NCBI GenBank assembly: GCA_017640785.1
Contig: JAEPPZ010000012.1
Span: forward strand, 42,811-106,810
Length of the DNA stretch: 64,000 bases
Origin: Balneola sp.
Lineage (GTDB): Bacteria; Bacteroidota; Rhodothermia; Balneolales; Balneolaceae
Reading direction: 5' to 3'
In this document: one piece after another, positions 1 to 64,000 of the stretch
How the letters are laid out: each line of letters opens with the position of its first letter
How positions within the stretch are numbered: position 1 is the first letter of the stretch
Translations under genes and position numbers: made by a program
The notes under the pieces: generated by a model
Database searches by the model: none
Told to the model about the DNA's origin: nothing
Seen by the model: only the letters and a program-made list of their open reading frames with translations

Positions 1-221
1 AAATCATAATTATATGATGTAAGATTTATGGCAACTGCATTGGGATTATCAACCTCTATATCGAAAGTAAGCTCAAGATCACTTAATGAAGCATCAGAAA
101 TGTTGACATCATTTACTGAAAGATCAGGTTTTTGTATGGACGCCAAATCTTTTAGTGCAGAGCAATTGATATTAAATGTGGCGTATAATGTAATTAAAAG
201 GAGGTATTTAAAGAATCTCAT
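1..221 (-). CDS. LEA type 2 family protein, N-terminal part (cut by left edge)
   Basis: Read on the minus strand from the ATG at 221, the frame stays open to the window edge (73 codons). It begins with a hydrophobic signal-like segment (MRFFKYLLLITLYATF) with a Cys a few residues on (NINCSALKD), perhaps a non-canonical lipobox. Then comes IQKPDLSVNDVNISDASLSD and a FDIEVDNPNAVAINL segment, typical of the LEA2/WHy (late embryogenesis abundant type 2) fold, in which a VxNPN turn is conserved. Family members are small beta-sandwich proteins, often periplasmic lipoproteins in this phylum, without a firm biochemical role. The C-terminal half lies outside the window. The plus-strand reading frame over the same bases has no recognisable features. 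Confidence 0.7.
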   Translation of the reverse strand, partial: MRFFKYLLLITLYATFNINCSALKDLASIQKPDLSVNDVNISDASLSDLELTFDIEVDNPNAVAINLTSYNYD

Positions 222-374
222 ATGTTCAAATTACAGCGATTTAATAAGGAAAAAAATTTTTCAAAAAAATTGTAACAAAGTGTGACCGAGTCTCTCTTGT
301 ACTCGCTTAAGGGGAACAGATAATGCGATGAAGACGCTAATCTATTTTTCAAACCCTTTTTTGAAACCTAAAAC

Positions 375-404
375 AAAGCCTCAATCTTGAAAAATTGAGG
401 CTTT
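375..404. terminator. Bidirectional rho-independent terminator
   Basis: An 11-bp perfect stem (AAAGCCTCAAT / ATTGAGGCTTT) with an 8-base loop is followed by a T-rich run on both strands. It lies just beyond the stop codon of the minus-strand TonB receptor gene and most likely ends that transcript. Confidence 0.85.
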
Positions 405-408
405 TTAT

Positions 409-2679
409 TTAAAAATATATTCTGTACAGAATCGTAATGTTTCTGCCGGGTTCGGGTCTCAGATCTTTAATTCTGGAAAGATGGTTATAGTATTCCTCGT
501 TCAGAAGATTGTTCACATTTAAAGAAAGAGTGTGAAGAAGCTTCTTAGTGTTGAATCTGTATTGAGCAAATAAGTCTGTTAAAAAATAAGAGTCTGTAGG
601 ATTTTCAAATTCACCGGTTCGGTCCTGTTTTGCTGCATATTTGAATCGAGTACCAATTTCAAATCCATCTTTGGAATACTTAACAGAAGCTTTTGCTTTG
701 AATGGAGGTATTTGTGGTAACGGCCTTGTTCCTTTATTACCCCCATTTTCATCTGTAGTGTCTTGTTGGCCAATTGTATAACTAACAGAAAAATCTGTTA
801 CTAATGTTTTTGAAAGTTGAACTTCAGCCGAGGTTTCAAATCCATAGAGTTCTGCTGAAGTTCCAATGAATTGGTAGTTCAATAAATCAGCACGTTGAAT
901 ATTTGCCTGTCCCGTATTCCGTGCATATAAATAGTTATCAAATCCATTATGAAAAACAGCAGCATTTGCATTTACTATGCGGTTCTGATAGCCAATAAAT
1001 ATTTCTTTAGCCCAGGCGCGCTCGGGGTCGAGATCAGGGTTTCCTATTTCAAATGAGTAGGAAGCTAAATGAGGACCCTCGGAGTATAATTCTTCCAAAG
1101 AAGGAGCCCTGAAAGATCTCAGAATAGTAGATCCTACAGAAAATCCTTTTCCCAAGTCATAAATAGCTGAAACAGATCCTGAAAGAGCTGAAAAGTCACG
1201 GTCCTTATAAAAAGTAGAATCGATGGAACCGTTACGGGCACCAATCCCATAAAATAATCCCCTTTCCTCGGTTGTAGCCAATGAGTAGTCAAAACGGGCT
1301 CCGGCTTCCAGATGAAGTGGTCCTAGATCCGATTCTTCAATTATGTATGCGCCAATTTTAAAATTATTTGAAGGCGGTGTGCCTGCTCCATCAACTACAT
1401 AATCTTCAATTTCTGAGGAGAAACCGAAAGAGCCGTTATTTAATAATCCGAATTTATTATGCTTCGCTCTGATATTAATATTGGTTGTAAGCAGATCAAA
1501 CTCTGTTCCGATAACAGGATTGCCATTACTGCTTTTCCCTTCGATTTCTTTGTGATTATAGTCTTTAAATGATGCATCAATTTCAATTACTTTAAAAAAG
1601 CCGTTTTTGATAAGTATTTCTGAACGGGCATCGTATTGATATTTTCTTAATTCAATATCTACTCCATCAGGATGGCCATTTGGGTCAGGTGGTATTCCAT
1701 AATTACTAAAATAAATACTTGTTGAGGCTCCTGCATATCCCCAGGGACGAATCCAACTAACCCCAATGGCATCGTTGGTAGTTTCATAAAAAGTATTTCT
1801 GATCTCACCTCTGGGTGTGTCAGTATTCAATCCATATCTACCGTTGATATCAGCTTGAACGGCGAAAGATTTAACCGGGAATGAAATATTAATTGCTGAT
1901 GATAAACCTGAATTAACCTTTTGACCATTTAATGATAGAGTACCGGTAAGCTGAGATGGAAGTGTAGTTTGAACTTGATTCTTCACTACATTAATAACGC
2001 CGCCAATTGCGTTAGAACCATAAGCTAATGCAGCAGGTCCACGGGCAATTTCGATTTCGGTAGCAGAAACCGGATCTATAGTAACGGAATGATCAGAAGA
2101 CTGAGCAGATACGTCACCGGAACTGATGCCATCTTGTAAGATCATGACTCTTTCATCACCTAAGCCCCGAATAACAGGTCTTCCGGGTGCGGCTCCATTC
2201 GATCTTTGATCGAAACCCGGTAAGCTGGTAAGCGTTTCAGATAAAGTAGATCCTAAATTTCGTCTTAAATCAGAACCAAATATCTTTTTTGAAGCATGCT
2301 CTAATCCCGAACCGGTTAAGTCTTCGGATTCTCCCAGAACTTCAATAGCTTCAGAGCTAAGTACTGATACATTTAGTTTTATATCGAGTTCAAGATTATT
2401 ACTACTTATCTCAATTTTTTGAGATTGAGTTCTGTATCCAATTCTGTGAGCTGTTAAAGTATAGGTTCCGGAAGGAATGTTCTTTATTTCAAACTCACCA
2501 TCAACTGTTGAAACAGCAGTTCTGTTTAGTTCTTCCAGGTGAATGTATGCGAAAGGAATAGACTCATTGGTCTCTTTATCGAAAATATTTCCTGATATTG
2601 AATAAGATGAACTCTGTCCCATAGATGATCCGGAGATCATCATTAGGAACAAAGCTGTTAATATCGAAAAGTATTTCAT
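409..2679 (-). CDS. TonB-dependent outer-membrane receptor
   Basis: A 756-residue outer-membrane transporter. A signal peptide (about residues 1-21, ending SGSSMGQ) is followed by a CarboxypepD_reg-like beta-sandwich domain (about 27-107). The plug domain (about 130-235) carries RPVIRGLGDERVMILQDG and ARGPAALAYGSNAIGGVINV, and a 22-strand-type barrel ends in a terminal Phe (NITILYRIYF). Plug wording and small partner genes resemble metal receptors of the ZnuD type, but the substrate cannot be read from sequence. The start codon directly follows the stop of the upstream lipoprotein gene (2680), so the two are translationally coupled. It is the last gene of a three-gene minus-strand operon closed by the terminator at 375-404. 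Confidence 0.9.
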   Translation of the reverse strand: MKYFSILTALFLMMISGSSMGQSSSYSISGNIFDKETNESIPFAYIHLEELNRTAVSTVDGEFEIKNIPSGTYTLTAHRIGYRTQSQKIEISSNNLELDIKLNVSVLSSEAIEVLGESEDLTGSGLEHASKKIFGSDLRRNLGSTLSETLTSLPGFDQRSNGAAPGRPVIRGLGDERVMILQDGISSGDVSAQSSDHSVTIDPVSATEIEIARGPAALAYGSNAIGGVINVVKNQVQTTLPSQLTGTLSLNGQKVNSGLSSAINISFPVKSFAVQADINGRYGLNTDTPRGEIRNTFYETTNDAIGVSWIRPWGYAGASTSIYFSNYGIPPDPNGHPDGVDIELRKYQYDARSEILIKNGFFKVIEIDASFKDYNHKEIEGKSSNGNPVIGTEFDLLTTNINIRAKHNKFGLLNNGSFGFSSEIEDYVVDGAGTPPSNNFKIGAYIIEESDLGPLHLEAGARFDYSLATTEERGLFYGIGARNGSIDSTFYKDRDFSALSGSVSAIYDLGKGFSVGSTILRSFRAPSLEELYSEGPHLASYSFEIGNPDLDPERAWAKEIFIGYQNRIVNANAAVFHNGFDNYLYARNTGQANIQRADLLNYQFIGTSAELYGFETSAEVQLSKTLVTDFSVSYTIGQQDTTDENGGNKGTRPLPQIPPFKAKASVKYSKDGFEIGTRFKYAAKQDRTGEFENPTDSYFLTDLFAQYRFNTKKLLHTLSLNVNNLLNEEYYNHLSRIKDLRPEPGRNITILYRIYF

Positions 2680-3156
2680 CTAGTTAGAAGAAGTAGTTAC
2701 CGAGATTGGAAGATCTACAGTAACGAATTCCGCGGCACCTTGATGATTCATTGTAAGTTTGAAAGTAGATGAACCTTCGGCAGTTCCGGTTACATCAAAA
2801 CTGAAAGGGGTAGAATCAGAGTTAATATTCCCAAAAACTGCAATGTTATCGGCTCCTGAAAATGTAATTGAATGTTCATCAGGCTCCGGTGTAAACTCAT
2901 CTAGGTCTTCATCCAGGAAAACTACTGTAAACGAATTTGTACTTCCATTGGCAACAGATAAACTACCTGTAGTAGTACTATTTGATGGATGTGCAATATA
3001 TTCCAGCACACCTTGACCATTTGATTTGATTCTAATTCCGACGGGCTCTTGCTCGTGATCGTCAGATCCGGTTGAGTTACTGCAAGCTGCGAACAGGCCT
3101 GTTATTAATAGTAGGTATAAAGCGGTTTTAGCCGCATGAGTAAATGAATTTTTCAT
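2680..3156 (-). CDS. Putative lipoprotein of a TonB-receptor cassette
   Basis: A 158-residue protein with a lipoprotein signal (LLLITGLFAAC, predicted lipidated Cys25), then SNSTGSDDHEQEP and an all-beta-looking, Ser/Thr-rich domain. Acidic/His patches (DDHEQEP, DEDLDEF, PEPDEHS) could bind a divalent metal; that is inference. I do not recognise a named family. It abuts the TonB receptor gene without a spacer, so it probably acts at the outer membrane as its accessory protein. Confidence 0.75.
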   Translation of the reverse strand: MKNSFTHAAKTALYLLLITGLFAACSNSTGSDDHEQEPVGIRIKSNGQGVLEYIAHPSNSTTTGSLSVANGSTNSFTVVFLDEDLDEFTPEPDEHSITFSGADNIAVFGNINSDSTPFSFDVTGTAEGSSTFKLTMNHQGAAEFVTVDLPISVTTSSN

Positions 3157-3218
3157 GGCTTAAATAAAGTTTGATTATAAAATGTAATTAAGAATGCCTT
3201 AAAGGCAGTGAATGGGTC

Positions 3219-3527
3219 TTAAGCCATGAAAGGAGGTGAGCGTCCGGATTTTGAAGCGATGAAATTGTTTATCTCTTCTTCTGAATTATACAGAATGATT
3301 TGATCTTCAGAAGATAGAAGTACCTCAAAAGTGAAAGGGGTAGAAAAATCATCGTCCGTGACAAGTGTGGAAATGGGACAAAAATCTTCAGTTTGAACAA
3401 GGTGAGCTTCTTCTGAATGGTCTAAGCATTCCAATCCCTCACTGTGGTAATGTACCAACGAGGTAACCAAACCCAGTACAGCAAAAACTGCTACAGGTAT
3501 GAAATAAAAAGACCGTTTGTTAATCAT
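3219..3527 (-). CDS. Small membrane-anchored His/Cys-containing protein
   Basis: About 102 residues beginning MINKRSFYF. One hydrophobic segment (IPVAVFAVLGLVTSLV) is followed at once by a His/Cys/acid cluster (HYHSEGLECLDHSEEAH) and a further FCP motif, with a C-terminal RSPPFMA. The layout suggests a single-pass periplasmic protein able to bind a metal. A TTG five codons upstream (3542) would extend the frame, but the ATG at 3527 gives a normal signal-anchor start. First gene of the operon leading to the lipoprotein and TonB receptor. Function unknown; the metal link rests on residues and context only. Confidence 0.6.
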   Translation of the reverse strand: MINKRSFYFIPVAVFAVLGLVTSLVHYHSEGLECLDHSEEAHLVQTEDFCPISTLVTDDDFSTPFTFEVLLSSEDQIILYNSEEEINNFIASKSGRSPPFMA

Positions 3528-3642
3528 AAAGCAAATGTTCAATACTGAGTTATAATTTACAGTTTCGTGAAGTATAATTCTATGTGAATGGTATCTTTAT
3601 TGTACATTATTACAACTTGATACATAACTAACGCGGTTAAAT

Positions 3643-5463
3643 ATGGCAGAGTTTCTTGAAATGGCTAAAGATTGGTTTCTTAGCCTTGGCGAAGAATATG
3701 GAGTTAATCCTTTGATTTTCGGGTCTATATACGTTGGTGCGATTCCTTTTTTTACTCTTTCTTTGGGCTGGCTGGTTAAGAACTATCGTAAAGGAAAAAA
3801 TATTGCAATTCCTGCTCTTAGTACCACATTCTTTTTTATATCCGCTTATTTATATCTGATAGTTGCTGGAAAGAATGTTCCTTGGTGGGTGTATGGCGTT
3901 GTGGTACTTCTTGTAGCCGGAGGTGCTTATTCTACAGTCAAAAAGATAAGAAGCAGAGTTAGTGACAGTGAAAGCGAAGGAACAGGAAGCTTTGAATTTG
4001 ACAGCGTAGTAATTGGAGGAGGAGCGGCAGGGCTGACTGCATCCGGTATTTGCGCAAACTTCGGAGCTAAAACCATGATGATTGAAAGGCACAAGTTGGG
4101 TGGAGATTGTACATGGACAGGTTGTGTGCCTAGTAAAGTCCTTTTGAAGGCAGGTAAAGTAGCTCAACAAGTCAGAGATGCGGGTAAATACGGATTGATT
4201 GATTGTGATCCAAAAATCGATTTCAAAAAAATAATTAAACATGTAGATGATGTTCGGAAAGAAGTATATGAAGATGCAGACCGTCCGGAAATATTTGAAG
4301 AAATGGGGATTGAGGTTGTTGAGGGTGAAGCAAGCTTTTTAAATGCCCATACAATAGAAATTAAATTACCCGGTGGAGAAAAAAGAAAAGTGACCTCAAG
4401 GTTTTTCTTTATTGCCGCAGGAGGAAGTGCTTTTGTTCCGCCGATCGAAGGAATTGACACTGTAGATTATTTAACCAATGACAGTTTGTTTGAGATCAAA
4501 GATCTGCCAGAGGAATTACTGATTATTGGCGGTGGACCTATTGGAACGGAGATGAGTCAGGCGTTCGCAAATCTCGGGAGTAAAGTGACTGTTATAGATA
4601 TGGCAGAGGGAATAATGATGAATGATGATCCCGAACTGACGGATATTTTGTTTGAGGAACTAAAAAGGCAAGGAGTAAACTACCAATTGGGAGCTTCTGT
4701 AAAATCTGTATCTCAGACTGATGGGAAAGTTTCTGTGAATATAGAAATCGACGGCAAAGAGAAAACAATTACCGGAGACAAATTGTTAATGGCTACCGGA
4801 CGTAAACCAAATCTGGATGGATTAGGCTTGGACGAGGCCGGCGTTGAGTACACTAAAAAAGGGATTAAAATTAACAACTCATGCCGAACGAATAAGAAAA
4901 ATATTTATGCCATTGGTGATATAGCAAGTAAATATCAGTTTACACACATGAGTGAACATATGGCGAAAATAGCTACTTCCAGAGCGATGCTTAAAATCCC
5001 AATGAAAATGGATCTGAAGCATATTACCTGGGCAACTTTCACTTCACCGGAAGTAGCGCATGTTGGAGCTACAGAGAAAGAACTCAATGAAAAAGGAGAG
5101 AAGTTTGAAGTGTATCGTTTTCCATATTCGAAGATAGACAGAGCTGTAACAGAAGGAGAAAGTGTGGGAATGATCAAGATCTTTGCTAAGAAGTTTTCCG
5201 GAAAAATCTTGGGTGCATCGGTAGTTGGAGCTCATGCAGGTGAATTTATTTCAGAATATGCTGTTGCAATGAAAAACGGGGTTTCACTCAGAAATATAGC
5301 TGACACTATTCATCCTTATCCGAGTTGGGGTTTGGGAGCCAGACGTGCTGCGGATCAGTGGTATATCAGAAACCAAAACGCCGGAACCGTAAAGTGGTTC
5401 AAGCGCATATTTGGCTATAAAGGAGAAATTCCGGATTACAGTGACCCTGACAGAGTAGTTTAG
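3643..5463 (+). CDS. Membrane-anchored FAD-dependent pyridine nucleotide-disulfide oxidoreductase
   Basis: A 606-residue protein. Residues 1-105 hold about three membrane segments (around 23-44, 55-75, 79-96). A class I flavin disulfide reductase core follows: FAD-binding VVIGGGAAGLTAS (GGGAAG 125-130), redox-active pair GGDCTWTGCVPSK (Cys156/Cys161), NAD(P)-binding LLIIGGGPIGTEMSQ, second FAD motif YAIGDIA and a C-terminal dimer domain. It resembles mercuric reductase/dihydrolipoamide dehydrogenase relatives but has no heavy-metal domain and no C-terminal Cys pair. In the dimer domain HPYPSWGLGARRAAD replaces the usual HPxPTxxE, so the Glu of the acid-base His-Glu pair is not where expected. 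Substrate unknown; probably a quinone or thiol reductase at the inner membrane. Confidence 0.8.
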   Translation: MAEFLEMAKDWFLSLGEEYGVNPLIFGSIYVGAIPFFTLSLGWLVKNYRKGKNIAIPALSTTFFFISAYLYLIVAGKNVPWWVYGVVVLLVAGGAYSTVKKIRSRVSDSESEGTGSFEFDSVVIGGGAAGLTASGICANFGAKTMMIERHKLGGDCTWTGCVPSKVLLKAGKVAQQVRDAGKYGLIDCDPKIDFKKIIKHVDDVRKEVYEDADRPEIFEEMGIEVVEGEASFLNAHTIEIKLPGGEKRKVTSRFFFIAAGGSAFVPPIEGIDTVDYLTNDSLFEIKDLPEELLIIGGGPIGTEMSQAFANLGSKVTVIDMAEGIMMNDDPELTDILFEELKRQGVNYQLGASVKSVSQTDGKVSVNIEIDGKEKTITGDKLLMATGRKPNLDGLGLDEAGVEYTKKGIKINNSCRTNKKNIYAIGDIASKYQFTHMSEHMAKIATSRAMLKIPMKMDLKHITWATFTSPEVAHVGATEKELNEKGEKFEVYRFPYSKIDRAVTEGESVGMIKIFAKKFSGKILGASVVGAHAGEFISEYAVAMKNGVSLRNIADTIHPYPSWGLGARRAADQWYIRNQNAGTVKWFKRIFGYKGEIPDYSDPDRVV

Positions 5464-5474
5464 AGAAACTCACC

Positions 5475-6809
5475 TTAATTAAATGATGTTGAGTTAGATT
5501 GTGAAACTACTTGGCTATCTCCGATTATAATGTGATGTTCGCCATGATAACCAATATCCATGCCCTCTAACTCAAGTTTTTCTTCAATTCTTCCACCACT
5601 AGTGATCAATGAACTTATCTTCCAGGTTACATAGGTTGCTGTGCCTGAATAGGCAATAGTGATAAGAACAGCCTTGGCTTGAACTAATAATTGACCGGGA
5701 TTTCCATATAGTAAACCGGCGCCATTATTAATTTCGGGATTAGCAAATATTCCTGTAGCCAAGGCCCCGAAAATTCCAACCAATCCATGAATACCAAATG
5801 CATCTAAGGTATCATCATGGTTCATCAATGATTTTAGGTGAACAACGCCCCAATACCCTACTATTCCGGATAATAAACCAATAGCCAGAGCACCTGTCAC
5901 GTCTACATAACCAGATGCTGGTGTAATACCAACCAATCCGGATATTGCACCCGAAGCCATTCCAATCAAAGTGGGCTTTTTTACAATAAACCATTCAATA
6001 GTTAACCAGATCAAAGCGCCGGCACAAGCAGCAATATTTGTTACCAAAAGGGCATTTGCAGCAATACCATCGGCCGCTAACTGGCTTCCGCCATTAAACC
6101 CAAACCATCCAAACCAAAGCAGAGCCGATCCCAGGATCATAAACTTGATCGAAGAAGGTTTTCGAACTTCTTCAAGACTGTGTTCTTTTCTTTTTCCAAC
6201 CAGATATGACAATACTAATCCAGCAACTCCGGCATTTACATGAATTACTGTGCCACCAGCAAAATCCATTTCTCCTGATTCGCTCAAAAATCCTCTACCC
6301 CAAACCCAGTGTGCAATAGGGGCATAAACAATGATAACCCAAAGAATTGAAAATATCCCCCAAGTTGAAAATCGAACCCTTTCAATAATAGATCCACTCA
6401 CGATTGCAACAGCGATGGCTGCAAAAGTTCCTTGGAACACCACAAAAAGTATGGTTGGAATAGATCCACTTATATCACTAACGGTGATTCCTTGAAGCAG
6501 GAAATTATCAAAACCTCCTATAAATGCATTTCCTTCAGAAAAAGCCAAGGAATAACCAATAATTACCCAAACAAGTGTGCCGGTACAAAAAGCCATATAG
6601 CTCATGCCTATTGTGTTGAGAACATGCTTGTTCTGTGTAAGTCCTCCGTAAAATAAAGCCAACCCGGCAGGAGTCATGAGCATGACTAAAGCTGTAGCCA
6701 TCAGTACCCAGGCTGTATCACCGGCATTGATGGTTGGTAACTCACCCTGAGAAAATAATGAATTGGAAGAAATAAAAATAAGGATCGTAGTTGCGTAAAG
6801 GCGCTTCAT
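5475..6809 (-). CDS. amt: Ammonium transporter (Amt/MEP/Rh family)
   Basis: A 444-residue inner-membrane channel for NH4+/NH3 uptake. A cleavable-looking signal (MKRLYATTILIFISSNSLFSQ) precedes eleven membrane helices, starting with the INAGDTAWVLMATALVMLMT helix. Both pore histidines are present (GGTVIHVNAGVAGLVLSYLV and DAFGIHGLVGIFGALATGIF). No PII/GlnK gene is adjacent, unlike many amt loci. The gene converges on the oxidoreductase gene with an 11-bp gap. A -7-like box lies about 52 bp upstream of the start. Confidence 0.95.
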   Translation of the reverse strand: MKRLYATTILIFISSNSLFSQGELPTINAGDTAWVLMATALVMLMTPAGLALFYGGLTQNKHVLNTIGMSYMAFCTGTLVWVIIGYSLAFSEGNAFIGGFDNFLLQGITVSDISGSIPTILFVVFQGTFAAIAVAIVSGSIIERVRFSTWGIFSILWVIIVYAPIAHWVWGRGFLSESGEMDFAGGTVIHVNAGVAGLVLSYLVGKRKEHSLEEVRKPSSIKFMILGSALLWFGWFGFNGGSQLAADGIAANALLVTNIAACAGALIWLTIEWFIVKKPTLIGMASGAISGLVGITPASGYVDVTGALAIGLLSGIVGYWGVVHLKSLMNHDDTLDAFGIHGLVGIFGALATGIFANPEINNGAGLLYGNPGQLLVQAKAVLITIAYSGTATYVTWKISSLITSGGRIEEKLELEGMDIGYHGEHHIIIGDSQVVSQSNSTSFN

Positions 6810-6861
6810 ATCTGAGAATTAATTCAGTTATATATTTTAATTACTGAATTATAATTAATCA

Positions 6862-6869
6862 CAAACCTA
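6862..6869 (-). promoter_or_regulatory. Candidate -7 promoter element of amt
   Basis: On the minus strand TAGGTTTG matches the Bacteroidetes consensus TAnnTTTG. It sits about 50 bases upstream of the amt start. The -33 position holds only a weak ATG-like match, so the call rests on one box and position. Confidence 0.4.
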
Positions 6870-7070
6870 AAATCATTATGAATAATACATATTTTACTAA
6901 ATAAAATTAGGTTTTAATATGAAAGCGCTTTTCTAATTTATTCTCAAAGTATTTAAGGCGTTAATTTTCGAATAAAGTTAATGAGCTGGTAAAAAAGGGA
7001 TAAGTTTTTTCAAAAAAATAAGATCGCTCTCATGCAAATTTGAGAGTAGAGGGCTGGTAATCTGATGGGT

Positions 7071-8621
7071 TTATTCCAGGATCTCGTTGATCAGTTTAAG
7101 ATCTGAAAGTAGGGTAGGATCTGAAGAATTGTATTTCAAGCCGTCTAAAATAAGATTCTTAGCTTTTTGATAATTGGATCTTCGTACTTGTTGCATTGCA
7201 AGTTCATGAAATACGGTGGCAGAAAATGACTTCAAATAAATGTTATCGGGTTGTATGGAATATGCCAGTTCCAGCTCAGGGACAAGTTTACTCTCGTTTT
7301 CAATTACCTTAGGAATCGATACCAAGGCATCTAAAATAATTTGAACACGTGCCTCTTTTATAATAGGATAACCAGCAGGATAATTTGCTGCCAGCTCATC
7401 TATAGTAGATCGAGCTGTCTCAAAAAGTCCAATTTGAGAAAGCTTTGTTGCATGATTACTGGTAACCGATATATAATATGTTGTCAATCGACTGTTATCC
7501 GGAGAAAGTGTCAACGCCTTTTCAATGTTTCTTTTTGCTTCCAGCGTTTCTCCTTTAAGGGAAGAATTTTGAGCAAATACGGTGTACATGTACACGTAAT
7601 ACTCATTTAATTTAGATCTTATAAAGGTATCAGATATCACATTCGTCTCTACATTCTGTAAGAGCTCGTTTACTAAATCGAAATTTTCCTCAAACTTTAA
7701 AAGGTCTTCAATAAGTTCTCCCAAATGATTTACAAGGGAGTAAGTAAGTGTAGAATCATTTTTTGTGGATTCCAGAAGTTTTGAGATTAAAAGGTATTTC
7801 TTATCTGCTTCAAGAGTGAAGTTTAACTGTGAAATGGTAACTATGTATTTAAAAGCTTCTGAGAACGTATCATTGGGATACAGCTTAATTGCTTTATTCA
7901 TTTGATCGTAGGCTTCTTCATAATTTTCTCCGGAAGCTTTGATCAATGCATCGTTATGATATTGAATAGCCAGTAATTGCTTCTTTGAAATCGGAATGGT
8001 CTTAGCTACATATTCCTGATAGAGTTGTTCAGCTCCTTTTTCGGCTAACTCATCTCTGGATATTAACTTATTGTCTACCAAGGTTTGAAGAAGTGATTCC
8101 ATATTAGAACTAAAATCGAACCCATCTTTAGGAGCGGTTAATTCCACAATAACCTCTTCATTACGATGACGAATAGATGCGTACACGTGAGCCGGAGTTT
8201 CATAAATTTGAAATGGGATCCCAAATTCTTCTGCCATACTTACAAAAAAAGAAGTAGCTGTAACGCAATTGTAAGTCCAACGCTCAGAAAGGTCAGATAC
8301 TAAAGCATTTAGCTCATATTGCAGAAAAACTTCATCATGTAAATACTTAAAAATAGTTTCGGCTTTCTTTTTGTCGGAATCTCTGTCTCTGATCTTTGAT
8401 CTGAGAGTTGCTAAATGGGTAGAGTAAAAGCTTTCTCCTGAACTGATTTCAGACGTTGCTAAAAACTGTTTGAAAGAAGGGAGATCTTTCAGACTTGAGT
8501 TTTCAAAATCTGTAACGAAAGACCTTTCTGAGTCAGAAATAAAATTTATTTGACCTTGGGCTGAAACAGCAGTGGTACAAAAGAAGAGCAATACCAATAA
8601 AAGAAGCCCCAAGTTCTTCAT
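7071..8621 (-). CDS. Secreted transglutaminase-like protein with TPR-like C-terminus
   Basis: A 516-residue protein with a signal peptide (to about residue 21, VSAQG). A papain-like transglutaminase region carries a plausible triad: Cys119 in NCVTATSFF, His145 in TPAHVYASI and Glu160 in VIVELTAP. The rest, from about residue 200, is helical with TPR-like units (ALIKASGENYEEAYDQMNKA, RNIEKALTLSPDN). Such proteins may act as periplasmic peptidases or amidases or as scaffolds; the substrate is unknown. It follows the exonuclease gene by 9 bp on the same strand, so the two are probably co-transcribed although no functional link is evident. Confidence 0.7.
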   Translation of the reverse strand: MKNLGLLLLVLLFFCTTAVSAQGQINFISDSERSFVTDFENSSLKDLPSFKQFLATSEISSGESFYSTHLATLRSKIRDRDSDKKKAETIFKYLHDEVFLQYELNALVSDLSERWTYNCVTATSFFVSMAEEFGIPFQIYETPAHVYASIRHRNEEVIVELTAPKDGFDFSSNMESLLQTLVDNKLISRDELAEKGAEQLYQEYVAKTIPISKKQLLAIQYHNDALIKASGENYEEAYDQMNKAIKLYPNDTFSEAFKYIVTISQLNFTLEADKKYLLISKLLESTKNDSTLTYSLVNHLGELIEDLLKFEENFDLVNELLQNVETNVISDTFIRSKLNEYYVYMYTVFAQNSSLKGETLEAKRNIEKALTLSPDNSRLTTYYISVTSNHATKLSQIGLFETARSTIDELAANYPAGYPIIKEARVQIILDALVSIPKVIENESKLVPELELAYSIQPDNIYLKSFSATVFHELAMQQVRRSNYQKAKNLILDGLKYNSSDPTLLSDLKLINEILE

Positions 8622-8630
8622 AAAACCTGA

Positions 8631-9338
8631 TTATTTGCTTTGAATTTCATCCAGTTTACTTAACGCTCTTTCCTTCAGGTTATTGAACTGATCCTGTGGA
8701 ATATGTCCGGTTGAATATTGGTGATATAACCAAACGATATAGGTCGCCATCACATCTTCATAACAATAATGTTCAATCAGTTCTAACTCCTTCCGTTCAA
8801 ACATTGCAAGCACCTGATTTCCTTCTCCGGTTTGCTTAAAAGGAATACCGATCAACTGACCAAGATGCTTTAGCTTCGGCCAGGAACTTGCACCATAATT
8901 ACTGAATTCATCCACCAGATCTATGTTATGCTTGCTGTACCGATAGCGGATATCGTAATCGTTGAGACGAACAGGCATTTGAAGCCCGTGTTTCATTGCT
9001 CTGTAAATCAGAACCGGAATATCAAAGCCTTTTCCATTGTGATGAATGAGTCCAAAGTCTTTGAATGTTCCAATGGCATCAAAGATCTGTTGCAGACCTT
9101 CTTTTTCATCTTCTCCATTCCAGGAAACTTTCTGTTTGGGCTGACCTGTATTTTCGATCCATAAACCTACCCAGGAAACCATGCGATGATACATAGGAGG
9201 GAGGAAACCCGATTTATTTCTGGCCAGTTCTTCGGAAGCTATTTCCAGAAGTGTTTCCTGATCTGAATCCTGATCATTCAGTACAGTTCTTATAAAACTG
9301 AAATCCGGAATGGTTTCTATATCAAAAATAAAATACAT
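8631..9338 (-). CDS. PolB-like 3'-5' exonuclease (DEDDy type)
   Basis: A 235-residue protein matching the stand-alone 3'-5' exonuclease family related to the DNA polymerase B proofreading domain. Exo I FDIETIPD supplies Asp6/Glu8, Exo II LIHHNGKGFDIPVL supplies an Asp, and Exo III YCYEDVMATYIVW supplies an Asp. No polymerase domain is present. Likely acts on DNA or RNA ends in the cytoplasm; the physiological substrate is unknown. First gene of a two-gene minus-strand unit with the transglutaminase-like gene. Confidence 0.85.
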   Translation of the reverse strand: MYFIFDIETIPDFSFIRTVLNDQDSDQETLLEIASEELARNKSGFLPPMYHRMVSWVGLWIENTGQPKQKVSWNGEDEKEGLQQIFDAIGTFKDFGLIHHNGKGFDIPVLIYRAMKHGLQMPVRLNDYDIRYRYSKHNIDLVDEFSNYGASSWPKLKHLGQLIGIPFKQTGEGNQVLAMFERKELELIEHYCYEDVMATYIVWLYHQYSTGHIPQDQFNNLKERALSKLDEIQSK

Positions 9339-9471
9339 CGCTTAAAGTCTTTTAAACGAGTATAGCTAATGGAAGGGAAAATTGCTTGAGGGATTTTGAT
9401 CAACAGCGTTTCTTATTGAATTCAAAAGCAATCAATATACTTTCATACAAAGAGTAGGCTTTACTAGGATT

Positions 9472-9849
9472 CTAAATTCTGACTATATAAGAAGTGATCG
9501 ATCTTACTTTAGCGCCTTTTGCACTTGTAAATTCATAGAAATCCGAAAAGGCATATTCCTGCCCATTCTCCATTTTAATAATCCCGTTTGCTGCTCCTTC
9601 CTTACCATGAGTTAAGATCCGATCAAGTATTAATTCCGATACTTTTTCTGACTTTAAAGTTTCTAATTTCCTGATGAATTGTTCTTTTCCTGAAATCTTT
9701 TGGTCACCCATGATATTCCACTCAATATCATCTGAAACGATTTCTGTGAGGAAGTTACTGTTATCTTTTGCAAAAGCAATATTCAGTTGTTTCAGTAATT
9801 CTTTTTTTGGTGCATTTCCACAATCAGGCTTAACAGTGATCTTTGTCAT
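9472..9849 (-). CDS. NTF2-like/SnoaL-like domain protein
   Basis: A 125-residue single-domain protein. An N-terminal helix (KKELLKQLNIAFAKDNSNFLTEIV), the SDDIEWNIMGDQKISGKEQF segment and a curved sheet (YAFSDFYEFTSAKGAKVRSITSYIVRI) fit the cone-shaped SnoaL/ketosteroid-isomerase fold. The fold serves many enzymes and binding proteins, so no reaction can be assigned. It stands alone between spacers of about 130 and 320 bp, with an attC-like palindromic segment upstream. Confidence 0.75.
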   Translation of the reverse strand: MTKITVKPDCGNAPKKELLKQLNIAFAKDNSNFLTEIVSDDIEWNIMGDQKISGKEQFIRKLETLKSEKVSELILDRILTHGKEGAANGIIKMENGQEYAFSDFYEFTSAKGAKVRSITSYIVRI

Positions 9850-9922
9850 TTAATTGGTTTTAGTTTTTCGTTAAAATCAGAAAATAATTCCTAGTAACTG
9901 TAAACAACGAAAAAAGGTGACC

Positions 9923-9955
9923 GCTAACGAGTAGGCAACAACCACTTTCTAAGTG
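9923..9955. repeat. GCTAAC-plus-hairpin element (weak attC-like)
   Basis: GCTAAC (9923-9928) is followed 14 bases later by a short hairpin (CACTT-TCT-AAGTG, 9943-9955). A comparable arrangement occurs at 14141-14196. Both lie just upstream of minus-strand single genes. The match to integron attC sites is only partial. Confidence 0.25.
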
Positions 9956-10092
9956 TCAAATTGATATTTATATCTGGTATACTACAACATAGTAAAAAGC
10001 AGGTATTTGGCAAAGAGATCAGTCCGGGACAAATATATCTGTCGTTCCGATTAGAATTTTTAAGTTCCGTATTGACTAAACACCGGAAGAAT

Positions 10093-10168
10093 TTAAATGT
10101 CCCGTAGGGACTATATACTGGTAGAAATAGAAACAGCCCCAGACATCAGGTGCCTTTAGGTACCATAT
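10093..10168. repeat. REP-like double-hairpin repeat
   Basis: Two GC-rich hairpins sit about 40 bases apart: GTCCC-GTA-GGGAC (10099-10111) and GGTGCC-TTTA-GGTACC (10149-10164, one G-T pair), joined by an AT-rich linker with CTGGTAGAAATAG. The GTCCC..GGGAC plus GGTGCC..GGTACC combination is the form of dispersed REP-like repeats in Bacteroidetes genomes. It ends five bases from the stop codon of a RayT-like transposase remnant, the classic REP/RayT association. Confidence 0.65.
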
Positions 10169-10172
10169 ATAG

Positions 10173-10350
10173 TTATTCAATGGGTTTAAAGATATATTTT
10201 TTATCGTAATCCACATCAAATTTATCCAGAAACTCAAGATATTCTTCCTGAAAAGTTTTGTTATTGTGATGTAGTTCCTGGTTTTGAGTGTATTTGATAA
10301 GTTGAGGAAGTTGAGATCTTGAAGGGGTAGGAGTCCTGTTTATAAAGGAG
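10173..10350 (-). pseudogene. C-terminal remnant of a REP-associated tyrosine transposase (Y1_Tnp/RayT-like)
   Basis: The minus-strand frame ending at TAA (10173-10175) reads INRTPTPSRSQLPQLIKYT, then QNQELHHNNKTFQEEYLEFL and DKFDVDYDKKYIFKPIE. The HHxNKTFxEEYxxFLxxFxVxYDxKYIF pattern is the usual end of IS200/IS605-like REP-associated transposases of this phylum. The catalytic HUH and Tyr regions are missing; upstream the frame runs into the separate 82-residue protein gene. So only about 60 C-terminal residues survive, beside a REP-like double hairpin. Confidence 0.65.
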
Positions 10351-10599
10351 CTATTGTAATTTCCTTTTTTCCAATTCTGCTTTCAGTGCTTCATATTTCT
10401 TAGGCTTCTTCAGGAACACATAGATTAGAAATAGTGGAAGTAAGGTGATAAATCCCCAGGCGTTTGCAGCAAGACTGTAAATGATTATCCCAGCTAAAAA
10501 CCCAATAAAAAAAGCATCTATAATGGGTGATGGCTTATTACTTTTTGCTGCTTCCAGCAATTCTGTGTCGGTTAATTGTGATAGTTCTTCAATATTCAT
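10351..10599 (-). CDS. Small two-helix membrane protein
   Basis: An 82-residue protein: a soluble amphipathic N-terminus (MNIEELSQLTDTELLEAAKS), two adjacent hydrophobic segments (DAFFIGFLAGIIIYSLAANA and GFITLLPLFLIYVFL) and a basic coiled tail (KKPKKYEALKAELEKRKLQ). Small proteins with an LTDxELL start and GFL-GI-IYS core recur in Bacteroidetes without assigned function. It is the last member of a minus-strand run with the AraC regulator and the 173-residue membrane protein (37-bp spacer). Confidence 0.7.
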   Translation of the reverse strand: MNIEELSQLTDTELLEAAKSNKPSPIIDAFFIGFLAGIIIYSLAANAWGFITLLPLFLIYVFLKKPKKYEALKAELEKRKLQ

Positions 10600-10636
10600 T
10601 CGCTGTTAAATTCTTAATGATTTTCCTTTTTGAATC

Positions 10637-11158
10637 TTAATTTAAATCATTAATTGTTTTCTTACCTGCTAATTCTAGTTGTTCACTGTAAACATCGATC
10701 CTGGCTTTGGCTGTGCCGTCAATCAAAAGAATAACCACCAACATGGCAATGGTTGTGATGGCGCTTGCACGCCAAACCGGTTTGTCTATAAAAACGATCA
10801 GCAACGCAGCAACCACAATAATGAATGGAATTGCTTTGAAAACGATGGTTTGATATTCCTTTAACGTACTTTCAACACGTGCGATCTCAGATTCTACAAA
10901 AGCTGTAGCGTCATTATTATAAGCCGTTTCAAATTGTGTGATTCTTGATTTATTGGTGAAAAATAAACCAAGACCAATAATCAATAGTAATGATCCGGCA
11001 ACTAAGGTGGGAATGATATACGCTTTTGCCATATCAGTTTTAGCGAGCTGCCAAAATCCTATGCTTGCCAATACAAATATTACTCCGAAAACTATGAAAA
11101 ATGATGTTGAAAAAACTTCGGCTTTTGCCCAGTCTATTGCTGTTTTTAGTATATCCAT
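10637..11158 (-). CDS. Four-helix integral membrane protein
   Basis: A 173-residue protein with two pairs of membrane helices (about 18-36 and 46-67, then 107-125 and 130-147) separated by a charged helical stretch (ITQFETAYNNDATAFVESEI...ESTLKEYQ). No catalytic motif is visible and the family is unnamed to me. It starts four bases after the AraC regulator stop, so it is very likely translated from the same mRNA. Confidence 0.7.
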   Translation of the reverse strand: MDILKTAIDWAKAEVFSTSFFIVFGVIFVLASIGFWQLAKTDMAKAYIIPTLVAGSLLLIIGLGLFFTNKSRITQFETAYNNDATAFVESEIARVESTLKEYQTIVFKAIPFIIVVAALLIVFIDKPVWRASAITTIAMLVVILLIDGTAKARIDVYSEQLELAGKKTINDLN

Positions 11159-11162
11159 GATC

Positions 11163-12074
11163 TTAATTTAAAGTATATTTTTCTCTGTATGCTGATGGGC
11201 TGATGCCTTCTTTCTTTTTAAATAACCGCGAAAAATAGGGCGGGTATTCAAAGCCTAGTTCATAAGCCACTTCAGAGATCGTTTTATTTGGGTTCAACAG
11301 AATATTCTTAGCCTCATCGATCAAATACAATTGCAGATGTTCGGTTGAAGTTTTTCCTGTTTCTTTTTTGAGAGTATCGCTTAAGTAGCGCTGTGAAACC
11401 GACAGCTGTTCTGCAATCTCTTCAATACCGGGAATTCCTTTTTCTTCCAACTGCCCAGATTCAAAATATGCTGATAAATGCTTATTAAACTGCTCCAAAA
11501 GATCATTCGACAATTCTTTTCGGTTTAAAAACTGCCGTTCGTAAAAGCGATTGGCGTATTTCAACAGCGTGCTTAGTTGCGAAATGATGATATCTTTGCT
11601 GAACTCATCCTGATTGTTCTGATATTCTATATCAATATTTTCTACAATTGATTCGATCTGTTTCTCTTCTTTGGGAGAGAGGTGCAGGGCCTCATTAGCT
11701 GAATAAGAAAAGAAGCCAAATTTCTTGATCTGATTTGCCAATTCCGTCCCTTCCAAAAAATCTTCATGGAAATTGATTGAAAAGCCTTTTTGGTCATAAA
11801 CTACACTTTCATCCCATTGCAGTATTTGCCTTGGTGCGATAAAAATCAATGCGCCATTCGTAAAGTCATACTTTGTTCGTCCATAGTTTAAGTCTCCTTT
11901 TACAATCTTCTTCAGGCTAATGGAATAGCAATCATTAGTGATAGGAGGTGAGCTCTCTTTCGGGCACGGTAAGAAACCATCTCCAATAGCAGAAAATACA
12001 CTCAACATCGGATGCTCCGGACCCGGAAGTTCTAGATAATCTAAGTAAGCCGATAATGTTTTAAAGTGCTGCAT
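11163..12074 (-). CDS. AraC family transcriptional regulator
   Basis: A 303-residue regulator with an N-terminal cupin-like sensing domain (about 20-150) and a C-terminal double helix-turn-helix. The first HTH is in IEEIAEQLSVSQRYLSDTLK and the second in KTISEVAYELGFEYPPYFSR, ending KKKEGISPSAYREKY as in AraC/XylS proteins. It lies 9 bp after the SDR gene and 4 bp before a membrane protein gene, so it probably controls its own operon. The effector is unknown. Confidence 0.9.
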   Translation of the reverse strand: MQHFKTLSAYLDYLELPGPEHPMLSVFSAIGDGFLPCPKESSPPITNDCYSISLKKIVKGDLNYGRTKYDFTNGALIFIAPRQILQWDESVVYDQKGFSINFHEDFLEGTELANQIKKFGFFSYSANEALHLSPKEEKQIESIVENIDIEYQNNQDEFSKDIIISQLSTLLKYANRFYERQFLNRKELSNDLLEQFNKHLSAYFESGQLEEKGIPGIEEIAEQLSVSQRYLSDTLKKETGKTSTEHLQLYLIDEAKNILLNPNKTISEVAYELGFEYPPYFSRLFKKKEGISPSAYREKYTLN

Positions 12075-12083
12075 ATCGCTAAT

Positions 12084-13034
12084 TTAAAAGTTCCATTTTA
12101 AATTCGTTGCTTTTTCTGATACTTCCCACAACTTTTCTGCAACAACTTTGTCTTTGGCATGTGCTTCCAGTTTATGAGCTCCAACAGGTCCTTTAAAGTT
12201 TTTAAATCCTGTAGGACCATAGAATTCTTTTTGATCCAAGTCTTTTTCAGTAGCACACATTAACATTGGGTATGCACCTTTTTCAGCTGATTGTGTCAAT
12301 GGTGAAAATTTCATCAGGTTAAAGATCATGCGCATCATAAAACTACCACTGGTATCGATCAGTGAGGTTCTGGATGAACCGGGGTGACAAGCATATACTT
12401 TAACATAAGTGTTGCCTGCTTTTTCCAATTTATCCTGTAATTCATAAACCGACATGATCTGTGCTAATTTGCTCTGGCTGTAAGCATCATTTGGAGTATA
12501 ATCTTTATTCCAGTTCATATCGTCAAATTTGATGGTTTTCAGTCCCATATTATAGCCCATACTGCCCACAGTTACGATACGTCCTTTGGATTCTTCAACC
12601 AGTGGAAAGAGCAGACCTTGTAGAGTGAAATGACCATAGTGGTTTACACCGAGCTGGCTTTCAAATCCATCAACAGTTAGTTTCTGATTGGGAACCTGAG
12701 CAATAGCAGCGTTACAAATCAATGCGTTGATTTGCGTAACTTTTTCAAGTACTTCGTGTGCAGCTTTTCGTACAGATTCCTGTTCTGCCAGATCCATTTG
12801 GATAAATGAGACATCAATATGGTTGCCCAGCTCTTTCTTAAAAGTGGCAATAACATTTTCTGATTTTTTGGGATTGCGGTTCAACATCACCACTTTCGCT
12901 CCCTTAGACAGAAGTATCCTTGCAGCTTCAAATCCTGTCCCGCTTGTAGTACCCGTTATAACGAATGTTTTACCTTTAAGAGATCCGATTCGATTGGGAG
13001 TCCAGCCTTGTTTACCAAATTGATTTGTCTTCAT
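12084..13034 (-). CDS. Short-chain dehydrogenase/reductase (retinol-dehydrogenase-like)
   Basis: About 316 residues from the ATG at 13034 (a TTG nine codons upstream is possible but unlikely). Classical SDR signatures: cofactor loop VITGTTSGTGFEAARIL (TGxxxGxG), NAAIAQ as the NAG-type motif, catalytic Ser in VTVGSMGYN and YSQSK as YxxxK. Arg in the NRNPKKSE segment after the second strand favours NADPH. The closest recognisable group is the retinol dehydrogenase/protochlorophyllide reductase-like SDRs; the substrate is not predictable. First gene of an operon with an AraC regulator. Confidence 0.85.
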   Translation of the reverse strand: MKTNQFGKQGWTPNRIGSLKGKTFVITGTTSGTGFEAARILLSKGAKVVMLNRNPKKSENVIATFKKELGNHIDVSFIQMDLAEQESVRKAAHEVLEKVTQINALICNAAIAQVPNQKLTVDGFESQLGVNHYGHFTLQGLLFPLVEESKGRIVTVGSMGYNMGLKTIKFDDMNWNKDYTPNDAYSQSKLAQIMSVYELQDKLEKAGNTYVKVYACHPGSSRTSLIDTSGSFMMRMIFNLMKFSPLTQSAEKGAYPMLMCATEKDLDQKEFYGPTGFKNFKGPVGAHKLEAHAKDKVVAEKLWEVSEKATNLKWNF

Positions 13035-13175
13035 CTTTGTTTTGTTTGTTTTAAAGAACAAGACTAAGATCGACAGACAACTACTTTAAAGCCTTATACA
13101 CATTTTCGTATTGTGTATACTTTTTGGTTCGGTCTAATAAAATTGCTGATCCGGTAAATTATGTTTGATCCAATT

Positions 13176-13610
13176 TTACTCTTCGTAAATGTCGAATTTG
13201 GCTGAAAACGATTTCATTAATTCAGGGTTAGAAAAATCATCCCGGGTCATTGTAGAAAGTTGTTCGAGGAAAACATCAAACTGACCATTTTTGAATATGG
13301 TGAGCATTTTTCCACCCTCGCTGCATTTAGCCTCGTGCCATACATTAGGATCAACTGTGATGGTATCACCGGGTTTCAGCAGAATTGTTTCATCATCGAA
13401 AATCAATTCCATTTCACCTTCAAGCATGTAAAACATTTCTGTCATGATCTTGTGATGGTGTCTTTTTAAATGGAATCCGGGTTTAAGAGTGTCTTCAATA
13501 AGGCACAATTCTCCATTAGTGTCTTTAGAGGAAACTTTGATAAAACAGTGATCTTGAGAATAATCGTAATTTTCTCCCTGTCCACTTGGTATATAGTGTT
13601 TTGACTCCAT
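13176..13610 (-). CDS. Cupin domain protein
   Basis: A 144-residue single-cupin protein. Motif 1 is GFHLKRHHHKIMTEMFYMLEGEMEL (metal-binding His residues and the distal Glu) and motif 2 is PGDTITVDPNVWHEAKC (third His). A metal site is therefore likely intact. Such small cupins include dioxygenases, isomerases and sensors, so no reaction is assigned. Stands alone. Confidence 0.8.
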   Translation of the reverse strand: MESKHYIPSGQGENYDYSQDHCFIKVSSKDTNGELCLIEDTLKPGFHLKRHHHKIMTEMFYMLEGEMELIFDDETILLKPGDTITVDPNVWHEAKCSEGGKMLTIFKNGQFDVFLEQLSTMTRDDFSNPELMKSFSAKFDIYEE

Positions 13611-13677
13611 AGTTAGACTAGTTTAAATGATTGAAATGTTTAGCGGTTACATATAGTTAGTAGTTTGTGTATTTCAA

Positions 13678-14133
13678 TTACTTTCCATCTTTAAGCAATG
13701 TCATTAGTCCGAAAGCTCTACGAGTATGAAATTCACTTGATTTTTTTCCATACCTGACCCTTATTACTTGATAGTTTCCCGCAATCACTAACTGATTGTC
13801 TGAATTATCTAATTCTTTATTTAGTTTCTTAATCAATTCATCCTTCGAAAAAGTAACGGACGTATTGGAATTAGTATTGGTCATATCGTTTATCTGAGTC
13901 AAAATCTTATAGCCATTTTCTGTCTTTTCAATCGACGAATTCATTTGATAGATTCCGTTATGCCTATTCACTATTTCAACATCGATTGAATCAGAAAAAC
14001 CATCTTCTATTATATTTAATAGTAATTTAATTGGTTCTGCTGCTGTTTTTGAATAATCAGTTTGTGCTATTAGCCCTGATTGCCAGAAAATAGTCAAAAG
14101 TAGAACTGGTAATGTTTTTAATACGCTTCTCAT
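13678..14133 (-). CDS. Secreted protein of unknown function
   Basis: About 151 residues from the ATG at 14133, beginning MRSVLKTLPVLLLTIFW and with a likely signal peptidase site after SGLIAQ. A GTG 13 codons upstream (14172) is open but would add a polar segment ahead of the signal peptide. The mature part is small and mixed alpha/beta (IKLLLNIIEDGF, SVTFSKDELIKKLNKELD, QVIRVRYGKK). I recognise no family. A palindromic GCTAAC element sits immediately upstream, and the gene has the look of a single accessory insertion. Confidence 0.55.
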   Translation of the reverse strand: MRSVLKTLPVLLLTIFWQSGLIAQTDYSKTAAEPIKLLLNIIEDGFSDSIDVEIVNRHNGIYQMNSSIEKTENGYKILTQINDMTNTNSNTSVTFSKDELIKKLNKELDNSDNQLVIAGNYQVIRVRYGKKSSEFHTRRAFGLMTLLKDGK

Positions 14134-14140
14134 AATAACT

Positions 14141-14196
14141 GCTAACAACACAGTAAAGTGAACTCTATTCACTTTATCTGTATTTCAGGTTTAAGC
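14141..14196. repeat. GCTAAC...GTTTAAGC palindromic element (weak attC-like)
   Basis: About 56 bases bounded by GCTAAC (14141-14146) and GTTTAAGC (14189-14196). Inside is an 8-bp perfect hairpin, AAAGTGAA-CTCTA-TTCACTTT (14155-14175), extended by CAG/CTG with unpaired bases between. The plan of complementary ends around an imperfect stem recalls integron attC sites, and the secreted protein's ATG follows within 8 bp on the minus strand. The ends do not fit the RYYYAAC/GTTRRRY consensus exactly. Confidence 0.3.
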
Positions 14197-14325
14197 TTTA
14201 TTCTGATCAGTTTAAACAATTTTCGTTAATTAGTGAAAATTCCTGTCAAAGACTTAAACATATAATTCCAGTTTGCCTAAAGTATCAGCCTTATTATCTT
14301 ACAGGAAATTGTAACAGCACAGGCA

Positions 14326-15531
14326 ATGTCAAACAGCTCCAAAGAAGTACACTTACATACCAAAGGAATTCTACCGGTTCAAAAGTTAAAGATCCTTCGT
14401 GATCTTGAAATTCTTGACTCACATCCGGATTACCCGATCAACGACAATCAGTTTCAGCCTAACTCTTTAGATCTTCGTCTGGGCGAAGTAGCTTATCGGG
14501 TGAGATGCAGTTTTCTCCCCGAGAACGAAACGGTAGAACAAAAGATCGAGAAACTGGAGCAATATTCATTTTCTATCAAAGACGGAGCGGTGCTGGAAGA
14601 AAATTGTGTGTACATCATTCCGTTGCTGGAACGATTGAATCTCCCGAAATCTCATTATTCCACTCAAAATGGAGTTTCTGATAATTCAGAAGAAGTAAAG
14701 CTATTTTCACCGGAAAATTTATCCGCTAAAGCGAACCCGAAAAGTTCTACCGGAAGACTGGATGTATTTACCAGAGTGATCACTGACTATTCGCACCGAT
14801 TCGAAGAAATTGCTCCGGGCTATCAGGGTCAATTATATCTGGAAGTAGTTCCGAAATCGTTTTCCATAAAAGTGAGAACAGGTCAGCGTTTAAATCAGTT
14901 GAGAGTTCGCCATGGATTTGAAATCGTGCCGGATCAGGATCTATTGAGAATTCATGCTTCTGATCCATTGCTTTTTGATGAAAACATCAAGCCGGTAAGT
15001 ATGCAGCAGATCAAAGTGAACAAAGGATTGTTCATGAGTGTGCAATTGAAAGGAAAGAAAGGGGAGATCATCGGCTATAAAGCCAAGAAACATAACAATT
15101 ATATCGATCTGGAAAATATCGGTCACTATGATGTAGATGAATTCTGGGAGCCGATCTATGCTACTTCTGAATCGACTTTTATTCTGGAGCCGGAAGCATT
15201 TTATATTTTCGCATCCAAAGAACGTATTCGGGTTCCTGCGAAATTAGCTTGTGAAATGATGGCTTATGATACTGGGTCAGGTGAACTTCGAACACATTAC
15301 GCAGGATTTTTTGATTCCGGATTTGGCGGTTCCGTGGACGACAAAGGAGCCAGAGCTGTTCTGGAAGTTCGTTCTCACGATGTGCCGTTTATGATCGAAG
15401 ATGGTCAGACGTTATTCAGCATGCAGTTTGAGCCGAATACAGAACTTCCCGAGTTCATTTACGGTGAAGAAATTGACAGTAATTATCAGGGACAAGGCTT
15501 AAAACTTGGTAAGCATTTTAAACAAGTATGA
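14326..15531 (+). CDS. dcd: 2'-deoxycytidine 5'-triphosphate deaminase-like protein (two-domain)
   Basis: A 401-residue protein of the long dCTP deaminase-like family, two tandem dUTPase/Dcd-fold halves. The first half has QFQPNSLDLRLGEVAYRVR, then SSTGRLDVFTRVITDYS and GYQGQLYLEVVPKSFSIKV. The second has MAYDTGSGELRTHYAGFFDSGFGG and GARAVLEVRSHDVPF. The SSxGR motif and hydrophobic-Asp-Leu-Arg pattern match Dcd. Predicted to convert dCTP to dUTP (or clear related dNTPs) in pyrimidine nucleotide metabolism. It overlaps the following Fe-S protein gene by ATGA. About twice the length of standard Dcd, as in proteobacterial relatives. Confidence 0.8.
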   Translation: MSNSSKEVHLHTKGILPVQKLKILRDLEILDSHPDYPINDNQFQPNSLDLRLGEVAYRVRCSFLPENETVEQKIEKLEQYSFSIKDGAVLEENCVYIIPLLERLNLPKSHYSTQNGVSDNSEEVKLFSPENLSAKANPKSSTGRLDVFTRVITDYSHRFEEIAPGYQGQLYLEVVPKSFSIKVRTGQRLNQLRVRHGFEIVPDQDLLRIHASDPLLFDENIKPVSMQQIKVNKGLFMSVQLKGKKGEIIGYKAKKHNNYIDLENIGHYDVDEFWEPIYATSESTFILEPEAFYIFASKERIRVPAKLACEMMAYDTGSGELRTHYAGFFDSGFGGSVDDKGARAVLEVRSHDVPFMIEDGQTLFSMQFEPNTELPEFIYGEEIDSNYQGQGLKLGKHFKQV

Positions 15532-15746
15532 GTGATTTCTTAGTAAATCGATGTATTTGTCATGAGCACAGTTTTGAAGAGATCAAAGAATACGCCAAAG
15601 AGAAAGGTTACACAGATCTAGAAGATCTTCAGATCGATAATTATTGCAGCAATGGTTGCCGAATTTGTGCTCCCTATGTGGAGATGGTTCTGGAAACGGG
15701 AGAGACCGCTTTTGAACCCGGCGCTTATTATAAAAGGAAGAAATAG
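15528..15746 (+). CDS. Small BFD-like [2Fe-2S]-binding protein
   Basis: A 72-residue protein with four cysteines in a bacterioferritin-associated-ferredoxin-like layout: CIC near residues 9-11, then NYCSNGCRIC (CxxxCxxC) about 30 residues later. This would ligate a [2Fe-2S] cluster. Its ATG lies inside the stop region of the dCTP deaminase-like gene (ATGA overlap), implying coupled translation. The partner protein is unknown. Confidence 0.7.
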   Translation: MSDFLVNRCICHEHSFEEIKEYAKEKGYTDLEDLQIDNYCSNGCRICAPYVEMVLETGETAFEPGAYYKRKK

Positions 15747-15785
15747 ATTTTAAGTGCTTGGATACATTTGCCTCTACAGACAGGG

Positions 15786-15811
15786 GCATCCTGAACTTGT
15801 TTCAGGATCTT
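15786..15811. repeat. Inverted palindromic repeat, left copy
   Basis: GCATCCTGAACTTG followed by TTTCAGGATCTT. It is a hairpin in itself (ATCCTGAA / TTCAGGAT) and matches, in opposite orientation over 25 bases, the copy at 16167-16193. The two copies bracket the GIY-YIG gene. Confidence 0.8.
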
Positions 15812-15841
15812 ATGGAACGGCTTGATTTTTCGATACACCGA

Positions 15842-16132
15842 TTAATGTATTAACGTCTCGTACCAATCTTCTAATTTCGGATTGTATTGCCTTACAAGAT
15901 TCCATTTCCATGAGCTATGCCAATTTTTTAACTGTTTTTCTCTGGCGATAGCATCTGAGATATTATCATATTCTTCGGCATATATAAGAATAGTAAGTTT
16001 ATACTTTGAGGTAAATAGTGAACCTTTTCCAAGCTTATGTTTCCAAACCCTAGAACTAATATCATTGGTTACTCCAATATAAATAGTAGATCTTCGAAAA
16101 TTAGTAAGAAAATAAACATAGCCTTTGCACAT
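15842..16132 (-). CDS. GIY-YIG nuclease superfamily protein (UPF0213-like)
   Basis: A 96-residue single-domain GIY-YIG protein. The GIY strand is GYVYFLTNFR, the YIG strand is TIYIGVTNDI, the conserved Arg and helix are SSRVWKHKLG, and the metal-ligand Glu lies in AIAREKQLKNW. All catalytic positions look intact. It ends in a basic stretch (WNLVRQYNPKLEDWYETL). Family members are small predicted endonucleases of unclear role. It is flanked within about 35-55 bp by inverted copies of a 25-base palindromic repeat, suggesting the gene and repeats form a unit. Confidence 0.85.
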   Translation of the reverse strand: MCKGYVYFLTNFRRSTIYIGVTNDISSRVWKHKLGKGSLFTSKYKLTILIYAEEYDNISDAIAREKQLKNWHSSWKWNLVRQYNPKLEDWYETLIH

Positions 16133-16166
16133 GATAGTAAGACAGATTCAAGACCTATTCCTTACA

Positions 16167-16193
16167 AAGATCCTGAAACAAGTTCAGGATGAC
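16167..16193. repeat. Inverted palindromic repeat, right copy
   Basis: AAGATCCTGAAACAAG followed by TTCAGGATGAC. It is the reverse complement of the left copy at 15786-15811 and can itself fold (ATCCTGAA / TTCAGGAT around ACAAG). Confidence 0.8.
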
Positions 16194-16359
16194 CCATAAG
16201 GTGATTTTGAATAGCGAATTAACAAATACAATCCCAAAGCAATCTTATTTATTCCCGCAGATTACTTCGCAACTATTATGTTGTTTATATATTCATTATT
16301 CTTTTTTGCTTGCAAATGTGAATAGGAAAATTGAATGTAGTAGTACAGGATAGAAAACC

Positions 16360-17061
16360 ATGAATTTCTTTTATGCTCCACCGGAAAACTGGAAAGATGA
16401 TCGAAGCGAAGTTGAGATAACAGATCAGGAAGCCATTCATATTTCGAAAGTGTTGCGAAATAGGATTGGAGATCAGGTTTTTGTGGTAGATGGGATTGGT
16501 AATCGATCAAAATGTGAGATTATAGAGATATCGAAAAAGTCTGTTCGGCTCAAAGTTCTGGAAACTATTTCTCAAGAGGAGTCAACTACGAAAAAAGTCA
16601 TGGCATTCGGGGCGATCAAAAAGAGAGATCGATTGGAATTCGCCATTGAAAAAGCAGTTGAACTGGATGCTTGGGAAATTTGTGTGTTCGATGCGGATCA
16701 TTCAGAAAGATCCAGATTGAATGAAGATAGATTGCAAACTCAGATCGTAAGTGCATTCAAGCAAAGTGGCAGATTTTATCTTCCTAAATTAGTGATCAAA
16801 AGATCGTTGGATGAAATTTTAGAACAGTACAAAGAACACTCAATCCAGATGGCTTATCTAGGAGAGGAAGAAGCCGGTACTCCTAATCAGCTAACCGATT
16901 CTGAGAATTTACTACTGGTTGGGCCCGAAGGCGGTTTTTCAAAAAGAGAAGCAGATCTTGCTAAAAGTAAAGGAGCACATTTTATCACTTTGGGAAAAAA
17001 TCGCTTAAGAGCAGAAACAGCTGTAGTGGCTTTTCTTTCTCAATTCCTTTTTTCTAAATGA
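16360..17061 (+). CDS. rsmE: 16S rRNA (uracil(1498)-N(3))-methyltransferase
   Basis: A 233-residue SPOUT methyltransferase that methylates U1498 of 16S rRNA using SAM. An N-terminal PUA-like domain (about 1-75) has EAIHISKVLRNRIGDQVFVVDG. The knotted SAM domain carries AIKKRDRLEFAIEKAVELD, LLLVGPEGGFSKREADLA and TLGKNRLRAETAVVAFLSQ, the full RsmE signature. It converges on the next minus-strand gene with an 8-bp overlap of coding ends. Confidence 0.95.
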   Translation: MNFFYAPPENWKDDRSEVEITDQEAIHISKVLRNRIGDQVFVVDGIGNRSKCEIIEISKKSVRLKVLETISQEESTTKKVMAFGAIKKRDRLEFAIEKAVELDAWEICVFDADHSERSRLNEDRLQTQIVSAFKQSGRFYLPKLVIKRSLDEILEQYKEHSIQMAYLGEEEAGTPNQLTDSENLLLVGPEGGFSKREADLAKSKGAHFITLGKNRLRAETAVVAFLSQFLFSK

Positions 17062-17443
17062 AAGGCTGAACATCCGGTTCAATGAATAATTCCCGGGTAT
17101 TTTCAGCAGCGATAATATCATAGCTGTAATGAGAATTGATCAAAGTTTTCAGATCAGAAAGTAGTTGTGGATTTTTTTTGATGAATTCCTCGAAGCTACT
17201 CTCATCTTTCATAAAATGGTTTACAGCATAAACAGAAGCAGTAGTAATAGTCTCGTTGAATTTTTGATCATCTCCATGAAAGAAAGCAAATGCTGATATT
17301 TGTGAGCAACAATTCTTAATAGCAGCTTCTAATCCATTTAAATTGATTTGAAGCCATGCTAACCTGATATGCGCTTTATGAGTAAACAGCTCAGGATGTA
17401 ATGAGAGATTCCTAAATTGGGTTAGAAAAGTTGAATCAGTCAT
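17054..17443 (-). CDS. Conserved protein of unknown function
   Basis: A 129-residue, mostly helical protein. The FTHKAHIRLAWLQI segment and a later KFNETITTASVYAVNHF segment follow a recurring pattern in bacterial proteins (HxxHLRLAW ... HETIT) that I know only as uncharacterised; here the His of HETIT is Asn. Signal peptide and membrane segments are absent. It lies 41 bp after a lipoprotein gene on the same strand, and its 3' end overlaps rsmE by 8 bp. Confidence 0.65.
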   Translation of the reverse strand: MTDSTFLTQFRNLSLHPELFTHKAHIRLAWLQINLNGLEAAIKNCCSQISAFAFFHGDDQKFNETITTASVYAVNHFMKDESSFEEFIKKNPQLLSDLKTLINSHYSYDIIAAENTRELFIEPDVQPFI

Positions 17444-17484
17444 TGGTTCAGGATAAGTACTTCGAAAGAAACAAGATATTCGGG

Positions 17485-17976
17485 TTATTTCGTTTTCGTA
17501 ATTGTACTCTCATTTACTGTAACACCCACTACCTGGTAGCCATTTATCACATCTAAAAATTGATCTTCTCCCTTTACCCTGGCAGATTCAATAGCATGTA
17601 ATTTAGTGTCACAGTCAGTGATTACTGTTGAAAATCGCATATCTATAAAAACTCTTTGAGAGTCATTCAAGACAAGCTCATATCTGGGACTATCCACAGT
17701 ATCTATGCCTTCTTCAAAAAGAGCAACTAAATATTTATAAACCGGATCTTCTGTGAAAACAGATCCTACAGAACGACCGTCAAGCAACAGATTTATTTGC
17801 TGGGCATTATAAGTTTGATTCTGGATTAAGTTGTTTTCTTCGTCATCAAGTAACTCGATAAATGAAATCTCAACGTTGTTATCGAATGCAAGGCACTCAT
17901 CGGTCTCTGGAAAACAGGAAGAGAAAATAAATAAAAAAGAAACTAAAGGTAGAAGTCTTACAAGTCTTTGAAGCAT
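17485..17976 (-). CDS. Putative lipoprotein
   Basis: A 163-residue protein with a lipoprotein signal (LLPLVSFLFIFSSC, lipidated Cys at about 21), a Cys-containing FPETDEC segment and a beta-rich domain (SPRYELVLNDSQRVFIDMRF, YQVVGVTVNESTI). No family recognised. The paired cysteines (DEC and DCD) could form a periplasmic disulfide. Confidence 0.65.
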   Translation of the reverse strand: MLQRLVRLLPLVSFLFIFSSCFPETDECLAFDNNVEISFIELLDDEENNLIQNQTYNAQQINLLLDGRSVGSVFTEDPVYKYLVALFEEGIDTVDSPRYELVLNDSQRVFIDMRFSTVITDCDTKLHAIESARVKGEDQFLDVINGYQVVGVTVNESTITKTK

Positions 17977-18123
17977 TATTTGGGTTTTTTTATAACTGTT
18001 ACTTTAGAAGGTATAAGTTTAAAGACGACTTATTTTACATTCTTAAAACTTAAGCTTTATTTGTTTAAAATATCAGAACTAGTTCTGATAAAATTTATTT
18101 TGTACGAATATTGAAATTCGAAA

Positions 18124-18157
18124 TAAAAAAAGCCCTGTCTCTATAGAAACAGGGCTT
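18124..18157 (-). terminator. Rho-independent terminator of the Na/Pi cotransporter gene
   Basis: A 9-bp stem, AAGCCCTGT / ACAGGGCTT (18130-18138 with 18149-18157), is followed on the minus strand by TTTTTTTATTT. It lies about 20 bp beyond the stop codon of the 569-residue cotransporter. Confidence 0.9.
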
Positions 18158-18176
18158 AGAATTATTTCAAATTTTC

Positions 18177-19886
18177 TTACTTATCTTCAGGATCTTTATC
18201 TTTTTGTCCTGTTACAGCTTCACTTACATTGATGATGTGATCACCAATTTTTTCGCAAGCAAAGAACAGATCTTTATATACTGAATCGCTGTTGATGTTA
18301 TACATCTTAGTTTCGATTCTCTTAGTATGCTTCTTCTGAAGAGTTTTCTTTTGCTTGTTGATCCTGTTTTCTTGTTCATAAGCAGGTTCAATAGCAACAT
18401 TTTCGTAGTCTTCATTGAGGTTGGCGACCATTATCTCAAAAGCCTTATCGATCTCATCCAAAATGCTGAGTACTCCGGCTTTTTGTTCACTGTTAAAGAT
18501 AATATCACCTTCAAAGAATTTCTCAAGATCTCTGGACATCTGGAAAAAGATATCACCAATGGTTTCCAGATTATTGGAAATATTCAATAAGTGAGAAACT
18601 TTTCTGGTAGATTCATCACTTAAAGAGCCTTCAGATACTTTCATTAAGTAGGAAGCTAATTCATCATCAATACGATCGGTAATCTCTTCATACTTTTTGA
18701 TCTTTTTGAGCAACTTCTTTTGACGCTTAGGCTTCTCTGTTTCAATAAGTTCTCTCAGGAACTCTGACATGCGGCTTGTGATCTCACCAAATTTAGCAGT
18801 TTCTTTAGTTGCTTCTTCTAAAGAAAGTTCTGCTGTTTGCATCATTCCTGTACCAATATATTCCAAATGGAATTCTTCATCATCTTCACCTTTGGAAGGA
18901 ATCATTTTGATCACAGTATTAGCTATAAATCCTACAAAACCGATGAGAATTAAGGTATTCATAATGTTGAAGACCGTATGGAAAATAGAAAGGGCAATTG
19001 GTATAGACTCTGAATCATTGAAAGGTGATGCTCCATAATTTGAAGTCATGTAACTGTCAATAAAATCAAGCATGAATGGCATCAATAAGATGACCCAAAT
19101 TACACCAAATATGTTGAAAATAAAGTGCGCTGCTGCTGCTCGTTTGGCGTGTATGTTTGCCACTAATGCCGCAAGATTAGCAGTAATGGTTGTACCAATG
19201 TTTTCGCCCAGAACCATGGCGGCTGCCAGATCAAAGGGAATCCAGCCATTATTTGCCATAACCAGAGTTAAAGCCATTGCTGCACTTGAAGATTGTACAG
19301 TAACAGTTAGAATGGTTCCAATACCAACAAATAATAAGGTAGATAGAAATCCGAGATCAGTGTACTGAGCAAGAAACTCAAGAATTTCCGGATTTGCTTT
19401 AAGATCAGGTACGGATTCTTTCAGGTAAGACAGTCCAATGAATAACAGAGCGAAACCAATTAATACTTCTGCCCAGGATTTGGTTTTACTTTTGCTCATA
19501 AAAAGGAGAGGGAATCCAATTGCAATTATCGGAAGAGCATAGTTGGCAATTTTAACTTTAAAGCCAATGATGGAGATCAACCATGCCGTAATAGTGGTAC
19601 CAATGTTAGCACCCATTATCACACCAATAGATTCAACCAGCGCAAGCAAACCTGCATTAACGAAACTAACTACCAATACTGTTGTTGCAGAAGAGGATTG
19701 AACCAAGGCGGTTAATGCAAAACCGGTTAGAACACCCTTAAATCTGTTGGATGTCATTGAACGAAGGATTTGCCGCATTTTTGTACCGGCAACTTTTTGA
19801 ATTCCTTCGCTCATCACTTTCATTCCATAAATGAAAAAGCCAAGAGAACCCATCAGATTTAGAAACCCGAGAAAACCAAATTCCAT
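18177..19886 (-). CDS. Na+/phosphate cotransporter with C-terminal PhoU-like domain
   Basis: A 569-residue NptA/YjbB-type transporter. Two Na_Pi_cotrans repeats carry the QSSSA signatures (LVQSSSATTVLVV and TVQSSSAAMALTL) and the paired GxNIGTTIT motifs (GANIGTTITAWL, GENIGTTITANL). After about eight to ten membrane segments (to about 340) comes a soluble PhoU-like four-helix region (about 355-560), as in this family. Takes up phosphate with sodium at the inner membrane. Divergent from a phosphate-type porin gene across a 166-bp spacer, so both may respond to phosphate. Confidence 0.9.
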   Translation of the reverse strand: MEFGFLGFLNLMGSLGFFIYGMKVMSEGIQKVAGTKMRQILRSMTSNRFKGVLTGFALTALVQSSSATTVLVVSFVNAGLLALVESIGVIMGANIGTTITAWLISIIGFKVKIANYALPIIAIGFPLLFMSKSKTKSWAEVLIGFALLFIGLSYLKESVPDLKANPEILEFLAQYTDLGFLSTLLFVGIGTILTVTVQSSSAAMALTLVMANNGWIPFDLAAAMVLGENIGTTITANLAALVANIHAKRAAAAHFIFNIFGVIWVILLMPFMLDFIDSYMTSNYGASPFNDSESIPIALSIFHTVFNIMNTLILIGFVGFIANTVIKMIPSKGEDDEEFHLEYIGTGMMQTAELSLEEATKETAKFGEITSRMSEFLRELIETEKPKRQKKLLKKIKKYEEITDRIDDELASYLMKVSEGSLSDESTRKVSHLLNISNNLETIGDIFFQMSRDLEKFFEGDIIFNSEQKAGVLSILDEIDKAFEIMVANLNEDYENVAIEPAYEQENRINKQKKTLQKKHTKRIETKMYNINSDSVYKDLFFACEKIGDHIINVSEAVTGQKDKDPEDK

Positions 19887-20052
19887 AGTTATTTAATATG
19901 GTTAAAATTGAGCACCAAGTTAATCATTATAACCGAGGTTTTATGTTACCTCAATGTTAACTGTATATTAATTTATGGTAACGTGCTTTTAACTGTGCAT
20001 GCTTAATGGGTACCTTCGGTCGAATATTTTTACAATCACTTTAAATACTCAG

Positions 20053-21231
20053 ATGAAATTTTTTACTAAACTCCTGTTCTTATTGCTTGCTGTAATAGCA
20101 ATTCCTCAAAATAGTAATTCGCAAAATTTAGAGGTTAAAACTCTTGGAAAAGGGATAGTATTTACACCGGATGATAATTCCTACAGTGTAAAGCTTGGAA
20201 TGAGATTCCAAAGTTTATATTTGGGAGATTGGAATCTGGAAGATGATGTATATTTTGATGAGGCGTTAGTACGCCGAGCCCGGCTAAAACTGGATGGACA
20301 TATTTACTCCGAAAAATTTACATACAAGGTTCAGCTGGGTTTTAGTAACAGGGATACCAGGAATTCAAGTTCAGGCGGGATTCTCCAAAACAGTGGTACT
20401 TCAAATATAGTGTTGGATGGGGTTATCAAATACAATCCGGTTTCAGATTTTAAAATCTGGTTTGGGCAAACTGTTCTTCCGGGAAACAGAGAGCGTTTGA
20501 TCTCGTCACAAAAAGTTCAGTTTGTGGACAGAAGTTTATTGAACTCAAGCTTCAATTTAGACAGAGATGTTGGAGTTCAAGTCAGGAATACTTCAATGCT
20601 GGGTGAGATGGTAGTTCGACAAATGGGAGCCATTTCAATCGGTGAGGGTAGAGACATCACTACAAAAAATCCAGGTGGATACAGTTATACCGGTCGAGTT
20701 GAGTTTTTGCCATTCGGAAATTTTTCAGACAAAGGGGATTACTCGGGTCCCGACCTTGCAAAAGAAGATGAGTTAAAATTATCTGTTGGTTTAGCTTACG
20801 ACTTTAATGACGGAGCAGTAAGAAGCAGAGGGCATACCGGAGGGTTTGTTTACACCAGTGGAGGAGACTTAGTGAAAAATGATCTGCACACATTTCTAGC
20901 AGATGCTATGCTGAAATATCAGGGATTGTCTGTACACGGAGAATTTGCTAACAGAGATGCCGATAATGATAACGGTTTTGGAACCGGAACTGCGTACATG
21001 GGATCGTTAGGTTACGTTTTTGGTAAAGATTTTGGAATTTCGGGGCGATACGCAACGCTTTCTAAAAGCGGAAATTTTTCTTCGTTGACGGAACATTCAG
21101 AATATACCTTGGCAGTTTCTAAATATTTATCAGGACATAATTTAAAATTTCAGGCAAGTGCGGGTTTATTGGATTATGTCTCCAGAGATGACCTAATGAG
21201 GTTCCAAGTTCATATGGAGATCGCTTTTTAA
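20053..21231 (+). CDS. OprP/OprO-type porin
   Basis: About 392 residues from the ATG at 20053, which begins a clean signal peptide (MKFFTKLLFLLLAVIAIP to NSNSQ). An in-frame ATG at 19999 adds 18 residues ahead of it and is unlikely. The mature protein has the phosphate-selective porin layout: YSVKLGMRFQSLYLGDW, ALVRRARLKLDGHIYSEKFT, IWFGQTVLPGNRERL, DRSLLNSSFNLDRDVGVQ, and alternating strands ending MRFQVHMEIAF with terminal Phe. Forms an outer-membrane channel; phosphate preference is inferred from family and the divergent Na/Pi cotransporter. Confidence 0.85.
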   Translation: MKFFTKLLFLLLAVIAIPQNSNSQNLEVKTLGKGIVFTPDDNSYSVKLGMRFQSLYLGDWNLEDDVYFDEALVRRARLKLDGHIYSEKFTYKVQLGFSNRDTRNSSSGGILQNSGTSNIVLDGVIKYNPVSDFKIWFGQTVLPGNRERLISSQKVQFVDRSLLNSSFNLDRDVGVQVRNTSMLGEMVVRQMGAISIGEGRDITTKNPGGYSYTGRVEFLPFGNFSDKGDYSGPDLAKEDELKLSVGLAYDFNDGAVRSRGHTGGFVYTSGGDLVKNDLHTFLADAMLKYQGLSVHGEFANRDADNDNGFGTGTAYMGSLGYVFGKDFGISGRYATLSKSGNFSSLTEHSEYTLAVSKYLSGHNLKFQASAGLLDYVSRDDLMRFQVHMEIAF

Positions 21232-21803
21232 AATATTGGATGTTTCAGGGCTGATACTCCTTTTTAAACACTTCGGTTTGATGTTTTAATATGTCGCCTG
21301 TCCCTTTGCTCTGTATTAGAAACGGACCTCCCCAATTCATAAACAAATTCTTTGGTTCTGAGTAGTTCGCCCCTCCTTGGATAAGGAGGGGAATTCCCGA
21401 GTTGATTCTAATTTTTATCAACGAGTCCTCCTCCTGTTGTAGGAGGAGAAAGAGGAGGTCTTTATTTAAGTATTGTGAGCACATTTACTTGATATGTGTA
21501 TTTTTGTACCGCTACTGAGCTACCTCAGCACAGGCGCCAGTACCAAAAACTCCCGACAAGAATTATTGGCGCGAACTCCGAAATCTCGTTTCTACCTCAG
21601 TAACCAAAATCCGTCAGCCGTGCAGAGCCCGACAGACGGAGAAGTAGCTATCCATCATTTCGCTGAAAGCGGGGTGATGGAGTTGGTGGAAATAATTCTA
21701 ATGGTAGATATATTTGGAAGCTTTTTCTGAAATACTGAGGTTTATTAGAAACGGGACAATTGTTGTAAGCGAATTATCTAACATCTAATAGGATGACGCA
21801 GTT
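21232..21803. other. 572-bp repeat-rich gap without a credible gene
   Basis: Both strands have short open frames, but none has recognisable protein features. The stretch holds two GC-rich palindromes (21370-21391, 21428-21448), a TATTAGAAACGG motif near both ends (around 21314 and 21742), and complementary CCGTC/GACGG arms around 21610-21641. It looks like an accumulation of small repeat elements. Confidence 0.6.
21370..21448. repeat. Pair of CCTCC/GGAGG palindromes
   Basis: CCCCTCCTT-GGAT-AAGGAGGGG (21370-21391, 9-bp stem) and CTCCTCCT-GTTGT-AGGAGGAG (21428-21448, 8-bp stem) lie 36 bases apart. The CCCCTCC..GGAGGGG form is a typical dispersed intergenic palindrome. Neither has a T-run, so they are poor terminator candidates. 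Confidence 0.7.
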
Positions 21804-22937
21804 TCAAACAAGTTTCAACAAATACCCAAGTACAGCTCCGCCGGCTACGATCCACATAGCGTTTAGTTTTTTAGGGCCGAAGGTAAAGAAAGCTCCAAGT
21901 AAACCAATCACTATTGCTCGCCAGTCAGTGAGAGTATCTTGTCCCATTACAAACAATACTGCAACCATTACGGCAACCGCTGCCACATTTACTGAGTCTA
22001 GAAAGAAACCAAGAGTTTTGGAGTTTCTCATTTTTGGGATGAGAGGATTTAAGATCCAGACAAAGAGAAAGGAAGGAAGAAAAATCCCAACAGAAGCTGC
22101 TATAGCCCCCTGCCAGCCGGCCAGTTGATATCCGATAAAAGTAGCTGTGGAAAGAACAGGCCCGGGAGTAAATTGTCCAACAGCTATCGCATCAATTAAT
22201 TCAGGACGAGTCAACCATCCACTCATAACCAGTTCAGCATCCAAATAAGCAAACAGAACATAACCACTTCCATAAAGAATGGATCCGACTTTTAAGAAAC
22301 TCCAGAATACATTTAAAGCTGTAATCTTTGACACAGTTGCTGAACCAGCCTGAAGAAAAAGAAAGGGTAGTATGGATTTTGGGGATGCATCAAACTTTGA
22401 TTTGGTTGTGAAATATAAAGTTCCAACTACTCCGGCGGTCAACAAAGCAATGATCTCATTCACACCTAATAAACTGGCAATTAAAACGATTGCCCCTAAA
22501 ACACCCAGTTCCCATCCTTTAAGAGCTTTTTTCCCAAGCTTAACAACAGCAGCAGCAATGATAGCTAATACAGCAGGTTTAATACCAAAGATGAATGGTT
22601 CCACTTCCGGAAGTTGACCATATTCAACATATAAGAAACCAAGAATTCCTGTAATTACTACAGCAGGAAATATGAAACTAATTCCTGCAACAAATAAACC
22701 GGGAACGCCACCACGTTCATGACCGCAGTGCATAGTCATTTCAGTGGAATTTGGTCCGGGAATGAGATTAGTCGCACCGATGAGATCAAGAAAATGTTGT
22801 TGTGACATCCACTTTCTCTTTTCGATAACTTCTTTTTCCATCATGGCGATATGTGCTGCGGGACCACCAAATGCAATGCATCCTAATTTGAAGAAGAGTT
22901 TTGCTATTTCAGAGAGAGTTCCTTTTTCCTGTGTCAT
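21804..22937 (-). CDS. chrA: Chromate efflux transporter (CHR family, two-domain)
   Basis: A 377-residue inner-membrane protein with two homologous CHR halves. The first has FFKLGCIAFGGPAAHIAMME, LIGATNLIPGPNSTEM and GHERGGVPGLFVAG. The second has FLKVGSILYGSGYVLFAYL, AIAVGQFTPGPVLST and GWQGAIAASVGIFLPSF. The FGGP and PGP signatures and the roughly 10-12 membrane segments fit long-chain ChrA. Likely exports chromate or a related oxyanion. No regulator is adjacent. Confidence 0.9.
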   Translation of the reverse strand: MTQEKGTLSEIAKLFFKLGCIAFGGPAAHIAMMEKEVIEKRKWMSQQHFLDLIGATNLIPGPNSTEMTMHCGHERGGVPGLFVAGISFIFPAVVITGILGFLYVEYGQLPEVEPFIFGIKPAVLAIIAAAVVKLGKKALKGWELGVLGAIVLIASLLGVNEIIALLTAGVVGTLYFTTKSKFDASPKSILPFLFLQAGSATVSKITALNVFWSFLKVGSILYGSGYVLFAYLDAELVMSGWLTRPELIDAIAVGQFTPGPVLSTATFIGYQLAGWQGAIAASVGIFLPSFLFVWILNPLIPKMRNSKTLGFFLDSVNVAAVAVMVAVLFVMGQDTLTDWRAIVIGLLGAFFTFGPKKLNAMWIVAGGAVLGYLLKLV

Positions 22938-22987
22938 GTGTAGGTTTAATTTTTACTGCTGGTAATCGAAAATAAAAGTTATTTCGT

Positions 22988-24145
22988 TCAATTCAGTTTA
23001 AATAAATTATTACCGATGGCTTTGAAGAAGGGCAGATACGGCACACTGCTCATAATTTTCAGGTCCTGAACAAAATTCGAGTCTTCAGAGAGAAAGCTTA
23101 ACACGGCATCAAATCTGTTTTTTTTGAAAAGGTCACGGAAAATAGTCAGACTGTCTTCCGTGGAATTGGTTAAAATGTGAAGTAAAAGAAGATCATAATA
23201 ACGGTATCGAAATTTGGATTGAGGAGGAAGCAGAGGATTCCCACTTGTAATAATAGAATCAGCGAGTTGTTTTGTGTATTCCTGAGTTCTCAGAAATGTA
23301 TAGCCGGTACTTGGTTTAGTTAGGCCTCCCATGGTACCCATATTGATGATGTTGTTCTCATATGTGGGTTGGTAGTCCAGATCTTGCATTGGAATTTCAC
23401 CATATTCCGTTCTTTTAACTTGGTATTCTGATACATGGAGACCGTATTTTTTATCCATGTAATTCTGAATTTTTTCTTCATACACTTCCTTGTCCAAGGT
23501 GGAATTCGAAAAAACGGTGAATTCCAAAAGAGCTTTATTATGGCTGAAAGGTAGCACATACATGAAAGCAACGCCTTCTTTAAAAGCAGGATCAAAATCC
23601 ATGAGAGTGAAAGTAGCAGGGTCAAAAACAGAATGTTCAGTATCAATTTCAAAGCCTAAAAAATGTTGAATCAATGGATATTTAGGTTTCTGCCAGTTAG
23701 GCCTGAACACGCTTTGAAAAATATGATCGGCAATATATGTATCGCCGTTTTTTGTAAGTAATACCGCTTTACTTGAATTTGAAGAAACACTTAAAATATT
23801 TTCTTCGAGCAAAGTGAAATTAGATCGATTTCTAAGTTCGGTAAGCACCAGCTCTTTAAAATCATTACTTCTTATTGCATGATAGGAGTAATCTTTCAGG
23901 TACAGGAAGGCATTCATATCCAGAGCAGAAAAAAATGCTTTATTCCAGGTTCTGTATATGATTTCTTTAAAAGGAGGAATATCTTTTGTCCAGAAACACC
24001 AGGTTTTTTCATTGATTGGCGCGAAGGTGGAATCAACGACCAAAACTTTTCCTTTATAGCCACCTTTTGCTAAATACCAAGCAAGACTCAAACCTGACAT
24101 CCCCCCACCGGCGATTATAAGATCGTATTTAGCGTCAACTTTCAA
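22988..24145 (-). CDS. crtY: Lycopene beta-cyclase
   Basis: A 385-residue flavoprotein that cyclises lycopene ends to beta-carotene rings. FAD-binding N-terminus DLIIAGGGMSGLSLAWYL, then NEKTWCFWTKD, FLGFEIDTEHSVFDPATFTLMD split across the centre, FMYVLPFSHNKALLEFTVF, YGEIPM and MGTMGGLTKPSTGYTFLRTQ, all characteristic of bacterial CrtY. The start is TTG at 24145, inside the end of the nitrilase gene (11-bp overlap); no ATG precedes the FAD motif. No other carotenoid genes are in the window, so the rest of the pathway lies elsewhere. Implies a pigmented cell. Confidence 0.92.
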   Translation of the reverse strand: MKVDAKYDLIIAGGGMSGLSLAWYLAKGGYKGKVLVVDSTFAPINEKTWCFWTKDIPPFKEIIYRTWNKAFFSALDMNAFLYLKDYSYHAIRSNDFKELVLTELRNRSNFTLLEENILSVSSNSSKAVLLTKNGDTYIADHIFQSVFRPNWQKPKYPLIQHFLGFEIDTEHSVFDPATFTLMDFDPAFKEGVAFMYVLPFSHNKALLEFTVFSNSTLDKEVYEEKIQNYMDKKYGLHVSEYQVKRTEYGEIPMQDLDYQPTYENNIINMGTMGGLTKPSTGYTFLRTQEYTKQLADSIITSGNPLLPPQSKFRYRYYDLLLLHILTNSTEDSLTIFRDLFKKNRFDAVLSFLSEDSNFVQDLKIMSSVPYLPFFKAIGNNLFKLN

Positions 24146-25148
24146 AATCGTCCCCGAACTTTACATTTTGTTGATCTTTGGTATTTACCTGAAGTTGGAA
24201 AACATCTGGTCTGGAGTAGTGTCCATTGGTATCTATAAACAGATTTCCTTCACTTAATATAGAAAGATCCAGATCAGCATAAATGATTGTGTTTTCATTT
24301 TGAACAGGCTCGACTAAATATTCTGAATTTGGTTTAATAACTGAACTCCCTCCACGTAATAATAAAGTATCATCATCTTTAGGGATCGATCGTATCATCT
24401 CCAAAGCAGGATTATCTTTATCAGAAACTGAAATAATCCCATCAATCATTTGCTGTTTGGTGAGTATACATCCGGCAGCGATCACATAACACTGTCCTTC
24501 AAATGCATACTGTCTGCTTGCGATTTGGTGCAGATCTTTCACCATTGGCCATTGCGCAATATGAATATCTTCTCCGTTTTGATGAACGGCAGCTCTGGCC
24601 AAAGGCATCCAGTGTTCCCAGCAAATAAGCCCGGTGATCTTTGCATTTTGATGATCAATAGTGGGAAGTGTGCTTCCATCACCCATTCCCCAAACTAAGC
24701 GTTCGGTATAAGTGGGCATTAGTTTTCGGTGAAGATCAAAGGTTCCATCTGGTTTAAAATAAAAAATGGTATTGTATAACGTTCTTCCAACCCGTTCATT
24801 TGCTCCCATCACCAACAAACAATTATTTTTTACAGCAGAGTCAGAAAGAACTTTAAAATATTCATCCTTAATTTCGATGGAATTTTCGAACAACAATCGG
24901 AACAGGGCTTTGGCTGAAGGATGATCCCAGATTCCCGCTTCGGGTGCATAATCTAACCAAACAGGATAACCCGGAAGCCATGTTTCAGGAAATACGATCA
25001 TATGAACGTCTTTAGAAGCAGCTTCAGAAATATACTGAGTAGCCAGCTCAACACTTTTACTGAGATTTAAATATACAGGAGGGTGTTGAACAACGGCAAT
25101 TTTATACGGATTATCCACGGTGAATAAATAAGCATTATAGAAGGACAT
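24135..25148 (-). CDS. Nitrilase
   Basis: A C-N hydrolase of about 337 residues from the ATG at 25148. Upstream codons remain open to 25250 but run antisense into the threonine aldolase, so they are rejected. The Glu-Lys-Cys triad is visible: Glu in IVFPETWLPGYPVW, Lys in LHRKLMPTYTERLVWG and Cys in GLICWEHWMPLAR. The CWExxxPL signature marks a true nitrilase (nitrile to carboxylate plus ammonia) rather than an amidase. The substrate is not predictable. It overlaps crtY by 11 bp, and its start is only 37 bp from that of the divergent threonine aldolase gene. Confidence 0.88.
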   Translation of the reverse strand: MSFYNAYLFTVDNPYKIAVVQHPPVYLNLSKSVELATQYISEAASKDVHMIVFPETWLPGYPVWLDYAPEAGIWDHPSAKALFRLLFENSIEIKDEYFKVLSDSAVKNNCLLVMGANERVGRTLYNTIFYFKPDGTFDLHRKLMPTYTERLVWGMGDGSTLPTIDHQNAKITGLICWEHWMPLARAAVHQNGEDIHIAQWPMVKDLHQIASRQYAFEGQCYVIAAGCILTKQQMIDGIISVSDKDNPALEMIRSIPKDDDTLLLRGGSSVIKPNSEYLVEPVQNENTIIYADLDLSILSEGNLFIDTNGHYSRPDVFQLQVNTKDQQNVKFGDDFES

Positions 25149-25185
25149 CAAAGTATCCCAAGCAAACCAAAAAGTAAAAGAGAAA

Positions 25186-26205
25186 ATGATCGATTTACGA
25201 AGTGATACAGTTACCAAGCCGACTCCAGAAATGTTGGATTTTATGACCAAAGCCGAAGTAGGGGATGACGTATTTGCGGAAGACCCAACGGTAACTGCAT
25301 TTGAGCAAAAAGTATCTGCAATGTTTGGGATGGAGGCTGGCTTGTTTGTCCCTAGTGGAACGATGAGTAATCAACTGGGGGTAAAAGTTTTAACTAATCC
25401 GGGAGATGAAATTCTGATAGATCATAAAGGCCATATTTTTAATTATGAAACTGGAGGAGCCGGGTTTTTGTCCGGGGTTCAGATCAGTACTATTCAGGGC
25501 AAAAAAGGAAAGCTTAGCCCGGAGGATATTAAAAATTCTGTGCGTGGAGGCTTTGACTGGGAACCCAGAACATCAGTGTTATGTCTGGAGAATACGACCA
25601 ACAAGGGTGGGGGAGTTTGTTATTCAAAAGATGAATTAAGCTCTTTAAAATCATTTGCAGATAAGAACAATTTGAAGGTTCATTTGGATGGGGCTAGAAT
25701 CTGGAATGCAATGGTTCACACAGGCATTGAACCAACTTTCTTCGGAGAGATCGCCGATACCATTTCCGTTTGTTTTAGTAAGGGATTAGGTGCTCCGGTG
25801 GGATCCATGCTGTTATCTTCCAAAGAAAATATTACTAAAGCTCGGCGTTTCCGCAAAATGTGGGGAGGAGGTATGCGTCAAGTTGGGTTGTTGGCTGCAG
25901 CTGCTGATTTTGCTTTGGATAATAACTTTTCAAATTTAAAAAAAGATCATGAACGCGCTAAGCAACTAGCTGAAGCTGTTGATGGTTGTTCGAAACTATC
26001 TATTGATCTGAACAGCGTTGAAACTAACATCGTGATCTTTGATGTCAAGAATGAATCAGCGGTAGAAGCTTTAGCCAGATTAGAGGAAAAAGGAGTTCGG
26101 ATGGTTCCTTTTGGTCCAAATACGATCAGAGCTACTTTCCATTATCAGATCGGGGATGCTGAGTTACAGAAAGTAGTTGATTCAGTGAAAGAATTATTCG
26201 ACTAA
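25186..26205 (+). CDS. ltaE: Low-specificity L-threonine aldolase
   Basis: A 339-residue PLP enzyme of fold type I that splits L-threonine/allo-threonine into glycine and acetaldehyde. IDLRSDTVTKPTPEML at the N-terminus, EVGDDVFAEDPTV, FVPSGTMSNQL, VHLDGARIWNA (PLP Asp) and SVCFSKGLGAPVGSML (PLP Lys) are the complete family signature. The length is normal. The start follows the divergent nitrilase start by 37 bp, so promoters must overlap. Converges on a small basic-protein gene. Confidence 0.92.
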   Translation: MIDLRSDTVTKPTPEMLDFMTKAEVGDDVFAEDPTVTAFEQKVSAMFGMEAGLFVPSGTMSNQLGVKVLTNPGDEILIDHKGHIFNYETGGAGFLSGVQISTIQGKKGKLSPEDIKNSVRGGFDWEPRTSVLCLENTTNKGGGVCYSKDELSSLKSFADKNNLKVHLDGARIWNAMVHTGIEPTFFGEIADTISVCFSKGLGAPVGSMLLSSKENITKARRFRKMWGGGMRQVGLLAAAADFALDNNFSNLKKDHERAKQLAEAVDGCSKLSIDLNSVETNIVIFDVKNESAVEALARLEEKGVRMVPFGPNTIRATFHYQIGDAELQKVVDSVKELFD

Positions 26206-26218
26206 TTGCCTTTCTAAA

Positions 26219-26344
26219 TTATTTAGGAGGCAGGAAACCACTATTCCCTTTTTTCTTTTCTGCTTTTGCAGCTCTTTTCTCTTTTAGAGTTTTTGCCGGG
26301 GCGGTTTTACCTGAATTTTTCTTTATCGATTTTCCTTTTGACAT
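26219..26344 (-). CDS. 41-residue highly basic small protein
   Basis: ATG at 26344 to TAA at 26219-26221. The peptide starts MSKGKSIKKNSGKTAPAKTL, continues KEKRAAKAEKKKGNSGFLPPK and has no hydrophobic segment. About a third of its residues are Lys or Arg. Similar tiny basic proteins with a TLKEKRAxKxEKK core occur in Bacteroidetes; nucleic-acid or ribosome binding is a guess from charge. It lies 118 bp downstream of the dgcA-like gene and ends 13 bp from the convergent ltaE stop. Confidence 0.65.
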   Translation of the reverse strand: MSKGKSIKKNSGKTAPAKTLKEKRAAKAEKKKGNSGFLPPK

Positions 26345-26462
26345 ATCTGACTCCAATAGTTTAAAAGCGTATTTCTAAAAGAATTTCCTTTAGCAATGAT
26401 GCTTCGAATCAATGTAGCACATAAAAACTCATAACCTACTATTTACTTTATGATGGTAAGAA

Positions 26463-27515
26463 CTAAAGTCCCAAACCAACTTTATCATTGGGGTAGAGAT
26501 AGCCTTTTTCTAATCTGAATAATCCTTTGAAAGGATCTTTTTCAAAATCGAGATGACTGTCAAGATCGGCAAATTCAACGTTAGGGCGGCTAAGCGCGAA
26601 ATGTAATCCCATTGATATTCCTAAACTGCATTCATCCAAACAACCAACCATAACTTCGTTTCCGGCAGCTTTAGCTACCGAGTTGATATGCATTCCTTCC
26701 AATATCCCTCCGATCTTCATCAATTTAATATTGATCATATCAGAAGAATTATTCTTAGTTAGCCGATGGATATCATCCAACGTTTTAAGACTCTCATCAG
26801 CCATTACCGGATGCGTTATCTTTGAAATAAGAGGTTCCAGTAAGTGCTCGTCATCAACACTGAGAGGCTGTTCAAATATTTGAATTCCGATCTCTTTAGT
26901 GGCTTTTGAAAACTCAATACTTTGTTCTACAGAATATCCCTGATTACCATCAAAACGAAGGATCACATTGGGATATTTATCTCTGATTAATTTCAATTTT
27001 TGGATATCCTCTTCCAGGTCCAGGCCACCTTTTACTTTCAGAATAAAAAAGCCATCCTCAACAAATTGATCAGCCTTCTTAAGGGTGTCATCAACAGGTA
27101 AAATTCCAATCGTTACACTGGTGGGAATGGACGATCTGTATCCACCCAGAAGCTGATACAATGGAACATCTGCTTTTTTTGCCATCAGATCGAAAAGTGC
27201 AGCGTCCACCATAGCTAAAGCAGAAGATCTCACCTTCCCGGTTTCTCTCAGATCATCTAAAATTCGGGCAAAATGAAATGGATTAACACCTTTTAGAGCA
27301 GGAATAATTGTTTCATTCAAACTTTGTTCCAAGTATTCCGGAGATTCTTTAGTTATTGCAGGATCAGGAGCAGCACACCCAAATCCTGTGTAGCCGGAAT
27401 CGGTTTCAAGTCTTAATACATAATTGGTTGCATCAGAAATTGTTTCGTAAGCAATGGTATAGGGATCGGTTAACTCCAGATCAAACCGTTCAAATGAAAT
27501 CTGAGTGATCTTCAT
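26463..27515 (-). CDS. dgcA: Enolase-superfamily dipeptide epimerase / N-acyl-glutamate racemase (DgcA-like)
   Basis: A 350-residue member of the muconate-lactonising subgroup. A capping domain (about 1-115) is followed by a barrel with catalytic KxK (FILKVKGG), metal ligands Asp (LRFDGNQGY), Glu (IFEQPL) and Asp (PVMADESL), and the acid-base Lys (INIKLMKIGG). Relatives are L-Ala-D/L-Glu epimerases; the one-base overlap with a DUF1611 gene instead points to the DgcN-DgcA pair, where DgcA racemises N-acetyl-D-glutamate. The enzyme family is firm; the exact substrate is inferred from context. Confidence 0.85.
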   Translation of the reverse strand: MKITQISFERFDLELTDPYTIAYETISDATNYVLRLETDSGYTGFGCAAPDPAITKESPEYLEQSLNETIIPALKGVNPFHFARILDDLRETGKVRSSALAMVDAALFDLMAKKADVPLYQLLGGYRSSIPTSVTIGILPVDDTLKKADQFVEDGFFILKVKGGLDLEEDIQKLKLIRDKYPNVILRFDGNQGYSVEQSIEFSKATKEIGIQIFEQPLSVDDEHLLEPLISKITHPVMADESLKTLDDIHRLTKNNSSDMINIKLMKIGGILEGMHINSVAKAAGNEVMVGCLDECSLGISMGLHFALSRPNVEFADLDSHLDFEKDPFKGLFRLEKGYLYPNDKVGLGL

Positions 27516-28597
27516 TATTTGCGGATTTTCTCTTTTAATATCTCGATTAAATCATCTGCGCCATGAGCAAGTACATCAAAACAAGGAAGACCGGTTTCTG
27601 CTGTGATTTTTTTGCAAGCAGGTTCAATCTCTTCCGGTTTAAGTCCTTCATGATTTAATGTTACTGCAATCACTTCTTTTCCTGAAATTACTTTAATAGC
27701 ATTTATTTGTTCATGTAGTGGATGAAGTTTATAACCCGGAAATCCGTCATATTCCAAACGAGTAGGAGCATGTTGCAAGATCACAAAATCAGGTCTGCCC
27801 GCCGCAAGGATCTCAAAACCACCGGGATAAGCAGGGTTCATTAAACTTCCCTGTCCTTCAATAACTACCACATCCGGATCAGCTTCTTTCCAGGCACTTA
27901 CAACAGCATGCTCAATCTCACCGGATACAAAGTCGTTAATGCAGCTATCCATGATCATAGAATATTTGGCACCTTGCATCCAGCCTGTTTGTCCTGTACC
28001 GATCATTTCTGCTTTATATCCTTCTTTTTTGAAACCATGCACTACTAACCAGGCTGTTGTGCGCTTTCCTATTGCAGAATCTGAACCTAAAACAGCTAAT
28101 TTCAGGCAATCTACTTTTTCAATTTCACCGGTAAAGAAATGAAGTTTATCCCGATCGGGAGTTTTTCGTACGTCTCTGATCCTGCAATTATGTTTCTCAG
28201 CCAGTTTTACTAATTCTTTATCGTTGGTAAGGAAATCGTGTAGTCCTGAATCAACATTTAGTCCTGCTTGCAAAGCAGCAGCAATTTCCTGTTTCGCTGA
28301 CTGTGGAAGTCGCCCCCCATCCGGAGCAAGACCAACCACAAAATTCTTAACAGCAACACCATCTTTACTCAATTCGGAATAAGCAGTACCAAAATCTTTG
28401 AAGATTTTGATCCCATTTGGCTTATTATCCAATACTTCTCCGGCATCTTTTCCAGCATACCTCTCATCAATAATTCCAACAACATTGTACCGCTCGGTAA
28501 ACCGAACTAGTCCATGCGAAGTTTTTCCTTCAGGAGTATTGAACATACCCTGACAGTAAACAATTGCGGTTCCGTCTATAGATTCTTTGTGTTGCAT
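27515..28597 (-). CDS. dgcN: DUF1611 family protein, probable D-glutamate N-acetyltransferase (DgcN-like)
   Basis: A 360-residue two-domain protein: an N-terminal Rossmann-like domain (NVVGIIDERYAGKDAGEVLD) and a P-loop-like domain with LAVLGSDSAIGKRTTAWL, EMIGTGQTGWMQGAKY and VVVIEGQGSLMNPAYPGG. This is the DUF1611 family, whose studied member DgcN acetylates D-glutamate so that DgcA can racemise it. The stop overlaps the start of the epimerase gene by one base, so the two are coupled. The pair would feed D-glutamate, for example from peptidoglycan, into L-glutamate metabolism. A final deacetylase is not in the window. Confidence 0.8.
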   Translation of the reverse strand: MQHKESIDGTAIVYCQGMFNTPEGKTSHGLVRFTERYNVVGIIDERYAGKDAGEVLDNKPNGIKIFKDFGTAYSELSKDGVAVKNFVVGLAPDGGRLPQSAKQEIAAALQAGLNVDSGLHDFLTNDKELVKLAEKHNCRIRDVRKTPDRDKLHFFTGEIEKVDCLKLAVLGSDSAIGKRTTAWLVVHGFKKEGYKAEMIGTGQTGWMQGAKYSMIMDSCINDFVSGEIEHAVVSAWKEADPDVVVIEGQGSLMNPAYPGGFEILAAGRPDFVILQHAPTRLEYDGFPGYKLHPLHEQINAIKVISGKEVIAVTLNHEGLKPEEIEPACKKITAETGLPCFDVLAHGADDLIEILKEKIRK

Positions 28598-28689
28598 TGT
28601 AGTTGGATTATGAGGTGAAGATAATTCTTCAGAACTGAAGTTAGTTCTTTTTCAGATCATGTAAATGATTATGAAAGAGGGATTTGAAA

Positions 28690-29751
28690 TTAATTTTTTG
28701 CCGTAAGTACCGCTACATATCGGTCAGATTCAAGTGGCTCAGTTTCATTCAGATTAAGCAAACCGATTAAACCTGCCGTTGAAGCAGGGAGTATATTTTT
28801 TCCTTCATGCTGCTTCAGGTAGGTGCTCATTTTTTTCATATTCTTATCACTGATGTTGTATGCATATCCATCAGTTTCAATGATTGCAGAAAGAGCTTCA
28901 TCCCCGTCAAAACTATGCCAGTTAATAAGAGGTTCATTCACAAATGTTTCTCTGATCTTTTTAGGATCAAGATCTTCGCACTCTGTTAGATTTTTCTTGA
29001 AAGAATGCACTATTGGATTTTTTAAAGTAGATGAAGCCGCTAAAAATCGAGGGATTCTGGACGTTTTCCCTCTCTTATATAATGACACAAATCCACGATG
29101 AATTCCTGCCAGTAAGGTTCCATTAGAAACAGGCACAGCACAGATCTTTGGAGCGTCCCGAAGCTGATCATATATTTCAAATGCAATTTGTGAATAGGCA
29201 ATGATCTGCAGACTTTTATTTTGTCCACCGGGATTGGCATCATAACTGTCTTGCTCAATAGCCAATTCACTGCTCTTTATAACAGTATCTTCGTAACTGC
29301 CGGGCAATCTGAATATGTTTGAACCCAACGATTCCATTTCTATGATCCGATCGGTGTGATATCCATCCGGTATGTAGATATTGCATTTTAATCCGGCTAG
29401 ATTAGCAGCCAAGGCCACAGAGGCTCCGTAATTTCCACAAGTCGCTAATGTGATAGTATCGAATCCTCGTCGTAACGCATCATAAACCTGAGCAAAACCG
29501 ATCCGGTCTTTTTGAGTGCCGGTGGGATTATCACCTTCAAATTTCAGAAATAATTGCCTGAAATCATGATCTCGTTCAATATTTCTGGATCTGCTTAAAC
29601 TTGTATCACCAACTTCCAGATTTATAATGTCTTCAAAAGCGATAAGGCGTTCTGCAAGCGCGTTTTGTTTGTCACGAACTATTTCACTTAAAATCCGTGC
29701 CTCTTTTGAGACTTTATTCTCAGAAATATTTGATAGATCGCGAAGATTCAT
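28690..29751 (-). CDS. PLP-dependent fold-type-II enzyme (threonine synthase-like)
   Basis: A 353-residue enzyme related to threonine synthase/dehydratase. FLKFEGDNPTGTQKDRIG holds the PLP Lys, LATCGNYGASVALAANLAG the phosphate/substrate loop, and CAVPVSNGTLLAGIHRGF a Gly-rich loop. The C-terminus has the expected ILPASTAGLIGLL segment. It lacks the long N-terminal region of standard threonine synthase. It precedes the dgcN-like gene by 92 bp on the same strand, so it may be a new partner in D-amino-acid metabolism. The reaction is unknown. Confidence 0.75.
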   Translation of the reverse strand: MNLRDLSNISENKVSKEARILSEIVRDKQNALAERLIAFEDIINLEVGDTSLSRSRNIERDHDFRQLFLKFEGDNPTGTQKDRIGFAQVYDALRRGFDTITLATCGNYGASVALAANLAGLKCNIYIPDGYHTDRIIEMESLGSNIFRLPGSYEDTVIKSSELAIEQDSYDANPGGQNKSLQIIAYSQIAFEIYDQLRDAPKICAVPVSNGTLLAGIHRGFVSLYKRGKTSRIPRFLAASSTLKNPIVHSFKKNLTECEDLDPKKIRETFVNEPLINWHSFDGDEALSAIIETDGYAYNISDKNMKKMSTYLKQHEGKNILPASTAGLIGLLNLNETEPLESDRYVAVLTAKN

Positions 29752-29889
29752 GAATTGAATTAAGTAGTATTAAATGAGCAGAATTTTAATAGTACTTACT
29801 TTTACGCTGATAGCAAAGTATTAAGAAAGAGAGCCTAATGAAGAATGGGTGTTGGATGTTCAATTCTCAAAGTTCTATCTTCTTAGTCT

Positions 29890-30159
29890 ATGAGAAAACT
29901 TACAAAGTCCGAAAAAACGGTAATGGAGCGTCTGATCTTTCCTGAGTCATTTGATGTGATCATGGAAGAGACAAATATGCAGTTTGGTGAACTGCGTGAT
30001 GACCTGATGAATTTGGTTAATCATCGTTTTGTGGAGGTTGTTAATTTTGATAATGATAAAGACAGTAAAATGGCTTTTTATGACAGCGATAATATCAAAG
30101 ATTTCTCATTCCGAGCTACAAAAACAGGACTTAAAAGTTTAAATAAAGCAACTATATGA
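29890..30159 (+). CDS. Small winged-helix-like protein of unknown function
   Basis: An 89-residue protein. LTKSEKTVMERLIFPESFDVIMEETNM, then LRDDLMNLVNHRFVEVVNF and FRATKTGLKSLNKATI, resembles a winged-helix unit (helix, helix, recognition helix, wing), but no family is certain. Its stop overlaps the biotin carrier start by 4 bp (ATGA), making it the first gene of a coupled trio with the biotin carrier and murA. Confidence 0.6.
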   Translation: MRKLTKSEKTVMERLIFPESFDVIMEETNMQFGELRDDLMNLVNHRFVEVVNFDNDKDSKMAFYDSDNIKDFSFRATKTGLKSLNKATI

Positions 30160-30662
30160 AATTTGAAGCGCGCGTTTCCGAAGAACCCATTGAAGTAGAT
30201 ATTTCTGAAAAAGAAAATTCTTTTAAGTCCGGCGATCTGGAAGGGGAGTACGAATTCATTTCCCAAAACGGAAGATATCTTTTGAGAATTGGAACAAAAC
30301 TCTACAAAATTGATAATGTAAGTTATGATGGTTCTGATATAGAGTTTTCAGTTAACGGAGACTGGTTCAAAGTTTTAGTAAAAGACGAACAAGAATTACT
30401 ACTTGACCGACTTGGATTTAAAACCGGAAATGCGGTTGCTGAAGGTTCTCTGAAATCTCCGATGCCGGGTAAGATCCTTGATATTCTGGTTTCTGAAGGA
30501 GATGAAGTTACAAAAGGACAACCCGTAGTAATTCTGGAAGCCATGAAAATGGAAAATGAATTGAAAGCTGCTATCGACGGAACCATTGCATCAATTTCAG
30601 TAGAAGTTGGTCAGTCATTAGAAAAAAATTCACCCATTTTGGAGATCGAAAACATTGGATAA
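30156..30662 (+). CDS. Biotin carboxyl carrier protein subunit
   Basis: A 168-residue protein. The C-terminal biotinyl domain (about 95-168) begins LKSPMPGKILDILVSEGDEV and carries the biotin-attachment motif VILEAMKMENELKA (Lys in AMKM). The N-terminal half is an unassigned beta-rich extension. This size and layout match carrier subunits of acyl-CoA (acetyl/propionyl) carboxylases in Bacteroidetes rather than AccB. The carboxylase and transferase partners are not nearby. Overlaps both neighbours by 4-8 bp. Confidence 0.85.
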   Translation: MKFEARVSEEPIEVDISEKENSFKSGDLEGEYEFISQNGRYLLRIGTKLYKIDNVSYDGSDIEFSVNGDWFKVLVKDEQELLLDRLGFKTGNAVAEGSLKSPMPGKILDILVSEGDEVTKGQPVVILEAMKMENELKAAIDGTIASISVEVGQSLEKNSPILEIENIG

Positions 30663-31920
30663 ATTTATTATAGAAGGCGGAACCCCCTTAAATGGAACAA
30701 TCAACATAAGTGGTTCAAAAAATGCGGCACTTCCTATTATTGCAGCTTCGCTTTTGGGAGATTCTGAAACAACTATTACCAATATCCCTCGCTTACAGGA
30801 TATTTATACCTTCAATAATGTACTGCGAGTTGTTGGTGCAAAAGTCGACTTTCAGGATAAAAAGAATACACTGATCATTGATCCTACGAACGTTTCACAC
30901 TTAGAAGCGCCATATGACCTTGTGAGAAAAATGAGAGCATCATTTTATATGCTTGGAGCTTTAGTTGGTAAACATGGCTACGCAAAAGTTTCTCTTCCCG
31001 GCGGATGTGCGTGGGGACCCAGGCCGGTTGATCTTCACCTTAAAGGGATGGAAGCCATGGGAATTGATATCGATCTGGACAAAGGGTATGTAATTGCGAA
31101 GGCTGATAAGAATTTAAAGAAATCCAGTTTTAAGCTGGAACCAAGTAGTGTTGGCGCAACGGTGAACTTGCTTCTTGCAGCTGTTTTAAGAACGGAAGAA
31201 TTCACCATCGAAAATGCAGCGATGGAGCCGGATGTAGTACAATTGTGCAACGTTTTAGTGAAAATGGGCGCTGATATTTCCGGTATCGGTACGGATAGAA
31301 TTACGGTTCGTGGAGTAGAGTCTTTAAATGGTGTTGAAATTGCAAACGATCCGGACAGAATTGAAGTAGGAACGTTTATGATAGCCGGAGTTCTTCATCC
31401 TGATTCTGAGCTTACGCTGGAAGGGTGCAATGTGGATCATTTAGGAAATCTCCCTGAATTACTTTCTAAAACCGGTGCTAAAGTTGAAGTGGTTGGGTCT
31501 ACTATAAAAGTGAAAGCTCCTAAAGAACTGGAAGCTGTTTCTGTTGCTACCGAAGTGTATCCGGGTTTCCCAACCGATATGCAAGCACAATGGGCAACGA
31601 TGATGACTCAAGCTAACGGAGTTTCAACGGTAACTGATACAGTTTACTACGACAGATTTAGCTATGTGCCTGAACTAACCCGCTTAGGAGCTGACATGAG
31701 ATTGGAGAAAAACACCGTTACGATCTTCGGGAAAACGGACTTTGAAGGCGCTTCCGTTATGAGTACAGATCTACGAGCCAGCGTAAGCTTAGTTCTTGCA
31801 GCAATGGTCGCCGAAAATGAAACAGAGGTCCTGCGAGTGTACCACTTAGACAGAGGCTATGAAAATCTGGAACATAAACTGAATGCAGTAGGGGCAAAGA
31901 TCAAAAGATTGGATGAGTAG
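30655..31920 (+). CDS. murA: UDP-N-acetylglucosamine 1-carboxyvinyltransferase
   Basis: A 421-residue EPSP-synthase-fold enzyme catalysing the first committed step of peptidoglycan synthesis. FIIEGGTPLNGTINISGSKN (substrate Lys), the active-site loop LPGGCAWGPRPVDLHLKGME with the fosfomycin-target Cys intact, FPTDMQAQWATMMTQANG and TDLRASVSLVLAAMVAENET are all present. The start codon is TTG at 30655, inside the biotin carrier gene (8-bp overlap), with no ATG close by. Confidence 0.95.
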   Translation: MDKFIIEGGTPLNGTINISGSKNAALPIIAASLLGDSETTITNIPRLQDIYTFNNVLRVVGAKVDFQDKKNTLIIDPTNVSHLEAPYDLVRKMRASFYMLGALVGKHGYAKVSLPGGCAWGPRPVDLHLKGMEAMGIDIDLDKGYVIAKADKNLKKSSFKLEPSSVGATVNLLLAAVLRTEEFTIENAAMEPDVVQLCNVLVKMGADISGIGTDRITVRGVESLNGVEIANDPDRIEVGTFMIAGVLHPDSELTLEGCNVDHLGNLPELLSKTGAKVEVVGSTIKVKAPKELEAVSVATEVYPGFPTDMQAQWATMMTQANGVSTVTDTVYYDRFSYVPELTRLGADMRLEKNTVTIFGKTDFEGASVMSTDLRASVSLVLAAMVAENETEVLRVYHLDRGYENLEHKLNAVGAKIKRLDE

Positions 31921-32072
31921 TTTTTGGAGAGAAAAGTTAAAAGGGAAAAGGGAAAGGTGAGAAGAGAGAAGAAAGAGCGCTTAAATCACACTTGAGTAGC
32001 TAAAATTAAATCCTGAAACATTTTCATTGAGTGCTGGTTCAAGGTGTTGAATCACAAACAATTAAAAGATCA

Positions 32073-32648
32073 ATGAAAAAACTAATACTACTTACAGCAT
32101 TTATATTTACTGCATTTTTAACTACTGATTCTGTGAAAGCACAGGATGGGTTCTTTTCGAATGCAAGAACACTTGAAAAAGGAGTTGGTTCTGTTGCTTT
32201 ACAACCGGTTTTTCTAACCAATCAGGATGATTTCATGTTCATCATCAGAGGTGGATATGGACTTACCAATTCTGTTACAGGTCATTTAAAACTGGGACTT
32301 TTTGAAGATGAAACCTTTTTCGGTGGTCATTTTGAAACAGCACTGAACAATAGCGCAGAAAGCAACATCGACGTAGCTGCACTGGTTGGTGTACATTCAT
32401 ATGGTGACTTGGGTCTGAAACTCGGTCTGAATCTAAGTACAGATCTGGATGCAGTTAGCATTTATTCAGGAATTAACTACCAACCTCTGTTTATAGAGAA
32501 CAATACTAATCATGCTATTTTAGTACCGATTGGATTTGATGTTCACTTAAACGAAGGTTTTGACATCATGTTGGAAGGAAATATCCCTGCTAACGACGAT
32601 GCCAGATATCTTGAAGCGATCACCTTTGGAACCAGATTTTACTTCTGA
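32073..32648 (+). CDS. Small outer-membrane beta-barrel protein
   Basis: About 191 residues from the ATG at 32073, giving a standard signal peptide (KLILLTAFIFTAFLTTDSVKAQ). The mature chain alternates polar and hydrophobic residues in short strands (GYGLTNSVTGHLKLGLF, GDLGLKLGLNLSTDL, FDIMLEGNIPANDDARY, ITFGTRFYF) and ends in aromatic Phe, as in 8-strand barrels. No specific family or ligand. Preceded by about 110 bases of almost pure purine sequence. Converges on hisA with a shared terminator. Confidence 0.75.
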   Translation: MKKLILLTAFIFTAFLTTDSVKAQDGFFSNARTLEKGVGSVALQPVFLTNQDDFMFIIRGGYGLTNSVTGHLKLGLFEDETFFGGHFETALNNSAESNIDVAALVGVHSYGDLGLKLGLNLSTDLDAVSIYSGINYQPLFIENNTNHAILVPIGFDVHLNEGFDIMLEGNIPANDDARYLEAITFGTRFYF

Positions 32649-32670
32649 AACAAAGAAAGAGTCTGAATTT

Positions 32671-32700
32671 AAAGCCTGTACATTTAGTTGTGCAGGCTTT
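32671..32700. terminator. Bidirectional terminator between the barrel protein and hisA
   Basis: A 12-bp stem, AAAGCCTGTACA / TGTGCAGGCTTT, with one T-G pair and a short loop, followed by TTTTCATTT on the plus strand and preceded by AATTTAAA. It overlaps the last codons of hisA, which the minus-strand transcript would read through. Confidence 0.75.
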
Positions 32701-33400
32701 TCATTTGCTCTAAAGTTATGTGATGCTCATAAAAAGCTTTTCCAACTACTACAGCATCTATATTAGCATTATCGAGTTGAATCAGATCTTGCTGATCAGA
32801 AACTCCACCGGAAGCGATTAACTTTATTTCCGGAAAAGCTTTCTTTAAAGATATATACAATTCTGTATTTGGCCCTGATAAGGTTCCATCTTTAGAAATA
32901 TCTGTACAAAGTACTTCCTGAAGTCCCTCATCAATCATTCTTTCCAAAAAGTGAAAAGTATCTTCTTCAGCAGTCTCCAGCCAACCCGAATAAGCAATTT
33001 TTCCATCTTTAAGATCCATACCCAGGATCATTTGCTCCGGATATTTTTTAAGTGCTGAAATCCAGTCAGGTTCATTTTTGATTGCCATAGAACTGCAAAT
33101 TACTTTTGATAGTCCCGCATCCAGAAGAAATTCAACATCGGTTAACTTTCGTATTCCTCCACCTGTTTGAACTGAAATGCCCAGATCAGAAATAATATTT
33201 TTTATGTACGGAAGATTGACAAATTTACCTTCTTTGGCTCCGTTAAGATCCACAATGTGTATATGATCAAAACCGGCTTCTTTAAATTGAGTAGCAACAT
33301 TTAAAGGGTCTTTGTCATATATGGTAGCTTCTTCATATTTACCTTTGTGAAGACGGACAACTTGTCCATTTAGCAAGTCGATTGCCGGAATTACTTTCAT
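32684..33400 (-). CDS. hisA: ProFAR isomerase (histidine biosynthesis)
   Basis: A 238-residue TIM-barrel enzyme converting ProFAR to PRFAR. The two catalytic aspartates lie in IPAIDLLNGQVVRLHKG and CTDISKDGTLSGPN; the half-barrel phosphate sites VQTGGGIR and LIASGGVS are intact. Follows hisH by 17 bp. It is the last his gene here; hisF and hisIE, normally next, are absent. Confidence 0.95.
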   Translation of the reverse strand: MKVIPAIDLLNGQVVRLHKGKYEEATIYDKDPLNVATQFKEAGFDHIHIVDLNGAKEGKFVNLPYIKNIISDLGISVQTGGGIRKLTDVEFLLDAGLSKVICSSMAIKNEPDWISALKKYPEQMILGMDLKDGKIAYSGWLETAEEDTFHFLERMIDEGLQEVLCTDISKDGTLSGPNTELYISLKKAFPEIKLIASGGVSDQQDLIQLDNANIDAVVVGKAFYEHHITLEQMKSLHN

Positions 33401-33417
33401 TCAATTCTTTTGTGTAG

Positions 33418-34020
33418 TTACTTTTTTTGTGAATAAGCCAGATCTAAAAAATTCTGTAGAACTTTAGATCCAACGGAGCCTGATTTCTCGGGGTGAAATT
33501 GCACTCCCATAAAATTGTCTTTTGCCACAACTGCTGAAAACGGAGTTATGTAATTACCTTCCGAGATGGTGTATTCAGAAACAGGGGCATAAAAACTGTG
33601 CACGAAATATAAATGCTTCTTGTCTTCCAGACCGTGTATAAGATGGTGTTCTTTTAATTTTTTGATAGTATTCCATCCCATATGAGGAACTTTATCAATT
33701 TCTGAGTCGAATTTTTTAAGATTCCCGGGAATAATTCCAAGTCCTTTTGTATCACCTTCAGTAGAGCCTTCATACATTAATTGCATCCCCACACAGATTC
33801 CTAAAACGGGTTTGCTTGTGGTTTTGAGCCATTCATCAATTCCAAGTTCTTTCAGAGAATCCATAGCAGTTTTAGCATGACCTACACCGGGGAAAATGAC
33901 GGCTTTTGCACTTTCAAGTTCCTGTGCGGACTGAGCAAAATAATAATGAGCTCCCAGCCTGTCTAAGGCATTAGAAACGGATGCGATGTTGCCTGCTTTG
34001 TACTTGATGATAGCAATCAT
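33418..34020 (-). CDS. hisH: Imidazole glycerol phosphate synthase, glutaminase subunit
   Basis: A 200-residue class I glutamine amidotransferase. The nucleophile Cys is in VLGICVGMQLMYEGS and the His-Glu pair in MGVQFHPEKSG; VIFPGVGHAKTAM forms the oxyanion side. It supplies ammonia to HisF, which must be encoded outside the window. Three bases separate it from hisB, so they are translated together. Confidence 0.95.
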   Translation of the reverse strand: MIAIIKYKAGNIASVSNALDRLGAHYYFAQSAQELESAKAVIFPGVGHAKTAMDSLKELGIDEWLKTTSKPVLGICVGMQLMYEGSTEGDTKGLGIIPGNLKKFDSEIDKVPHMGWNTIKKLKEHHLIHGLEDKKHLYFVHSFYAPVSEYTISEGNYITPFSAVVAKDNFMGVQFHPEKSGSVGSKVLQNFLDLAYSQKK

Positions 34021-34023
34021 AAA

Positions 34024-34911
34024 TTAAAGAGAACCTTTAGAGCTCGGTATTTGGTTTTTAATTCGCTCGTTTTGTTCAACAGCCGCCTTCAGAGTTCGGG
34101 CAAAACCTTTAAAACAAGCTTCAATTTTGTGGTGATCATTATCACCGGTACAACTAACATGAAGAGTTGCTTTCAAGTTCATTGCAAGGCTATAAAAAAA
34201 GTGTTCTAACATTTCGGTTGGGAAATCTCCAACATATTCGCGCTTCACCGGCACATCAAAAACCAAATAAGGCCTGCCTGAAAGATCGATGGCTACCGTA
34301 GCTTGAGCTTCGTCCATAGCCAATACAAAACCGTAACGTTCTATTCCTTTTTTATCTCCTAGAGCCTGAGTAATTGCATCACCAAGAGCAATGGCGACAT
34401 CTTCTATAGTGTGATGTTCATCAATTTCCAGATCGCCCTTACAGTAAATATCCAGATCTACCAGTCCATGACGTGCTATCTGTTCCAGCATGTGATCGAA
34501 AAACTTTAGTCCTGTATCAATGTTTGATTTTCCGGAGCCATCCAGATTCAGATCTACCTTTATTTGGGTTTCTTTTGTTTCTCTTTTGATGGATGCCGTT
34601 CTATTCGGAGACAAAAGTGCAGATACAATTTGTTGCCAATCTGATGAGCTTTTTACTTCTGTGTTTGCCTCATCTCTTAAAACTAATTCAGATTCTTTAA
34701 GACTAATGGAATAATCAGCTTTTTCGATTTCAGAAAAACCAATTCCTTCCTGCTCTAGCAAATTCTTTTGATCTTCTGTGATCTTTGATCCTGAAACTGA
34801 GATCAAGAACCCTGCATCAATTAAGTTCTTTAATGAGGAAATTGCTTGCTCACGGAATAGGAATTGTTTATCAACAGGCAAAAGCGTATTACTATCTATG
34901 GATACAGTCAT
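34024..34911 (-). CDS. hisB: Imidazoleglycerol-phosphate dehydratase with vestigial N-terminal HAD-like domain
   Basis: A 295-residue protein. Residues about 108-295 are a complete dehydratase with both Mn-binding repeats: [41 protein letters not shown] and [19 protein letters not shown]. The first 100 residues are too long for a plain HisB and too short for the 165-residue histidinol-phosphatase half of bifunctional HisB. They retain a HAD-like order: VSIDSNTLL in place of DxDxT (second Asp is Asn), then [18 protein letters not shown] in place of the TNQ strand. No zinc loop follows. I read it as a decayed phosphatase domain. Confidence 0.9.
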
Positions 34912-34990
34912 ATTAAATGTTACTTAAATGTGAAGTTTAAAAGTGGGTGTTTGGCTAAAATCACTTAACTACTAACTAAATTGTGGAACA

Positions 34991-35392
34991 ATGAATTCAA
35001 AATTAAACATTTTGTTTTGGGTACTCAGAGTCCTAGCAGCAGGAATTTTACTGCAAACGTTATTTTTTAAATTTACCGGCCATCCCGAAAGCATATACAT
35101 TTTTGAAACGGTTGGTTTGGAGCCATTTGGCAGATACGCTTCAGGGATTACTGAATTATTCGCTGCAATTTTTTTGCTGATACCAAGATTCAACTGGTTA
35201 GGCGCGCTGCTTTCACTTGGAGTTATGAGCGGTGCAATAGTAAGCCATTTAACAGTTCTGGGAATTGAAGTTAAAGAGGACGGTGGATTGCTTTTTGCTT
35301 TAGCAATTGTGGTTTTTATCTGCTCTGCAGCTCTTTTATACTTCGAAAAAGAAAACATACCTGTTATTGGAGAAAGGTTTATTAAAGAATAA
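34991..35392 (+). CDS. DoxX family membrane protein
   Basis: A 133-residue four-helix membrane protein of the DoxX-like group: FWVLRVLAAGILLQTLFFKFTG, SGITELFAAIFLLIPRFNWLGALL, GVMSGAIVSHLTVLGIEV, FALAIVVFICSAALLYFEKE. The FKFTGHPES and GITELFAA motifs are typical. Function uncertain in general. It is the only plus-strand gene inside the minus-strand his block, between hisC and hisB, so it is probably an insertion. The antisense frame over it (34972-35433) has no recognisable features. Confidence 0.8.
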   Translation: MNSKLNILFWVLRVLAAGILLQTLFFKFTGHPESIYIFETVGLEPFGRYASGITELFAAIFLLIPRFNWLGALLSLGVMSGAIVSHLTVLGIEVKEDGGLLFALAIVVFICSAALLYFEKENIPVIGERFIKE

Positions 35393-35393
35393 A

Positions 35394-35415
35394 AGTCCCC
35401 TATTGAGAGGGGATT
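35394..35415. terminator. Hairpin between doxX and hisC
   Basis: AGTCCCCT-ATTGAG-AGGGGATT, an 8-bp stem with one G-T pair. On the minus strand it is followed by CTTTTATT, so it could end the hisG-D-C transcript after the hisC stop. The CCCCT..AGGGG form also resembles dispersed palindromes, so it may simply be a repeat. Confidence 0.5.
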
Positions 35416-35433
35416 GAGGGGTGTGTCAAACAT

Positions 35434-36492
35434 TTAACCAAGTATTTTAATAAGAGAACTAAAAAACTGATCATTTTCCTGAGCAGTACCAATAGTGACT
35501 CTAAGGCAGTTTTCACAATGAGGTTCATTGCCTCTGTAGCGGACTATTACTCCGGAATCAGCTAATTTTTTGTATACATTCAGTGCATCATCAACTCTGA
35601 ACAACAGAAAATTCGCATCAGATGGAAATACTTTTTCTACTTGAGCCAGATTTTCCAATTCTGCAACGATCCGATTCTTTTCTGAGTTAATGGATTTGAT
35701 ATTTTTTTGAACCGATCCCAAATTTTCAAATCCGTTCAAAGCAGCTTGAGAGGTAAGTTTATTTACATTGTATGGAGCTTTAACCTTCATCATATAATTG
35801 ATGACCTCCGGGTTCGCGATTGCAATGCCTAAACGAATTCCTGCCAAACCAAATGCTTTTGAAAGCGTTTGAAGTACCACAAGGTTGGGGTAGTTTTTTA
35901 CTTCTTCAGCAAAACCGGCTTGCTCAGAAAAATCGATATAAGCTTCATCTACTACAACCAATCCATCAAAATTTTCGAGAAGATAGATTATATCCTTTCG
36001 GTCCATATCGTTGGCAGTAGGATTATTAGGCGAGCAAACAAATATCAACTTGGTAAAATCCGTAACTCTGTTCAGAATGCGTTCAGTCTGAAGTTGAAAA
36101 TCCGGAGTCAAAAGCACCTCATCAACTTTAATATTGTTGATATTCGCGGATACTTTATACATCCCGTAGGTTGGAGGATTTGTAATGACTTTATCTTTAC
36201 CCGGACTGCAAAAGATTCTGAATAACAGATCAATGGCTTCATCACTTCCGACACCAACAAAGACATTCTCTGTATCTACTTTTCTGTAGTCAGCTATTAC
36301 AGACCGTAATTTTTCCTGATAGGGCATAGGATAGCGATTCAATTCCAGATCACTTTCTATGGGCGATCCAAAACTGTTTTCATTGGCATCAAGAAGTATT
36401 CCGGAGTCAAAATCATCCCTTGCAGAACGATAGGGTTTTAAGTCCCGGATATTTTCCCGGACTATTTTTTCAAGGTTGAATTTTTTATTCAT
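35434..36492 (-). CDS. hisC: Histidinol-phosphate aminotransferase
   Basis: A 352-residue fold-type-I aminotransferase. LLDANENSFGSP at the N-terminus, CSPNNPTAND, VVDEAYIDFSE (PLP Asp) and LQTLSKAFGLAGIRLG (PLP Lys) are all present, ending VIVRYRGNEPHCENCLRVTIG. Converts imidazole acetol phosphate to histidinol phosphate. Separated from hisD by a 106-base repeat element and from hisB by a plus-strand doxX gene. Confidence 0.95.
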   Translation of the reverse strand: MNKKFNLEKIVRENIRDLKPYRSARDDFDSGILLDANENSFGSPIESDLELNRYPMPYQEKLRSVIADYRKVDTENVFVGVGSDEAIDLLFRIFCSPGKDKVITNPPTYGMYKVSANINNIKVDEVLLTPDFQLQTERILNRVTDFTKLIFVCSPNNPTANDMDRKDIIYLLENFDGLVVVDEAYIDFSEQAGFAEEVKNYPNLVVLQTLSKAFGLAGIRLGIAIANPEVINYMMKVKAPYNVNKLTSQAALNGFENLGSVQKNIKSINSEKNRIVAELENLAQVEKVFPSDANFLLFRVDDALNVYKKLADSGVIVRYRGNEPHCENCLRVTIGTAQENDQFFSSLIKILG

Positions 36493-36589
36493 TTAACTGA
36501 TTCCAAATAAGTTATCGTCATCCCAAACCTGCCTATGCTTTGAGAATAACAGAAGTTTATTAATCGGTTCATTGAAGTAAACCCACAAA

Positions 36590-36695
36590 TTTGTCATTTC
36601 GATTTATCATGTGTAAGCATGAGATTGAGAAATCTAAAGAATTAAGTGGAGTTTCTGAGTTTTTCAGAGGTCTCACATTCGTTCGGCATGACAAA
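36590..36695. repeat. Dispersed intergenic palindrome between hisC and hisD
   Basis: The ends are complementary: TTTGTCAT (36590-36597) and ATGACAAA (36688-36695). Inside are GAGAAATCT and TTCTGAG/CAGAGGTCTCA segments. This TGTCATTTCGA ... GAAATCT ... TTCGGCATGACA plan is a common long-hairpin repeat in Bacteroidetes intergenic DNA. It sits inside the his block and could fold in the mRNA between hisD and hisC. Confidence 0.65.
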
Positions 36696-36704
36696 GAAAA
36701 AGCA

Positions 36705-38003
36705 TCATTCATCACTATCCCCCAAAGTTTTCAACCGAATACTCACCGCATTTTTATGAGCATGTAGTTCTTCAACTTCAGCAAGAGTTTCAACGGTTTT
36801 ACCGATGTTTCTCAAACCTTCTTCCGTTAAAGTTTGCATGGTTATGGACTTTTGATAAGAACTAAGATTCACTCCACTATACATTTTTGCATATCCGTAA
36901 GTTGGTAATGTGTGGTTGGTTCCTGAAGCATAATCCCCAACACTTTCAGGAGTCAGATTTCCTAAGAAAACCGATCCTGCATTGATGATCTCATCTTTGT
37001 AGTCTTCAGAATTCTCAACATTCAGGATCAAGTGTTCCGGAGCGTATTCATTGGAAAAAGAAAGTGCTTGTTCAATGGTATCAACTTCTATAATAAAACT
37101 CTGATCAAGAGCTTGCTTAGCAATTTCTTTTCTTGGAAGTTCAATCAGCTGAGATTCTAATTCTGAATTGAATGAGTTCCTATCGAAGTCGGGAGTTGAA
37201 ACCAATACTACTTGACTATCTTTTCCATGTTCAGCTTGAGAAAGAAGATCAGCAGCTACAAATGCAGGGTTTGCGTGTTTGTCTGCTATCACCAAAACTT
37301 CTGAAGGTCCAGCAGGCATATCAATGCTGATTTGCGCATCGCTGTTTTGAAGGATCATTTTAGCTGCAGTCACAAATTGATTTCCGGGACCAAGAATCTT
37401 ATCCACTTTTGGTACAGATTCCGTTCCCAATGCTAAAGCCGCAACTGCCTGTGCTCCACCTGCTTTAAGGATATAATTGACCTTAGCTTTTTGAGCTATA
37501 TAGATGATCTCAGGTGCAATATTTCCGTCTTTTTGAGGAGGAGTAGCTAATACAACCTGTTTACATCCGGCGATCATGGCAGGAACTGCCAACATCATTG
37601 CAGAGGAAGGCAATACTGCAGTTCCTCCGGGAACATATAACCCAACTCGTTGGATCGCTTTGGTAACTCTCGAGCATTTTACTCCCGGCATGGTTTCCAC
37701 ATCCAGTTTCATTGTTCGTTGAGCACGGTGGAATCTGAAAATATTATCAAATGCAGTATCGATAGCTTTTTTTACTTCTTCATCCAATTCAACTTCGATC
37801 TTATTTGGATCAAATACCGGATTATCGATATCAACGCCATCAAACTCTTTGGTGTAAGTTTTTAAAGCAGAATCCCCATCTGTTTCGATGCGATCAATAA
37901 TCGGCTGAACTATACCAAATATAGACTTAAAATCGATCTTCGGTCGTTCGGTCAGTTTACTGATCTCGTCACTTGCAAGATTTTTATACTGATATGTTTT
38001 CAT
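36705..38003 (-). CDS. hisD: Histidinol dehydrogenase
   Basis: A 432-residue zinc enzyme (from the ATG at 38003; a TTG four codons earlier is possible) oxidising L-histidinol to histidine with two NAD+. VGLYVPGGTAVLPSSAMMLAVPA, GAQAVAALALGTESVPKVDKI, LGPGNQFVTAAK, DMPAGPSEVLVIAD, SQAEHGKDSQVVLV (zinc Gln/His) and PESVGDYASGTNHTLPT are the canonical signatures. Follows hisG by about 43 bp. Confidence 0.95.
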   Translation of the reverse strand: MKTYQYKNLASDEISKLTERPKIDFKSIFGIVQPIIDRIETDGDSALKTYTKEFDGVDIDNPVFDPNKIEVELDEEVKKAIDTAFDNIFRFHRAQRTMKLDVETMPGVKCSRVTKAIQRVGLYVPGGTAVLPSSAMMLAVPAMIAGCKQVVLATPPQKDGNIAPEIIYIAQKAKVNYILKAGGAQAVAALALGTESVPKVDKILGPGNQFVTAAKMILQNSDAQISIDMPAGPSEVLVIADKHANPAFVAADLLSQAEHGKDSQVVLVSTPDFDRNSFNSELESQLIELPRKEIAKQALDQSFIIEVDTIEQALSFSNEYAPEHLILNVENSEDYKDEIINAGSVFLGNLTPESVGDYASGTNHTLPTYGYAKMYSGVNLSSYQKSITMQTLTEEGLRNIGKTVETLAEVEELHAHKNAVSIRLKTLGDSDE

Positions 38004-38046
38004 TTTAATGCTCAATGGTTGTTGGATATTGAGTTTTGGAATTTGT

Positions 38047-38928
38047 TTATAGGATCATGCTTTCAATTGGCAACATCACAATATCAGTAGCACCAACTTC
38101 TTTTAATTCTTCCATTACCGTCCAGAATTTTGTGATCGGAATTACGGTGTGTATGGCAACCATATCACTTTCGGCTAAAGGTACAATGGTCGGACTTTTC
38201 ATGGATGGAATAATTGCTTTCACTTTTTCGATGGAATCGGTAGGAGCGTTCATCATAATGTAACGACTCTTTTTTGCTTGCTGATAACCATCGATTCTGA
38301 CTAAAAATTTCTCGATCAGTTCTTTCTTTCCTTCCGAAAGTTCCTGATTTGTTTGAATCAGTTCTGTTTCAGATTCCATAATGGTAATCAATTCTTCCAG
38401 GCCGTTTGCACGAAGTGTTCCGCCTGTTGATACCAAGTCAGCAATAGCATCGGCAACACCTAATTGAGGAGTAATTTCTACAGCACCTGAAATCTCAACC
38501 AGTTTTACGTTGATGTTTTGCTCTTCAAAATATTTTTGAGTGATAAAAGGATAGCTGGTGGCTATGGTTTTTCCTTCAAAATCGGAGGCAGATTTAAGTG
38601 GTCCATTTTTTGGAGCAGCAATAGATAATCTGCAACGTCCGTAATTCAATCCTCTCAGAACGGTTACATCCGAATTTTTCTCGGCACGTTCATTGGCACC
38701 CACAAAACCAAGATCACAAATCCCATCCTGTACATATTCGGGAATATCATCATCACGAAGGAGCAGGAGCTCAACATCGAAATTGCGGGTTTTAACCATC
38801 AGGTTTCGTTTATAGTTGTCAAACTCCACGCCAATGCCTTGTAACAGGCTCACGGTTTTATCAGTTAGCCGGCCACTTTTTTGAATAGCAATGCGTAGAG
38901 AAGTCGAAGAATCTTTCGATCGGGTCAT
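38047..38928 (-). CDS. hisG: ATP phosphoribosyltransferase (long form)
   Basis: A 293-residue HisG-L enzyme, the first committed and feedback-controlled step of histidine synthesis. RIAIQKSGRLTDKTVSLLQG, ICDLGFVGAN, KTIATSYPFITQKYF and ADAIADLVSTGGTLRANGL form the catalytic PRPP-binding part. The C-terminal ACT-like domain (about 220-293, SRYIMMNAPTDSIEKVKAII...DIVMLPIESMIL) marks the allosteric hexameric long form, so no HisZ is needed. A His-rich leader ORF and promoter lie directly upstream. Confidence 0.95.
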   Translation of the reverse strand: MTRSKDSSTSLRIAIQKSGRLTDKTVSLLQGIGVEFDNYKRNLMVKTRNFDVELLLLRDDDIPEYVQDGICDLGFVGANERAEKNSDVTVLRGLNYGRCRLSIAAPKNGPLKSASDFEGKTIATSYPFITQKYFEEQNINVKLVEISGAVEITPQLGVADAIADLVSTGGTLRANGLEELITIMESETELIQTNQELSEGKKELIEKFLVRIDGYQQAKKSRYIMMNAPTDSIEKVKAIIPSMKSPTIVPLAESDMVAIHTVIPITKFWTVMEELKEVGATDIVMLPIESMIL

Positions 38929-38977
38929 AAGTCAGTAAAATTGTAATTGTAGAAGTAAGAATTAAGAAAAATATGTG

Positions 38978-39000
38978 AAAAACAGACGCTATTTACGCGT
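38978..39000 (-). terminator. Weak candidate attenuator hairpin of the his leader
   Basis: On the minus strand ACGC-GTAAATA-GCGT (four pairs) overlaps the hisL stop codon and is followed by CTGTTTTT. A second possible hairpin, GGTGTCC with GGACATC, lies inside the His-codon run. The stem is short for an intrinsic terminator, so the mechanism downstream of the leader remains open. Confidence 0.35.
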
Positions 39001-39070
39001 GATGATGTCCTTGATGAAGATGATGGACACCATGATGGAGGTGGGTAGTATGTAGATTTTTTCTGTTCAC
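38993..39070 (-). CDS. hisL: Histidine operon leader peptide
   Basis: A 25-codon minus-strand ORF from GTG (39068-39070) to TAA, ending 64 bases before hisG. The peptide begins MNRKNLHTTHLHHG and ends VHHLHQGHHHA. Ten of 25 residues are His, nine of them after residue 9, as expected of a his attenuation leader where ribosome stalling reports histidyl-tRNA supply. An in-frame stop (TGA) two codons upstream of the GTG rules out an earlier start. The start lies only four bases past a strong -7 box, so the mRNA would be leaderless or nearly so. Confidence 0.85.
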   Translation of the reverse strand: MNRKNLHTTHLHHGVHHLHQGHHHA

Positions 39071-39074
39071 GGCT

Positions 39075-39105
39075 CAAAGATAGTGATTAGTTGGTTATGG
39101 ACAAA
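39075..39105 (-). promoter_or_regulatory. Promoter of the his leader/hisG operon
   Basis: On the minus strand, TTTG (39102-39105), a 19-base spacer and TATCTTTG (39075-39082) match the Bacteroidetes housekeeping promoter TTTG-N19-TAnnTTTG exactly. Transcription is expected to start within about 2-6 bases of the -7 box, at or beside the hisL GTG. Confidence 0.75.
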
Positions 39106-39236
39106 TAGCGATTCTTAAAAAATCGCTAAAATCATAAAACCCGTTTTCAAATATTAGAGTTTCCTTAAATTGGAAATGATTTTGAAGCCCTCTAACGATA
39201 TCTTTAACTTCTCTTAAAAATAACATAACAGATTAC

Positions 39237-39482
39237 ATGAAAACGATTGCTCAACTAACATATATTCCATTAGAAACACACAACCCAAGAGAGAAAGTAC
39301 AGGAACTTTTAGAGCATCTTGCTCAATTTGATGTTCAGATCGAAGTTGGGTATTTGGCAACAACTATAATTGGGCATCCGGATGTCGTTTTTGAAGCCAT
39401 TCAGGAACTGTACAAAATCATGGCTGTAGAGTCTTCTAAATTTAGATTTCACGTTGAATTACTAAGTCCGGAAGCGGGTTAA
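39237..39482 (+). CDS. YkoF-like/MTH1187-family small protein
   Basis: An 81-residue ferredoxin-like-fold protein: IAQLTYIPLETHNPREKVQELL, then FDVQIEVGYLATTIIGHPDVVFEAIQELY and FRFHVELLSPEAG. The strand-helix-strand order and conserved TxxxG turn fit the thiamine-binding YkoF/MTH1187 group; ligand unproven here. No TPP riboswitch is seen upstream. Divergent from hisL across about 170 bp. Confidence 0.65.
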   Translation: MKTIAQLTYIPLETHNPREKVQELLEHLAQFDVQIEVGYLATTIIGHPDVVFEAIQELYKIMAVESSKFRFHVELLSPEAG

Positions 39483-39550
39483 AAAATAATTTAAAAAATT
39501 TTGTAAGGAATCGGTTTGAAACTGTCTTACTTGCAAAACGGATAAATTGT

Positions 39551-39865
39551 ATGAGACCAAAATATTATATTTACATAGTTAGTAATCGTTCAAAAATGAT
39601 CTATATCGGGTTAACCAATGACCTGAAAAATATTCTGAAAAAGCATCGTTCCCTCAGAATGAATTGTACCAAAGGAAATTTTGGATTGAATAAATTGGTG
39701 CATGTAGAAGAATATTACGACATCAATCAGGCCATAAAACGTGAAGAAGAATTAAAAAAAGCTCCACGATCATTTAAATCCAAGTTGCTTTCATACTCCA
39801 ATCCTTCCTGGGAGTGCATTCAAAGCTACTGGATGGAGAACATGGAAAGGGCGATAGCTAAATAA
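39551..39865 (+). CDS. Degenerate GIY-YIG family protein
   Basis: A 104-residue relative of small GIY-YIG nucleases. YYIYIVSNRSKMIYIGLTNDL gives the GIY and YIG strands (first tyrosines kept, GIY read as YIY), and a Glu is kept in AIKREEELKKAPR. The helix reads KNILKKHRS where active members have xxRVxxHK, so the catalytic Arg appears to be Ile. It may be inactive or repurposed. Unlike the copy at 15842-16132 it has no flanking inverted repeats. Confidence 0.7.
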   Translation: MRPKYYIYIVSNRSKMIYIGLTNDLKNILKKHRSLRMNCTKGNFGLNKLVHVEEYYDINQAIKREEELKKAPRSFKSKLLSYSNPSWECIQSYWMENMERAIAK

Positions 39866-39949
39866 TCAGTAAGTTTAATAATACGCTTTAGTACCTCATT
39901 CCTTCTTTGTATCTTTACAGGCTTATAAAGAGACGGACTAAAAGCTTAT

Positions 39950-41752
39950 ATGAACAACATTCGTAATTTTTGCATAATTGCTCACATTGATCACGGGAAA
40001 TCTACACTCGCTGATCGCCTTTTGCAATCTACAGGTACAATCAGTGAAAGGGAAATGCAGGAGCAGGTTCTGGACGATATGGATCTGGAACGAGAGCGTG
40101 GTATTACGATCAAAAGCCATGCCATTAAAATAGATTATACGCGTCCAAACGGTGAACAATACAGTTTTAACCTCATCGACACACCCGGTCACGTTGACTT
40201 TGCATACGAAGTTTCCCGCGCGCTAAAAGCTTGTGAAGGAGCCATTCTTGTTGTGGATGCCGCTCAGGGAATTGAAGCTCAGACCATATCGAATTTATAT
40301 CAGGCTATAGATCAGAATCTGGAAATTATTCCTGTTCTCAATAAAATTGATCTTCCGGGCGCTGATCCGGAAGGCATTGGGCAGCAGGTGATCGATCTCA
40401 TTGGATGCGATAGAGAAGAAATTTTGCACGTTTCCGGAAAAACAGGTGAAGGCATTCCCGCTTTGCTTGAAGCTATAGTAGAAAGAGTTCCCGGCCCCAA
40501 AAGAGACGACGACAAACCGTTAAGAGCACTGATCTTCGATTCTGTCTTTAATACCTACAGAGGTTCGGTGGCTTATGTTCGTGTAATGGAAGGAACTTTG
40601 AAAAAAGGTCAGACTTTCAAATTCATGGCGAACAAGGAAGAATATAATGCAGAGGATATTGGTTATCTGAGAATGAAATATGAGCCGGCTAAAGAACTTA
40701 AAGCTGGTGAAGTTGGCTATGTGATCGGAAGTGTGAAATCTTTACAGGATGTAAGAGTTGGTGATACGATCACTACCGTTAATAATCCTGCTACAGAAGC
40801 AATTCCGGGATATCAGGAGTCAAAGCCAATGGTTTTCTCCGGAATTTATCCTACACAAGCAGAAGATTTTGAAGATCTGCGTTCGGCATTGGAGAAACTA
40901 CAGCTGAATGATGCTTCGCTTTCATATGAACCCGAAACGTCTAAAGCATTAGGTTTTGGTTTCAGAGCGGGATTCCTTGGATTGTTGCACATGGAAATTG
41001 TTCAGGAGCGTTTAGATCGTGAGTTCAATATTGATATTATCACAACGGTTCCTAACGTTCAGTATGAAGTTAAGCTGGAAGAGGGCAAATCTATTCAGGT
41101 AGACAACCCGAGCCAAATGCCGGAAGTTGGTGACATCGATGCGATTTTTGAGCCCTACATAAAAGCCAGTATCATAACACCTGCGGATTATATCGGTCCG
41201 ATCATGAAATTATGCCAGGAAAGACGAGGTATTTACGTAAATCAGATATTCATGCAAAATAATCGGGTCGAAATTACGTATGAAATCCCGATGGCTGAAG
41301 TTGTTTTTGATTTCTACGATAAATTGAAATCAGGAACCCGAGGTTACGCCTCATTGGATTACGAATTCATCGAATACCGAAAAGGAGATCTGGTTCGATT
41401 AGATATTCTGTTGAATGGGGAACAGGTGGATGCACTTTCGAGTATTACCCACCGCGACAAAGCATATTATCAAGGACGACGTGTTTGCGCAAAGTTGAAG
41501 GAATTAATTCCTAGGCAGCAATATGAAGTAGCGGTTCAGGCAGCAATTGGAAGTAGAATTATTGCTAGAGATTCAGTGAGAGCATTGCGTAAAGATGTGA
41601 CGGCAAAATGTTATGGTGGAGATATTTCACGTAAGAGAAAACTTCTTGAAAAACAGAAGGAAGGTAAAAAGAGAATGAAACAAGTAGGATCAGTAGAAAT
41701 TCCTCAAGAGGCATTTTTAGCAGTTCTATCAATGGACGAGGACGACAGATAA
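39950..41752 (+). CDS. lepA: Elongation factor 4 (LepA)
   Basis: A 600-residue translational GTPase that back-translocates stalled ribosomes. G1 [17 protein letters not shown]3 [12 protein letters not shown]4 NKIDLP; domain II, EF-G-like III and V domains, and the LepA-specific C-terminal domain with [17 protein letters not shown] and [14 protein letters not shown]. Complete and normal in length. The next gene starts on the base after its stop codon. Confidence 0.97.
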
Positions 41753-42352
41753 ATGAGAGACTTTAAGAAAGTGATACTTTCAGTTTTTGTAATCGGAATT
41801 TTTCTAAGCAGTTCAGCAATGGCTCAATTTGAAGAACCGGAAATAATGAAAGTGGAGAATGAAGATGTTGCTGATTATGAGGCAAAGATCAGAAGCTTCA
41901 ATTTAACAGGGCAGGGTTTATACGGTCAAACCACTATTGATGGGATGTCTTCACTTGAAATACGAGCTTTATTGCAGGGTGCATTTGGAGATCCCACTAA
42001 AAATCTGGAAAGCCTGTCTAAAGAAAAGAATTTCCGATTGGCTAAGGCCATTCAATTTGAATACTGGTTTTTTGTGGATGATCCTATTGCAGATGAACCT
42101 GTGCCTTTACTGGTGCTTGATTTTACAGGTCCTTTTGGAAACGGCGTAACTTTTGGGGCGGCGAGTAAGTATGTGGACTTGATGCCGCAAATTATGAGAA
42201 CTTTTGAGAAAGCACTATTGGAAGCAGAACCTGCTGAATTTTCAGATTACTATTTTGAAGAACAACGTATGAAATGGTATCTGATAGAAAGCGACGGAAA
42301 AAACCATGAGGTTAAACCAATTAAACAACCTTCTCACATCAAACTTAATTAA
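41753..42352 (+). CDS. Secreted protein of unknown function
   Basis: A 199-residue protein with a signal peptide (VILSVFVIGIFLSSSAMAQ). The mature chain has no motif I recognise; it contains LTGQGLYGQTTIDGMSSLEI, FEYWFFVDDPIADEPVPLL and a C-terminal EEQRMKWYLIESDGKNHEV. Its ATG abuts the lepA stop, and lepB follows by 9 bp, so it belongs to the lepA-lepB unit and may be a lipid- or envelope-related partner. No function assigned. Confidence 0.7.
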   Translation: MRDFKKVILSVFVIGIFLSSSAMAQFEEPEIMKVENEDVADYEAKIRSFNLTGQGLYGQTTIDGMSSLEIRALLQGAFGDPTKNLESLSKEKNFRLAKAIQFEYWFFVDDPIADEPVPLLVLDFTGPFGNGVTFGAASKYVDLMPQIMRTFEKALLEAEPAEFSDYYFEEQRMKWYLIESDGKNHEVKPIKQPSHIKLN

Positions 42353-42361
42353 ACGAATACA

Positions 42362-43495
42362 TTGGAAGACAAAAAAACTGATGAGCAGGAAAAAAGCTCA
42401 TTTTGGCAAAGAAGGAAGGAAAGATTAGAAGAAGATAAAAAGGCAAAGTCCTGGTTAAGGGAATGGGTTGATGCATTGGTATTTGCCTTTTTTGCAGCGG
42501 CTATTCTAAGAGCTTTGATATTCGGATCTTATAAAATTCCAACTCCATCTATGGAGCAAAACCTGATGGTTGGGGATTTTCTGATCGTTTCAAATCTTAC
42601 TTATGGACCAAGAACACCGATGGGTGTATGTGTTCCGTTTACTCAATGGTGCTTACCCGGAGTTAAACTTCCGTCAACTCGTATTCCGGGGTTTCGTGAT
42701 GTGGAGCGAAATGACATCATTGTTTTTAATGTGCCTCATGAGGTTAAACCGATTTCCCAAAAGACAAATTATATAAAGCGAGCTGTTGCTGTTGCAGGGG
42801 ATACATTGGAGATTCGGGACAAGGTGGTCTATATCAATGGACAAAAAGAAGAAGACCATGAAGGTTTACAGCGCCATTATTTTTTGAAAATGAACGACAG
42901 AGTTCGTTTAAGTGAAGCAAAAATGAAATCAGTTGGAGCCGGTGCACTTCAAAATGTTCCCGGTGGAAACGATATTTTCATCGATTATTTAGGCGACGAT
43001 ACTTATCGGGTTAATTTGACTAAAGAAGCTGTTGAAGAAATCCAAGACTGGCCGGAGCTGGATTCATTATGGCTTAGCATGACTCCTGAAGGCGAAACAG
43101 ATCGAGGCTACGCTTCCACACGATCGACTTACGATTTTGCTAAAGCTTTCAGAAGTCAGGATAATTTTCCGCCCGTTGTAATTCCATTCGAAGGTCAGCA
43201 GATTGAGTTAAACAATCAGAACTGGTTTATCTATAAAGATCTTATCGAACGATATGAAAGTAATCGTCTTGAGCGCAGAGATGGAAAGATCTTTATAAAC
43301 GGGGAAGAGACTAATACTTATACCGTACAGCAGAATTATTACTTTGCGATGGGAGATAATCGTGATAACAGTGAAGACAGTCGTTTTTGGGGCTTTATTC
43401 CAAAAGATCACATCATTGGTAAAGGCTTCATCGTTTGGTACTCACATGATAAAGGTGTTCCAAGATTTAATCGTATTCTGAAATTGATAGAGTAG
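42362..43495 (+). CDS. lepB: Signal peptidase I
   Basis: A 377-residue membrane serine protease that releases Sec/Tat preproteins. One membrane helix (about 35-55) leads to the catalytic Ser in IPTPSMEQNLMVGDFLIVSN and the catalytic Lys in TNYIKRAVAVAGDTLEI; the C-terminal box is FAMGDNRDNSEDSRFWGFIP. An extra region of about 120 residues lies between the Lys box and the GDNRDNS box, as in other Bacteroidetes. The start is TTG at 42362; no ATG lies upstream of the membrane helix. Confidence 0.93.
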   Translation: MEDKKTDEQEKSSFWQRRKERLEEDKKAKSWLREWVDALVFAFFAAAILRALIFGSYKIPTPSMEQNLMVGDFLIVSNLTYGPRTPMGVCVPFTQWCLPGVKLPSTRIPGFRDVERNDIIVFNVPHEVKPISQKTNYIKRAVAVAGDTLEIRDKVVYINGQKEEDHEGLQRHYFLKMNDRVRLSEAKMKSVGAGALQNVPGGNDIFIDYLGDDTYRVNLTKEAVEEIQDWPELDSLWLSMTPEGETDRGYASTRSTYDFAKAFRSQDNFPPVVIPFEGQQIELNNQNWFIYKDLIERYESNRLERRDGKIFINGEETNTYTVQQNYYFAMGDNRDNSEDSRFWGFIPKDHIIGKGFIVWYSHDKGVPRFNRILKLIE

Positions 43496-43610
43496 AGAAA
43501 TCTTGTCATTCTTAGCATAATTGCGAAGAATCTTCACGACTGGTTAACTACTGGTAATAAATTACTTGGTCCTTTTTTCGGTGAAAAGAGTCTGTGATTT
43601 GTAATGCTTC

Positions 43611-43636
43611 TTACTTTTGCCTTGATGCAAAAGTAA
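43611..43636. repeat. TTACTTTTGC palindrome
   Basis: Ten perfect base pairs around a CTTGAT loop. Without a following T-run, it is not a normal terminator. Confidence 0.75.
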
Positions 43637-43883
43637 CAAAAGATCAATAAGATTCTAAACTCCTCCCATCATAAATCAATCATCAGTGTTGATAGATATC
43701 TATCCTGATGGTTCGTCAGACAAAGAATCTTAGAGTTTTGACTTATTCCTTTAAACAAAATCTGTTGTAACCCTCCACCTGTTTCAAAATTTTTGTGAGC
43801 TCATTTCTCTAAAAAGTTACATTTTCACCTAGATTCGATGGTCTTCGTCGGATCTAAACAGATTCGAATTCAAGGTAGTTTTT

Positions 43884-43907
43884 GTTCCGACGCAGAGCGT
43901 GTGGAAC
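43884..43907. repeat. GTTCC...GGAAC palindrome
   Basis: Nested arms GTTCC/GGAAC and ACGC/GCGT around AGA. A common type of GC-rich dispersed hairpin. Confidence 0.7.
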
Positions 43908-43988
43908 AAGGGTATTATTTTTTCTCTTCTATTTGCCTCCCTCACCAAACCTTATCATATTCTTCGATCAACTAACTATATCTAAACG

Positions 43989-45341
43989 ATGAAAAAACTC
44001 GGATTTCTATTTCTTATTCTACTATTTCTAATTCCTGATTTATCTGCTCAAAATGGATATCCGGAAATTCTTTCCATGAAAGATAGAGCGGAAGTAATTG
44101 ATGATCTTCTGGAGGATAAGATCAAAACAGTACTGCCAGATCTGATGAGAACAACAGGAATCGATATGTGGGTTGTAGTTTCCAGAGAATATAATGAAGA
44201 TCCTGTGATCGAAACATTACTCCCGGCTACCTGGTTGGCTGCAAGACGCAGAACCATTTTGGTGATGTACGATCAGGGAGAGGGCAAAGGAGTAGAAACT
44301 CTTGCTGTTGCCAGATATGATGTAGGAAAAACCTTCAAGAAAGCCTGGGATAAAGAAAAAGAACCGGACCAATGGAAAAGATTGAAGGAGATCATAGAAG
44401 AAAGAAACCCAAAGAAAATCGGAGTTAATCAAAGTGATGATTGGGGTTTGGCGGATGGAATAGTTGCAACTGATCTTCAGGAAATGGAATCTGCAATCGG
44501 AAAAAAATATGCTGATCGAATTGTTTCTGCAGAGAAACTGGCAGTTGGATGGTTAGAAACTAGATCAGCAAAGGAAATGACCATCTATCCTCAAATTGTG
44601 CGAATTGCGCATAAAATTATAGAACAAGGGTTTTCAGATGAAGTCATTCAACCCGGAGTCACAACAACTGAAGATGTAGTTTGGTGGTTCAGAGAAAAAA
44701 TAAGAGAACTGAAATTGATTACCTGGTTTCACCCGAGTGTTTCTATTCAAAGAGCTGATCCGGAATCTTTCGATCATCTGAGATCATTTTCCAGCCGACC
44801 TGATAATAATGTTATTATGCCGGGAGATCTTCTGCATGTGGATTTTGGAATAAAGTATCTGCGCTTAAATACCGATACTCAACAACATGCTTATATCCTT
44901 CGACCGGGCGAAACGGAAGTCCCTGAATATTTGAATAAAGCTTTTGATAACGGAAATCGTCTTCAGGATATATTTACTAATAATTTTAAAGAAGGTAGAA
45001 CCGGAAATGAAGTGTTGAAGATGTCGAGAGAACAAGCCATTGCAGAAGGATTGAAACCTTCTATTTATACACACCCGATTGGTTATCATGGTCATGCTGC
45101 AGGGACAACTTTAGGAATGTGGGATTCACAGGGCGGAGTTCCGGGAAGTGGAGATTACCCTTTGCATTTAAACACTGCCTATTCGATTGAGTTAAATGCC
45201 GCTACTTTTATTGAAGAATGGGGAAAGGAAATCCGGATCATGCTGGAAGAAGATGCATTCTTTGATGAAACCGGTGTTTGGTATATTGATGGAAGACAAA
45301 AAGAAATTATGATGATTCCCAGAATTCCGGCAAAGCAGTAA
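43989..45341 (+). CDS. Secreted M24 family metallopeptidase (Xaa-Pro aminopeptidase-like)
   Basis: A 450-residue protein with a signal peptide (LGFLFLILLFLIPDLSAQ). The C-terminal pita-bread domain (about 195-450) keeps the five metal ligands: Asp in LLHVDFGIKY, Asp in RLNTDTQQHAY, His in THPIGYHGHAAG, Glu in AYSIELNAAT and Glu in IMLEEDAFFDE. The N-terminal creatinase-like domain is present. Likely a periplasmic or exported aminopeptidase for proline peptides. Followed by an acyl-CoA ligase 13 bp away. Confidence 0.88.
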   Translation: MKKLGFLFLILLFLIPDLSAQNGYPEILSMKDRAEVIDDLLEDKIKTVLPDLMRTTGIDMWVVVSREYNEDPVIETLLPATWLAARRRTILVMYDQGEGKGVETLAVARYDVGKTFKKAWDKEKEPDQWKRLKEIIEERNPKKIGVNQSDDWGLADGIVATDLQEMESAIGKKYADRIVSAEKLAVGWLETRSAKEMTIYPQIVRIAHKIIEQGFSDEVIQPGVTTTEDVVWWFREKIRELKLITWFHPSVSIQRADPESFDHLRSFSSRPDNNVIMPGDLLHVDFGIKYLRLNTDTQQHAYILRPGETEVPEYLNKAFDNGNRLQDIFTNNFKEGRTGNEVLKMSREQAIAEGLKPSIYTHPIGYHGHAAGTTLGMWDSQGGVPGSGDYPLHLNTAYSIELNAATFIEEWGKEIRIMLEEDAFFDETGVWYIDGRQKEIMMIPRIPAKQ

Positions 45342-45354
45342 AAATTTCAGAAGA

Positions 45355-47007
45355 ATGAATTTCGAAAATCTTGAAGCTAAAATTCAACATGCACGATCAC
45401 TTTCCGAACCTGTGCCTGATCTTGGGATTGATATCGTACAGCTTCTCAAGAAAGGAATCGGAAATACAGATACCTTTTTGATCTACCGGGATAAAGAAGG
45501 GAATAAAACTCATCTTAATTACAGAGAGTTTTATGATTCTGTGTTAGATACCGCAAGGTTTTTTCAATCTGAAAACTTACAAGTTGGGGATAAGATCGCC
45601 ACTATTTCTCACAATCACTGGCACACCGTTGTACAGTATTTTGCAGCTTGGTTCTGTGGAATGGTTGTTGTGCCTGTAAACCTCAGTGAAGATGATCAGC
45701 GAATCGAATACATATTTAAGAATGCCGGAGTAAAGATGGCTTTGGTTCGGGATGAATATGTTTCCAGAATAAAGGAAATCGTAGAATCGGCTCCTGAATT
45801 ATCAGGTATGAAATTGGTTGAATGCGGTGAAAACACAGAATCATTTTCATCCAAAACGGGTGATCTCAAAGAACCGGAATTCGATTCTGAAACCGATGCT
45901 TTGATTGTGTTTACATCCGGAACTACGGGTAATCCCAAAGGAGTGGTTTTAAGTCAACGGAATTTACTGGAAGATGCGCGGGCAATCAGCGACTGGCATA
46001 ACATTACTTCTGATACAAGAATGATGTGTGTACTTCCCATTCATCATGTAAACGGGACTGTGGTAACTTTAATGACTCCGTTTCTGGTTGGAGGTTCGGT
46101 AGTTTTAAATGAAAAGTTTCAGATAGATCAATTTTTTCCTGTCATAGAAGAAGAAGATGTAGAGATCGTAAGTGTCGTTCCAACATTGCTTCAGTACCTG
46201 ACCAGCTTTTACGAAGACAAAGAAACACCGGAGCTCAAGAATTTTAGTCATATAATTTGTGGTGCCGGTCCACTTACCGTAAATGTTGCTAAGAACTTTG
46301 AAGCCAAATTCGGCAAGAGAATTATTCACGGATACGGGCTTTCAGAAACCACATGTTACTCGTGTTATTTACCTCTTGATATCAGCACAAAAGAACATCA
46401 AAAATGGATGCAGGATTTTGGGTATCCCAGTATTGGCGTTGCAATTCCCGCCAATGAAATGGCGATCCATGATGAACAAGGAAATGCTTTAGAAGAAGGA
46501 GAGAGAGGGGAGATCGTAATCCGAGGTGTAAATGTGATGAAGGGTTATTTCAACAATGCTGAAGCCAACGAGAAAGCCTTTACCAATGGCTGGTTCAGAA
46601 GTGGGGATGAAGGTTTCTATCAAAAAGATGAAGAAGGAAATGCCTACTATTTCATAACCGGAAGGATCAAAGAACTGATCATCAGAGGAGGAATTAATTT
46701 TGCTCCCTTAGAAATTGATGAAGTCATTAACAAAGCTCCGGGTGTGAAAGCCGGAATAGCTGTGGGCTTCGAAAACGACTGGTACGGAGAAGAAGTCGGA
46801 GCTTATATCGAACTGGAGGAAGGAACTGATGAAAACGAAGAAGCAATATTAGCCTATTGCAAAAAGCATCTTCCACATGCAAAAACTCCAAAAGTGATCG
46901 TTTTTGGGAATGAGATTCCGGTCACCTCAACAGGGAAATATCAGCGTAGGAAAGTGGCTCATCTTTTTTCTGAATGGAAAGAAGTTCAATTCAGGAAGGG
47001 AGTTTAA
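45355..47007 (+). CDS. Acyl-CoA/aryl-CoA synthetase (class I adenylate-forming)
   Basis: A 550-residue ANL-superfamily enzyme. The phosphate loop is VFTSGTTGNPKGVVLSQ, A5 is IHGYGLSETTCYSC, the hinge region WFRSGDEGFYQ and A10 PVTSTGKYQRRKV (catalytic Lys). Adenylates a carboxylate and makes its CoA thioester. Length and motifs fit medium- to long-chain or aryl acid ligases; the acid is not predictable. It begins a plus-strand run that continues, after a thioesterase gene on the other strand, with a second ligase and beta-oxidation genes. Confidence 0.88.
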   Translation: MNFENLEAKIQHARSLSEPVPDLGIDIVQLLKKGIGNTDTFLIYRDKEGNKTHLNYREFYDSVLDTARFFQSENLQVGDKIATISHNHWHTVVQYFAAWFCGMVVVPVNLSEDDQRIEYIFKNAGVKMALVRDEYVSRIKEIVESAPELSGMKLVECGENTESFSSKTGDLKEPEFDSETDALIVFTSGTTGNPKGVVLSQRNLLEDARAISDWHNITSDTRMMCVLPIHHVNGTVVTLMTPFLVGGSVVLNEKFQIDQFFPVIEEEDVEIVSVVPTLLQYLTSFYEDKETPELKNFSHIICGAGPLTVNVAKNFEAKFGKRIIHGYGLSETTCYSCYLPLDISTKEHQKWMQDFGYPSIGVAIPANEMAIHDEQGNALEEGERGEIVIRGVNVMKGYFNNAEANEKAFTNGWFRSGDEGFYQKDEEGNAYYFITGRIKELIIRGGINFAPLEIDEVINKAPGVKAGIAVGFENDWYGEEVGAYIELEEGTDENEEAILAYCKKHLPHAKTPKVIVFGNEIPVTSTGKYQRRKVAHLFSEWKEVQFRKGV

Positions 47008-47053
47008 TTAGGAATATGAGAATTAGGAATAGGTTAAGCTCATATTCCTAATT
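47006..47053. repeat. Inverted repeat after the acyl-CoA ligase gene
   Basis: AATTAGGAATATGAG (47006-47020) and CTCATATTCCTAATT (47039-47053) are perfect 15-base complements, separated by 18 bases with a further AATTAGGAATA copy. The stem is AT-rich and begins at the stop codon, so it may help end transcription. Confidence 0.75.
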
Positions 47054-47089
47054 CTCATATTTACTTATTCGTAATTTTTCCAAACTAGA

Positions 47090-47103
47090 GGGGCTTCAGC
47101 CCC
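47090..47103. repeat. GGGGCT/AGCCCC palindrome
   Basis: GGGGCT-TC-AGCCCC followed by GGTGGACTAAA. A short GC-rich palindrome of dispersed type between the ligase and thioesterase genes. Confidence 0.7.
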
Positions 47104-47118
47104 GGTGGACTAAAAAGT

Positions 47119-47550
47119 TCATTTCCTATTAACAACCGCCAGCGTACAACGGCTTACACAAACCAGTTTTCCGTTCTCATCTTCAATTTTGGTTTCCCAG
47201 ATGTGAATTCGTGATCCTTTTTTTATAGGAGTTGCGGTTCCGCGAACCTTTCCACCTTCTTGCACTGATCGTATATGATTTGCATTGATCTCCACGCCAA
47301 CAGCTGTTTTATCATTTCCATCCAGAGAAAACCAGGCGCCAAGTGAAGCAAGCGTTTCAGCTAGTACTACTGATGCTCCTCCGTGTAATAACCGGAATGG
47401 TTGAACGGTATTTTCGTTCACAGGCATGGTAGCTGTAATCTTATCTTTACTGATGTATTCGAACTCAATTCCAAGCGCATGTCCCATGTGAGGATTACTC
47501 GAATTGAAGTAAAAATCTGCCTTTTCTTTTATAGAATCTTCAATAAACAT
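47119..47550 (-). CDS. PaaI-family hotdog thioesterase
   Basis: A 143-residue single hotdog-fold protein. NPHMGHALGIEFEYISKDKI, VQPFRLLHGGASVVLAETLAS (the HGGxxxxLxE signature with active-site Glu) and VGVEINANHIRSVQEGG match the PaaI/YbgC-like family. Predicted acyl- or phenylacetyl-CoA thioesterase; the neighbourhood of ligases and beta-oxidation genes supports a CoA-ester role. Divergent from the next ligase gene. Confidence 0.85.
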   Translation of the reverse strand: MFIEDSIKEKADFYFNSSNPHMGHALGIEFEYISKDKITATMPVNENTVQPFRLLHGGASVVLAETLASLGAWFSLDGNDKTAVGVEINANHIRSVQEGGKVRGTATPIKKGSRIHIWETKIEDENGKLVCVSRCTLAVVNRK

Positions 47551-47664
47551 AAATTAGTGTTTGATTAACAGTGTTAAGTTAGTGAAATTGAGCAAAGAAA
47601 GCGCTTTTAAATGTAATTGGAAAGTGTTACTTACCAAAGAGTTATTAATTAGCTTTTTAATTTT

Positions 47665-49452
47665 ATGAAATACGATCCGGAAATAGTCCCGAATATTATT
47701 GAAACGGGCATTAGTAAAAACACTACTGGAATTTTTTCAGCAGTGAAGCGTAATGGTGAATGGTTAGAAACCTCCATTGAAGAGTTCAGGACAAAAACCA
47801 GAAACCTAGCTCTTGGATTATATGAACTCGGTGTTCGAAAAGGAGACCGGGTTTCCATTCATTCAGAAAACAGCACCGAATGGTTGATATGTGATCAGGC
47901 AGTAATTAGCATCGGAGCGATTAACGTTGCTGTTTATACTACTCAGCCCTCTGATCAGATCAAATATATACTGGAGAACTCTGAAGCAAAGGTGCACATA
48001 GTTTCAAACGACGATCTTTTTGCTGAGACAAAGCCTCTGATGAAAGAGATCACAACGGTTGAGGCTGTAATTTCGATTCAACCTTCGAAGCACAAAAAGT
48101 TAAAAGGCTTTGAAGAAGTTATGGAAATGGGAGCTGCATTACATGAGAAAGAGCCCGAGCTTTTAGAGAAACTTAAATCTGAAATTGATCCGGATGATCT
48201 TGCAAATATAAATTACACTTCAGGAACTACAGGTGTTCCAAAAGGAGTAATGCTATCTCATAACAATCTGGCTTCCAATGTGTTGGCTTCTAATGAACGC
48301 ATGGCTTACAGTGCAGATGATGCAAAAGATCCAAAGATACTTTCCTACTTGCCGCTGGCTCATATGTTGGAACGAATAGCATCTTATATTTATATCTACA
48401 CCGGTGTTCCCGTTTATTACATTGAAGATGTAAATGAGATCAAAACCGATTTCATCACAATTAAGCCGATCTATTTTTCAACGGTTCCAAGGTTGTTAGA
48501 AAAGATCATGGCGGGTTTAAAAGTAAGAGGACAAGAGTTATCCGGACTTAAGAAGAGATTATACTACTGGGCAATAGATCTGGCAGAAAATTATGATCCG
48601 GAAGACCCACCTACGGGGCTGGAAAAAATAAAATTCAAAGTCGCTGATAAAGCCGTGTATTCTAAGATCAGGGATGGTCTTGGCGGGAATTTGGTTGGCA
48701 TGATGGTTGGAGGAGCTGCTCTGGCTCCACCTGTGATGAGGTTTTTTAATGGAATCGGTTATAAATGCGGTCAGGGATACGGTTTAACAGAAACATCTCC
48801 CGTTGCCACAGGAAGTTTACCGGACTGGATCAGAATTGGTTCTGCAGGAAAACCAATTACAGATGTTGAGATCAAGATCGCAGATGACGGCGAGATTCTA
48901 ATTAAAGGTCCGAATATCATGCAGGGCTATTACAAGATGCCCGAACAAACCAAAGAGGTTTTTACTGAGGACGGTTGGTTCTGTACGGGAGATATTGGTC
49001 ATTTGGATGAAGACAATTGGCTATTTATTACAGACCGAAAGAAATCCATGTTCAAACTTTCTACCGGTAAATATGTAGCTCCTCAGCCGATAGAAAATGC
49101 TTTGGTTAACAATGGTTTCATTGATCAGGCAATGGTTGTTGGTGCAGAAGAGAAGTTTTGTGCTGCTATTATTATTCCGGACTGGAAAAATATGGAGAAG
49201 CGATTCGAGCGCTTTGGATATATACTTCCGGGTGAGAATAAAATTGAAAGCGAACATGTGCGAAATAGAATCCAAAAGGAAGTCGATAAGGTGAACAAGA
49301 AACTTCCGCATTGGGAAAAAATTAAGAAATTCGTTCTGCTGGAAGAGCCGTTTACTATCGAAAAAGGCGAGCTCACAGCTAAAATGAGTATCAAGAGAGC
49401 AGGGGTAATGAAAAATCATAAAGAATTAATAGAAAGTATTTATCAAGACTAA
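47665..49452 (+). CDS. Long-chain acyl-CoA synthetase
   Basis: A 595-residue ANL ligase: YTSGTTGVPKGVMLSHNN (phosphate loop), YLPLAHMLERIASYI, GQGYGLTETSPVATG, WFCTGDIGHLDEDNWLFITD and KKSMFKLSTGKYVAPQPIE, the last typical of the large FadD15/AMP-binding long-chain group. Activates fatty acids for the adjacent beta-oxidation genes. It precedes the FadN-type gene by 3 bp, so they form one transcript. Confidence 0.9.
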   Translation: MKYDPEIVPNIIETGISKNTTGIFSAVKRNGEWLETSIEEFRTKTRNLALGLYELGVRKGDRVSIHSENSTEWLICDQAVISIGAINVAVYTTQPSDQIKYILENSEAKVHIVSNDDLFAETKPLMKEITTVEAVISIQPSKHKKLKGFEEVMEMGAALHEKEPELLEKLKSEIDPDDLANINYTSGTTGVPKGVMLSHNNLASNVLASNERMAYSADDAKDPKILSYLPLAHMLERIASYIYIYTGVPVYYIEDVNEIKTDFITIKPIYFSTVPRLLEKIMAGLKVRGQELSGLKKRLYYWAIDLAENYDPEDPPTGLEKIKFKVADKAVYSKIRDGLGGNLVGMMVGGAALAPPVMRFFNGIGYKCGQGYGLTETSPVATGSLPDWIRIGSAGKPITDVEIKIADDGEILIKGPNIMQGYYKMPEQTKEVFTEDGWFCTGDIGHLDEDNWLFITDRKKSMFKLSTGKYVAPQPIENALVNNGFIDQAMVVGAEEKFCAAIIIPDWKNMEKRFERFGYILPGENKIESEHVRNRIQKEVDKVNKKLPHWEKIKKFVLLEEPFTIEKGELTAKMSIKRAGVMKNHKELIESIYQD

Positions 49453-49455
49453 ATT

Positions 49456-51813
49456 ATGAGTAAAGGACAACGAAGAATCAGAAAAGTAGCGGTACTAGGC
49501 TCCGGAGTTATGGGAAGCCAAATAGCTGCTCATTGTATCAATGCCGGACTTGAAGTTGTTTTATTGGATTTGAAAAGTGACGATCCGAAACGTCCCAATA
49601 AAACTGCTGAGGAAAGCATCAAAAATATCCTGAAGATGAAACCTGCTCCCTTTGGTTTGCCGGAGTTTGCTGATAGGATCAAGCTTGGAAATTTCGAAGA
49701 CGACTTTGACCTGCTTAAAGATGCAGACTGGATCTGTGAGGTGATCATCGAGAGAATGGATATCAAAAAGGATGTGATGTCTAGGATCGAGAAAGTCCGG
49801 AAGGCTGATACCATTGTTAGTTCAAATACTTCAGGTTTACCGATTACAGAAATCGGAGAAGATTGTGGGAAGGATTTCAAAGAACACTTTTTAGGAACTC
49901 ACTTCTTCAATCCTCCAAGATATATGAAGTTGCTGGAGATCATTCCAACAAAGCATACTTCTAAAGAAATTGCATGTTTTATGCATGGATTTTGTGAACG
50001 GGTTCTGGGTAAAGGCGTGGTGCTTTGTAAAGATACCCCAAACTTTATCGCAAACAGAGTTGGGATCTTTTCGATCGGAAGCATGATGCCCTATTTCTTT
50101 AACGGCGATTTCAGAGCTGAGGAAATTGATCTGCTAACAGGAACACTGACCGGTTATTCGAAGGCCGCAACATTCCGAACCGGAGATATGGCGGGTTTGG
50201 ATGTTACTTTGCACGTTGCAAACAATATCATTCCATCCATACCGGATGATGAGAAAAAAGAAGTATTCGATCTGCCGGAGCAATTCAAAAAAATGGTGGA
50301 ATCCGGAAAGATCGGGAATAAAGCAGGCAAGGGATTTTATTCTAAAGTCCGGGAAAATGGAAAAACTGAATACAAAGTGATCAATCCTGAGACTCTGGAA
50401 TATGAGTCACAGCAAGAGCTTGAAGACCCTGTGCTTACCGAGGCTAAGAAGATCAAAGACACCAAAGAACGATTAAAGTTCTTGGTTTTTCATGATAGTA
50501 AGATCGGAAAATTTATTTGGGAAACTCAGCGAGAAGTGTTGTTGTACGCTGCTAATCGTGTTCCGGAAATATCAGACAATCCACAGGATGTAGATCGTGC
50601 AATGAAATGGGGATTTAATTGGGAATTAGGTCCATTCGAACGCTGGGATGCTCTGGGAATTGATAATGTGATTGAAAGAATTAAAAAGGAAGGAATTCCT
50701 GTTCCTGCAATTATCACAGAGATGAAAGAAGCCGGATTTACATCTTTCTATGAAGATGGTAAAGTATATGATCCTGTTTCTAAATCCATGAAGGAAGAAA
50801 ATCCGTCAGCATCGGGTGTAATCAAAGTTGCTGAGCTTAAGAAAATGGATTCAGCGGTGATGGAGAATGATTCGGCTGCTCTTTATGATTTGGGCGATGG
50901 TGTTGCATTATTTGAGTTCAAGACTAGAAATGCTACGCTCGGGTTTGAGTTGGTTCAATCTTTGGAGAAGTCGTTGGATATCGTGGCCAAAGATTTCGAA
51001 GCAATGGTTATAGGACATGATGGTGACAACTTTGCTTTCGGTGCAAATCTCATGGAAGCAATGCAGGCTAATGAATCCGGAGATTGGGATAAAGTAGTTG
51101 AAGCGGTAACAAATTTTCAGAGAACAGCTGTTGCTTTACGATACGCACCATTTCCAGTAGTAGCGGCGCCATTCGGAAGAACATTAGGTGGCGGAACAGA
51201 GTTTTGTCTGTATTCAGATAAGATCGTAGCTCATCACGAATTGTATATGGGATTGGTGGAAGTAGGTGTTGGACTGATCCCCGCAGGTGGAGGAACCACC
51301 GAACTTCTGAAAAGAGGAATGAACAAATTGGAAGAAGATGCAGATCCGCTGCCATTTATACGTGAAGCTTTTAAAACCATGGGAATGGCTAAAGTATCCG
51401 ATAGTGCGCACAAAGCGCGTGAGCTTGGATTTTTGAAAGCATCTCACACAATTGTAATGAATAGAGACCTGCAAATAGCTGTTGCGAAGGAAGAAGCGCT
51501 GTCAATGGTAAAAGCAGGATATCAACCTCCGGCTAAAACAGATGTCAAAGTTCTTGGCGAAACGGCACTCTCTGCCATGAAGTTGATGCTTTATGTAATG
51601 CATGAATCTAAATTCATCACTGATTATGACAAAGTAGTAGTTGAACGATTGGCGTTCGTACTTGCCGGTGGTGATCTGAGTGAAGCCCAAAAAGTCCCTG
51701 AAGATTACTTGTTAAAACTGGAAAGAGAAGCAATTTTGGATTGCCTTAAAGACGACCGAACACTTGCCAGAATGGAGCATATGTTAAAAACGGGGAAACC
51801 GCTTCGCAATTAA
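49456..51813 (+). CDS. fadN: 3-hydroxyacyl-CoA dehydrogenase/enoyl-CoA hydratase fusion (FadN type)
   Basis: A 785-residue bifunctional beta-oxidation enzyme. NAD-binding VAVLGSGVMGSQIAAHC and THFFNPPRYMKLLEIIP begin the dehydrogenase (about 1-300); a second dehydrogenase C-domain lies around 350-440. The crotonase domain is C-terminal (about 470-785) with APFGRTLGGGTEFCLYSD and LVEVGVGLIPAGGGTTELL. This order (dehydrogenase first, hydratase last) is the FadN type, opposite to FadB/FadJ. Partner of the thiolase 30 bp downstream. Confidence 0.92.
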   Translation: MSKGQRRIRKVAVLGSGVMGSQIAAHCINAGLEVVLLDLKSDDPKRPNKTAEESIKNILKMKPAPFGLPEFADRIKLGNFEDDFDLLKDADWICEVIIERMDIKKDVMSRIEKVRKADTIVSSNTSGLPITEIGEDCGKDFKEHFLGTHFFNPPRYMKLLEIIPTKHTSKEIACFMHGFCERVLGKGVVLCKDTPNFIANRVGIFSIGSMMPYFFNGDFRAEEIDLLTGTLTGYSKAATFRTGDMAGLDVTLHVANNIIPSIPDDEKKEVFDLPEQFKKMVESGKIGNKAGKGFYSKVRENGKTEYKVINPETLEYESQQELEDPVLTEAKKIKDTKERLKFLVFHDSKIGKFIWETQREVLLYAANRVPEISDNPQDVDRAMKWGFNWELGPFERWDALGIDNVIERIKKEGIPVPAIITEMKEAGFTSFYEDGKVYDPVSKSMKEENPSASGVIKVAELKKMDSAVMENDSAALYDLGDGVALFEFKTRNATLGFELVQSLEKSLDIVAKDFEAMVIGHDGDNFAFGANLMEAMQANESGDWDKVVEAVTNFQRTAVALRYAPFPVVAAPFGRTLGGGTEFCLYSDKIVAHHELYMGLVEVGVGLIPAGGGTTELLKRGMNKLEEDADPLPFIREAFKTMGMAKVSDSAHKARELGFLKASHTIVMNRDLQIAVAKEEALSMVKAGYQPPAKTDVKVLGETALSAMKLMLYVMHESKFITDYDKVVVERLAFVLAGGDLSEAQKVPEDYLLKLEREAILDCLKDDRTLARMEHMLKTGKPLRN

Positions 51814-51843
51814 GAATTAAAAATTTTAGAATTAAGAATTATC

Positions 51844-53031
51844 ATGTCTATAAAAGAAGCATACATAGTTGCAGCAACACGAACAGCTTGTGGTAAAGCT
51901 AACAAAGGATCGCTTCGGTTTACGAGACCGGATTCTATGGGTGGCGCTGTTATCAAAGAACTTTTAAAACGAACTCCGGAAGTCAGTCCTGAAATGGTAG
52001 AAGATGTGATCATGGGATGTGCATTTCCGGAAGCATCACAAGGTCTGAATGTAGCGAAACAAATTGCGGCGCTAGGTGGACTTCCAGATGAAGTTCCCGG
52101 TGTGACTGTAAACAGATTTTGTTCCTCAGGTTTGCAGACTATTGCGATGGCAGCAGAAAGAATTATGGTGGGCGCTGCTGATGTAATCGTGGCCGGTGGA
52201 GTAGAATCTATGTCTTTAGTTCCAATGGGTGGAATGTCTGTTCAGCCAAATCCTGAATTGGTAGATAATAAACCGGAACTATATATAAGTATGGGATTGA
52301 CTGCAGAAAATGTCGCTGATAAATACGGTGTAAGTCGCGAAGATCAGGACGCTTTTGCTTATCAAAGTCACCAACGAGCAATTGCTGCCTGGGAAAATGG
52401 AAAGTTTGATTCCCAGATAACTCCGATCGAAGTAATGGAAAAGAAAATCAGTGCTGATGGCGAGATCATCGAAGAGAAATTTACTTTCCGGAAAGATGAA
52501 GGTCCCAGAGCAGATACAAGTAAAGAAGTTCTGGCAAAATTAAGGGCTGTATTTAAAGCAGGTGGTTCTGTTACCGCCGGAAATTCATCACAAATGAACG
52601 ATGCAGCAGCAGGAGTGATCGTAATGAGTGGTGAAAAAGTAAAAGAACTGGGAATTACTCCAATAGCCCGATATGTTGGATTTTCCGTTGCTGGTGTCGC
52701 ACCTGAATTGATGGGAATTGGTCCGGTAGAAGCTATTCCCAAAGTGTTAAAACAAACAGGACTTAAATTAAGTGATATCGATCTCATAGAATTGAACGAA
52801 GCATTTGCGGCACAATCATTGGCAGTGATACGTGAACTCGGCATTGATCAGGACATCACTAATGTAAATGGTGGAGCAATTGCTATGGGGCACCCGTTAG
52901 GTTGTACAGGAGCTAAACTTACCGCGCAGATCCTTCACGAAATGCAATCCAGAAAATCAAAATACGGAATGGTAACCATGTGTATTGGTGGTGGAATGGG
53001 TGCCGCGGGCATATTTGAAAATCTTAGCTAA
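51844..53031 (+). CDS. fadA: Acetyl-CoA acyltransferase (thiolase)
   Basis: A 395-residue degradative thiolase. Acylated Cys in [17 protein letters not shown], His in [18 protein letters not shown] and second Cys in [17 protein letters not shown]; the NEAFA motif is also present. Catalyses the last beta-oxidation step, releasing acetyl-CoA. Separated from fadN by a short AT-rich spacer of AAGAATTA-like units, and followed by a DECR-like reductase 24 bp on. Confidence 0.95.
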
Positions 53032-53055
53032 TCTAGAAAAATTAAAGGAACAAAC

Positions 53056-53910
53056 ATGTTTACTAAAGATACTCTTTCAGGAAAAACAATTTTAATTACC
53101 GGAGGCGGAAGTGGTTTGGGATTGGCTATGGCTAAAGGTTTTGCTGAAAGTGGAGCAAATATTGCAATCTGTGGAAGAACAGAAGAAAAGCTTCAAAAAG
53201 CGACTAAAGAAATTGAAGAAGTCGGAGAATCTACAAAAGCAGGATACTATATTTGTGATGTGAGAGATCACGCTGCCGTTACAGAAATGATCTCAAAAAT
53301 TGTCGAAGATTTTGGATCTATGGAAGGATTGGTAAATAATGCAGCCGGGAATTTCCTAAGTGCTTCTGAAGATCTTACTCCCGGTGGATTTAAAGCCATA
53401 GTCGATATCGTACTTCATGGAAGTTTCAATTGTACGCATGCTTTTGGAAACTACCTGATCGACAACGAGAAAGAAGGTTCAATTCTGAATATAGTCACTA
53501 CTTATGCGGAGAGTACCGGGTGTGCTTTTGTGCTGCCGTCAGCTTGTAGTAAAGCGGGAGTTCTGGCAATGACTAGATCATTAGCATTTGAATGGGCAGA
53601 ATATGGAATCAGGGTAAATGCGATTGCTCCCGGACCGTTTCCTACTAAAGGAGCTTGGTCACGTTTAGTTCCTGATAAACTGATCGAGAAAAAGTTTATC
53701 AACAAGATACCTATGAAGCGATACGGTGAACATAAAGAACTAGCAAATCTTGCAACTTTCTTGATGTCAGACATGGCTTTGTATATGACAGGAGAGAGCG
53801 TAGTAATTGACGGTGGAGAAAGATTGCAAGCCGGTCAGTTCAACTTTATTAATGATCTTATGTCGAGGAAAAAACTCAAAAAAGCCTTTAAAGCAATGAA
53901 GCCTAAATAA
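53056..53910 (+). CDS. 2,4-dienoyl-CoA reductase-like SDR
   Basis: A 284-residue short-chain dehydrogenase: ILITGGGSGLGLAMAKGF (TGxxxGxG), ICGRTEEKL (NADPH-type Arg), NNAAGNFLSASEDL. The usual YxxxK is SACSK here, the Tyr being replaced by Ser; SAxxKAG is the form in peroxisomal and mitochondrial 2,4-dienoyl-CoA reductases, so this favours DECR over a hydroxyacyl dehydrogenase. It would handle unsaturated fatty acids in the same operon as fadN and fadA. Confidence 0.82.
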   Translation: MFTKDTLSGKTILITGGGSGLGLAMAKGFAESGANIAICGRTEEKLQKATKEIEEVGESTKAGYYICDVRDHAAVTEMISKIVEDFGSMEGLVNNAAGNFLSASEDLTPGGFKAIVDIVLHGSFNCTHAFGNYLIDNEKEGSILNIVTTYAESTGCAFVLPSACSKAGVLAMTRSLAFEWAEYGIRVNAIAPGPFPTKGAWSRLVPDKLIEKKFINKIPMKRYGEHKELANLATFLMSDMALYMTGESVVIDGGERLQAGQFNFINDLMSRKKLKKAFKAMKPK

Positions 53911-53946
53911 GGCTGTGACCTTTGACAAAAGATCATTTAAGTTACC

Positions 53947-54801
53947 CTAAGAAAATAGTTCAAGGCGTTGATCTACTTTTTGAATTTGTTTAGCTAATTG
54001 AATAGCGTCGTAACTCGAATATGGCGTTTCTGAGTTCATTTGAACAGATTTCAGAAACAGAAGTGCGGCTTTTTCGGCAGCCTGCGCAGGATCAAAAGTT
54101 TGTTTTCCGAAGAAGAGATGTCCGCCATCATTTAGTCGCCCTGTTCGGATTGCTTGTGTAGGAACATTACAATCCAAGACTTCTGTTTTACTGATAGCCA
54201 ATCTTTGATGCCGGTTTTCCTGTGAAGAAACATAAATTAATATTGATGCTGTACTTCCATTATCAAAACGAATAAATAAGTGAGTTGAAATTGGGTTTTT
54301 AGAATCCAACCAGCTGGCCTGTGCTTCAATATGATGAATGCCACTGTCTATCCATTTTATACACAAACCGAGTTCATCGATCCAAATATTCCTGAATTCA
54401 TTTACCGGATCTACTAAGGTGGAACGAGTTATATATCTGTTAATGTGCAAAAAATGAGGGCGATGAATTTCATCCATCATCCACTGGGTTGCTGGTGCAA
54501 GTGAAGGCCAGTGTGAAAACTGAATTTTGACTCCGGATTCTTTAGCTGCCCGATGTATTCTTTCCAGTTTTGGTACATCGGTTGGCTGTTTTGAGATCAA
54601 AAAGCAACTATATCCGTTCTGAACTGTTTCGAGAAGAGTATCCAGATTCGATTCAGAATTATCAAGAATAAGACAGGCATCGACCGAGCCAAGATCAGAC
54701 ACAGTGGGGACGAGATTTACCTCGCTTACAATTCCGTGTGGTCTTAAATGTTTTTCCCAAGCTACAGTTCTGGTAGCATCGCCAACAATTCCAACTTTCA
54801 T
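53947..54801 (-). CDS. Gfo/Idh/MocA-like oxidoreductase
   Basis: A 284-residue protein. VGIVGDATRTVAW begins a Rossmann domain (about 1-115; an atypical Gly pattern), then a Gfo/Idh/MocA-like alpha/beta domain with NEFRNIWIDELGLCIKWI and DSGIHHIEAQASWL (DxGxH in the position of the catalytic His region). It is shorter than usual (330+), and the NAD loop lacks the normal GxGxxG, so cofactor use is uncertain. Monocistronic; convergent with the beta-oxidation operon. Confidence 0.7.
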   Translation of the reverse strand: MKVGIVGDATRTVAWEKHLRPHGIVSEVNLVPTVSDLGSVDACLILDNSESNLDTLLETVQNGYSCFLISKQPTDVPKLERIHRAAKESGVKIQFSHWPSLAPATQWMMDEIHRPHFLHINRYITRSTLVDPVNEFRNIWIDELGLCIKWIDSGIHHIEAQASWLDSKNPISTHLFIRFDNGSTASILIYVSSQENRHQRLAISKTEVLDCNVPTQAIRTGRLNDGGHLFFGKQTFDPAQAAEKAALLFLKSVQMNSETPYSSYDAIQLAKQIQKVDQRLELFS

Positions 54802-54858
54802 ATTACCTTAGATAGTTTAAGTTGGCATAAGATGCTAATGCAAAACTAATTAAACAAG

Positions 54859-54891
54859 AAAAGGCTCTTATGATTATCACAAGAACCTTTT
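54859..54891 (-). terminator. Rho-independent terminator downstream of pspC
   Basis: AAAAGGCTCTT (54859-54869) pairs with AAGAACCTTTT (54881-54891), 11 pairs with one G-T. On the minus strand the stem ends in CCTTTT. Confidence 0.75.
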
Positions 54892-54911
54892 ACAATAATA
54901 AAAACTAAGGA

Positions 54912-55091
54912 TCAATCCGGCATTACGATAGCTAAAATAAAATAAGCGAAGATGGCGAATCCGTAGCTGAAAGCTAATACTACAAATAAGATTCGTACAA
55001 TAGTTGGATCCCATCCAAGATATTCTGCAAGACCGGAACAAACGCCGGCCAGCATTTTATCACTTCTGGATTTCCTTAATTTTGCTGGCAT
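54912..55091 (-). CDS. PspC domain protein
   Basis: About 59 residues from the ATG at 55091 (a TTG three codons earlier is unlikely). KLRKSRSDKMLAGVCSGLAEYLGWDPTIVR is the PspC signature (GVCxGLAEYxxxDPTxVR), followed by one or two hydrophobic stretches (ILFVVLAFSYGFAIFAYFIL) and IVMPD. Small membrane protein of the phage-shock-protein C family, tied to envelope stress. Confidence 0.88.
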   Translation of the reverse strand: MPAKLRKSRSDKMLAGVCSGLAEYLGWDPTIVRILFVVLAFSYGFAIFAYFILAIVMPD

Positions 55092-55198
55092 AACATACAA
55101 ATTTGGTTATAATCAAAGTATAGTTACGCAAGCAAATCGGAGAAGTTTCAAAAAGTTGAAATTAATTTCAGAGATTATTCCTTTTATATATGGGAGTA

Positions 55199-56995
55199 TT
55201 ATTTTTGGTTTTCTATACTATGAGATGAAACATCAACCTTTTCTTTTTTAAACTCAGAGTTACTTAGCTTAAACAAAATTGGCAAACTCATTTGGACTTC
55301 AACATTTCTACCGCGTTGAATGCCCGGTTTAAATTTAGCCTGGCTAACTACTCGTAAAGCCTCTTCATCGCAACCGCCCCCGATTCCACGAATGACCTTT
55401 GGGTTTTTAACATCTCCATTCTTATCGACTATGAACTGTACTGTTACGCGTCCCTCAATGCCGGCTCTTTTAGCTACGTCCGGATATTCGACTTTACTTT
55501 GTATTCCTGCTTGCCCTCCAATAAGTTCCGGCATATTCTCAACAACGATAAATACTTCTTGGTCAACAGGATTATCTAATCTTGTAGGAGGGGGTGGAGG
55601 TGGCGGTCGATTCGCATCTCCATAAGATGTGAATCCTACAGATGTTTTTGCATTTGGGAAATGTCTTACCCAAAGCATAGCATCAGAATTATTTTCAAGA
55701 ACTTTTTGAGTAGATGTAATAGAAACATTGAGTTCATTCAGCTTAAACTCAACAACATTGTCTGAAATAGTACCTACTTGAATTGCTCCATCGAAAGGTC
55801 TAATGGCAAACTCAAATAGTCCATAGTCTTTGGGAGTTATTGAGATTGCTCCCAAGCCCGGAGTGCTTACGCTTACTCCCGGTTTATTGGCATTCATGAC
55901 TTCTTTGCCATTAATTTCCATTACAAATTCAGTTAAAGTCATCTTTTCATTAAGAATTTCTTCATCTGAAAGTGTTTCCGGTCCTCTAAGATCAGAGCAG
56001 GCAATAGGAGCTATTACCATCAGGGTTATAGATAACAGAAGAAAGAGACTTCGTTTATAAGATGTTTTATGCATTTTATGATGTTTCATAGTTTCGATTC
56101 TTTGTTTTAAAGTTGATTGCTTAACAGCCATGTTTACAGCAAAGCTTCCATATCCTTTATTAAGGGGAACAAGCTCCAGTAACATGTTTGCATATTTTTT
56201 AGGGTGGATGTCGGAAGTGTTTAAAACTTCCTGATCGCAAGAGATCTCACGGTAAATTTCTATTTCATTTGTGCCGATTTTGACCAGAGGATGAAACCAG
56301 AACAAAGACTGAATTACAGACAATGCCAGTTGTAATAGATAATCACCTCTTCGGATGTGTACCAGTTCGTGCTGAATGGCCATATCCAATTTAGTGGAGT
56401 CATTCTTTATTTTTTCGGGAAGAACTATGATGGGGTTTTTCCAGCCAAAAGTGAATGGAACTAAAGGGTGGTCGTGAAAAGCTACTGAAACGGAGCCATC
56501 CTTTATTCCATTACTGAATTTAGTATTCGTTAAAGGTTCTGTTGTCAGATCAGAATGTAATTTCTTAAGCTGAACATAACTGTAGATCAATCTTACAATC
56601 ATAAAAGCAGCTATAATGAGAAATAATGCAGAAATCATCCCAACCAAAAAATTAGCTTCCATCCATGGAATTGAAAACTCAGCTTCATTAGAATTTCCGG
56701 AGGCAGTATAGATCACAGGTAATGGGTTTTCTACAACAAAAACGGTTGTAGACAGATTTGAAGAAGAGTAAAGGCTAGAAAAAGCTTGGAGTAAAACTGC
56801 CGAAACCAAACCCATGGGAAGTGCAAATAATGTCGCTACACGAATGTGATACTGGTAAAGAGGATTGATCGATCTATTCGTTCTAAGAAAAAAGAACACA
56901 AGAGTAGCTACGCACGTCCAGATCAGTAGTGGAAACCAGATAATGTCGGCAGAAGAGGCTCCCAATTGTTGTATGAAATCAAAGAAACTTTTCAT
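55199..56995 (-). CDS. BlaR1-type M56 metallopeptidase with C-terminal TonB domain
   Basis: A 598-residue membrane sensor-protease. Four membrane helices (about 16-37, 52-72, 113-137, 315-335) surround an M56 zinc protease with HELVHIRRGDYLL (HExxH) and EIYREISCDQEVL. The periplasmic part ends in a PPPPPPP linker (about residue 473) and a TonB C-terminal domain (about 490-585: KVEYPDVAKRAGIEGRVTVQ and GGGCDEEALRVVSQAKFKPG). This replaces the penicillin-binding sensor of classical BlaR1. Cytoplasmic BlaI cleavage is the expected output. Overlaps blaI by 4 bp. Confidence 0.88.
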   Translation of the reverse strand: MKSFFDFIQQLGASSADIIWFPLLIWTCVATLVFFFLRTNRSINPLYQYHIRVATLFALPMGLVSAVLLQAFSSLYSSSNLSTTVFVVENPLPVIYTASGNSNEAEFSIPWMEANFLVGMISALFLIIAAFMIVRLIYSYVQLKKLHSDLTTEPLTNTKFSNGIKDGSVSVAFHDHPLVPFTFGWKNPIIVLPEKIKNDSTKLDMAIQHELVHIRRGDYLLQLALSVIQSLFWFHPLVKIGTNEIEIYREISCDQEVLNTSDIHPKKYANMLLELVPLNKGYGSFAVNMAVKQSTLKQRIETMKHHKMHKTSYKRSLFLLLSITLMVIAPIACSDLRGPETLSDEEILNEKMTLTEFVMEINGKEVMNANKPGVSVSTPGLGAISITPKDYGLFEFAIRPFDGAIQVGTISDNVVEFKLNELNVSITSTQKVLENNSDAMLWVRHFPNAKTSVGFTSYGDANRPPPPPPPTRLDNPVDQEVFIVVENMPELIGGQAGIQSKVEYPDVAKRAGIEGRVTVQFIVDKNGDVKNPKVIRGIGGGCDEEALRVVSQAKFKPGIQRGRNVEVQMSLPILFKLSNSEFKKEKVDVSSHSIENQK

Positions 56996-57375
56996 TGCTC
57001 ATCCTCCATATTATCAATCATGTTCCTAATAGCTTTAAGCTCATCTTCGGATAGATTTTCACCTTTTACTAATGTTTGAACAAGGGCAGAAGGGGAGCCT
57101 TTAAAAACCTTGTTGATCAAATTAGAGATAAGGCTGGATTGGACATTTTCAGGCTCAATTGCAGCGCTATATACATAGGTTACGCCTTGCTTTCTGTATT
57201 TAAGATAACCTTTGTCGTTAAGGTTTTTCATAATGGTCATAACAGTAGTGTAGGCGACTTTTCTTTTTTTCAGGATAAGCTCCTGTACTTCAGCTACAGT
57301 TGCTTCGCCCAGTTCCCATACATGATGAAGGATTTCCATTTCACTTTCGCCAAGTGGCGTTAGAGATTTTTTCAT
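56992..57375 (-). CDS. BlaI/MecI family transcriptional repressor
   Basis: A 127-residue winged-helix repressor: LTPLGESEMEILHHVWELGE, ATVAEVQELILKKRKVAYTT (recognition helix), VMTIMKNLNDKGYLKYRKQG (wing), then a dimerisation tail with FKGSPSALVQTLVKGENLSEDEL. Members are inactivated by BlaR1 proteolysis. The overlapping BlaR1-type gene and the four half-site operator at 57401-57437 support an autoregulated stress circuit. No beta-lactamase is adjacent, so the target may be other genes. Confidence 0.92.
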   Translation of the reverse strand: MKKSLTPLGESEMEILHHVWELGEATVAEVQELILKKRKVAYTTVMTIMKNLNDKGYLKYRKQGVTYVYSAAIEPENVQSSLISNLINKVFKGSPSALVQTLVKGENLSEDELKAIRNMIDNMEDEQ

Positions 57376-57400
57376 ATTTCTATCGTTAGTTAAATACTCC

Positions 57401-57437
57401 TACTAATATAATAGTATTTAATACTAAGTCAATAGTA
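57401..57437. promoter_or_regulatory. Tandem BlaI-type operator
   Basis: Four alternating half-sites at one-helical-turn steps: TACTA (57401), TAGTA (57412), TACTA (57422) and TAGTA (57433), spaced 11, 10 and 11 bp. The central pair forms the perfect 15-base palindrome TAGTATTTAATACTA (57412-57426). It lies 26-62 bp upstream of the blaI start, as expected for autorepression by paired dimers. Confidence 0.65.
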
Positions 57438-57462
57438 TTTCAAAAAAAATCAGAGAACTAAA

Positions 57463-57488
57463 AAAGGCAGATCGTTAAATCTGCCTTT
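57463..57488 (-). terminator. Rho-independent terminator of the desaturase gene
   Basis: AAAGGCAGAT / ATCTGCCTTT, 10 perfect pairs around CGTTAA, followed on the minus strand by a T-run (TTTTTTAG). It lies 22 bp beyond the desaturase stop. Confidence 0.9.
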
Positions 57489-57509
57489 GAGTATTAAGAA
57501 AAGGTGGTT

Positions 57510-58610
57510 TTAAACGGCGGGAGCCCATTCAAATTTAGGGTCTCCAAACTTCTTTAAAGTACGGTAGTGTGATGCAACCGCTTCACTAAATGTATCATGG
57601 CAGTTGTAAGGAATGCCGAATTCATTAGCTACTTCTTCAACAATGGGACTTATTTTCGGATAGTGAATACTGCATACTTTTGGGAAAAGATGGTGTTCAA
57701 TTTGATAATTCAGCCCTCCTATATACCAAGACAACACTTTATTCTTACGAGCAAAGTTATTCGTAGTGAACATTTCATGAATCGCCCAGTGGTTATCGAT
57801 CATGTTTTGTTCATCAGGAATGGGGTGCGTTGTTTCTTCAACTACGTGAGCCAATTGAAAGATAATTCCGAGGATCAATCCGGCTGTTAGATGGACAGAT
57901 AAAAATCCGATAAGCAATTGCCACCAGGTAATATCAAGGAGCAATAATGGAAGCACAATAGCATAACCATAATACACCAATTTGGTTAAAATTAAAGTAA
58001 CCCATTCTTTTACGGGATGATTTTTGTTCTCATATGGTCCCAATTCGGGTTTAAAGAAATACCAGTAATCCTTTACAAAAACCCAAAAAATGGTTGCGAA
58101 ACTGTAGGCAGGAAATGCTAAATATTGTTGAAAACGATGTACGGGCTTATGTTCAGAATGTGGTGATAATCGAATGAATTCCGCTACTTCAAGATCTTCA
58201 TCATGTCCATGTATATTGGTATAGGTATGATGAATAATATTATGTGTGATCTTCCAGATGTACCCGTTTGCACCAACAAAATCGAAGGAAAGACCAATCA
58301 GGTAATTAATTGTATTGTTAGAAGAATAAGCTCCGTGGAGAGCATCATGAGATACTGAGAATCCAATTCCGGCCATCCCTATACCCATAGTGATACAGAA
58401 AAACCACATCCATGGAAGAGAAAAGTTGCCGGAAATAATAAGAGCGTAAGATCCGAAGTAAATACCTAAAATTATTATGGTTTTAATAACCATAGATGCA
58501 TTTGCGTTTTTAGAGAGATTATTCTCTTCAAAGTATTTATTTACTCTTGCCTTTACTGTTTTACTGAATTCCCGATCAATTTTATTGTTAAAAGTTACCT
58601 TATCAGCCAT
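57510..58610 (-). CDS. Membrane fatty acid desaturase
   Basis: A 366-residue di-iron desaturase. The three His boxes are HDALHG, HNIIHHTYTNIHGHDED and QIEHHLFP, with membrane helices in between (about 42-60, 70-92, 168-182, 215-235). The QxxHH third box with this spacing marks the front-end/linoleoyl-CoA (delta-6-like) acyl desaturase group rather than delta-9. A cytochrome b5 domain is absent, so an external electron donor is required. Substrate (acyl-CoA or lipid) is uncertain. Confidence 0.88.
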   Translation of the reverse strand: MADKVTFNNKIDREFSKTVKARVNKYFEENNLSKNANASMVIKTIIILGIYFGSYALIISGNFSLPWMWFFCITMGIGMAGIGFSVSHDALHGAYSSNNTINYLIGLSFDFVGANGYIWKITHNIIHHTYTNIHGHDEDLEVAEFIRLSPHSEHKPVHRFQQYLAFPAYSFATIFWVFVKDYWYFFKPELGPYENKNHPVKEWVTLILTKLVYYGYAIVLPLLLLDITWWQLLIGFLSVHLTAGLILGIIFQLAHVVEETTHPIPDEQNMIDNHWAIHEMFTTNNFARKNKVLSWYIGGLNYQIEHHLFPKVCSIHYPKISPIVEEVANEFGIPYNCHDTFSEAVASHYRTLKKFGDPKFEWAPAV

Positions 58611-58776
58611 TACGTAGATTTTATTTACGAAGTAATTTTGAAAACATTTTAATACTCATCAAATCACTTATAATTTAATTCATTTTTAGGAATAAATATG
58701 AAAAGAAGAGCAGAAAGAATTTTCACTTCAAAATTATATAAAAATTATGTATTTACGAGGAACTTAATTTTGAAAT

Positions 58777-59424
58777 ATGAAAAGAGAATACAAAATATTG
58801 TTCGGAGGAGCTTTTTCTACAGGACTTCTTTACGTAATTCCATCCTTAATGGGGTATATTTGGGCGGGATTATTTCTGTCTCTTTTTGGATCAGTTATAT
58901 ACCTGATAGTCCTGTTCAAATATGGTAAGAAGAATTATAAAAACACAGATTCAGGAAAGGTAACGCTCACTTTTTTCTCCCTGTTAATTATTAATTCTTT
59001 AGCCATCTTCACCTTTGATTATTACAGAGCAAGTATTCAAAGAGAACTTCTGAGAGAAATTCGAATTACCATTGACAGCTCTATTACCGAAACTGAGATC
59101 AGGTCAGACCTTCTTGGAGTATATCGTGAATATCTTTTATTAAATCAGAAAGACAATGTATCGGTTATTGATGTTGCGGCTGATTTTTTTGGTGAGCGAC
59201 TTAAAGACGATCAAAAATTTCAGGTAAAAACAGCTGAACTGGAAAAGGAATTGAACTTTGTTTATTACACAGATCCCGGATCTGATAGCTTTGCGATATA
59301 TTCAACAGCACCTCATTCTCAAAGTTGGGATGATGATTTTGAAAATTGGGATGGCTCGGTTGGGCTTTTTCAAACAAAAACGACATTAACTAAGGAGGGA
59401 GTAACCCATGAAAGACAAAACTAA
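58777..59424 (+). CDS. Membrane protein of a two-gene pair, first member
   Basis: A 215-residue protein with three N-terminal membrane segments (about 7-26, 28-47, 65-83) followed by a roughly 120-residue extramembrane domain (RELLREIRITIDSSITETEI, LLGVYREYLLLNQKDN, ENWDGSVGLFQTKTTLT). No family recognised. Its last 17 bases overlap the start of the next gene, whose ribosome-binding site lies within it, so the two are made together. Confidence 0.65.
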   Translation: MKREYKILFGGAFSTGLLYVIPSLMGYIWAGLFLSLFGSVIYLIVLFKYGKKNYKNTDSGKVTLTFFSLLIINSLAIFTFDYYRASIQRELLREIRITIDSSITETEIRSDLLGVYREYLLLNQKDNVSVIDVAADFFGERLKDDQKFQVKTAELEKELNFVYYTDPGSDSFAIYSTAPHSQSWDDDFENWDGSVGLFQTKTTLTKEGVTHERQN

Positions 59425-60124
59425 TAAATGGTTGCCCTGGTTATCATCCGTGTTAATAGGCATTATAATTTCCTATGCATTAATTACTATTACTGACTCG
59501 TATTCCATGTCAAAATATCCGGATGTGTTTTTGCCAAGTACGGTCCCGTCTACTCAAGTGAATGGAATTTCTGTGATAGAATCCATTAACGAGTTTTCGG
59601 GAGATAAAACCACTTCTGCATTTTACAAAGGAGCAAGAGCAGGAATAACGATAAGCTTAATACTCATTTTTGTTGTTATCCCTTTTTTGTTTGTAAAAGG
59701 AACTATACAATCTGAAAAAAGAGAAAACCCAGCTGCACTTTGGTATACCGGAAGTGCTTTAATGCTTATAATTCTTATCATGCCTATGATTGCAGGAGCT
59801 TCTAAGATATATTGGTTTCAAAATGTAGACAAAAGCTCACAGATGAGCAGAACTCATGATGTAATGCGGATGGAGCTTACCGATGTTTCTTTTATAATAG
59901 CGGAAGAAATCTTAGAGTTTGATGACATCTCAGCTTTAGCTGAATTTAATGCTGAGGATATTATAGAAATACAAAACTCGGAATTTCATTATTTGTTGGT
60001 TACAAACCCGGATGATTCTTCCGCTACCATTACTATTTATTCTGATGAGGTAAATAATTTTACTGCTACTACAGTAATTCGTCCTTACTCGGATCAAATT
60101 TTTAGTTACCAAAGAACTTATTAA
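59408..60124 (+). CDS. Membrane protein of a two-gene pair, second member
   Basis: A 238-residue protein with three membrane segments (about 9-28, 77-97, 113-133) and a C-terminal extramembrane domain (SRTHDVMRMELTDVSFIIAE, EFHYLLVTNPDDSSATITIY). It mirrors its upstream partner in layout though not in obvious sequence. The start ATG at 59408 is preceded by AAGGAGGG, a stronger Shine-Dalgarno site than most genes here have. No family recognised. Confidence 0.65.
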   Translation: MKDKTNKWLPWLSSVLIGIIISYALITITDSYSMSKYPDVFLPSTVPSTQVNGISVIESINEFSGDKTTSAFYKGARAGITISLILIFVVIPFLFVKGTIQSEKRENPAALWYTGSALMLIILIMPMIAGASKIYWFQNVDKSSQMSRTHDVMRMELTDVSFIIAEEILEFDDISALAEFNAEDIIEIQNSEFHYLLVTNPDDSSATITIYSDEVNNFTATTVIRPYSDQIFSYQRTY

Positions 60125-60171
60125 GATGATGGAATTTCGAGCATAAGCATTTGGTTTAGTGAAGAGATCAA

Positions 60172-61656
60172 ATGCCTATGAAAAATATCAACAGTTACCG
60201 AAAGTTTTCCAGAAACAACAATCAGCCAAACGAGAACGGCGATTATGTTCTTTATTGGATGCAGATCAATCGAAGATTCCAGTATAACTATGCTCTGGAA
60301 TATGCCATAGGATGGGCAAATAAATTAGGGAAACCACTGCTTATCTACGAAGGACTTTCAATTGAATACCCTTGGGCGAGCGATCGATTCCATGCATTTA
60401 TCATGGAAGGCATGAAAGAAAATCTGGACTTTTCCGAATCGAACGATCTTAATTATTTCAATTTTGTGGAACCGGAGATCGGTGCCGGAAAAGGATTATT
60501 TTACAGATTAGCTGAAAATGCGTGTACTGTAATTTCAGATGAATATCCTGTCTTCATCATAAAAAAGCATAATGAACGGGTCGCTGATAAAATTGATGTT
60601 CCTTATATCACTATTGACTCAAATGGAATTATACCGCTAGGTGTAACTGAAAAGGATCCATATTCAGCTTACCTGTTCAGAAAGATCATGCAAAAACATT
60701 TCAAGGAAGGGTTTACAAATTCACCTAAGAAAGATCCAATCGAAGAACTAGAGAACAGAGATAAGATCGAATTACCCAAAGATTTTCTGAATGATTATCC
60801 AAAAGCAGATAAGATGCTCGAGAATATCGAAAAAACTATATCCGGGTTAGATATTAATCATGAAGTGGAAGTTATCGACATGACAGGAACCCGTCAAGCG
60901 GCGCTGGGAAAACTGGGACATTTTATTGGGCATAGTTTGCTGGAATACGACGAGAAAAGAAATCACCCCGACAAAAAGAAGACGAGTGGATTAAGTCCCT
61001 GGTTACATTTTGGAAAGATCAGCGAGTACGAGATTGTGAAAGCAGCGCTGGATCATCAGCCAGAAGGGTGGACGCTGGAAGATCTAACTCCCAATGGAGG
61101 GAAAAACAGTGGATTCTTTAACGGTGACGGAAATATAGAAAGCTTCCTTGATGAAGTAATTACCTGGCGGGAAGTCGGTTTTCATTTTGCACATCATGTA
61201 GATAATTATGATGAATTTGAGTCGCTGCCAAACTGGGCAAAAACAACCATGGAAGAACATAAAGATGACGTTCGTGAATATGTTTACACTCTGGAAGAAT
61301 TTGAACAATCAAAAACACACGATGAACTTTGGAATGCAGCTCAAACTCAGCTGAGAGAGGAGGGAATCATTCATAATTACTTACGAATGTTGTGGGGGAA
61401 AAAGATCATAGAATGGACTCCGGATCATCGTACTGCCTTAGAATACATGATCGAGTTAAATAACAAATATGCGATCGATGGGAGAGATCCCAACAGCTAT
61501 TCCGGGATATTCTGGTGTTTTGGGCGCTTTGACCGGGCATGGCAGGAAAGAGAGATATTCGGTAAGCTCCGCTACATGACCAGCGACAGTACCAGAAAAA
61601 AAGTTAAGTTGGATCAGTATCTTGCGAAGTACGGAAACCAAAAATCACTTTTATAG
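60172..61656 (+). CDS. phr: Class II CPD photolyase
   Basis: A 494-residue deoxyribodipyrimidine photolyase that repairs UV-induced cyclobutane dimers with blue light and FAD. GDYVLYWMQINRRFQYNYAL begins the antenna-like Rossmann domain; the FAD domain has GLSPWLHFGKISEYEIV, ESFLDEVITWREVGFHFAHH, HNYLRMLWGKKIIEWT and IDGRDPNSYSGIFWCFGRFD. The RMLWGKKIIEW and WREVGxxF wording identifies class II rather than class I. The ATG at 60178 is an alternative start. Confidence 0.92.
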   Translation: MPMKNINSYRKFSRNNNQPNENGDYVLYWMQINRRFQYNYALEYAIGWANKLGKPLLIYEGLSIEYPWASDRFHAFIMEGMKENLDFSESNDLNYFNFVEPEIGAGKGLFYRLAENACTVISDEYPVFIIKKHNERVADKIDVPYITIDSNGIIPLGVTEKDPYSAYLFRKIMQKHFKEGFTNSPKKDPIEELENRDKIELPKDFLNDYPKADKMLENIEKTISGLDINHEVEVIDMTGTRQAALGKLGHFIGHSLLEYDEKRNHPDKKKTSGLSPWLHFGKISEYEIVKAALDHQPEGWTLEDLTPNGGKNSGFFNGDGNIESFLDEVITWREVGFHFAHHVDNYDEFESLPNWAKTTMEEHKDDVREYVYTLEEFEQSKTHDELWNAAQTQLREEGIIHNYLRMLWGKKIIEWTPDHRTALEYMIELNNKYAIDGRDPNSYSGIFWCFGRFDRAWQEREIFGKLRYMTSDSTRKKVKLDQYLAKYGNQKSLL

Positions 61657-61737
61657 TCAGTTGACATTTGTCATTTGTAGATTATGATTTTTGCCTCGCA
61701 ATAACATATATTGCACATGTTCAACCAATCCAGCAAA

Positions 61738-63105
61738 ATGGATCTATTTCAAGATAAAAATGCATCTTCATTTCAGGTAAACGATTCAGGTCAAAGCTAC
61801 TCTGATGAGCCTTTGGCAACCAGAATGCGTCCTCAGTCGTTAGAAGAATTTGCAGGTCAGGAGCATTTAGTGGGTGAAGGCAAGATGCTTCAAAGAATGA
61901 TCGAGAGTGGAATCATTGGCTCGTTAATATTTTATGGTCCGTCCAGCTCCGGAAAAACTACCTTAGCGCATGTTATTTCAAAAGAGATCAAAGCCAGTTT
62001 TAAAGTTATCAATGCTGTACTGGATGGTATAAAAGAGCTTCGAACTGTAGTAGAGCAAGCAGAAAAACTTAAAAAATTGAATGGACGAAAAACCATTCTT
62101 TTTGTAGATGAGATCCATCGTTGGAATAAAGCTCAGCAAGATGCATTACTTCCACATCTGGAATCCGGGATCATTACGTTGGTGGGTGCTACAACAGAAA
62201 ATCCATTTTACTCATTAGTTAATCCATTGCTTTCGCGATGTCAGCTGTTCGAGTTATTTCCTTTAACGGTTCCTGATGTAAGAAGAATGTTGAACAGAGC
62301 ACTTGCAGACGAAGAAAGAGGTTTAGGAAATAAAGACATACAAGCAGATAAAGAAGCATTAGATCATTTAGCTGATTATGCCGGAGGTGATGTTCGAAAT
62401 GCGTTGAACGCACTGGAAGTAGCGGTTCTGTCCAGTAAGAAAAATGAGCAGGGTGAAATCCATATTACCAAAGAGATTGCCGAAGAAAGTATACAAAGAA
62501 GAAATGTTCGTTATGATAGAACAGGAGACGAGCACTACCATTATGCTTCTGCATTTATAAAATCACTAAGAGGATCGGATACTGACGCTGCGTTATATTG
62601 GATGAATGCTATGCTGGAAGGAGGGGATGATCCAAACTTTATATTCAGGAGATTACTCATATTCGCCAGTGAAGATGTGGGAATGGCTGAACCTAATGCG
62701 ATTACAATAGTAAATTCCTGCCAGGAGGCATTTATGAAAACAGGAATGCCTGAAGGAATGTATTTTTTATCCCACGCTTGTACATACTTAAGTATTTGCC
62801 CAAAAAGTAACAGCACCAAAGGTATTTTTGAAGCGAGTAAAGAAGTACGGGAAAAGGGAGTAGGAGCTGTTCCACCTTATTTAAAAGACAGAACTGCTAA
62901 TCGTCTTTCATCTAAATATCTGGATACAGAAAATGCTTCAAAAGATTACAAATATCCTCATAGCTTTGAAGGTAATTGGGTTGATCAGGAATATCTTCCT
63001 GAGATATTGAATGGAAAAAAGTTTTATGAACCCGGAAAAGAAGGGAGAGAAGGTTTGCTGATAAAGAGATTAAATGAGATTAAAAAAAGATCTCAATCTT
63101 CTTGA
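61738..63105 (+). CDS. rarA: Replication-associated recombination protein A (AAA+ ATPase)
   Basis: About 455 residues from the ATG at 61738 (MDLFQDKN). In-frame TTG 61711 and ATG 61717 are possible. PLATRMRPQSLEEFAGQEHLVGEGKML is the RarA/MgsA signature, the Walker A is FYGPSSSGKTTLAHV (usually GPPGTGKT), Walker B is LFVDEIHRWNKAQQDALLPHLE, sensor 1 GATTENPFYSLVNPLLSRC, and a C-terminal MgsA_C domain ends the protein. Acts at stalled forks and ssDNA ends. Its last 13 bases overlap the convergent histidine kinase gene. Confidence 0.9.
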   Translation: MDLFQDKNASSFQVNDSGQSYSDEPLATRMRPQSLEEFAGQEHLVGEGKMLQRMIESGIIGSLIFYGPSSSGKTTLAHVISKEIKASFKVINAVLDGIKELRTVVEQAEKLKKLNGRKTILFVDEIHRWNKAQQDALLPHLESGIITLVGATTENPFYSLVNPLLSRCQLFELFPLTVPDVRRMLNRALADEERGLGNKDIQADKEALDHLADYAGGDVRNALNALEVAVLSSKKNEQGEIHITKEIAEESIQRRNVRYDRTGDEHYHYASAFIKSLRGSDTDAALYWMNAMLEGGDDPNFIFRRLLIFASEDVGMAEPNAITIVNSCQEAFMKTGMPEGMYFLSHACTYLSICPKSNSTKGIFEASKEVREKGVGAVPPYLKDRTANRLSSKYLDTENASKDYKYPHSFEGNWVDQEYLPEILNGKKFYEPGKEGREGLLIKRLNEIKKRSQSS

Positions 63106-64000
63106 ACTGAATTTAAATTGGGAAGTGAAAAGTGAAAAACGCTTCCCTGGCCGAGTTTGCTTTCTGCCCAGATCTTTCCATTATGTCGAGCTATCATTTC
63201 TTTACAGAGACTTAAGCCAATCCCTGTTCCATGTTCATCATCAGTTCCTTCTGTGCTGATGTAAGTATCAGTTTTAAATATTTGAGGGATCAATTCACTC
63301 TTAATACCAACACCTGAATCGGATATGGATACAACAACTTCATCGCTGTTCTTTTCAACTGAGATTTCAATCATTCCATCATGAGGAGTGAATTTAAGAG
63401 CATTAGAGATCAAGTTTCTAAGAACCGTTTTAAGTCCGTTTGGATCCGCACTAATATTAATATTAGTATTATCCCTCAGTATTGTAATATTCTTCCTCTG
63501 TTGATGATCTTGTAGCAAAGCAATAGTTTCATCCAGACATTCATCTAAGTTGTTTAAAACGTGTTTCATTATCAGCTCACCTGTTTGGCTTGCCGCCCAG
63601 TCGAGTAGGTTAGTAAAGAGCGTACTTGTTCTTTTAGTAGTATCAGCGATCATCTTACTATAATCAATTACTTCATCCATATTCCCTTTCAGGGCATTTT
63701 TTTTAATCATGTCACTAAGTCCTGAAATACCCATAAAAGGAGACTGTAGATCATGAGCCAAAACAGAAAAGAGTTTATCTTTAGTTTTAACCAGTGAACT
63801 CAATTCTTCTCTCTTATTGATTAATTCAGTGTTATTTTCACGCAGTTTATTAATCAAGTTTTCTGTTTTTTGGGTAGCTTCTTCAAGCATTCGAAGTAAA
63901 AACATAATTATGTAGAGGTATCCGATAAGAACTAAAAAAATTGTTGCAGAGGAGTTCACTAAAAAAGGATCCCTGCTGACTAATAATATTACACCAAACT
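63093..64000 (-). CDS. Sensor histidine kinase (5' end beyond right edge)
   Basis: The minus-strand frame is open from its stop at 63093 to the window end, without a start codon that must be used, so only the C-terminal 302 codons are seen. A membrane segment (ATIFLVLIGYLYIIMFLLRM) and coiled coil (EEATQKTENLINKLRENN) lead to the DHp domain with LFSVLAHDLQSPFMGI (phospho-His), then the N box NLISNALKFTP, G1 ISDSGVGIK and G2 GTGIGLSLCKEMI. The response regulator is not in the window. A GTG at 63959 is a less likely start because the frame continues upstream with hydrophobic residues. Confidence 0.88.
   Translation of the reverse strand, partial: FGVILLVSRDPFLVNSSATIFLVLIGYLYIIMFLLRMLEEATQKTENLINKLRENNTELINKREELSSLVKTKDKLFSVLAHDLQSPFMGISGLSDMIKKNALKGNMDEVIDYSKMIADTTKRTSTLFTNLLDWAASQTGELIMKHVLNNLDECLDETIALLQDHQQRKNITILRDNTNINISADPNGLKTVLRNLISNALKFTPHDGMIEISVEKNSDEVVVSISDSGVGIKSELIPQIFKTDTYISTEGTDDEHGTGIGLSLCKEMIARHNGKIWAESKLGQGSVFHFSLPNLNSVQED

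What the first reader, a model, noticed from the sequence alone, without database searches (positions are those of the whole stretch)
38978..39105. Near-leaderless histidine-operon leader ORF with 10 His codons
Seen in sequence: 25 codons (GTG to TAA, 39070-38993) encode a peptide with ten His, ending HHLHQGHHHA, 64 bases upstream of hisG. An exact TTTG-N19-TAnnTTTG promoter ends four bases before the GTG. Known: His-rich leader peptides control his operons by ribosome-stalling attenuation. Unusual: the start codon would lie at or next to the transcript 5' end, so the leader ribosome must load on a leaderless mRNA. The terminator candidate is a weak 4-bp hairpin over the stop codon.
Basis: partly seen in the sequence, partly recalled or inferred. 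Interest (0 to 1): 0.75.

Follow-up and report, generated by a model that had tools for sequence, protein, structure and literature searches.

The report
Leaderless histidine sensor lacking a terminator
In a Balneola-like bacterium, a 25-codon reading frame with ten histidine codons, whose start codon is predicted to be the very first letters of the messenger RNA, sits just before the histidine-making genes; relatives keep it, but it lacks the strong transcription-stop hairpin seen in sister groups, so a ribosome stalling there likely controls the genes by another route, probably the Rho protein.

Summary
In detail: GTG 39070 to TAA 38993 (minus strand) gives 25 codons, ten His, 64 nt before hisG in a Balneola-like genome, with a TAnnTTTG box ending 4 nt before the GTG. 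All 8 same-genus genomes and 31 of 34 same-family loci keep a His-rich ORF there. In 62 of 80 leaders the best box lies 4-5 nt before the start codon; published Flavobacterium start mapping then predicts transcription from the GTG itself, or one base before an ATG. The proposed terminator is not supported: his leaders of this family carry only weak hairpins (own -3.8 kcal/mol; 3 of 69 reach -12), whereas 26 of 26 trp leaders and 14 of 15 candidate his leaders outside the phylum carry strong ones. The hairpin over the stop codon is conserved, and in GTG-start Balneola/Gracilimonas-type leaders the 5' end, start codon included, pairs with sequence after the stop codon. Best reading: a predicted leaderless, ribosome-stalling His sensor whose off-switch is probably Rho. 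Unexplained: CATA at +19 in his leaders, echoed in trp leaders. New variant of a known kind; nothing was measured.

The parts
39075..39082 (-). -7 promoter box TATCTTTG, ending 4 nt before the start codon
   Evidence: spacing conserved in relatives
39102..39105 (-). TTTG 19 nt upstream of the -7 box (possible -33 element; no support beyond the match)
38993..39070 (-). leader ORF, GTG to TAA, 25 codons, 10 His; transcript predicted to begin at 39070
39049..39052 (-). CATA at +19..+22 from the start codon, conserved in his leaders and echoed in trp leaders
39062..39070 (-). P1 5' strand GUGAACAGA (start codon and codons 2-3)
39002..39033 (-). P2 hairpin inside the His run (arms 39033-39025 and 39010-39002)
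38986..39000 (-). P3 hairpin ACGC-GUAAAUA-GCGU with the stop codon in its loop
38975..38986 (-). P1 3' strand UCUGUUUUUCAC after the stop codon
38929..38977 (-). G-poor, C/U-rich spacer up to hisG; proposed Rho loading region (inferred)
   Evidence: composition
38047..38928 (-). hisG, first gene of the regulated cluster hisG-D-C-B-H-A (to 32684)

Best explanation
The feature is a 25-codon, ten-histidine leader reading frame in front of the his operon that is predicted to start at the first base of its mRNA, would sense charged tRNA-His by ribosome stalling, and likely switches the operon off through Rho, because it lacks a strong intrinsic terminator. Shown by sequence comparison: the ORF and its conservation, the fixed box-to-start spacing, the lack of a strong terminator, the conserved stop-codon hairpin P3 and, in GTG-start Balneola/Gracilimonas-type leaders, pairing of the 5' end with sequence after the stop codon (P1). 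Inferred steps: (1) a ribosome loads on the 5'-terminal GUG as it emerges from the polymerase. (2) With enough histidine it runs to the stop codon and leaves; P1, P2 and P3 fold and shut the start codon, so no second ribosome covers the leader. (3) The leader, rich in CAU/CAC codons, and the G-poor spacer stay bare, Rho loads and stops transcription before or inside hisG. (4) When charged tRNA-His is scarce the ribosome stays on the His run; its footprint covers the P1 5' strand and the His run, Rho access is delayed, and the polymerase reaches hisG, which is then translated.
For: Conserved His-rich ORF: 8 of 8 same-genus and 31 of 34 same-family loci. Box-to-start spacing 4-5 nt in 62 of 80 leaders; in F. 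psychrophilum the box sits at -12 to -5 (PMC9723704 passages). P1 by swap test in 16 GTG-start group A leaders: -7.54 against -6.13 kcal/mol, p 2.5e-4; P3 p 4e-4 (A, 19) and 1.1e-3 (R, 34). No strong terminator in his leaders of the family although the same genomes and their order relatives use strong ones before trpE (26 of 26). Spacer G-poor: group A 2.2% G and 22.6% C, against 12.3% G and 16.8% C in 32 control upstream regions. A Rho gene over the curated cut-off is present. Structure around the start codon is reported to depress leaderless translation (PMC9031893 passages), which fits P1 as a lock.
Against: No transcription start, ribosome stalling or Rho dependence was measured. P1 is not supported in group R (p 0.46), in group F by the swap test (p 0.23) or in the three ATG-start members of group A (p 1.0), so it cannot be the core of the mechanism family-wide. 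The G-poor spacer may only serve to avoid pairing with the C-rich leader; over 140 nt the C excess is matched or exceeded by about 3% of minus-strand windows (1989 of 63860). The window's own fold is only mildly better than shuffles (z -1.30, 23 of 200 shuffles as good). Three of 69 his leaders reach -12 kcal/mol.
Confidence: 0.5

Rival explanations
1. Classical attenuation with a weak, unusual terminator: P3 plus the following U tract terminates, helped by P1 zipping the A-rich 5' end onto the U tract; a ribosome stalled near codon 7 covers the P1 5' strand and lets transcription through.
For: P3 is conserved. A U tract follows P3 in the window (ACGCGUAAAUAGCGU then CTGTTTTTC). In several group A leaders the P1 3' strand is itself U-rich, e.g. 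TTTTTCAC. The first His codon is codon 7 in 52 of 69 leaders, where a stalled ribosome would cover the 5' end.
Against: P3 with U tract is weak: -3.8 kcal/mol here; 28 of 69 leaders have no candidate and the best is -10.6, against -15.8 to -21.8 in 26 trp leaders. In L009 and L011 no U run follows P3 closely although P1 is perfect.
Confidence: 0.22
2. Translational control: the fold of the leader, set by the ribosome's position, governs translation of hisG or stability of its mRNA rather than transcription, as described for mycobacterial leaderless poly-Cys ORFs.
For: No terminator. The mycobacterial leaders are described as acting by (translation) attenuation (passages).
Against: In the window's fold and in the group A folds seen, the spacer before hisG is mostly unpaired and no helix covers the hisG start (the output was cut for parts of groups F and R).
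Confidence: 0.18
3. The ORF is not a sensor but a ribosome loader: its translation merely feeds or protects hisG (reinitiation), and the His codons are incidental.
For: Reinitiation at leader peptides has been proposed to raise expression of downstream genes (PMC4833913, search listing with the start of its abstract only).
Against: His runs are kept across three diverged leader groups before his operons while Trp runs stand before trpE in 26 of 27 loci: the codons match the product of each operon.
Confidence: 0.05

Closest known systems
Leaderless poly-cysteine short ORFs of mycobacteria (Canestrari et al. 2020; paper not held, seen only through citing passages)
   Same: Leaderless short ORF with a run of the codons of the operon's end product; no conserved terminator hairpin in mycobacterial cys leaders (PMC1262725 passages)
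   Different: His instead of Cys; unrelated phylum with another promoter type; start codon paired with sequence after the stop codon in some members; strong intrinsic terminators are used by the trp leaders of the same genomes
His operon attenuator of enteric bacteria (Rfam His_leader, recalled)
   Same: His-rich leader peptide before hisG
   Different: No Rfam match; no strong intrinsic terminator; predicted leaderless
trpL of Sinorhizobium meliloti, a leader whose transcript starts with its AUG (PMC7298713 passages)
   Same: Leaderless leader-peptide ORF of an attenuator
   Different: Trp, alphaproteobacterial; transcription attenuation there yields a discrete small RNA
tna operon of E. coli (TnaC), Rho-dependent attenuation (PMC1262725 passages)
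   Same: Proposed: ribosome occupancy of the leader governs Rho access
   Different: tnaC responds to free Trp (PMC8429421, search listing); here scarcity of charged tRNA-His is proposed
trp leaders of Balneolales found here (L219-L245)
   Same: Box 4-7 nt before the start codon in 20 of 27 loci and an (C/A)ATA-like motif at +19
   Different: Trp codons and a strong intrinsic terminator in 26 of 26

Membership tests
Leader-peptide attenuator of the classical his/trp type | Short ORF rich in codons of the operon's product directly upstream | tested here: met
   10 His of 25 codons, 64 nt before hisG; conserved
Leader-peptide attenuator of the classical his/trp type | Strong intrinsic terminator between leader and first gene | tested here: not met
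   -3.8 kcal/mol; 3 of 69 family leaders reach -12; positive control 26 of 26 trp leaders
Leader-peptide attenuator of the classical his/trp type | Mutually exclusive alternative RNA structures | tested here: inconclusive
   P1 and P3 supported by swap tests in some groups; no antiterminator defined
Leader-peptide attenuator of the classical his/trp type | Expression rises on starvation for the amino acid | not testable with these tools
   needs expression data
Rfam His_leader | Match to a covariance model of the library | tested here: not met
   no Rfam match for the window region (only a chance snoRNA-family row at E 4.3) or for 8 related loci at gathering thresholds
Leaderless attenuator ORF (mycobacterial poly-Cys kind) | Start codon at the transcript 5' end | tested here: inconclusive
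   predicted from box spacing and published box position; no 5' end mapped
Leaderless attenuator ORF (mycobacterial poly-Cys kind) | Run of cysteine codons, cysteine-responsive | tested here: not met
   His codons, no Cys in the window's leader; works alike at most, not a member
Rho-dependent attenuator (tnaC kind) | Rho encoded in the genome | tested here: met
   two rho-family matches, one over the curated cut-off
Rho-dependent attenuator (tnaC kind) | C-rich, G-poor, unstructured loading region after the leader | tested here: inconclusive
   C at least 4 times G in 52 of 69 spacers, 3 of 32 controls; about 3% of minus-strand windows have as large a C excess over 140 nt
Rho-dependent attenuator (tnaC kind) | Termination depends on Rho | not testable with these tools
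   needs bicyclomycin or Rho depletion with 3'-end mapping

The most novel reading that the evidence does not exclude
Balneolaceae run a terminator-free, leaderless his attenuator: one ribosome loads on the bare 5' end, afterwards the transcript's own 5' end locks the start codon shut (P1), and Rho reads out how long that single ribosome lingered on the C-rich His codons. His and trp leaders share a dedicated 5' module, a 5'-terminal start codon plus CATA at about +19, for loading ribosomes on attenuators in bacteria without Shine-Dalgarno initiation.
Probability: 0.3. Interest if true: 0.75.

Novelty: new variant of a known kind. Interest (0 to 1): 0.52.

Why it matters
It offers a matched pair in one genome: two leaders with the same 5' design, trp with a strong intrinsic terminator and his without. 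That would make it testable how an attenuator works without a terminator, whether Rho can replace the hairpin, and how ribosomes load in time on mRNAs with no 5' UTR in bacteria related to groups that lack Shine-Dalgarno sequences (so stated for flavobacteria in PMC9723704 passages; for Balneola itself not tested). Leaderless mRNAs are rare in those relatives (5.5% and, for 5' UTRs under 10 nt, about 3.7%), so conserved leaderless attenuators are unexpected there.

Tried and rejected
The TTTG-N19-TAnnTTTG pair as promoter evidence: rejected, not enriched in the genome. P3 as a normal terminator: rejected. P1 as a family-wide element: rejected; supported only in GTG-start group A (an earlier mixed test of 35 leaders gave the same picture). 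RNAalifold on MAFFT alignments of groups A and R found P2-like and start-codon pairs but not P1 or P3, probably because the alignments misplace them; swap tests were used instead. Leaders for other amino acids: of 20 leuA/cimA-like loci one (L259) has a Leu-rich ORF (MLLLLFLL...) behind a box-like sequence, not followed up; the other 19 gave nothing that looked convincing. Of 14 pheS loci one loose Phe-containing ORF (L341). Homoserine dehydrogenase loci (25 scanned) mostly did not reach the start of the fused gene, so no conclusion. Pattern TTTN-N4-5-RTG-N15-CATA in the own genome: 58 matches against 43 for the reversed pattern; they include the his and trp leaders; 30 of the 58 places were fetched, and none of the other short ORFs behind a TA-box there looked like a leader by its peptide; downstream genes were not checked. 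A TTTG-RTG-TGGTGG pattern search missed the trp leader because its box ends in TTTT. Rfam: nothing.

Rows dropped: of 188 loci 169 had a hisG anchor and 117 remained after removing identical upstreams. I sorted 69 into groups A (23), F (12) and R (34) by eye. The other 48 (listed) are near-copies of the window (L003, L006), truncated, of other leader types, without a leader, or outside the family. In one search four near-duplicates of group A (L005, L011, L062, L142) were left out. The 80 leaders are the 69 plus 11 chosen others (L017, L033-L036, L039, L043, L049, L052, L072, L073). The swap-test p values treat species as independent, which they are not fully.

Full report
What is in the window. 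On the minus strand a hisG-hisD-hisC-hisB-hisH-hisA cluster runs from 38928 to 32684. Upstream, GTG 39070 to TAA 38993 encodes VNRKNLHTTHLHHGVHHLHQGHHHA, ten His in 25 codons, 64 nt before hisG. TATCTTTG ends at 39075, four bases before the GTG. The named genomes with the nearest HisG (99% identity) are Balneola or Balneolaceae assemblies.

Is it conserved? Yes, in the family. Of 58 relatives 56 have a hisG match. A His-rich ORF (at least 4 His in 16 residues, a loose criterion) lies upstream in all 8 same-genus genomes and in 31 of 34 same-family loci: 30 of 30 in L002-L031, and L055. L056 and L057 have none and L054 is doubtful; these three have a divergent hisG of 42-46% identity. Of the 22 loci from other families of the order, 12 show such an ORF (L042 doubtful) and 10 do not; all eight loci of family f3 are among the 10, so that family lacks the leader. 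Outside codon 7 the His codons vary between CAT (362) and CAC (154) in 69 leaders while the residue is kept.

Leaderless? In 80 leaders the best TAnnTTTG match within 60 nt lies 4 or 5 nt before the start codon in 62; in 54 it has at least 5 of 6 consensus bases, as against 2 of 50 window ORFs. The 18 exceptions are listed in that call; L017, L072 and L073, for instance, have the box 9-10 nt away. In Flavobacterium psychrophilum the TAnnTTTG box sits at -12 to -5 and leaderless mRNAs make up 5.5% (PMC9723704, passages). In Bacteroides thetaiotaomicron about 3.7% of 5' UTRs are under 10 nt (PMC7366714, passages). By that ruler +1 is the fifth base after the box: the G of GTG at spacing 4, or the base before ATG at spacing 5, which is a purine in 15 of 17 such ATG leaders. 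In 13 GTG leaders whose best box scores at spacing 5, the fifth base is a purine in only 3; there +1 may be the G one base on. This is a prediction; no 5' end was mapped.

Terminator. A search for a hairpin followed by a U tract gave -3.8 kcal/mol for the window; 28 of 69 his leaders had no candidate and the best was -10.6. With hairpins up to 55 nt and the ORF included, 3 of 69 reached -12 (L025, L080, L014). The same kind of search gave -15.8 to -21.8 for 26 of 26 trp leaders of these genomes and their order relatives, and -12.7 or stronger for 14 of 15 candidate his leaders outside the phylum (23 loci looked at, 8 without a candidate ORF; L127 with -6.0 is the exception). In other families of the order some loci, such as L045 and L053, have strong terminators and others do not. 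So this family seems to do without the his terminator; whether it was lost was not tested on a tree.

RNA structure. Three helices recur by eye and in single-sequence folds (the output was cut for parts of F and R). P3 has the stop codon in its loop. Duplex energy of true arm pairs beats arms swapped between species: group A (19 leaders) -6.08 against -5.19, p 4e-4; group R (34) -5.12 against -4.40, p 1.1e-3. P1 pairs the 5' end, start codon included, with sequence after the stop codon: for 16 GTG-start group A leaders -7.54 against -6.13, p 2.5e-4. It fails in R (p 0.46), in F (p 0.23, although RNAalifold shows a GAUGC:GCAUC or GCAUU pairing there with little variation) and in the three ATG-start members of A (p 1.0). 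Examples are GUGAAUUC/GAAUUCAC in L009 and L011, GUGAAAG/CUUUCAC in L015 and ACUUAGA/UCUAAGU in L013. P2 is a hairpin within the His run. The window's own fold is only mildly better than shuffles (z -1.30).

Spacer. From 15 nt after the stop codon to hisG, group A averages 2.2% G and 22.6% C (group F 7.4% and 26.6%, group R 5.5% and 25.7%); 32 control upstream regions of the window average 12.3% G and 16.8% C. C is at least four times G in 52 of 69 his spacers and in 3 of 32 controls. This fits a Rho loading region, and equally a need to avoid pairing with the C-rich leader. Over 140 nt from the GTG the C excess is equalled or exceeded in 1989 of 63860 minus-strand windows. The genome has two Rho-family matches, one over the curated cut-off.

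A shared 5' module. Counted from the start codon, positions 19-22 of 69 his leaders read C .88, A .97, T .97, A .99. Where codon 7 is His it is CAT in 59 of 60 and the next base is A in 60 of 60; after other His codons it is A in 34 of 516. None of 58 window ORFs has CATA there. Trp leaders, found in 26 of 27 trpE loci, have A in 25 of 26 at position 20 and in 23 of 26 at position 22, with C (16) or A (8) at 19 and T (19) at 21, and in 20 of 27 loci a box 4-7 nt before the start codon. Of 14 his leaders outside the phylum, the five Bacteroidota-type ones have CATA at +16 or +18; most of the others have none near. It is open whether the motif is anchored to the start codon or to the transcription start, and its role is unknown. 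CA repeats after the start codon are reported to help leaderless translation (PMC9031893, passages).

Mechanism. I commit to a ribosome-stalling His sensor with Rho as the likely off-switch, as set out in Best explanation. Shutting of the start codon by P1 resembles what I recall for the E. coli trp leader (recalled, no call). Polarity follows from occupancy: a stalled ribosome covers the His run and the P1 5' strand. Rivals are a weak P3/P1 terminator and translational control. Nothing here was measured.

Known or new? Leaderless attenuator ORFs are known: mycobacterial poly-Cys ORFs (citing passages) and S. meliloti trpL (passages). For mycobacterial cys leaders, absence of conserved terminators and a possible role of Rho were noted in 2005 (PMC1262725, passages). 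A 2010 survey of premature terminators says that it misses Rho-dependent cases and knew one such attenuator (PMC2965389, passages). Signs of leader-peptide attenuation before amino-acid operons were noted in F. psychrophilum. The searches listed no paper on Balneolota his leaders; most subscription papers are not in that library. Hence: a new variant of a known kind.

Noticed in passing
window 39049-39052 and the same place in 69 his leaders (groups A, F, R): A CATA tetranucleotide at +19..+22 from the start codon is more conserved than the surrounding codons and recurs, less strictly, in trp leaders. Its function is unexplained.
   Followed up: partly
L243 (own genome, G000:C15 near 50076, minus strand): The trp operon of the same genome has a leader MLKKQLHNTWWWPNAYISSGIVA with a box 5 nt before the ATG and a strong terminator (-16.6 kcal/mol).
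   Followed up: yes
L048 and L050 (same order, family f4): Upstream of hisG a short ORF in the leader position, with a box-like sequence just before its ATG, has only 3 and 2 His (ending ..CNHHACHSLSF and ..CNHHP), as if the His run were decaying.
   Followed up: no
L032, L037, L038, L040, L041, L044, L046, L047 (family f3): All eight loci of this family of the order have hisG without a His-rich ORF upstream by the scan used.
   Followed up: no
L020, L021, L075, L077, L150, L151, L153-L156, L160, L162 (group F): Fodinibius-type leaders have fewer His (4-6), pair the 5' GAUGC with GCAUC/GCAUU next to the stop codon, and carry a further hairpin (GUAGC..GCUAC type) without a clear U tract.
   Followed up: partly
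L122, L123, L130, L133, L136: Bacteroidota his leaders (e.g. MRNYTHNHHHHFPSQG) have the box 7-10 nt before the ATG, so 5' UTRs of only a few bases are predicted, and do have strong terminators.
   Followed up: partly
L259 (same order, family f2): A Leu-rich ORF MLLLLFLLIYTNQ... behind a box-like TAAATTCCGCG lies 229 nt upstream of a leuA-like gene; a possible further leaderless leader.
   Followed up: no
window 34024-34911 (-): The hisB product has the IGPD domain at residues 133-274; its first 132 residues have no Pfam match.
   Followed up: no
window 39107-39127 (-): A perfect 7-base inverted repeat AGCGATT..AATCGCT just upstream of the TTTG; only partly kept in the nearest relatives and absent in L004.
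   Followed up: no
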